Shown: one piece after another, positions 1 to 20,430 of the stretch
Layout: each line of letters begins with the position of its first letter
Position numbering within the stretch: position 1 is the stretch's first letter
NCBI GenBank assembly: GCA_022566355.1
Contig: JADFJB010000086.1
Coordinates: forward strand, 1-20,430
Length of the DNA: 20,430 nucleotides
Direction: 5' to 3'
Source of the DNA: a candidate division KSB1 bacterium
GTDB taxonomy: Bacteria; Zhuqueibacterota; JdFR-76; DREG01
Notes under the pieces: model-generated
Databases searched by the model: none
What the model was told of the DNA's origin: nothing
What the model saw: the letters and a program-made list of their open reading frames with translations, nothing else
Translations under genes and position numbers: made by a program

Positions 1-6
1 TTACCC

Positions 7-480
7 TTATTCTAAAAATGTCAACTTAAGGTAATCACCCGGTTGTAACGCCGCCCATTGTCTTAGAAGCTGCTTAAATTTAGTCCGGATATCATCTAAG
101 GCTGCCTCTGTTAGCTGTTCAGGAATTGGGATGTTTTTATTCGCGAGGCTCTTTTGAAGCTGGTCATTGAAATCTTCGAAAACAGCGCCATCCGAAAGTT
201 CAACCTGCAACAATCCAACAATATATTCGGTTTGTATCGCTTCAACAGGGATTTCGAAACCGCGCTGATTTGTTGGCTTATTAAATTCGCTGATATCAAT
301 CCCGCTTGCAACCTGGCCAAAAAATGAATTTTGCAGTCCAAGCGTGGTTTCTACGGCATAATGCATTAAATCATGCTGGAACATATTTGGGTGAAGGTTT
401 GTCCAGGTTGTACTTCCGTCAGTTCGTACACAAGTGAGTGTGTCCGGCTTGTTGTTTCCTTTGGTTAGACGAATGATCAT
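7..480 (-). CDS. Conserved-looking hypothetical protein, 157 aa, with HDLMHYAVE motif
   Basis: I do not recognise a named family. The product is soluble, with no signal peptide or membrane segment. Its N-terminal third reads like a small compact domain: TDGSTTWTNLH near residues 20-30, then an HDLMHYAVE block (residues 36-44) with two His three residues apart and a Glu four further on. Such spacing could bind a metal, but this is only inference. The C-terminal half is acidic and helical and ends with a short beta-like LKLTFLE. The start is the ATG at 480; there is no good ribosome binding site in front of it. It lies 325 bp downstream of the DUF1116 gene on the same strand and has its own upstream palindrome (564-577), so it may be transcribed separately. 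Full codon use and the absence of frame breaks make it a credible gene. Confidence 0.75.
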   Translation of the reverse strand: MIIRLTKGNNKPDTLTCVRTDGSTTWTNLHPNMFQHDLMHYAVETTLGLQNSFFGQVASGIDISEFNKPTNQRGFEIPVEAIQTEYIVGLLQVELSDGAVFEDFNDQLQKSLANKNIPIPEQLTEAALDDIRTKFKQLLRQWAALQPGDYLKLTFLE

Positions 481-563
481 ATTTTTTAAAGAACCAGTTG
501 TGCGTATTATTTTAAAATATCAAAAAACAGATTATGCAACAAAGATTTTGACAGTTTGAATCT

Positions 564-577
564 GCTATTGCAATAGC
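564..577. promoter_or_regulatory. Perfect 14-bp palindrome upstream of the 157-aa gene
   Basis: GCTATTGCAATAGC is an exact palindrome about 85 bp before the ATG at 480. It has the size of a homodimer operator half-site pair. A role in controlling the 157-residue gene is inference; no regulator gene is adjacent. Confidence 0.3.
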
Positions 578-679
578 GCCAACGTGTTAATCCTAAAATA
601 AAGGTACGATTTTAGCCCCGCGATTCAGAGGCTGTGTGAAAACAATATTATCACAAACACGCAATAACGTTCAACTTTT

Positions 680-756
680 TGTCATTCTGTAGGAATCTTG
701 TTATGGTTTATGTAAGGTGTTGTTTTTTAACAAGATCCCATCATAACGGGATGACA
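680..756. repeat. Long imperfect inverted repeat (MITE/REP-like)
   Basis: The left arm (680-703) holds TGTCATTC then ATCTTGTTA; the right arm (728-756) holds TAACAAGAT then GGGATGACA. The inner 9 bp match perfectly and the outer arms pair with one mismatch, around a 24-nt loop. The TGTCATTC...GGATGACA ends resemble small palindromic intergenic repeats common in Bacteroidota and relatives. It fills most of the 481-805 gap between two minus-strand genes. A spurious plus-strand reading frame crosses it and is not a gene. Confidence 0.6.
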
Positions 757-772
757 TGTCTCAATCTAATGC

Positions 773-802
773 GCACAAAGGTATTAAAGATGAAATTTGT
801 GC
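773..802 (-). terminator. Stem-loop just after the DUF1116 gene
   Basis: GCACAAA (773-779) and TTTGTGC (796-802) form a 7-bp stem with a 16-nt loop, beginning four bases past the DUF1116 stop codon. There is no T-run after it on the minus strand, so a factor-independent terminator is doubtful; an mRNA 3'-end hairpin is possible. Confidence 0.3.
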
Positions 803-805
803 AGC

Positions 806-2047
806 CTAAATATTGTATTCTTGTGCAAAGTGAACTAACGCCTGTTCAAATATTTTCATTGGCGGCCGTACCAGTCCAGCCCCGATTTGACCGATACCCG
901 GTTCTTTATGCGCGATACCTGTGTTTACACGTGGACTTATACCTGTTTCAACCACCAACCGCAAATCGATGCCGGTAGGTGTCCCGCGAAAATCCAGGGG
1001 AGGAATAGTAAAATATTTATGTTCCCGGCAAGTGATTTCATACATTTCCAGAGTTGCGTTCAAGGCGTCTTGAGCCGAGCCACTTACAAAAGTTACGATT
1101 GCCGGAGCAGAAGCCATAGCGAATCCGCCAATACCTGCAGTCTCGGTTATTGTGCTGTCACCGATATCAGGGTTAGCGTCATCATCACCATAACCCGGGA
1201 AGTAGAGTCCCTTGGGAATCTGTGCCGGTGCGGTGAACCATCGATCACCCAATCCACTCACCCGAATGCCGAAATCCGTACCGTTCCGTGCCATTGTTGT
1301 AATTATTGTACTGCCATCAACGCCGTGGGCGGCATCTGCCATAACTTTACAGGCAGCCATTACCGGATTCAGGACACTTAAAGCATTGTCTCCAATTGTT
1401 TGCAGAACTTTGGCTGCGGTTTCACTGTCTTTGCACACTTTAACAACATGGGGCGCCAATGCCTTGAGGTAAAGAATGGATCCTGCTTTATTGCGGTTAT
1501 GTCCTTCATCGCCCATGTGCAGCGCCTCAGAGAGCAGCGCCTTTATATCGATACCTCCGGCTGACTGTATGGCATCATGCAATACCGGAGCCATAACATC
1601 CTCCAGCCATCTCAAACGAGTTTGGACCTCCTGGTCGTAGGCGCCATAACGCAAGACTTTTCCATAGCCCTCATTCAGATTAGAAAATGCACGATTACCA
1701 TAAGTTTTGTTTTCAATAATATAAACCGACATAGACGGCGAAGTAACACCTGCCATCGGTCCCACAGTTTGGTAGTGGTGGCATGGTTCAAGTTTAAATT
1801 CACCACTTTCGATGAGCACTTGCGCTTCCTGTTCATCTTTTGCTTTGTTTTCAAAGATAAGTGAACCGGTGATGGCTCCGCGCATGGGTCCCGAAGCTCG
1901 AGCCCAGGTAATTGGCGGTCCGGCATGCAGCAGCAGGTTATCCGCCATTCCCGGAATTACATCACGGGCTTTTCCCAAACCGGTTAGTACGGCTCGGGAT
2001 TCCATCATTTTTTCGGTGGCTTCGTTATTTGCTTTTTCAATATTCAT
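806..2047 (-). CDS. DUF1116 family protein (YlbE/AllG-like)
   Basis: A 413-residue protein of the DUF1116 family. In E. coli the family member YlbE (AllG) works with FdrA (AllF) and YlbF (AllH) in oxamate carbamoyl transfer during anaerobic allantoin use. Family-like blocks are visible: HMGDEGHNRNKA mid-protein, NPVMAACKVMADAA soon after, and near the end RVNTGIAHKEPGIGQIGAG. There is no signal peptide or membrane segment, so it is cytoplasmic. I choose the ATG at 2047 because GGAG sits six bases upstream; the frame also allows a TTG four codons earlier. It follows the fdrA homologue on the same strand after a 336-bp gap, much wider than usual for this operon. The family assignment is strong. 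The exact substrate (oxamate or another carbamoyl acceptor) is inferred from the E. coli case. Confidence 0.88.
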   Translation of the reverse strand: MNIEKANNEATEKMMESRAVLTGLGKARDVIPGMADNLLLHAGPPITWARASGPMRGAITGSLIFENKAKDEQEAQVLIESGEFKLEPCHHYQTVGPMAGVTSPSMSVYIIENKTYGNRAFSNLNEGYGKVLRYGAYDQEVQTRLRWLEDVMAPVLHDAIQSAGGIDIKALLSEALHMGDEGHNRNKAGSILYLKALAPHVVKVCKDSETAAKVLQTIGDNALSVLNPVMAACKVMADAAHGVDGSTIITTMARNGTDFGIRVSGLGDRWFTAPAQIPKGLYFPGYGDDDANPDIGDSTITETAGIGGFAMASAPAIVTFVSGSAQDALNATLEMYEITCREHKYFTIPPLDFRGTPTGIDLRLVVETGISPRVNTGIAHKEPGIGQIGAGLVRPPMKIFEQALVHFAQEYNI

Positions 2048-2064
2048 AAATGGCTCCAATTATT

Positions 2065-2146
2065 AACTTTGATTAAATGTTTCATCAGAAAAACAACTTT
2101 GATTTTGCGTCAAGTTTTTTTGCGATGAAATAAAATTACTTTGATT
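2065..2146. repeat. Three direct copies of ACTTTGATT ahead of the DUF1116 gene
   Basis: ACTTTGATT occurs at 2066-2074, 2096-2104 and 2138-2146; the first two share AACTTTGATT with 30-bp spacing. They lie 20-100 bp upstream of the ATG at 2047. A regulator-binding role is possible, but AT-rich drift could also give this. Confidence 0.3.
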
Positions 2147-2317
2147 TGAAATTCGAAATCCTAAAATCTAAACAATATCTAAAATTCCAATTTACAAAAT
2201 TAAAAACCGGGCAAAACTCATTTATTCTCTTCTGTAGGTTTCTTCGTTTTGTTTGGTGTATTTGGAATTGTATCTTTGTAATTTGTTTGGGATTTCGATA
2301 TTAGCATTTCGAGTTTA
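2144..2317. repeat. Degenerate AT-rich inverted repeat between fdrA and the DUF1116 gene
   Basis: A left arm (about 2144-2205, with GAAATTCGAAATCC and CTAAAATTCCAA) is echoed as reverse complement on the right (about 2258-2317, with TTTGGAATTG and GGGATTTCGA). The arms are diverged but run in the same order. The wording resembles the AATTCCGAAATC-type repeats at 7451-7828. With the ACTTTGATT copies it accounts for this 336-bp gap; I see no gene in it. Confidence 0.45.
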
Positions 2318-2383
2318 TAAAGCTTGTTTTTTTTGGCGGTTTGAGGAGAAGTTTCGCTAGTCTTTTATGTCTTTTTCTTTAGC

Positions 2384-4102
2384 CTATTTATTTTTCATCC
2401 GCTGCAGAATTGCTATTAAATCCTCATTGCCTCCCGCCGGTGGGCGCCAATCTACATGCACAACTGTTGCTGCTTGATTCTGAAGGCTCTCGGTGAACGA
2501 CATCAATCCGACATTGATGGCTTTCATCGGCTGCTCAAGAACAGTTAAATCAACTTCCGGATAAATTTCCGGAGGTGATAAACCCTGCAAACGCTCGCCG
2601 ACATATTTGGCTGCAGAACTAATATTAGTCTCAACATGTGCGCCGGCATCTTTTAATTGTTTCATTTGTGAGTTTATATCCTGGGGGTCCTCATCTGTGC
2701 CAACCAATACTATCACGAATTCTAACTCTCGTCCGGTATTTTTGGCGTTAGCGCGAGCCTTTTCAATAGCAGGAGATAATTCACCGGCAGGATCCGGGTG
2801 GGATCCATGACCCAGGACCACATCCAAAAGGATCATGGCAACCTCGGGATCGTTAGCTTCCTGAGAGAGACGTTCTAAACGAAGAGTATTATCCATCATT
2901 GGATGGGGGCGTCCGACTGTAAATTCATCTTCACCCAGATCGATGATCGTATGCTCTTTGCTTGTATTTGATTCCGGTAACTTGAATTCTTTCTTCAACG
3001 GAATATTAGAATATACAGCGGGTAAATAATTTTGCAGAATGAGCAATGTTTCATAAGCTAAGGTGCCACCGGAAAACAATCCCCGGACATAGCATTTCTG
3101 TGAAGTGAATTCAGCCCATTGAATTTGTTTAGATGAATCGGCATCGATCTTGGAATTAACAAGTTTAGTAGCTAGTTTTGCTGTTTCTTGCAAAGATGTT
3201 GCAAAGTGAATATTATTACCCATTTTTGCATCGGGGGGAATAATATGTCCGATGAAATTGATCACAACAGGTTTATTGATTTTCATAGCAGTTTGTAACA
3301 ATTTAGCGGCAATCTTTTCTGAAGGCGGTTTTGAGATGAGAACGATACTCTTTGTTTCGGGATCACGACTTAGTAGGTTAAGGGCCTGGAATGCGGTTAT
3401 GCCACCAACGTCCTTACTTAGATCTCTTCCTCCGGTTCCTATAGCATGAGTAATCCCGCTGCCCAATTGATGGATCGAGGCAGATACCTGCTGCAAACCG
3501 GTTCCTGAAGCTCCCACAAGTCCTATGGGTCCTTGCCTGATTTGATTGGCAAAGCCAAGGCCGACTCCATTGATAATCGCAGTTCCGCAATCCGGACCCA
3601 TAATCAATAAGCCCTGGCTTGCAGCCTCTTTCTTTAGAGAGAGTTCGTCTTTTACGGGAACATTGTCACTATATAGAAAGACATGTTTATGCATGCGAAG
3701 TGCTTGAAAAGCGACATCAGCAGCATATTGCCCAGGTACAGAAACAAGTACCCAATTTGCGCCTGGTAACATCTTGGCTGCTGCTCCGAGGCTTTTGGGT
3801 AAATAATTTTGATCTAAACTACCGCTTCGTTTAGATAGAAGTGGATCGATTTGACTTAATGCTGATTTGACGGCGGTTTGATCAAAACCCTTTACACTGA
3901 TTATGAGATCGTCAGCTTGAGCAGACTCAGCTTCGGCTGTTAATAGTCCGTTTTGCTTTAGTATGTCTTTGTTTATTGCAGTTCCCATCATTACGCCGAC
4001 ATTCACGATACCCGGTAGCGAATTAAGGGATGCTTGTAACTGCATTAGAACAACAGAATCATAATAAGCACCCCTGCGAATTTCTGTGATTGTTTCAGGC
4101 AT
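2384..4102 (-). CDS. fdrA: FdrA family protein (succinyl-CoA synthetase-like, AllF-type)
   Basis: A 572-residue protein related to succinyl-CoA synthetase. Residues about 1-110 are the FdrA-specific N-terminal part. A Rossmann CoA-binding-like domain follows, with GPDCGTA at 169-175 and the glycine-rich LVGASGTG at 195-202. A ligase-like domain holds DLGEDEFTVGRPHPMMD (388-404) and LGHGSHPDP (430-438). The C-terminal tail has INVGLMSF and VVHVDWRPPAGG (547-558), a block common in this family. E. coli FdrA (AllF) belongs to the complex reported to transfer a carbamoyl group in oxamate metabolism. The length is close to that of E. coli FdrA. The ATG at 4102 starts the conserved N-terminus, but its ribosome binding site is weak. 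It is the first gene of the group and is followed by the DUF1116 gene. Neither YlbF/AllH nor carbamate kinase is nearby. Confidence 0.9.
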   Translation of the reverse strand: MPETITEIRRGAYYDSVVLMQLQASLNSLPGIVNVGVMMGTAINKDILKQNGLLTAEAESAQADDLIISVKGFDQTAVKSALSQIDPLLSKRSGSLDQNYLPKSLGAAAKMLPGANWVLVSVPGQYAADVAFQALRMHKHVFLYSDNVPVKDELSLKKEAASQGLLIMGPDCGTAIINGVGLGFANQIRQGPIGLVGASGTGLQQVSASIHQLGSGITHAIGTGGRDLSKDVGGITAFQALNLLSRDPETKSIVLISKPPSEKIAAKLLQTAMKINKPVVINFIGHIIPPDAKMGNNIHFATSLQETAKLATKLVNSKIDADSSKQIQWAEFTSQKCYVRGLFSGGTLAYETLLILQNYLPAVYSNIPLKKEFKLPESNTSKEHTIIDLGEDEFTVGRPHPMMDNTLRLERLSQEANDPEVAMILLDVVLGHGSHPDPAGELSPAIEKARANAKNTGRELEFVIVLVGTDEDPQDINSQMKQLKDAGAHVETNISSAAKYVGERLQGLSPPEIYPEVDLTVLEQPMKAINVGLMSFTESLQNQAATVVHVDWRPPAGGNEDLIAILQRMKNK

Positions 4103-4148
4103 TTTGATTTACATCACTTATATGAAGCTTATTATAGCTTATTTTTCA

Positions 4149-4253
4149 GGTGTCAAATAGGTGTCACCTTAGTCATTGTTTTAAATAACCTAAATTTCAT
4201 TTCTAACATTTCTTAAATTAGTATAATTCGGCTTGGGTGTCATATAGGTGTCA
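4149..4253 (+). repeat. Two GGTGTCA pairs with 11-bp period
   Basis: GGTGTCA occurs at 4149-4155 and 4160-4166, and again at 4236-4242 and 4247-4253, each pair with a start-to-start distance of 11. A reverse-complement pair with the same period lies at 5159-5175 beyond the hicBA remnant. One helical turn between copies suggests a protein binding site or a transposable-element end. Confidence 0.5.
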
Positions 4254-4340
4254 ATTATGGGTTGTTAATAGCATTGTGAAATGTGTACTTTATGCAATTG
4301 TCCTTGACTTTAGTACTTAGGTAGGTTAGCTTACGACTGC

Positions 4341-4370
4341 TTTACATTAGGTTACATTACTTTACATTAT
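4341..4370 (+). promoter_or_regulatory. Three 10-bp phased TTACATTA repeats upstream of hicB
   Basis: TTTACATTAG, GTTACATTAC and TTTACATTAT follow head to tail at 4341-4370, exactly one helical turn apart. They lie about 70 bp before the hicB frame. TTTACA (4341) and CATTAT (4365) could also serve as -35 and -10 boxes with an 18-bp spacer. A binding array for an autoregulator is inferred. Confidence 0.4.
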
Positions 4371-4380
4371 CTTTCAACTG

Positions 4381-4397
4381 TTATTCATGGTGAATAA
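4381..4397. promoter_or_regulatory. 17-bp palindrome TTATTCATGGTGAATAA, putative hicBA operator
   Basis: TTATTCA and TGAATAA are perfect 7-bp arms around TGG. The site lies between the phased repeats and the Shine-Dalgarno sequence of the hicB frame. HicB antitoxins commonly repress their own operon by binding palindromes in this position. The match to that role is inference. Confidence 0.4.
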
Positions 4398-4439
4398 AAA
4401 AAACCTGTAAACAGTCGATAATAGTAAGGAGGTAAATAG

Positions 4440-4805
4440 ATTAACTACAAACAAAAAAGAAGGAGTGATATAAGAAGAACACAGCCTTCGATTGTTAATT
4501 TTAGCGTAAAACTACCGGCAACTGTCAAGAAGAAAGGGGTGTATTACATTTCTTGCTGTCCATTATTAGACGTTGTGTCTCAGGGTAAAACTGAAAATAA
4601 AGCGCTTGAGAATTTAATAGATGCATTGTCATTATTTTTTATATCATGCTTCGAAAGAGAAACCTTATTCGAGGTATTAAAAGAATGCGGATTTGCCCCT
4701 GCTTCTACTAAACCAACAAAACGTGATTTCGACAAATATATTGATGTTCCAATTCCATTTGAAGTAAACAAAGGGGTTTACAATGCCCAGGCTGTCCCCA
4801 GTTAG
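4440..4805 (+). CDS. hicB: HicB-family antitoxin frame without a standard start codon
   Basis: The frame encodes a HicB-type antitoxin: NFSVKLPATVKKKGVYYISCCPLLDVVSQGKTENKALENL is split here into its strand-strand-helix parts, with LDVVSQG and ALENLIDAL as the family hallmarks. A C-terminal LKECGFAP segment follows. HicB neutralises HicA and represses the operon. The only standard in-frame start is a GTG at 4539, but this would remove the first beta strand (NFSVKLPA). The frame opens at ATT 4440, right after a TAG stop, and a near-perfect AAGGAGGT lies at 4426-4433, six bases upstream. A second candidate is ATA 4470 after GAAGGAG (4459-4465). So the original ATG has probably been lost, or a rare ATT start is used. 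It overlaps hicA by 23 bp. Since hicA is frameshifted, decay is the simpler explanation. Confidence 0.7.
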   Translation: MNYKQKRRSDIRRTQPSIVNFSVKLPATVKKKGVYYISCCPLLDVVSQGKTENKALENLIDALSLFFISCFERETLFEVLKECGFAPASTKPTKRDFDKYIDVPIPFEVNKGVYNAQAVPS

Positions 4806-5012
4806 GTGGCAAGTTCTCAAGTGTATTTTTGAAAAAAATGGTTTTAGATTTGAAAGAGAAAGTGGGGTCATATAGTACTTTCGAAAGAAGGTGTACTGAG
4901 ACCTGTTATAATCCCCAAATATAAAAGCATTGGCGTCGACATTATTAGAAGCAATATGCGTACAGCAAATATGACAAGAGATAAGTATTTCCAATATTTA
5001 AATGAGTGCTAG
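4783..5012 (+). pseudogene. hicA: HicA-family toxin broken by a one-base deletion
   Basis: The ATG at 4783 begins MPRLSPVRWQVLKCIFEKNG, then FRFERESG, the start of a HicA double-stranded-RNA-binding-like mRNA interferase. After GGG (4864-4866) the frame reads GTC ATA TAG and stops at 4873-4875. Shifting the frame from 4869 gives HIVLSKEGVLRPVIIPKYK and then SIGVDIIRSNMRTANMTRDKYFQYL, ending at TAG 5010-5012. Adding one A between 4866 and 4867 restores ESGSHIVLSKEG, with the GSH motif that carries the catalytic His. The rest is intact, so the loss looks recent, or is a sequencing or assembly error. The repaired length (76 codons) is normal for HicA. Confidence 0.8.
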
Positions 5013-5083
5013 TTCTTTGCTCGCCAATATTCCTCCTTCCCTTAACCCTTCCGCTCCTCCCGGATCCTATCCAGGCTGCACTT

Positions 5084-5175
5084 GCACCCTGATATAATTT
5101 CGGGTGCGTACGAGACCCCTGTTAGCTTGGCTAACTGATTCATCGGGTGTCAATGCCCGACACCCATACGACACC
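5084..5175. repeat. Cluster of small inverted repeats including reversed GGTGTC pair
   Basis: Three hairpins stand side by side: GCACCC (5084-5089) with GGGTGC (5102-5107); GTTAGC-TTG-GCTAAC (5121-5135, perfect); and GGGTGTC (5145-5151) with GACACCC (5159-5165). A further GACACC at 5170-5175 lies 11 bp after the one at 5159, repeating in reverse the GGTGTCA period seen at 4149 and 4236. The stretch 5013-5199 holds no gene. It lies between convergent remnants and may act as a two-way terminator or be the end of a mobile element. Confidence 0.45.
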
Positions 5176-5199
5176 TGGCCATATGTAATATATTGAGGT

Positions 5200-5518
5200 T
5201 TAAATCCTAATCGCCAATTCATAATTATTTGTTATTGTTGGGTTTAACGAATGAAGCCTGCCAGGCTCGAACTTGTGATCAGCTAAGTTAGGATCAGCAG
5301 GTGTAGAAAAAGTGACATCCGGCTTATCTTCTGTTGGCTCACCACTGGTGACCAAAAGTATCCAACTGCTTTGAAAGTTTAGAACGGGATGTGCCTCCAT
5401 ATTCCCGATAAACTTTAGCCCCAAGATCATCACTGTAAAACCAGTTTGATTTTTAGATATCACTAACAACAAGTAATAGTGTTAGTTCAACTCCTGCAGT
5501 AGGAAAATCGTTTTCCAT
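5200..5518 (-). pseudogene. VOC (glyoxalase/bleomycin-resistance fold) gene remnant
   Basis: A good start survives: TAGGAG lies before ATG 5518 and the frame reads MENDFPTAGVELTLLLVVSDI, then TAA (5453-5455). The same frame continues after the stop as KSNWFYSDDLGAKVYREYGGTS, the first beta-alpha-beta module of a VOC protein. A shift near 5390 then gives LNFQSSWILLVTSGEPTED and KPDVTFSTPADPN, which is the next part of the fold. After about ADHKF the similarity ends, and the final codons (YELAIRI, 5200-5222) resemble the EWGIRIA repeat of 7357-7419. So there is one nonsense change, at least one frameshift and a missing C-terminal third. A 90-codon open frame across this stretch is only part of the remnant. 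It lies just downstream of the DUF4287/DUF5655 gene, perhaps a former operon partner. Confidence 0.75.
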
Positions 5519-5569
5519 AGTTACTCCTAGTTCAATTGACTGGTTTGAAAATTACTCGAGAAAAATGAA

Positions 5570-6205
5570 CTAAGCATCCAGATCATATGCAATTTTAAAC
5601 CATCTTTTCACATCATCATCAATATCTTCAATTGATGAGATGGCAAATCGGTGAGTAATACGATCTCCCTTCGCAATTCCTCCGGTATCGATCAATCGAT
5701 CCGAAAATGAATCCTGGTATTTTTTTAATGCTAATCCGAAATCAATCCGCGTGCGGGTTGTGGGCTTAATTTGTGCAAAAACATTTTGGTGATAAAAAGG
5801 TACGATTGTTTTGCACGGACATATTTTAACGTCATTGCCAAGAGACTGGCCTAACTTGATCAATTTATCATGGATCGGACGAAGTCCGGATTTAGGGCCG
5901 GCATACATTTCCTTCACATAAAATTCTGCTATCTTTAAATATTCATTTGAATCCGTATCTTCGGATGTCTTACCTACGGAACGTTCCGCAATCAACATGG
6001 CGGTTGTACTCCCGAGTTTATGTTCTTTTTTCAGCCAATCTCGGCGCTCTTCTACCCCATTTACCCCGGATTGATTTACAAGCTCGATCCAATTCTCGAT
6101 TGACTTGCCGGTCTTATCCGGAAGATTCCTGATAATTGCCTGTGCATAAGCTACAGCAGGATGGATACTATATATTGAATGGGTCATGCTTGTTTGCGTA
6201 GACAT
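5570..6205 (-). CDS. DUF4287 and DUF5655 domain protein
   Basis: A 211-residue cytoplasmic protein with two domains of unknown function. DUF4287 spans about residues 14-75, with AQAIIRNLPDKTGKSIENWI, then WLKKEHKLGSTTAMLIAE. DUF5655 spans about 90-208, with IHDKLIKLGQSLGNDVKICPCKTIVPFY split across its first half, FAQIKPTTRTRIDFGLAL in the middle and a GDRITHRFAI strand near the end. DUF5655 is thought to be a transport- or nucleic-acid-related fold, but no reaction is established. The ATG at 6205 has AGGAG nine bases upstream. It is divergent from the SDR gene and is followed by the VOC remnant. The length is typical for the fused family. Confidence 0.85.
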   Translation of the reverse strand: MSTQTSMTHSIYSIHPAVAYAQAIIRNLPDKTGKSIENWIELVNQSGVNGVEERRDWLKKEHKLGSTTAMLIAERSVGKTSEDTDSNEYLKIAEFYVKEMYAGPKSGLRPIHDKLIKLGQSLGNDVKICPCKTIVPFYHQNVFAQIKPTTRTRIDFGLALKKYQDSFSDRLIDTGGIAKGDRITHRFAISSIEDIDDDVKRWFKIAYDLDA

Positions 6206-6284
6206 TGGTTTGAACTCCTAAAACTAAGGAATGAAAATATTTTGATTTTCATAATTTAAAATAGTGACAAGATTTAATTAATAT

Positions 6285-6441
6285 AAGGTTCAAAGGTATG
6301 AATTTTTTCATTGGTTTTAAAGCAAAATAGTATTCAAATTAGCCTAACTGAATTATAATAATATAATTCAACTTGATAACCTTATTTGGTGATTTAAATT
6401 AGATCATTGAAAATACAAGGTTAAATTTGTTACAAGGTTAA
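6285..6441. promoter_or_regulatory. Intergenic control region: 9-bp-arm palindrome and AAGGTT copies
   Basis: TGAATTATA (6349-6357) and TATAATTCA (6362-6370) are perfect arms around four bases, the size of a TetR-type operator. ACAAGGTTAA is repeated at 6415-6424 and 6432-6441 (17-bp period). The core AAGGTT is also at 6285-6290 and, inverted, at 6378-6383. The sites lie between divergent genes; TTGATA (6373) with TAAATT (6395) is a weak promoter candidate for the SDR. Binding and regulator are inference. Confidence 0.4.
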
Positions 6442-6499
6442 TTTATCATCGATTAGTATGACCACTTTCAAATGAATCCAAGAAATTACGAGGTGAGTT

Positions 6500-7348
6500 A
6501 TGTTTGAGAAAAACACTTTGAATGGAAAATCGATACTTGTCACGGGTGGCAGCAGCGGATTGGGTTTATCCATGGCAAAACATTTTGCTAAATTTGGCGC
6601 TAAAGTGGCGATTTGTGGGCGAAACCAGGATAAGCTTAACAAAGCAGCTGATGAATTAAATAAAATCGGATCGCAGGTATTTGCATATTCCATAGATGTT
6701 CGTGATTATGATGGAGTCGGAAAAATGATAGAGCGCATAATCGACGAATTTGGGGAATTAAACGGATTGGTAAATAATGCTGCTGGCAATTTTTTGAGCG
6801 CAACAGAGGATTTAAGTCCTAATGGATTCAAAGCCATTGTTGATATCGTTCTTCATGGTACATTCAATGCAACACATCATTTCGGCAAACGATTAATCGA
6901 ATCAAAAAAGTCCGGTACAATTCTGAATATCGTAACAACATATGCTGAAAGTGGTTGTGGATTTGTACTGCCATCCGCGTGTGCAAAGGCAGGTGTGCTT
7001 GCCATGACCAAATCTCTGGCTTTTGAATGGGCGACTTATGGAATTCGATTAAACGCTATTGCTCCCGGTCCGTTTCCAACGGAAGGGGCTTGGACTCGAT
7101 TAATGCCCGACAAAGAAACGGAAGAAAAATTCAAAAAACGGATTGCTATGGGACGTTATGGTGAGCATTATGAATTAGCCAATCTTGCAGTTTATTTGAT
7201 GTCGGATCTTTCACCTTACCTAACAGGTGATTGCATTACCATCGATGGTGGAGAGCGGTTACTGGCCGGGCAATTTAATTATTTGGCTGAAATTGCACCC
7301 AGACCGGAATTGAGAAAAGTATTACAGATGATGAAACCGAAAAAATGA
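6500..7348 (+). CDS. SDR oxidoreductase, 2,4-dienoyl-CoA reductase type
   Basis: A 282-residue short-chain dehydrogenase/reductase. TGGSSGLG at 15-22 is the NAD(P)-binding glycine motif and NNAAGN at 92-97 the structural motif. The active site is the variant form of DECR-type enzymes: TTYAESGCGFVLPSACAKAG, with Tyr148 and Lys163, where classical SDRs have YxxxK. The C-terminal IDGGERLLAGQFN also matches mitochondrial and bacterial dienoyl-CoA reductases more than FabG. These use NADPH to reduce 2,4-dienoyl-CoA during breakdown of unsaturated fatty acids. The ATG at 6500 has GAGG five to eight bases upstream. No other beta-oxidation gene is in view. The stop codon sits directly against the 21-bp repeat array. 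The alternative is another SDR with a CoA-linked substrate. Confidence 0.88.
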   Translation: MFEKNTLNGKSILVTGGSSGLGLSMAKHFAKFGAKVAICGRNQDKLNKAADELNKIGSQVFAYSIDVRDYDGVGKMIERIIDEFGELNGLVNNAAGNFLSATEDLSPNGFKAIVDIVLHGTFNATHHFGKRLIESKKSGTILNIVTTYAESGCGFVLPSACAKAGVLAMTKSLAFEWATYGIRLNAIAPGPFPTEGAWTRLMPDKETEEKFKKRIAMGRYGEHYELANLAVYLMSDLSPYLTGDCITIDGGERLLAGQFNYLAEIAPRPELRKVLQMMKPKK

Positions 7349-7356
7349 TGATTTGC

Positions 7357-7419
7357 GAATGGGGAATTAGGATTGCGGAATGGGGAATTAGGATTGCGGA
7401 ATGGGGATTTGGGATTGCG
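7357..7419 (+). repeat. 21-bp tandem repeat, three units (EWGIRIA-type)
   Basis: Three tandem 21-bp units at 7357-7377, 7378-7398 and 7399-7419; the first two are identical and the third has two changes. In one frame each encodes EWGIRIA or EWGFGIA. Two more units lie at 7508-7549 and one at 7804-7824. The array starts nine bases after the SDR stop codon. Confidence 0.85.
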
Positions 7420-7450
7420 GAATAACTTATCTAATAGGAGGGAATAGAAT

Positions 7451-7556
7451 TCTAAATTTCTAAATTAATCGAAATAAATTCCGAACTCCGAAATCAAAAT
7501 GATTTACGAATGGGGAATTAGGATTGTGGAATGGGGATTTGGGATTGCGGAATAAT
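7451..7556 (+). repeat. Composite repeat, copy upstream of the four-helix-bundle remnant
   Basis: An AT-rich leader (7451-7500) with CTAAATTTCTAAATTAATC, then AATTCCGAACTCCGAAATC, leads into ATGATTTACGAATGGGG and two 21-bp units (7508-7549). The same order recurs at 7731-7828. The two copies bracket a gene remnant as direct repeats. Confidence 0.75.
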
Positions 7557-7562
7557 TTATCT

Positions 7563-7721
7563 GAAGAAGAAGCTGACGAATCATTATTTTAGTTAGAATT
7601 ATTGGTTGAATCTAAAGTTATTCCTCAGAATCGAATTGAAGATTTGATGGAAGAAGCTAATGAGATAGTATCGATTATCATTGCATCTATCAAAACAGCT
7701 AGAAAAAATAAAGAGAAATGA
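7563..7721 (+). pseudogene. Four-helix-bundle (S23/IVP-type) protein, C-terminal remnant
   Basis: One frame reads EEEADESLF, then TAG (7590-7592), then LELLVESKVIPQNRIEDLM and EEANEIVSIIIASIKTARK, ending at TGA 7719-7721. This is the last two helices of the four-helix-bundle family, known from proteins encoded in 23S rRNA intervening sequences and also widespread as separate genes. Family members usually have Trp where the TAG is (ESLFWLELL), so a TGG to TAG change is likely. The N-terminal half is absent: the composite repeat runs into the frame near 7556. It is bracketed by direct repeats and is clearly not expressed as a whole protein. Confidence 0.7.
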
Positions 7722-7730
7722 ATAGAAGAA

Positions 7731-7828
7731 TTTCTAAATTTCCAAATTAATCAAAATAAATTCTAAATTCCGAACTCCGAATTCCGAAATCAAAATGATT
7801 TACGAATGGGGATTTAGGATTGCGGAAT
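7731..7828 (+). repeat. Composite repeat, copy downstream of the four-helix-bundle remnant
   Basis: Same leader as at 7451 (CTAAATTTCCAAATTAATC, a doubled TTCCGAA block, ATGATTTACGAATGGGG), ending in one 21-bp unit at 7804-7824. It stops about 17 bases before the stop codon of the convergent DUF5615 gene. Together, repeats and remnant explain the whole 7349-7844 gap. Confidence 0.75.
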
Positions 7829-7844
7829 ATTTATTGGTGAAAGA

Positions 7845-8216
7845 CTAAATGCTTTTAATTGGAAGTTGACGAACACGTATTTGGCTGTCAGTTACACTTA
7901 TAATCGCTCCTTGCTTGAGCGCTGAGGAGTGGTTAGTTACAATTTTTTTTAGCGTAGAATTAACATTATTTGGTTGCATATTTCTCAATCGAAAGATAAT
8001 CACACTTGGTAATTTTGCTTTACTAGCTGCAACCAATTCACTGAAATCAAGGTCATGGGTTAATAGGATGAAACCTTCATTTTTTGCCTTATTTAGAATT
8101 TCAGAATCCAGCATTTTATTTAATTTGAGAGCACTAAGATGGATAGATTCGAATCCAAGTGCAATTAAGAAGTCTACTGTTTTTGGGGAAATACCCATAT
8201 CTGCAAGAAATTTCAT
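7845..8216 (-). CDS. DUF5615 PIN-like protein, putative toxin
   Basis: A 123-residue PIN-like protein of the DUF5615 family, usually the toxin partner of a DUF433 protein. MKFLADMGISP opens the protein (the common form is LADENIS, so the usual Glu-Asn is Met-Gly here), and FILLTHDLDFSEL at about 50-62 holds the THDLDF motif with its acidic residues. These residues would bind metal in a PIN-type nuclease fold. The ATG overlaps the DUF433 stop as ATGA (8213-8216), a sign of coupled translation. RNase activity is inferred from the fold and has not been shown widely for the family. The altered N-terminal motif might weaken activity. Confidence 0.85.
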   Translation of the reverse strand: MKFLADMGISPKTVDFLIALGFESIHLSALKLNKMLDSEILNKAKNEGFILLTHDLDFSELVAASKAKLPSVIIFRLRNMQPNNVNSTLKKIVTNHSSALKQGAIISVTDSQIRVRQLPIKSI

Positions 8217-8449
8217 GCAGTAGCTTTTTCTAGTGGAAAAATTCCTTCATCTGTTAACCAGGCAGCATATTTCAACGACTCATAAATGTCTTCTGCTTCA
8301 AGGTATGGATAACTTTCCATAATCTTTTTGACAGTCATACCATTAGCTACCAAATTTACTATTAAGGAAACTGTTATTCTCATTCCCCTTATGCAAGCCC
8401 GTCCACTCATCACATTTGGATCAAAAGTTATCCGATCGAATCCTAACAT
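8213..8449 (-). CDS. DUF433 protein, putative antitoxin
   Basis: A 78-residue DUF433 protein, a small helix-turn-helix-like domain found as the upstream partner of DUF5615. FDRITFDPNVMSGRACIRG, then MRITVSLIVNLVANGMTVKK are family blocks. The C-terminal part (YLEAEDIYESLKYAAWLTD) is the helical dimer segment. I place the start at ATG 8449, which has GAGG five bases upstream; the frame is also open to a TTG at 8473, which adds eight residues without a clear Shine-Dalgarno sequence. The pair overlaps by four bases. It probably binds the toxin and the operon's own promoter region, where nested inverted repeats lie (8525-8606). Confidence 0.85.
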   Translation of the reverse strand: MLGFDRITFDPNVMSGRACIRGMRITVSLIVNLVANGMTVKKIMESYPYLEAEDIYESLKYAAWLTDEGIFPLEKATA

Positions 8450-8524
8450 TTTCGCCTCTAATTTTTTGAACAACCATTTACTAATTTTGCAATACGTTTA
8501 TAAACAAATTAACAAAATTATTTT

Positions 8525-8606
8525 TCAATCACAACTTGAAATTGTAAACTCATTCTAAACAAGATGAGTAGAGTGATTGAAATTTAAAATTGGGTTGTAA
8601 TTTTAA
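8525..8606. repeat. Nested inverted repeats between the Pel operon and the DUF433 pair
   Basis: TCAATCAC (8525-8532) pairs with GTGATTGA (8573-8580), enclosing ACTCAT (8548-8553) with ATGAGT (8564-8569). Beside it TTAAAATT (8584-8591) pairs with AATTTTAA (8599-8606). The position is 20-100 bp past the last Pel gene and 75-160 bp upstream of the DUF433 start, so it could end the Pel transcript or serve as the antitoxin operator. Confidence 0.45.
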
Positions 8607-8625
8607 TTGAGTCAAAACTCCGAAA

Positions 8626-10422
8626 TCAAAACCGATATGAAAACTGCCCTTCAAAACTTCTGTATGCATAGAAATTAGAGCCATAGTCATGATAGGAAAT
8701 TCTTAATAAAGAAAAATTATTCGGCTGCCAGATAAAGTTTGCCATCCAGTTATTGGCAGTTTCGTTGCCTGTCTGTTGAGTGAGGGAGTAACCTACTTTA
8801 GTTATGATTGTTTTCCCCAATTTAACCTGGACACTTGGGCCGAGTGATCGAGTCCAGAAATTTTTAGGTGTCCAATAAGGTTCGGATTCGGGGTAAAAAA
8901 GATTCATATCCTGGTAAGCATAAACTGCATTCAAAAATAGGGAAGGGTTTCCGGAAAAGAATCGATATTCAGATTCGATGTACAATTCCAGCTTTTGATT
9001 ATTATCAGAATACCAACTTTTCTGCACATCGCCACTGATTAATGTATTGGTGTTAGGCTTCCAATAAATATTTTGGCCGATTCTTTTTGCTTTTAACTTT
9101 TGTCTGATAGCCAAAGCTCCATCCAGTACTTGATTATATCTCGCATAAGTAGATGAAAATAATTGCCCCGGCCATCTACTTTTCTCTGAAAGAGTTTGTT
9201 GCAGTTGAAATTCAAACAATCCAAAGGTTTCTTCCTGGTCGAACCGAATATATCCCCCGGTGGTTACAAATCGCGTTTTCGGATGAACAAACCATGTCCC
9301 TCCCAATTTTAAACCTTGACCATAAGAAAACACTTTACCGACCGATTTTTTTTCTTCAAGTTGTCGATATATTGTCTCAGCTTGTAATTGCCACCGGGAA
9401 GTGACATATCTATTATGCAAAACCGAGACTTCGGTTAATTGTAGATTGTTTGAGTCATCCAAATATTTCAAAGACGAATTAAACAAAGGGCCATAATCTT
9501 GTCGAATTTCCAGGAGAAGTTTTGTGCTTTCCTGATGATAGGGATCAACAGACAAAATGTGTTCATATGATTTTTTCGCTTTCATCCATTGAAATGGTGT
9601 ATATTGACTAAGCTGAGCCAAGTAGAATCGCGCTTTTTGATTTTCAGGTTCGAGTTTTAGTACTTGCCTAAAACTAATCATTGCTTCAGACTGGCGGTCG
9701 CTCCACATGGCTGTCTCTCCAAGCAGGAAAAAAGCTTCGGCATTGGTTGAATCCCGTTTGATAATATTCTTAAACGCATCGATGGCTTCGTCATTTCTAT
9801 TTAATCCTTGTGCTTGAATTCCATGCTCTTTCCAAAGATTAAGATCGCCGGGATTTTTCCTCAGAATAACTTTCTGTAATGCGAAAGCCGCTTTGGGGCG
9901 TTCATTCCATTGGTATTGCTGGCTCAATTGCCGTATTGTGTTTAAATCACTTGGATCCAGAGTAACTGCCTTTTCATAGGCAAGCATCGCTTGTTCCGAT
10001 TGTTCATTCCATGAATAAATCTTCCCAAGTTGCAGCCAATACTCGCGTTTTTTCTCGTTTGTTTTGACTAATTCTTCGTAAACATCAATGGCTTTGATGG
10101 ATTGATCGGATTCGGTATAAAGTTCGGCCAATCTTTCTAATAACAGGGTTGAATTTTGGTGATGTTGCTTTTGTGTATCAAGTAAAAAAATTGCCTCGGG
10201 GTAAAAATTCTCTGCCTCGAGTAATTGACTTAATTCCAGCAAAGAATTAAGTGGTATGGATCCTGATTCCGCTAGAGCCCGAATTTTGGTTTTTGCCAGG
10301 CCAAACTCACCATTTTCAAATAATATCTTCACTGAACTATATTTATCATCTCCACTTGCAAAACTTACTGTCAAAGAAATGAACAGAAATATGATTCCAG
10401 AAATTTTGAAATATTGTTTCAT
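8626..10422 (-). CDS. TPR and outer-membrane beta-barrel protein (PelB-like exporter)
   Basis: A 598-residue protein with a signal peptide (hydrophobic IIFLFISLTVSFA at about 10-23), roughly seven TPR-type helical repeats to about residue 310, then a beta-rich region of about 280 residues with alternating hydrophobic strands, ending SFEGQFSYRF. The terminal Phe is typical of outer-membrane barrels. PelB of Pseudomonas also joins TPRs to a C-terminal barrel and exports Pel; YaiO-type barrels are the other similar family. As last gene of the Pel-like operon, directly after pelG, it is the likely export pore. It is much shorter than PelB (which has many more TPRs). I prefer ATG 10422, with GGAAAG just before it; an ATG four codons earlier (10434) is also possible. 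The stop codon overlaps a 16-nt match to the local repeat. Confidence 0.82.
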   Translation of the reverse strand: MKQYFKISGIIFLFISLTVSFASGDDKYSSVKILFENGEFGLAKTKIRALAESGSIPLNSLLELSQLLEAENFYPEAIFLLDTQKQHHQNSTLLLERLAELYTESDQSIKAIDVYEELVKTNEKKREYWLQLGKIYSWNEQSEQAMLAYEKAVTLDPSDLNTIRQLSQQYQWNERPKAAFALQKVILRKNPGDLNLWKEHGIQAQGLNRNDEAIDAFKNIIKRDSTNAEAFFLLGETAMWSDRQSEAMISFRQVLKLEPENQKARFYLAQLSQYTPFQWMKAKKSYEHILSVDPYHQESTKLLLEIRQDYGPLFNSSLKYLDDSNNLQLTEVSVLHNRYVTSRWQLQAETIYRQLEEKKSVGKVFSYGQGLKLGGTWFVHPKTRFVTTGGYIRFDQEETFGLFEFQLQQTLSEKSRWPGQLFSSTYARYNQVLDGALAIRQKLKAKRIGQNIYWKPNTNTLISGDVQKSWYSDNNQKLELYIESEYRFFSGNPSLFLNAVYAYQDMNLFYPESEPYWTPKNFWTRSLGPSVQVKLGKTIITKVGYSLTQQTGNETANNWMANFIWQPNNFSLLRISYHDYGSNFYAYRSFEGQFSYRF

Positions 10423-10436
10423 TTTTCTTTCCATAT

Positions 10437-11930
10437 TTATGAATTAATTTCTGGTTGTTTATTTTTTATTTTTGTTTCCTGTGAATCTTCATCAACTAAA
10501 ACCTTACTACTCCTGAACCTCCATTTATCATCAGTATTGATAACTGACTCAATGGGCTGGTTTGCGAAAATGTAAAAATCGATTCTTTTCATTGAATACA
10601 CTAAAAGCGGCCAGGAAATAGCAGTGGTTAATATTCCGGCGAGCAAAAATCCATACCCAAAATATTGGATTCCCAATTGAATTGAGATATATGTAAAAAT
10701 ACCGTTTAGTGCTGCAAACAAAATAGTAAGATACAAGGCTCTTTTTCTCATTTCATAATAGAGGAAAATGATATTAATATTCATATTAATTACATGAAAG
10801 AAAGCTCCAAGAAGTAAAACCCGAAATAGCCAAATCGAAACTCCGCGATAGCCCAGGAAAATAAGGAGTTGCTCAGCAAAAACAATCAGGAGTAGAGTGG
10901 TTATACTTTGTAATTTTAGCATTCCCCGCATACCCTCTTTGAGGGTAGTAATCATATCATTTTTCCGCTGTTTGACAATTAATAATGGCTGGCTAAGAAT
11001 GTCTTTCATAAAGGAAGAGTAAGCTTTGTAAAAATTGGTTTCTGTTAGTATTAAAAAATAAGCCATCGCCGGAATAATACTAAAAAAGCTCAAAAAATAG
11101 GGTACATCGTAATAGTTGTAGGTGAAGAAAAAAGAGGTTCCATTGGATTCCTCGAAATGATCCCAAAATAGAAATTTGTCTATCCATATGCCTATATTAA
11201 AAAAGAGTCCAATTAAGGCGATGATATAGTACTTTTTCAGATAGACAAAATATTCTTTACGCCAATATTGTTTTTTTTCTAATTCTACAGTGGTTATTCG
11301 GTATAGCAGTACAATGATTAAAAGTTGACCCGAACAGAAACCGGCCATCCCGCCTGCTACGGTGATCGAGGGGATTAATAGAAAAGAAACGAGTATACTG
11401 ACGATCGTTCCGAATAAATATGACCAGGTTACTTTTTGATATTCTTTTGTCGTGCCGACAAATCCCATTAATTGCCAAATGATGCATTGAAAAACAAAAG
11501 CAGCTATGCCAAATATTTTATATAAAAGTATGTTGCCTACCGGAGTCCAAACTTCCAATAAGACATAGAATGGGACAGCAAGCGCTAATGCCAATACCAT
11601 GACTAATACAGTGGAAGTAAAATATCCGGGATAAATATCCTTAAACTCTTTGATAAAATGTTTGTCTGCGACATATCTTGTGAATACCAGTTGAAAAGGG
11701 CCCGAGAGGATTAATGAAAACGCAAACGTGTAAACGATGGTTACAGAGAAAACTTGAAGTATACCCTGGTGAAACAGGCCATAGCTGATCCAGCCTATGA
11801 TCCCGATACATAATACTGTTAATATCATTGGACCAGCAGACAAAACAGAGCCAAACATAAAGGCCTGGATTGTAGAGACCAATGTGCCTTTTCGAATTAG
11901 CTTTTGTAACTCAAAGCCTATGCCAGCCAT
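10437..11930 (-). CDS. pelG: PelG, Pel exopolysaccharide membrane transporter
   Basis: A 497-residue inner-membrane protein opening MAGIGFELQKLIRKGT, the usual PelG N-terminus, followed by about twelve hydrophobic segments. PelG belongs to the MOP flippase-like superfamily and works with PelF, PelD and PelE at the inner membrane to make and move the polymer. A soluble stretch lies near residues 220-235 (VELEKKQYWRKEYF), and a charged cytoplasmic tail of about 45 residues ends the protein. The ATG lies inside the end of pelF (13-bp overlap), so the two are translationally coupled. Length and topology fit the family. Confidence 0.93.
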   Translation of the reverse strand: MAGIGFELQKLIRKGTLVSTIQAFMFGSVLSAGPMILTVLCIGIIGWISYGLFHQGILQVFSVTIVYTFAFSLILSGPFQLVFTRYVADKHFIKEFKDIYPGYFTSTVLVMVLALALAVPFYVLLEVWTPVGNILLYKIFGIAAFVFQCIIWQLMGFVGTTKEYQKVTWSYLFGTIVSILVSFLLIPSITVAGGMAGFCSGQLLIIVLLYRITTVELEKKQYWRKEYFVYLKKYYIIALIGLFFNIGIWIDKFLFWDHFEESNGTSFFFTYNYYDVPYFLSFFSIIPAMAYFLILTETNFYKAYSSFMKDILSQPLLIVKQRKNDMITTLKEGMRGMLKLQSITTLLLIVFAEQLLIFLGYRGVSIWLFRVLLLGAFFHVINMNINIIFLYYEMRKRALYLTILFAALNGIFTYISIQLGIQYFGYGFLLAGILTTAISWPLLVYSMKRIDFYIFANQPIESVINTDDKWRFRSSKVLVDEDSQETKIKNKQPEINS

Positions 11931-13345
11931 TTGGCTTTCTCCTGAACATTATATTGTTCATATATCTCTTCATAACGGTGAATAAGCCTGTCAAGATCAT
12001 AATCCAAAATAGCTCTTTCGCGACCTCGTTTAATACATTCCAATCGATATTTGGAATTATGTGCAAATTTCATCACGCCATCTGCCATATTCTCCGGACT
12101 TTTTGGCGGCACAACTATTCCATCATCTAACAAAATATCTTCGACATTACCAACCTTGGTTGCAACAATGGGTACACCTGCCATGAGAGATTCAATTAAG
12201 GCAAGCGGTTGAGCTTCCTTAATGCTTGATAAACAAAGAACATCTAAAATCGGGAAGAACTTTTTCACATCAACCTTTCCTGTAAATGTAACCGAATCTT
12301 TTAAATCCAGGTTCTGAACCAGAATCAACAGTTCTTTATAATACTCCGTTTGTTCTTCCTGTGGTCCAATTAAATAGAAATGGGCATCTTTAATTTGATC
12401 CTTTATGATTCGAGCAGCCATGATAAAACTCTTAACATCCTTGATGGCAACCATTCGACCTATGAAACCTACATTAAAACCCTTATGCTTGTGAGGTTGG
12501 ATGTCTTTGTATTGTTCAATGCGAATGCCGTTTGGAATAACTTCACAGCGGTCTTGCGGCGCCCCTAAATGGATTTGTAATTCCTGGTTTCTTTTGAATA
12601 AGGCAATAATTTTATCGGCATGGACATATGCAATCTGTGCCAGTGAATGAAACATTTTTTTCCACATTCGATTATTATAACCGGCATAATTTTTGGATTG
12701 ATTAATCTCAAGTTCACGTTCTTTGGCGTAAATGCCATGCTCGGTTAAAATGAATGGTTTGCCGGTATTGACTTTGGCGATAGCGCCCAACAAACCGGCA
12801 TAACCGGTAGAGACCGCATGGTAAATATCAGCATCCGGGATTTCAGCTTGAAACATTTTCAATAAAGGTAAATGGGTCGCTCGCCAGCTCCAGTAATAAT
12901 CTATAAAAGGCATGATGGGGTGGTTCTTGTTGTATTTTTCCGTAAGCAGTTCCCAACCTTGGAAATCTTTGAAAATATTCTCGAGCGATAAAGCATTTGG
13001 TTCATTTCTGGAAAATTGCTTGTAAAATTCTGCAAATTGACAGATTTCTCCATTTTCCATTTTGTCATGAAATTGGTGAATCGTCTTCCACTGTTTGTTG
13101 ACGTGATATCTTTTTGTATGGTTTTTTAGTTTGTTTTCTAACACAACTTCATGCATATCGACAACATTCTTTGGAAATTTAAATTTCGATGGTTGATTTT
13201 TTTTCGGTACAATCGTCCAAAGAACGAATTCCACTTCTGGGAGATTGGAAATTAATTGTTGCAACCAGATGGAGACTCCACCAAAGACGTAAGGATAAGC
13301 GCCCTCTATGATTGTGCAGACTCTAACTTTTCTATTCTTTGCCAT
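11918..13345 (-). CDS. pelF: PelF, GT4-type glycosyltransferase
   Basis: A 475-residue cytoplasmic GT-B glycosyltransferase of family GT4. The N-terminal VCTIIEGAYPYVFGGVSIWL (about 9-28) is the PelF hallmark. TEHGIYAKERELEI starts at residue 201; the donor-site GFIGRMVAIKDVKSF (293-307) carries Arg297 and Lys302; the EX7E motif is EAQPLALIE at 377-385. PelF polymerises the Pel backbone from UDP-activated sugars (in Pseudomonas mainly UDP-GalNAc). Its start overlaps the end of the DUF2194 gene by 14 bp and its end overlaps pelG by 13 bp. All the motifs are intact. The exact sugar here is unknown. Confidence 0.94.
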   Translation of the reverse strand: MAKNRKVRVCTIIEGAYPYVFGGVSIWLQQLISNLPEVEFVLWTIVPKKNQPSKFKFPKNVVDMHEVVLENKLKNHTKRYHVNKQWKTIHQFHDKMENGEICQFAEFYKQFSRNEPNALSLENIFKDFQGWELLTEKYNKNHPIMPFIDYYWSWRATHLPLLKMFQAEIPDADIYHAVSTGYAGLLGAIAKVNTGKPFILTEHGIYAKERELEINQSKNYAGYNNRMWKKMFHSLAQIAYVHADKIIALFKRNQELQIHLGAPQDRCEVIPNGIRIEQYKDIQPHKHKGFNVGFIGRMVAIKDVKSFIMAARIIKDQIKDAHFYLIGPQEEQTEYYKELLILVQNLDLKDSVTFTGKVDVKKFFPILDVLCLSSIKEAQPLALIESLMAGVPIVATKVGNVEDILLDDGIVVPPKSPENMADGVMKFAHNSKYRLECIKRGRERAILDYDLDRLIHRYEEIYEQYNVQEKAKWLA

Positions 13346-15617
13346 TTTTCTTTTTTTTACTCAAAATATAAGTTAACAGGTTGAATTTATTGGTACGCTC
13401 CAGTCTGATCTGAACTAATATGAAGCCAAAAACAGCAGCCAGAAAAATCCAGTACTTTGATTTCAAAAGCATATAGTTGATTGACGAACTTGGCTTCAAT
13501 ACAATTTTCCCTGAGTTTGTAATGAATGATTCAAATGAAAGGGTTCCATGCTCATCGCTTTTTAAATATTGAATTGTAGAATAGATGAACTCCTGTTGTG
13601 AAAAAGCGCTGGCCTGTTTATAACTGTTCGTTTGAGAATTTAGCGGTAACTTTTTAATTGAAAAGTAGGCATTCGGGCTAAGATTTTTTAAAGTAGCATG
13701 AAAATTACCATAACCACGTACATACAGGTATATTTCATTTCCCTGGGTTTCCAGGGAATCCACCAGTTGGTTGGCATAATTGAGATACGGAATGGTTTTA
13801 GTGGGTTCCCCAAAAACGAGTTTATGCTCTTTCCTGGCATTTAGATGGATCAACAAATCCCCTTTGTCTTTCGTAAAACCTATAACATTTTCAGATAAAG
13901 AAAGATTAACTTCTCTTATCTCGTTCTTAAATCGAATTGTCCGGAGATTTCCATCATTTAAGAAAACATACTCATTTTCATCTGCCTGGTAAATTTTTGT
14001 GTTAATAAAGTCTTTGACTGATTTTATATAATCGGAAGTATAAACAAAAGTTAGGTCTTGCTGTTCAGCCCATTTAAGAACCTGTCTTAGCGATTGCCAG
14101 CCTTCATTCCATTCAACGATGTATGGATGAAAATAAATATTTACAGGAGCCACCGGTCTGTGGCCACCGGTGAATTGAATCGATTTAATTACATTAGAGT
14201 AGCCATCATAAGGCCATTGCCAGCCATTGGTAAATTCAAATTCATTGCTAATTCTGGAATTAACTCTCATTTTGCTACCAACCTGGCCATAAGGGGGATA
14301 AAACGTACTGATCGATGGCCGTTCCAAATCCAATTTCCCAGCGCCGCCATTTATATGTAAGAAACCTTGATTCTCCAGAAGATCGATTTCTAATTGATTT
14401 GGATTGCACATCCCTGTCCAAAAAAAGAGTTTCACCGATTTTCCCGGTGGGACAAGGTTCTCCTGAATATATTTGATTGATCCTACAGTTTCAAGAGCCG
14501 GATCATAGCTATAAGAATCGACTTTCAAGGATAATTTTCCCGTCCTCCAATCATGTGGATGTGCGAAGCCATGACTAGCCGGTTCTACATTTGGAAGACG
14601 GAAGATTTCTCGTGCCGCTTCAAAGGTATCATTGTTTCCGTTATAGGCCGGACTAACATCAGCTACTATCACAGAAAATGAAAACGGAAATGCAAATTTG
14701 GTTAAGATTCGATTCTTGGTTAATTTTCCACAATTGTGCCATCGGTTGATCTTGGAGATTGTACTAAATCCATCACCATCTATGTGAATAAAAGCAGTCC
14801 GATAACCACAAGTTGTATTGATATCTGCAATGGGTAAATCATCACAGTGGAAAGCTTTATCGAAAAATTTAAAGGGATCGATGTACCATTGTGCATGGTA
14901 AGTTTTAGTATCAATTTTTGAAATAGCTCCTTGCTGAATATATCCACCATTTGGAGTTAAAATTGCGATATCACTCTTTTTATTATCTGCCGTTAAAGAT
15001 AAAAGGACTTGGTTTTGCGGATCAACAGAGATAATGTTTTCGATGGTTTCAGGTTTAAATTCAATGAATTTTGCCTCGTAATCATAAAACTGATCATTTT
15101 TAAAATCAATTTGTACATTTTGGTTTTTTAGCTGGTTGTAGTTATAGGTCAATCCGAAGTAATCACAAATTCTTTGAACTTCTTTATCATCCTTCTCAGT
15201 AGATGAAGCCCCTAACTCAAAGTGTGCTCCAAGATTACCCAGGATTACAACATATTTCCCGGATTGTAGCATTTCCATCAACCATTTTCTGTAACGTGCA
15301 GCCTCTCTCATTTCGGAGCTTCCAAACCAGGAAATAATGCCACGATAATCATTCATCTCATCCAGTGTCGGAAGATTCCCTTCGGCGTCTGAATAAGTGA
15401 CTACCAGGCCCAGGTTGTTAAGCGGTAGTTGTGCATTAAAATAAATATTGTTTTGTTGTTCCGAATTCCCTTCACTGGATTTGTACAACGCTAGAATTTT
15501 TCGAGGAATCAGATTCGATTGTGAAAATGCGCTGCCGGTAAAACCCAGGAACGCCAAAAACCAAACAAAAGTAGAGAAAATGTTTTGAATCTTAATTTCC
15601 CCAGTATAAATGTGCAT
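13332..15617 (-). CDS. DUF2194 polysaccharide deacetylase-like protein (PelA-like)
   Basis: A 761-residue secreted, membrane-anchored protein. A signal segment (about residues 14-32, FLAFLGFTGSAFS) is followed by a Rossmann-like domain (about 35-255), a deacetylase (NodB-like) domain (about 270-535), a beta-rich region, and one C-terminal membrane helix (about 720-738). Deacetylase signs are IHIDGDGF (Asp280 and Asp282) and SHGFAHPHDW, an HxxxH zinc site with His349 and His353. It takes the position and probable role of PelA's C-terminal deacetylase, and lacks the N-terminal glycoside hydrolase domain of Pseudomonas PelA. Partial deacetylation would make the polymer cationic. ATG 15617 has GAGG about six bases upstream; a TTG four codons earlier is possible. 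It overlaps the PelE-like gene and pelF. Confidence 0.85.
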   Translation of the reverse strand: MHIYTGEIKIQNIFSTFVWFLAFLGFTGSAFSQSNLIPRKILALYKSSEGNSEQQNNIYFNAQLPLNNLGLVVTYSDAEGNLPTLDEMNDYRGIISWFGSSEMREAARYRKWLMEMLQSGKYVVILGNLGAHFELGASSTEKDDKEVQRICDYFGLTYNYNQLKNQNVQIDFKNDQFYDYEAKFIEFKPETIENIISVDPQNQVLLSLTADNKKSDIAILTPNGGYIQQGAISKIDTKTYHAQWYIDPFKFFDKAFHCDDLPIADINTTCGYRTAFIHIDGDGFSTISKINRWHNCGKLTKNRILTKFAFPFSFSVIVADVSPAYNGNNDTFEAAREIFRLPNVEPASHGFAHPHDWRTGKLSLKVDSYSYDPALETVGSIKYIQENLVPPGKSVKLFFWTGMCNPNQLEIDLLENQGFLHINGGAGKLDLERPSISTFYPPYGQVGSKMRVNSRISNEFEFTNGWQWPYDGYSNVIKSIQFTGGHRPVAPVNIYFHPYIVEWNEGWQSLRQVLKWAEQQDLTFVYTSDYIKSVKDFINTKIYQADENEYVFLNDGNLRTIRFKNEIREVNLSLSENVIGFTKDKGDLLIHLNARKEHKLVFGEPTKTIPYLNYANQLVDSLETQGNEIYLYVRGYGNFHATLKNLSPNAYFSIKKLPLNSQTNSYKQASAFSQQEFIYSTIQYLKSDEHGTLSFESFITNSGKIVLKPSSSINYMLLKSKYWIFLAAVFGFILVQIRLERTNKFNLLTYILSKKKKNGKE

Positions 15618-16347
15618 AATATTCCTCAACCTGGTGGTGGTGTACCGGCATGGTTTTCATGATCTTTTTAACAAAATCGTATCGTCCTCGGAGAAAGTAG
15701 ATTTCAGCCATAACGATATAAGCCAATATCAAACTCTTATCATGACGTATCGCTTCTTTTAAATCCAATAGCGCCTGGGCATAATTCGATTTCAATTGAA
15801 AAGCCCAGCCACGATAGAGATTGTGGTTGGCATCATGGACGCCGTCATCAAAATTCTTATTTAATAACTCGATAGCTTTTTTTAAGAAGAAATTTCCCAG
15901 GACTTCACTGGTGACCAATAACCTGGTAAATTCGATATAGGTTTTGGCCAATTCGAATCGATTTCTATGATCGTTTTGGTCCTCTTCAAGAGCTTTTCGA
16001 AGCTTATGAATTCTCTTTTGCATTTCGTCTTCTAGTCGATCCAATTCTGAAGCCGTATACAAACGGACTTCTTCATCCTCATCTAATAACATGCCATGAA
16101 GCATTTGGATTGACAATGGTGTTCTACGTTCGGCAATTCTGCGGATCGCCTCTTTGCGAATATCCGGTTCAGGATCATGGACTGTATCCAGTAATGGCTC
16201 CATACCCAATGAGAATTCCACGTACTGACTGATATCAATCACTCCAAGCGCCAGTGCTTGCTTGGCTTCGCTTTGGTTTTCCGGCAGGAATCTAATATCA
16301 GATTGTGTCTGTTGTCGCTTAAGTTGTAGGTATCGTTCCCAATTCAT
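15592..16347 (-). CDS. HEAT/TPR repeat protein in PelE position
   Basis: A 251-residue all-helical soluble protein. Residues about 50-108 look like HEAT repeats (HDPEPDIRKEAIRRIAER, then LLDEDEEVRLYTASEL), a short charged coiled coil follows (105-123), and TPR-type helices fill about 128-235 (WAFQLKSNYAQALLDLKEAI is the clearest). It has no membrane segment. Pseudomonas PelE is a smaller protein with two membrane helices and TPRs that binds PelD; this one may do so without its own anchor. It starts with an ATGA overlap on the PelD-like gene and overlaps the start of the DUF2194 gene. Assignment as PelE-like rests mainly on gene order and the TPRs. A histidine run (PVHHHQVEE) near residue 236 is a curiosity. 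Confidence 0.72.
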   Translation of the reverse strand: MNWERYLQLKRQQTQSDIRFLPENQSEAKQALALGVIDISQYVEFSLGMEPLLDTVHDPEPDIRKEAIRRIAERRTPLSIQMLHGMLLDEDEEVRLYTASELDRLEDEMQKRIHKLRKALEEDQNDHRNRFELAKTYIEFTRLLVTSEVLGNFFLKKAIELLNKNFDDGVHDANHNLYRGWAFQLKSNYAQALLDLKEAIRHDKSLILAYIVMAEIYFLRGRYDFVKKIMKTMPVHHHQVEEYYAHLYWGN

Positions 16348-17804
16348 GATTTAGTGACTTTTTCTTCCTCAGATGTTACTTGTGTAGTTTTTGAATTTAG
16401 CTCAAGAGAATGATATGCAAGGTTGAGCATATCGCCGAATGATTTTATTGACGGGTGATATGTCGCAGCGCCAAATGAAAGTTTTATATATTTATTCCAA
16501 GTATTATCTACTCCGTCTTGCGTTTGAATTTTTTTAATTCTATCGATTACCGTTAAAAGGCCGTCGGTATTTGTAAATGGCAGAGACATGATAAACTCAC
16601 TGGAATGTTTACCGGTTGCTAAAATATCGACAGTTCTTAATAGGGTTTGGAACGTATGGCTTTGCCATTTTGCAGCTTCAACCCGAACTGCATGGCCAAG
16701 CTTTTGTTCAATTACTTCAAATCCGTCAACTTTAATGATTAAGATGGCAAATTCAAGCTTGTATCGTGCCGCTTTCGTAAATTCAACGTTTGCCATTGTT
16801 TCGAAGGAATCATATTTTGGTAAATTAGTGATCGGATCGATCTTGACCATATCCTGAAGATCCTGGTACTTTATGATGTTTTTGAGAGCCGGAACGGCAA
16901 GTTCGGCAATCATAGCTAAAATTCTAATCGTCGAAATATTCAATTTGAGAAATGGAATGTCATCGACGGTTAAAATTCCAACAATGACCGAACCCATGGA
17001 AATAGGCACATAAGCATAGGCTCTATTTTTAGATTTTTGCCAGGTATCAAATATTTTGTCATCATCAGAAATGTCTTTTATGGTCATGAGCTTATTTGAA
17101 TTGAGAATCATCCCGAAAATATCGGATTTCAGAGGCAGTTTCTGGTACACATCTTCTGAATCCTCATAACCGTACCTGGCTACTCGGATTATATTATCAT
17201 TTGGATAATCAATTACATAAAGTGAGACTTTTGTAGCCCCGGTGAACCGGGATGTTAGCTGGGTAAGTGATGAATAAAATTGTTTTTCATCTAAAGTTTC
17301 CAGTGATTTTGTTGCCTGGTACAAGGAGTGAACGGTCTCTTCTTGCCCAACAATTCGATTTTCTAGTTCCTCTTTTATAATTGTAATAATTTCCAGTTGC
17401 TCTTTTAATTTGCTGTTTTCTTTTTTCAGGTCCGAATTTTCTTTAACGATTGCCCGTTCAAAGCTTTTGTTAAATCCTCGCATTTCACCGACAATCAAAG
17501 CCGCAAGAAGGAATGAAACTAAAGATATCAGGAATGATGCTTCGGTGAGCATGGACCAGTTAAAGTACGGAGCGCTATCTAAATAGGCGTAGACAACCAG
17601 AATCAAGCCGGAAATGAAGGCAGCCACCAGGCCTTCCCATCGGCCAAATCGACTTGCTACGAGCAGCACTACAATTAAATAAGGATGGGGATTTAAGCCC
17701 TGAAAACCGGGTGAATCCGGAAACAGGAAAATATTCACGCTAATAATCAGCAGAAAAAAAGTCAAAAGACTAAAAGAAACATCTTTCAAATATCGGTAAT
17801 TCAT
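16344..17804 (-). CDS. pelD: PelD-like c-di-GMP receptor (membrane, GAF, degenerate GGDEF)
   Basis: A 486-residue inner-membrane protein. Three to four membrane helices fill residues 11-106, a long coiled coil spans 112-165, a GAF domain about 168-310, and a GGDEF-like domain about 322-465. The GGDEF signature is replaced by KHSSEF (399-404), so no cyclase activity is expected. The I-site motif RTVD (Arg390 to Asp393) just before it is kept. This is the design of Pseudomonas PelD, which binds c-di-GMP at its RxxD site and switches on Pel synthesis. ATG 17804 has TAGGAA upstream and lies ten bases after the STAS gene. It is followed by the PelE-like gene with an ATGA overlap. An alternative name would be a GAF/GGDEF sensor, but operon context favours PelD. 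Confidence 0.87.
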   Translation of the reverse strand: MNYRYLKDVSFSLLTFFLLIISVNIFLFPDSPGFQGLNPHPYLIVVLLVASRFGRWEGLVAAFISGLILVVYAYLDSAPYFNWSMLTEASFLISLVSFLLAALIVGEMRGFNKSFERAIVKENSDLKKENSKLKEQLEIITIIKEELENRIVGQEETVHSLYQATKSLETLDEKQFYSSLTQLTSRFTGATKVSLYVIDYPNDNIIRVARYGYEDSEDVYQKLPLKSDIFGMILNSNKLMTIKDISDDDKIFDTWQKSKNRAYAYVPISMGSVIVGILTVDDIPFLKLNISTIRILAMIAELAVPALKNIIKYQDLQDMVKIDPITNLPKYDSFETMANVEFTKAARYKLEFAILIIKVDGFEVIEQKLGHAVRVEAAKWQSHTFQTLLRTVDILATGKHSSEFIMSLPFTNTDGLLTVIDRIKKIQTQDGVDNTWNKYIKLSFGAATYHPSIKSFGDMLNLAYHSLELNSKTTQVTSEEEKVTKS

Positions 17805-17814
17805 GAATAGGTTC

Positions 17815-18654
17815 CTACTTTTGATAATCAGTCAGGAATAAAATGTCCTCGAATTCTTCAGTTAAAAAGGATGAAGAATTATTTGCTTCCTGAGGCGTCG
17901 TATTTTGAGTTGCAGCTTCCAGTTTATTAATTTGAATGTTTTGTTTTAAAGATTGGACAGCTAGTTTGGAATCGGAATACTGGGGAAATAGGTCTTCAAT
18001 GGAATACAATTTAAATAGTCGAGTGATGACACTATCCTGATAAACTAGGATTATTTTTTTATTATTTTTCCTGACAAATTTTTTGAGATGAATTAAACAA
18101 GCGATCCCGGTACTGTCAATATTACGAAGTTTATTGAAATCCAATATAGCAGCATTTCGTGTTGAGAGGTACTCCAATATTTTCTTTTTGAAAGCCTCAC
18201 TATTGGTGGCGATCAGTGAATCCGGTTGTTTAATTCTTACTATAGAAAAAGTGTCCGTATGTTTAACTTGCAGTTTGAGGGTAAATGGATGATCCTTTGA
18301 CCTGTCTGGTGCGGTTTTCTTTAAAGAACTAACCGCTTCTTCTAAAGAATTGAAAACTTCAAAAAACCGATGCAGCCTGGTAATTTGCAGCAATTTTTGA
18401 ATTTGCATACTTACATTGGTGAGTAATAATTTCCCATTCATGCTCAAAATTTTCTTTCGAATATGAATGAGTGTTGTTAATCCTGCGCTGTCGATATATT
18501 CTAAGTTTTCGAAGTTTAAGATTACCGTATTGGATGGTTCAACAGAACCCAAAACCTGGAACTTAAATTCTTCCAGGTTGGTTTGATTTAAACTGCAATT
18601 CCGCTTGAATTGTACAAATATGAATTCTTTTTTATGTTGAATATCCAGATGCAT
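17815..18654 (-). CDS. Tandem STAS-domain protein, first gene of the Pel-like operon
   Basis: A 279-residue cytoplasmic protein with two STAS domains (about 2-113 and 124-230) and an acidic, low-complexity tail. Both have the anti-anti-sigma signature: YIDSAGLTTL (Ser56) and NIDSTGIACL (Ser181), where the Ser is the usual phosphorylation site. Such proteins act in partner-switching with anti-sigma kinases, or as docking modules. No kinase or phosphatase gene is nearby. The gene is ten bases upstream of the pelD homologue, so a part in controlling Pel synthesis is likely but inferred. I choose ATG 18654, which starts directly before the first beta strand; the frame is open to a GTG at 18687. 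Neither has a strong ribosome binding site. A double-STAS protein is not part of the classic pel operon. Confidence 0.83.
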   Translation of the reverse strand: MHLDIQHKKEFIFVQFKRNCSLNQTNLEEFKFQVLGSVEPSNTVILNFENLEYIDSAGLTTLIHIRKKILSMNGKLLLTNVSMQIQKLLQITRLHRFFEVFNSLEEAVSSLKKTAPDRSKDHPFTLKLQVKHTDTFSIVRIKQPDSLIATNSEAFKKKILEYLSTRNAAILDFNKLRNIDSTGIACLIHLKKFVRKNNKKIILVYQDSVITRLFKLYSIEDLFPQYSDSKLAVQSLKQNIQINKLEAATQNTTPQEANNSSSFLTEEFEDILFLTDYQK

Positions 18655-18731
18655 ATAATCTTTAATATTTTGCGTTAAAAGAAGCACAAGCTAACTCATC
18701 AATTATCGGAATATCGTGCAGTATTCATTAA

Positions 18732-18762
18732 CCTGGACTATTCATGAACCTTTTCATCCAGG
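18732..18762. promoter_or_regulatory. Inverted repeat CCTGGA/TCCAGG upstream of the Pel-like operon
   Basis: CCTGGA (18732-18737) and TCCAGG (18757-18762) are exact complements 19 bases apart, with an inner TGAA/TTCA. The site lies about 80-110 bp before the STAS gene. An operator or leader hairpin is possible. The rest of 18655-19060 shows no gene; on the minus strand TTGATA and TATAAA near 18785-18815 stand too close (15 bp) for a good promoter. Confidence 0.3.
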
Positions 18763-19065
18763 AAGAATCTATTTTGCAACTATTTTATACTTACAATTAT
18801 GCTTTATCAATTTTAGGGAAATAGATCCCGTTGCGCCGGTATGGCACTTTGGACAACTTCAAGCTTAAACTATAATTTCATGAATTATCCAAGTTAATCA
18901 CATTTTAGTTTGAGACAGATTTACAAATTACCCTAAATTTAGCGAATGATTAGACCATGGCAGCATACAAAAGTTTACTTTTTGCATCTTAAATAGCGCT
19001 GAACTAAAAATGAAACCTCTTTGAAAAAATACTCTGGGGGCTTAATGAAGAATGGTGTTTTGTGC

Positions 19066-19094
19066 TTGACAGGTGAATGAAAAGATACTATATT
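19066..19094 (+). promoter_or_regulatory. Sigma-70-type promoter of the tRNA gene
   Basis: A consensus TTGACA at 19066-19071, a 17-bp spacer and TATATT at 19089-19094. Transcription would start about 15 bases before the tRNA. This strong match is what a stable RNA gene needs. Confidence 0.85.
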
Positions 19095-19115
19095 TCTACT
19101 TCCATTTTTGCAAGT

Positions 19116-19188
<73 letters not shown>

Positions 19189-19195
19189 CTAATTA

Positions 19196-19229
19196 AACCC
19201 CGTAATATTAATTTGTTATGGGGTTTTTT
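19196..19229 (+). terminator. Rho-independent terminator of tRNA-Phe
   Basis: AACCCCGTAA (19196-19205) pairs with TTATGGGGTT (19216-19225) over 10 bp with one G-T pair and a 10-nt loop, followed by a T-run. It begins eight bases past the tRNA. Confidence 0.88.
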
Positions 19230-19236
19230 GATTGGG

Positions 19237-19437
19237 TTATACAAGCCGGTGAAGATGTATCTCATCATAAGTAATTTTCAAAAATACTATTTTATTCTTT
19301 GGTATCCGCCTATGATTAGAGTGCCAGGGTTTGATCTCTTCAAACCGAACCTGATCCAGCAATTTTGGCTTTTGAAACCGTTTTGTGTAATGTTTCCATG
19401 GCTTCCCCAATGGATTATTCAATTTTGGAATTAGCCA
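19237..19437 (-). pseudogene. Possible tyrosine recombinase (integrase) N-terminal remnant
   Basis: One minus-strand frame reads NNPLGKPWKHYTKRFQ then KPKLLDQVR (about 19345-19371), which resembles the start of the SAM-like N-terminal domain of integron/phage-type integrases, where KLLDQVR is a frequent phrase. After it, WHSNHRRIPKNKIVFLK loosely recalls the HYSxRTExxYxxWI stretch but is not a clean match. The frame ends at 19237. No catalytic domain (RHRY) is present, so nothing active remains. It points toward the 3' end of tRNA-Phe, a common integration site. The call rests on one short motif and may be wrong. Confidence 0.4.
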
Positions 19438-19520
19438 AAAGTAAATTCCAAGTGATTAAAAGTCAAGAAGAATATTAAATCTTTTTGATACAAATATATA
19501 AAGAAGAGCACAGGAGGTAT

Positions 19521-19560
19521 AACAAAAACGAGTGTGTTTAAAAGTCCAAACTCACTCGTT
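19521..19560 (-). terminator. Rho-independent terminator of the Phd/PIN operon
   Basis: Read on the minus strand: AACGAGTG, one mismatch, GTTT, an 8-nt loop, AAAC, one mismatch, CACTCGTT, then a run of T (plus-strand coordinates of the stem 19527-19560). It lies 40 bases after the PIN gene's stop codon. Confidence 0.82.
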
Positions 19561-19599
19561 AAATAACTAACCAAAGAAATTATGTAATTTTAAATTATT

Positions 19600-20007
19600 C
19601 TAGGATTGTATAATATTTAATATTTTTTTTGGGTGAACAATCTGAACATCTTTATAAGTTTTTGGAAAATGTTTTATATTCCTGGTGACTAAATAATCCG
19701 CGCTGGCTTCGATGGCTGCTGCCAGGACCTGGTTATCGTCAGGATCCGAACAGACATCTAATGTAAGCTTAGTATCCACAAGCTCGCAAGCAGCCGTGAG
19801 TTCAGCCACATGGCGATTTATTTCACTTTCCGTGAAAGGGTAATTCTTCCGGATGCGTGGATAATGGAGAACCTGCCAAACTTCAGACAATATAAATGGT
19901 GACAAATACAGTGTTTGCTTTTTAGATTGTTTTAAAACATTAGCGTCTTCCCCTTGAGGAGCTAGAAAAGCACTAATAAGGATATTAGAATCAAGGACAA
20001 CTTTCAT
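19600..20007 (-). CDS. PIN-domain toxin (VapC-like, COG1569 type)
   Basis: A 135-residue PIN-domain protein. MKVVLDSNILISAFL opens it with Asp6, LSEVWQVL gives Glu42, and CSDPDDNQVLAAAIEASADY gives Asp90/Asp91 and Asp104. These acidic residues form the Mg-binding site of PIN ribonucleases. The last position, RNIKHFP, has Asn where many VapC proteins have Asp, which is common in this subgroup. It is an RNA-cleaving toxin by family. It follows its antitoxin after 18 bases on the same strand and is followed by a strong terminator. The ATG at 20007 begins exactly at the first beta strand; the ribosome binding site is weak, as often for toxins. Confidence 0.9.
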   Translation of the reverse strand: MKVVLDSNILISAFLAPQGEDANVLKQSKKQTLYLSPFILSEVWQVLHYPRIRKNYPFTESEINRHVAELTAACELVDTKLTLDVCSDPDDNQVLAAAIEASADYLVTRNIKHFPKTYKDVQIVHPKKILNIIQS

Positions 20008-20025
20008 AGAAAGTGCTTGTTAATG

Positions 20026-20316
20026 TCATCTTTGACGAACGGCACGAATTGCTTCAGCTACGTCTTTATGAACTTGCTCCTCAGAGACATTCGGGTTCAA
20101 AGCGTGGACTTGTTTGAGATTCGCAAAAAGATTTTCCCATGCTTTTTCTTTGTTAGCCTTTGCCCTTTTAAGTACCTCTAAATCATCAAGAGAGAGTAGG
20201 ACAGCTCTTGGCTTGCCGTTCTCTTTAAGAATATATTGATCATCACTTTTAATAGACTTGAGAAGGTTTCGAAGTTTGGTATTGGTCAAGTCTTTAAGGT
20301 CGACATCTTTTACCAT
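20026..20316 (-). CDS. Phd/YefM-type antitoxin
   Basis: A 96-residue antitoxin. Its N-terminal half (DLTNTKLRNLLKSIKSDDQY, then ILKENGKPRAVLLSLDDLEVL) is the Phd/YefM DNA-binding fold, and the C-terminal half (VSEEQVHKDVAEAIRAVRQ) is the toxin-binding tail. It covers the PIN toxin and represses the operon. I choose ATG 20316. The frame is open to a GTG at 20373, but the promoter at 20378-20406 puts the transcript start at about that GTG, leaving no room for a leader; an ATG at 20349 is the other option. It overlaps no other gene and precedes the PIN toxin by 18 bases. Confidence 0.85.
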   Translation of the reverse strand: MVKDVDLKDLTNTKLRNLLKSIKSDDQYILKENGKPRAVLLSLDDLEVLKRAKANKEKAWENLFANLKQVHALNPNVSEEQVHKDVAEAIRAVRQR

Positions 20317-20340
20317 TTTGGACCGCCGTGGTTTTAATCT

Positions 20341-20357
20341 AATTAACATAATTAATT
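20341..20357. promoter_or_regulatory. AATTAA/TTAATT inverted repeat in the antitoxin leader
   Basis: AATTAA (20341-20346) and TTAATT (20352-20357) flank five bases, between the promoter and ATG 20316. The place suits an autoregulatory operator, but the arms are short and AT-only. Confidence 0.3.
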
Positions 20358-20377
20358 GAGTTACTATTAACACTTTT

Positions 20378-20406
20378 AAGATACGCTAACGGTTTCCTAT
20401 AGTCAA
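20378..20406 (-). promoter_or_regulatory. Promoter of the Phd/PIN operon
   Basis: On the minus strand TTGACT (20406-20401), a 17-bp spacer and TATCTT (20383-20378). It lies about 60 bp upstream of the chosen antitoxin start. Confidence 0.65.
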
Positions 20407-20430
20407 GAGATATAGGAAGTAGTGGGGATT

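Follow-up and report, generated by a model that had tools for sequence, protein, structure and literature searches.

A probable third lineage of Pel-type exopolysaccharide operons in a candidate division KSB1 bacterium and its relatives

Organization of the operon

The window, i.e., the whole stretch of DNA analysed, is 20,430 nucleotides long and comes from a KSB1 contig (JADFJB010000086.1). Positions 8626-18687 of its minus strand carry seven genes on the same strand in the order STAS, PelD, PelE, PelA, PelF, PelG, and TPR protein. Neighbouring genes overlap by up to 38 bases or lie at most 10 bases apart, which agrees with the sequence-only reading of seven overlapping or near-touching genes. 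That reading placed the edge of the STAS gene at the ATG at 18654; a GTG start extends it to 18687. The following features were identified:

17815-18687 (-): protein with two STAS domains, 290 aa long if GTG is the start and 279 aa if it is the ATG at 18654
16344-17804 (-): PelD with an N-terminal membrane segment, GAF, and degenerate GGDEF (PF00990 2.6e-11; GAF_2; PelD HMM 444 bits)
16626-16637 (-): RxxD c-di-GMP inhibitory site of PelD, RTVD (motif; kept in KSB1 relatives)
15592-16347 (-): PelE, HEAT + TPR solenoid without transmembrane helices (PF13646 1.4e-8; PF14559 9.4e-7; hydrophobicity comparison)
13332-15629 (-): PelA deacetylase, CE21-type, no hydrolase domain (PDB 9cgy 1.5e-42; AlphaFold2; Foldseek 9cgy 1.4e-44)
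14769-14786 (-): HIDGDG catalytic motif of PelA (MT1/CM1), corresponding to H526, D528, and D530 in P. aeruginosa (PMC12022489)
13395-13484 (-): 30-residue helix near the C-terminus of PelA (residues 716-745), predicted to anchor it in the membrane; a Lys-rich tail follows
11918-13345 (-): PelF, GT4 polymerase (NF038011 2e-99, score 334)
10437-11930 (-): PelG, inner-membrane exporter (PF16933 1.5e-113)
8626-10434 (-): TPR exporter protein, whole gene
9505-10344 (-): TPR part of the exporter, covering residues 31-310 with about 18 helices (AlphaFold2 pLDDT about 88; TPR Pfam matches)
8626-9504 (-): beta domain at the C-terminus of the exporter (residues 311-602), a putative outer-membrane barrel with the aromatic residue F at its end

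The assignments of PelF and PelG are secure. Profile searches over the operon proteins, which had been proposed as a check, matched both to curated models far above the cut-off; for PelF, the NCBIfam score of 334 bits stands against a cut-off of 100, and DUF3492 was matched as well (3.7e-79).

Gene order in related genomes

Two kinds of pel locus can be distinguished in the phylum, here the KSB1/Calditrichota group. Type 1 (L022-L026) begins with a PelA that has no hydrolase; a GH114 gene (PF03537) and a PelB of about 1109 aa come next, and D, E, F, and G complete the locus. The window, L029, L032/L047, and the partial contigs L030 and L031 make up type 2, in which STAS precedes D-E-A-F-G and the TPR-barrel gene comes last. 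STAS-D-E-A-F-G is also kept in the genomes G023 and G011 of family f9, and the STAS gene occupies the same position in L029, L047/L032, L034, and L035. The D-E-A-F-G order noted earlier for this diderm Pel-type operon thus recurs in related genomes, and since the order is the same there, the seven-gene arrangement is not a chance run.

Inspection of the surveyed non-KSB1 diderm loci with a detected deacetylase revealed none in which the deacetylase lies between E and F. Proteins of about 650 aa (635-684 aa) found between PelE and PelF in L081, L085, L086, L089, L096, L098, L101, and L112 were considered as PelA and rejected, as they have neither deacetylase motifs nor a signal peptide; they look like cytoplasmic repeat proteins and not like parallels of the D-E-A-F-G arrangement. 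In the pel loci of Fusobacteriota (L039:12418-15436, L040, L088), the order is D-A-E-F-G, PelG is 703-909 aa in length, and it is followed by a conserved protein of 305-328 aa, which has no Pfam match in L039, where it was tested.

PelA deacetylase

PelA (765 aa) matched no deacetylase model of Pfam or NCBIfam. Its residues 39-601 align with residues 253-813 of the 9cgy chain, the solved PelA of Pseudomonas thermotolerans, and since the alignment starts only at residue 253, the hydrolase domain is missing from the window protein. The AlphaFold2 model (pLDDT 82.6, pTM 0.83) confirmed the PelA fold: in the Foldseek search, the matches next to 9cgy were at 1e-5. The protein consists of a signal peptide, a Rossmann-like domain, the deacetylase, beta domains, and a C-terminal membrane helix, which is seen in the model as a helix of 30 residues. 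Judging by its sequence, PelA keeps the H-x-D-G-D and SHxxxH motifs and the MT5 His of a metal-triad deacetylase; residues D284, D286, H353, H357, and H501 are invariant among nine relatives. The residues named in Pseudomonas PelA as metal triad, catalytic acid, and catalytic base (PMC12022489) all have their counterparts among these.

The label of DUF2194 deacetylase given to this protein from the sequence alone was wrong: PF09960 (DUF2194) matches neither the protein nor anything else in the source genome, which is 98.5% complete, and the enzyme is a CE21-type PelA deacetylase instead. A comparison of PelA proteins indicated two families. The Pseudomonas type includes all KSB1 type 1 and type 2 proteins and the canonical loci, whereas the DUF2194 type includes Gram-positives, Fusobacteria, two Spirochaete-like loci, and KSB1 type 3. 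Pseudomonas PelA belongs to CE21 (PMC12022489), and PelADA of B. cereus, the characterised Gram-positive enzyme, founded CE26 (PMC13254593).

All six KSB1 type-2 PelA proteins have a C-terminal membrane helix (hydropathy 1.6-2.4), while the C-terminal hydropathy of the other CE21-type PelA tested does not exceed 0.92, with the exception of L116 (1.45). Apparently, the window PelA is anchored in the membrane by this helix. In PelADA of B. cereus, the tether is a helix at the N-terminus, for which binding to PelG has been proposed (PMC13254593). Tethers at opposite ends of different deacetylase families suggest a possible convergent coupling of deacetylation to export.

Hydrolase and PelC

GH114 is the Pel hydrolase family, and the hydrolase is tied to Pel in most systems. 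The window contains neither a hydrolase domain nor a PelC-like lipoprotein, as noted earlier, and no GH114 remnant was found upstream of its STAS gene. In two same-order relatives, L029 and L032/L047, a GH114 gene lies just before the STAS gene; its retention there indicates that the lack of a hydrolase in the window is local. The sole GH114 match in the source genome is partial and unlinked (G000 contig 14, L046:6820-7857). This 345-aa, lipoprotein-like frame matches positions 36-119 of the 231-position profile and is possibly a permuted or truncated hydrolase. Across the phylum, the PelC profile gave weak, mostly partial, generic matches in larger frames and no PelC candidate; the best match in the source genome lies inside a 342-aa frame.

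PelD, PelE, and the STAS protein

PelD has lost the GGDEF motif and keeps the RxxD I-site, which reads RNVD, RSMD, or REID in KSB1 relatives of the same type. The site is lost in Spirochaetota (L049-L053, L087) and in the canonical-type KSB1 loci L023 and L026, which suggests, as far as the motif tells, c-di-GMP-independent control there. Apart from PelD, three strong GGDEF matches were found in the source genome, and c-di-GMP can therefore probably be made in this organism.

PelE contains HEAT/TPR repeats and is related to other PelE proteins by HMM. No membrane helix is present in any of the 14 PelE of KSB1 type 2 and Spirochaetota, in which the maximal mean hydropathy over 19 residues is 1.0-1.7, whereas all 26 PelE from outside this clade have one (at least 2.0).

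The STAS protein matches PF01740 in two stretches (5.2e-30), and the DSxG serine is kept in both domains (DSAG and DSTG). SpoIIE phosphatases are the usual partners of STAS switches, and about 22 SpoIIE phosphatase hits were found in the source genome. Given both the serines and these hits, partner-switch control through the STAS protein is plausible.

TPR exporter

The last gene encodes a protein that starts with a signal-peptide-like segment and is about half the length of PelB. Its TPRs are certain. The AlphaFold2 model of the beta part (residues 311-602), built from a two-sequence alignment, is of low confidence (pLDDT about 30). Several features are consistent with an outer-membrane barrel, which we infer for this domain: hydrophobicity alternates in 35% of its ten-residue windows (13% in shuffled sequences, sd 4%; 5% in the TPR part), the C-terminus is conserved up to the terminal F or W in 11 homologues, and there is a weak match to PgaA_barrel (0.0011), below the Pfam cut-off. 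According to hhalign, the barrel profiles of type-1 PelB, Spirochaete, and proteobacterial proteins do not align with it, but the TPR-then-beta layout is alike. PgaA, the PNAG exporter, and BcsC also combine TPRs with a C-terminal barrel, but they have other synthase and deacetylase partners.

The TPR exporter gene is conserved after PelG in five genomes. In family f9, PelG of G023 is followed by an SMC-like gene, and no close homologue of the TPR-barrel protein exists in that genome; the contigs of G011 and G050 end (that of G011 in PelG), and no close homologue was found there. The sequence-only reading of a TPR/beta-barrel gene closing the operon therefore stands as regards the TPRs and the 3' position, including its retention at the locus in relatives, while the evidence for the barrel is indirect and G023 has no close homologue of the gene.

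Across the phylum, a profile search revealed six further homologues of the exporter (1e-74 to 1e-41). Among the loci read, four have a DUF2194-type gene immediately before the homologue; thus, the exporter pairs with either deacetylase family. Judging by these neighbourhoods, the phylum has a second kind of Pel-like locus, which contains DUF2194 and uses the same exporter family. The best resolved locus of this kind is L144:10179-17606 with L139:1616-9805 (G019 contig 147); others are L138, L141, and L143. L144 and L139 together contain two PelF-like GTs, an epimerase-like gene, a divergent PelG-like gene, a DUF2194 lipoprotein-like deacetylase, and a TPR-barrel, along with regulators (SpoIIE phosphatase, response regulator, and a GAF-HD-STAS protein).

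Phylogeny of PelF and PelG

On the PelF tree (95 rows), three clades can be noted: KSB1 type 2 with Spirochaetota (SH-aLRT 98), the canonical diderm loci including KSB1 type 1 (SH-aLRT 99), and Bacillota/Actinomycetota/Fusobacteriota (SH-aLRT 100). The PelG tree agrees on KSB1 type 2 with Spirochaetota and on the Gram-positive/Fusobacteriota clades. Both trees place the locus within Pel, and since the TPR-barrel gene is present in relatives, neither of the two results named beforehand as refuting the sequence-only reading was obtained. In a 54-row PelF set, a single branch (97) already sets type 2 plus Spirochaetota apart; a tree constrained to join type 2 with Gram-positives/Fusobacteria was rejected (p-AU 0.0042), as was one joining it with KSB1 type 1 (p-AU 0.0007). 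The trees are quick and midpoint-rooted, the tested groups were chosen once a first tree had been seen, and the ancestry of the gene order is left undecided by them.

The pel-like loci of Spirochaetota (L049-L056, L087) are the nearest outside KSB1 in the PelF/PelG phylogeny and share PelE without membrane helices. They differ in having D-E-F-G and a large TPR gene (1240-1678 aa), mostly divergently transcribed, a DUF2194-type deacetylase in L052 and L061, PelD that has lost RxxD, and no STAS gene that could be found.

Pel has been described in two forms, Gram-negative and Gram-positive. Taken together, sequence comparison and phylogeny make it likely that the window contains a genuine Pel-type operon belonging to a third lineage composed of KSB1 and Spirochaetota. 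In the open literature, as far as it was covered, no description of a third-lineage Pel or of the architecture of this operon was found, although pel loci in which pelB is split or rearranged have been described (PMC7112194).

Comparison with known systems and alternative explanations

The D-E-A-F-G order, the membrane-anchored deacetylase-only PelA, and the degenerate-GGDEF PelD with a c-di-GMP site are all shared with the Gram-positive pelDEADAFG operon of B. cereus ATCC 10987 (PMC7112168, PMC13254593). The operon could accordingly be an evolutionary intermediate, or a Gram-positive operon taken up by a diderm that added an outer-membrane exporter. We consider this very improbable: the PelF clade that it implies was rejected, with PelG in agreement; the Gram-positive deacetylase is CE26 (DUF2194 in the relatives tested) and is anchored at the N-terminus (PMC13254593); PelE has membrane helices in all sampled Gram-positives; the A gene sits elsewhere in other diderm loci; and there is no outer-membrane exporter in the Gram-positive system. 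Since the A gene is CE21 here and DUF2194/CE26 in Gram-positives, the shared order is no evidence of an intermediate and, on these comparisons, does not mark kinship with Gram-positive Pel. The suggestion of an "intermediate or independent form" of the machinery is thus better kept in its second half. The operon might also be a rearranged canonical pelABCDEFG of the phylum, with a shortened pelB now at its end, pelA transferred to a place between E and F, and pelC lost. The canonical-type loci of the phylum (L022-L026, L075) indeed have a related PelA of the same CE21 family without hydrolase, a separate GH114 lipoprotein, PelB, and no PelC at the locus. Their order is, however, A-GH114-B-D-E-F-G, their PelB is about 1109 aa long, their PelA has no C-terminal membrane helix, and their PelF/PelG fall in the canonical clade, the forced union with type 2 being rejected in favour of Spirochaetota. 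No alignment was obtained between type-1 and type-2 barrels, although outer-membrane barrels diverge fast. On balance, such a rearrangement seems improbable.

A Pel-like machine making a polymer other than Pel, which is partially deacetylated alpha-1,4-GalNAc, is an unlikely explanation, though less so than the two above. The identity of PelF outside the close KSB1 relatives is at most 42-48%, the operon has no epimerase gene, and the exporter family is common to another, divergent Pel-like locus. On the other hand, every catalytic residue of PelA and the I-site of PelD are kept, and a GH114 gene adjoins the STAS gene in two same-order relatives, all of which speaks for Pel. With Pseudomonas pelABCDEFG (PMC12022489, PMC12141448), the operon of the window shares PelD, PelF, PelG, the CE21 deacetylase, and the logic of a TPR-barrel exporter. 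The Pseudomonas system differs in its gene order, a PelA with the hydrolase domain and no C-terminal tether, a PelE with membrane helices, a PelC ring, and a PelB that is about 1200 aa long and carries a membrane helix at its N-terminus. In P. aeruginosa, this PelB helix is probably uncleaved, and the TPR scaffold exceeds 20 nm and is accompanied by the PelC ring (PMC12141448).

Proposed mechanism

The whole operon probably encodes a c-di-GMP-controlled machine of the third Pel lineage for synthesis and export of a Pel-type exopolysaccharide. By homology, PelF would polymerise a nucleotide sugar, the substrate of known Pel being UDP-GalNAc. PelF would be switched on by c-di-GMP at the RxxD site of membrane-bound PelD, and the soluble PelE may link PelD to PelF on the cytoplasmic face of the membrane. 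The chain would then cross the inner membrane through PelG. The CE21 deacetylase, held at the inner membrane by its C-terminal helix, would remove acetyl groups from the emerging chain, which implies a putative coupling of PelA to PelG. The resulting cationic chain would pass the periplasm and the outer membrane via the short TPR-barrel protein, with no PelC ring involved. For the double STAS protein, a role as a phospho-switched regulator, acting on PelD or PelF, is probable.

More tentatively, and with somewhat less than even confidence, these features can be combined into a third, independently organised class of diderm Pel secretion, in which the tethered deacetylase passes the chain straight from PelG to a short TPR-barrel that has no need of a PelC ring, a soluble PelE takes the place of the membrane form, a STAS phospho-switch adds to the control by c-di-GMP, and the exporter is a module in common with a second Pel-like machine of the phylum.

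The third clade indicates which parts of the machinery may be dispensable, namely PelC, the long TPR scaffold, the membrane helices of PelE, and the fused hydrolase. It offers natural tests of two questions: what makes the PelC ring necessary in P. aeruginosa, and by what means synthesis, deacetylation, and export are coupled. It is also a warning that kinship can be misread from gene order alone.

Other genes of the window

Toxin-antitoxin-like pairs are located on both flanks of the operon, at 7845-8473 and 19600-20373 (-), and are represented by DUF433/DUF5615 and PhdYeFM/PIN_3, respectively. Further away, at 806-4102 (-), the gene of AllG, an oxamate carbamoyltransferase subunit (PF06545 1.8e-97), adjoins a CoA-ligase-domain gene resembling FdrA.
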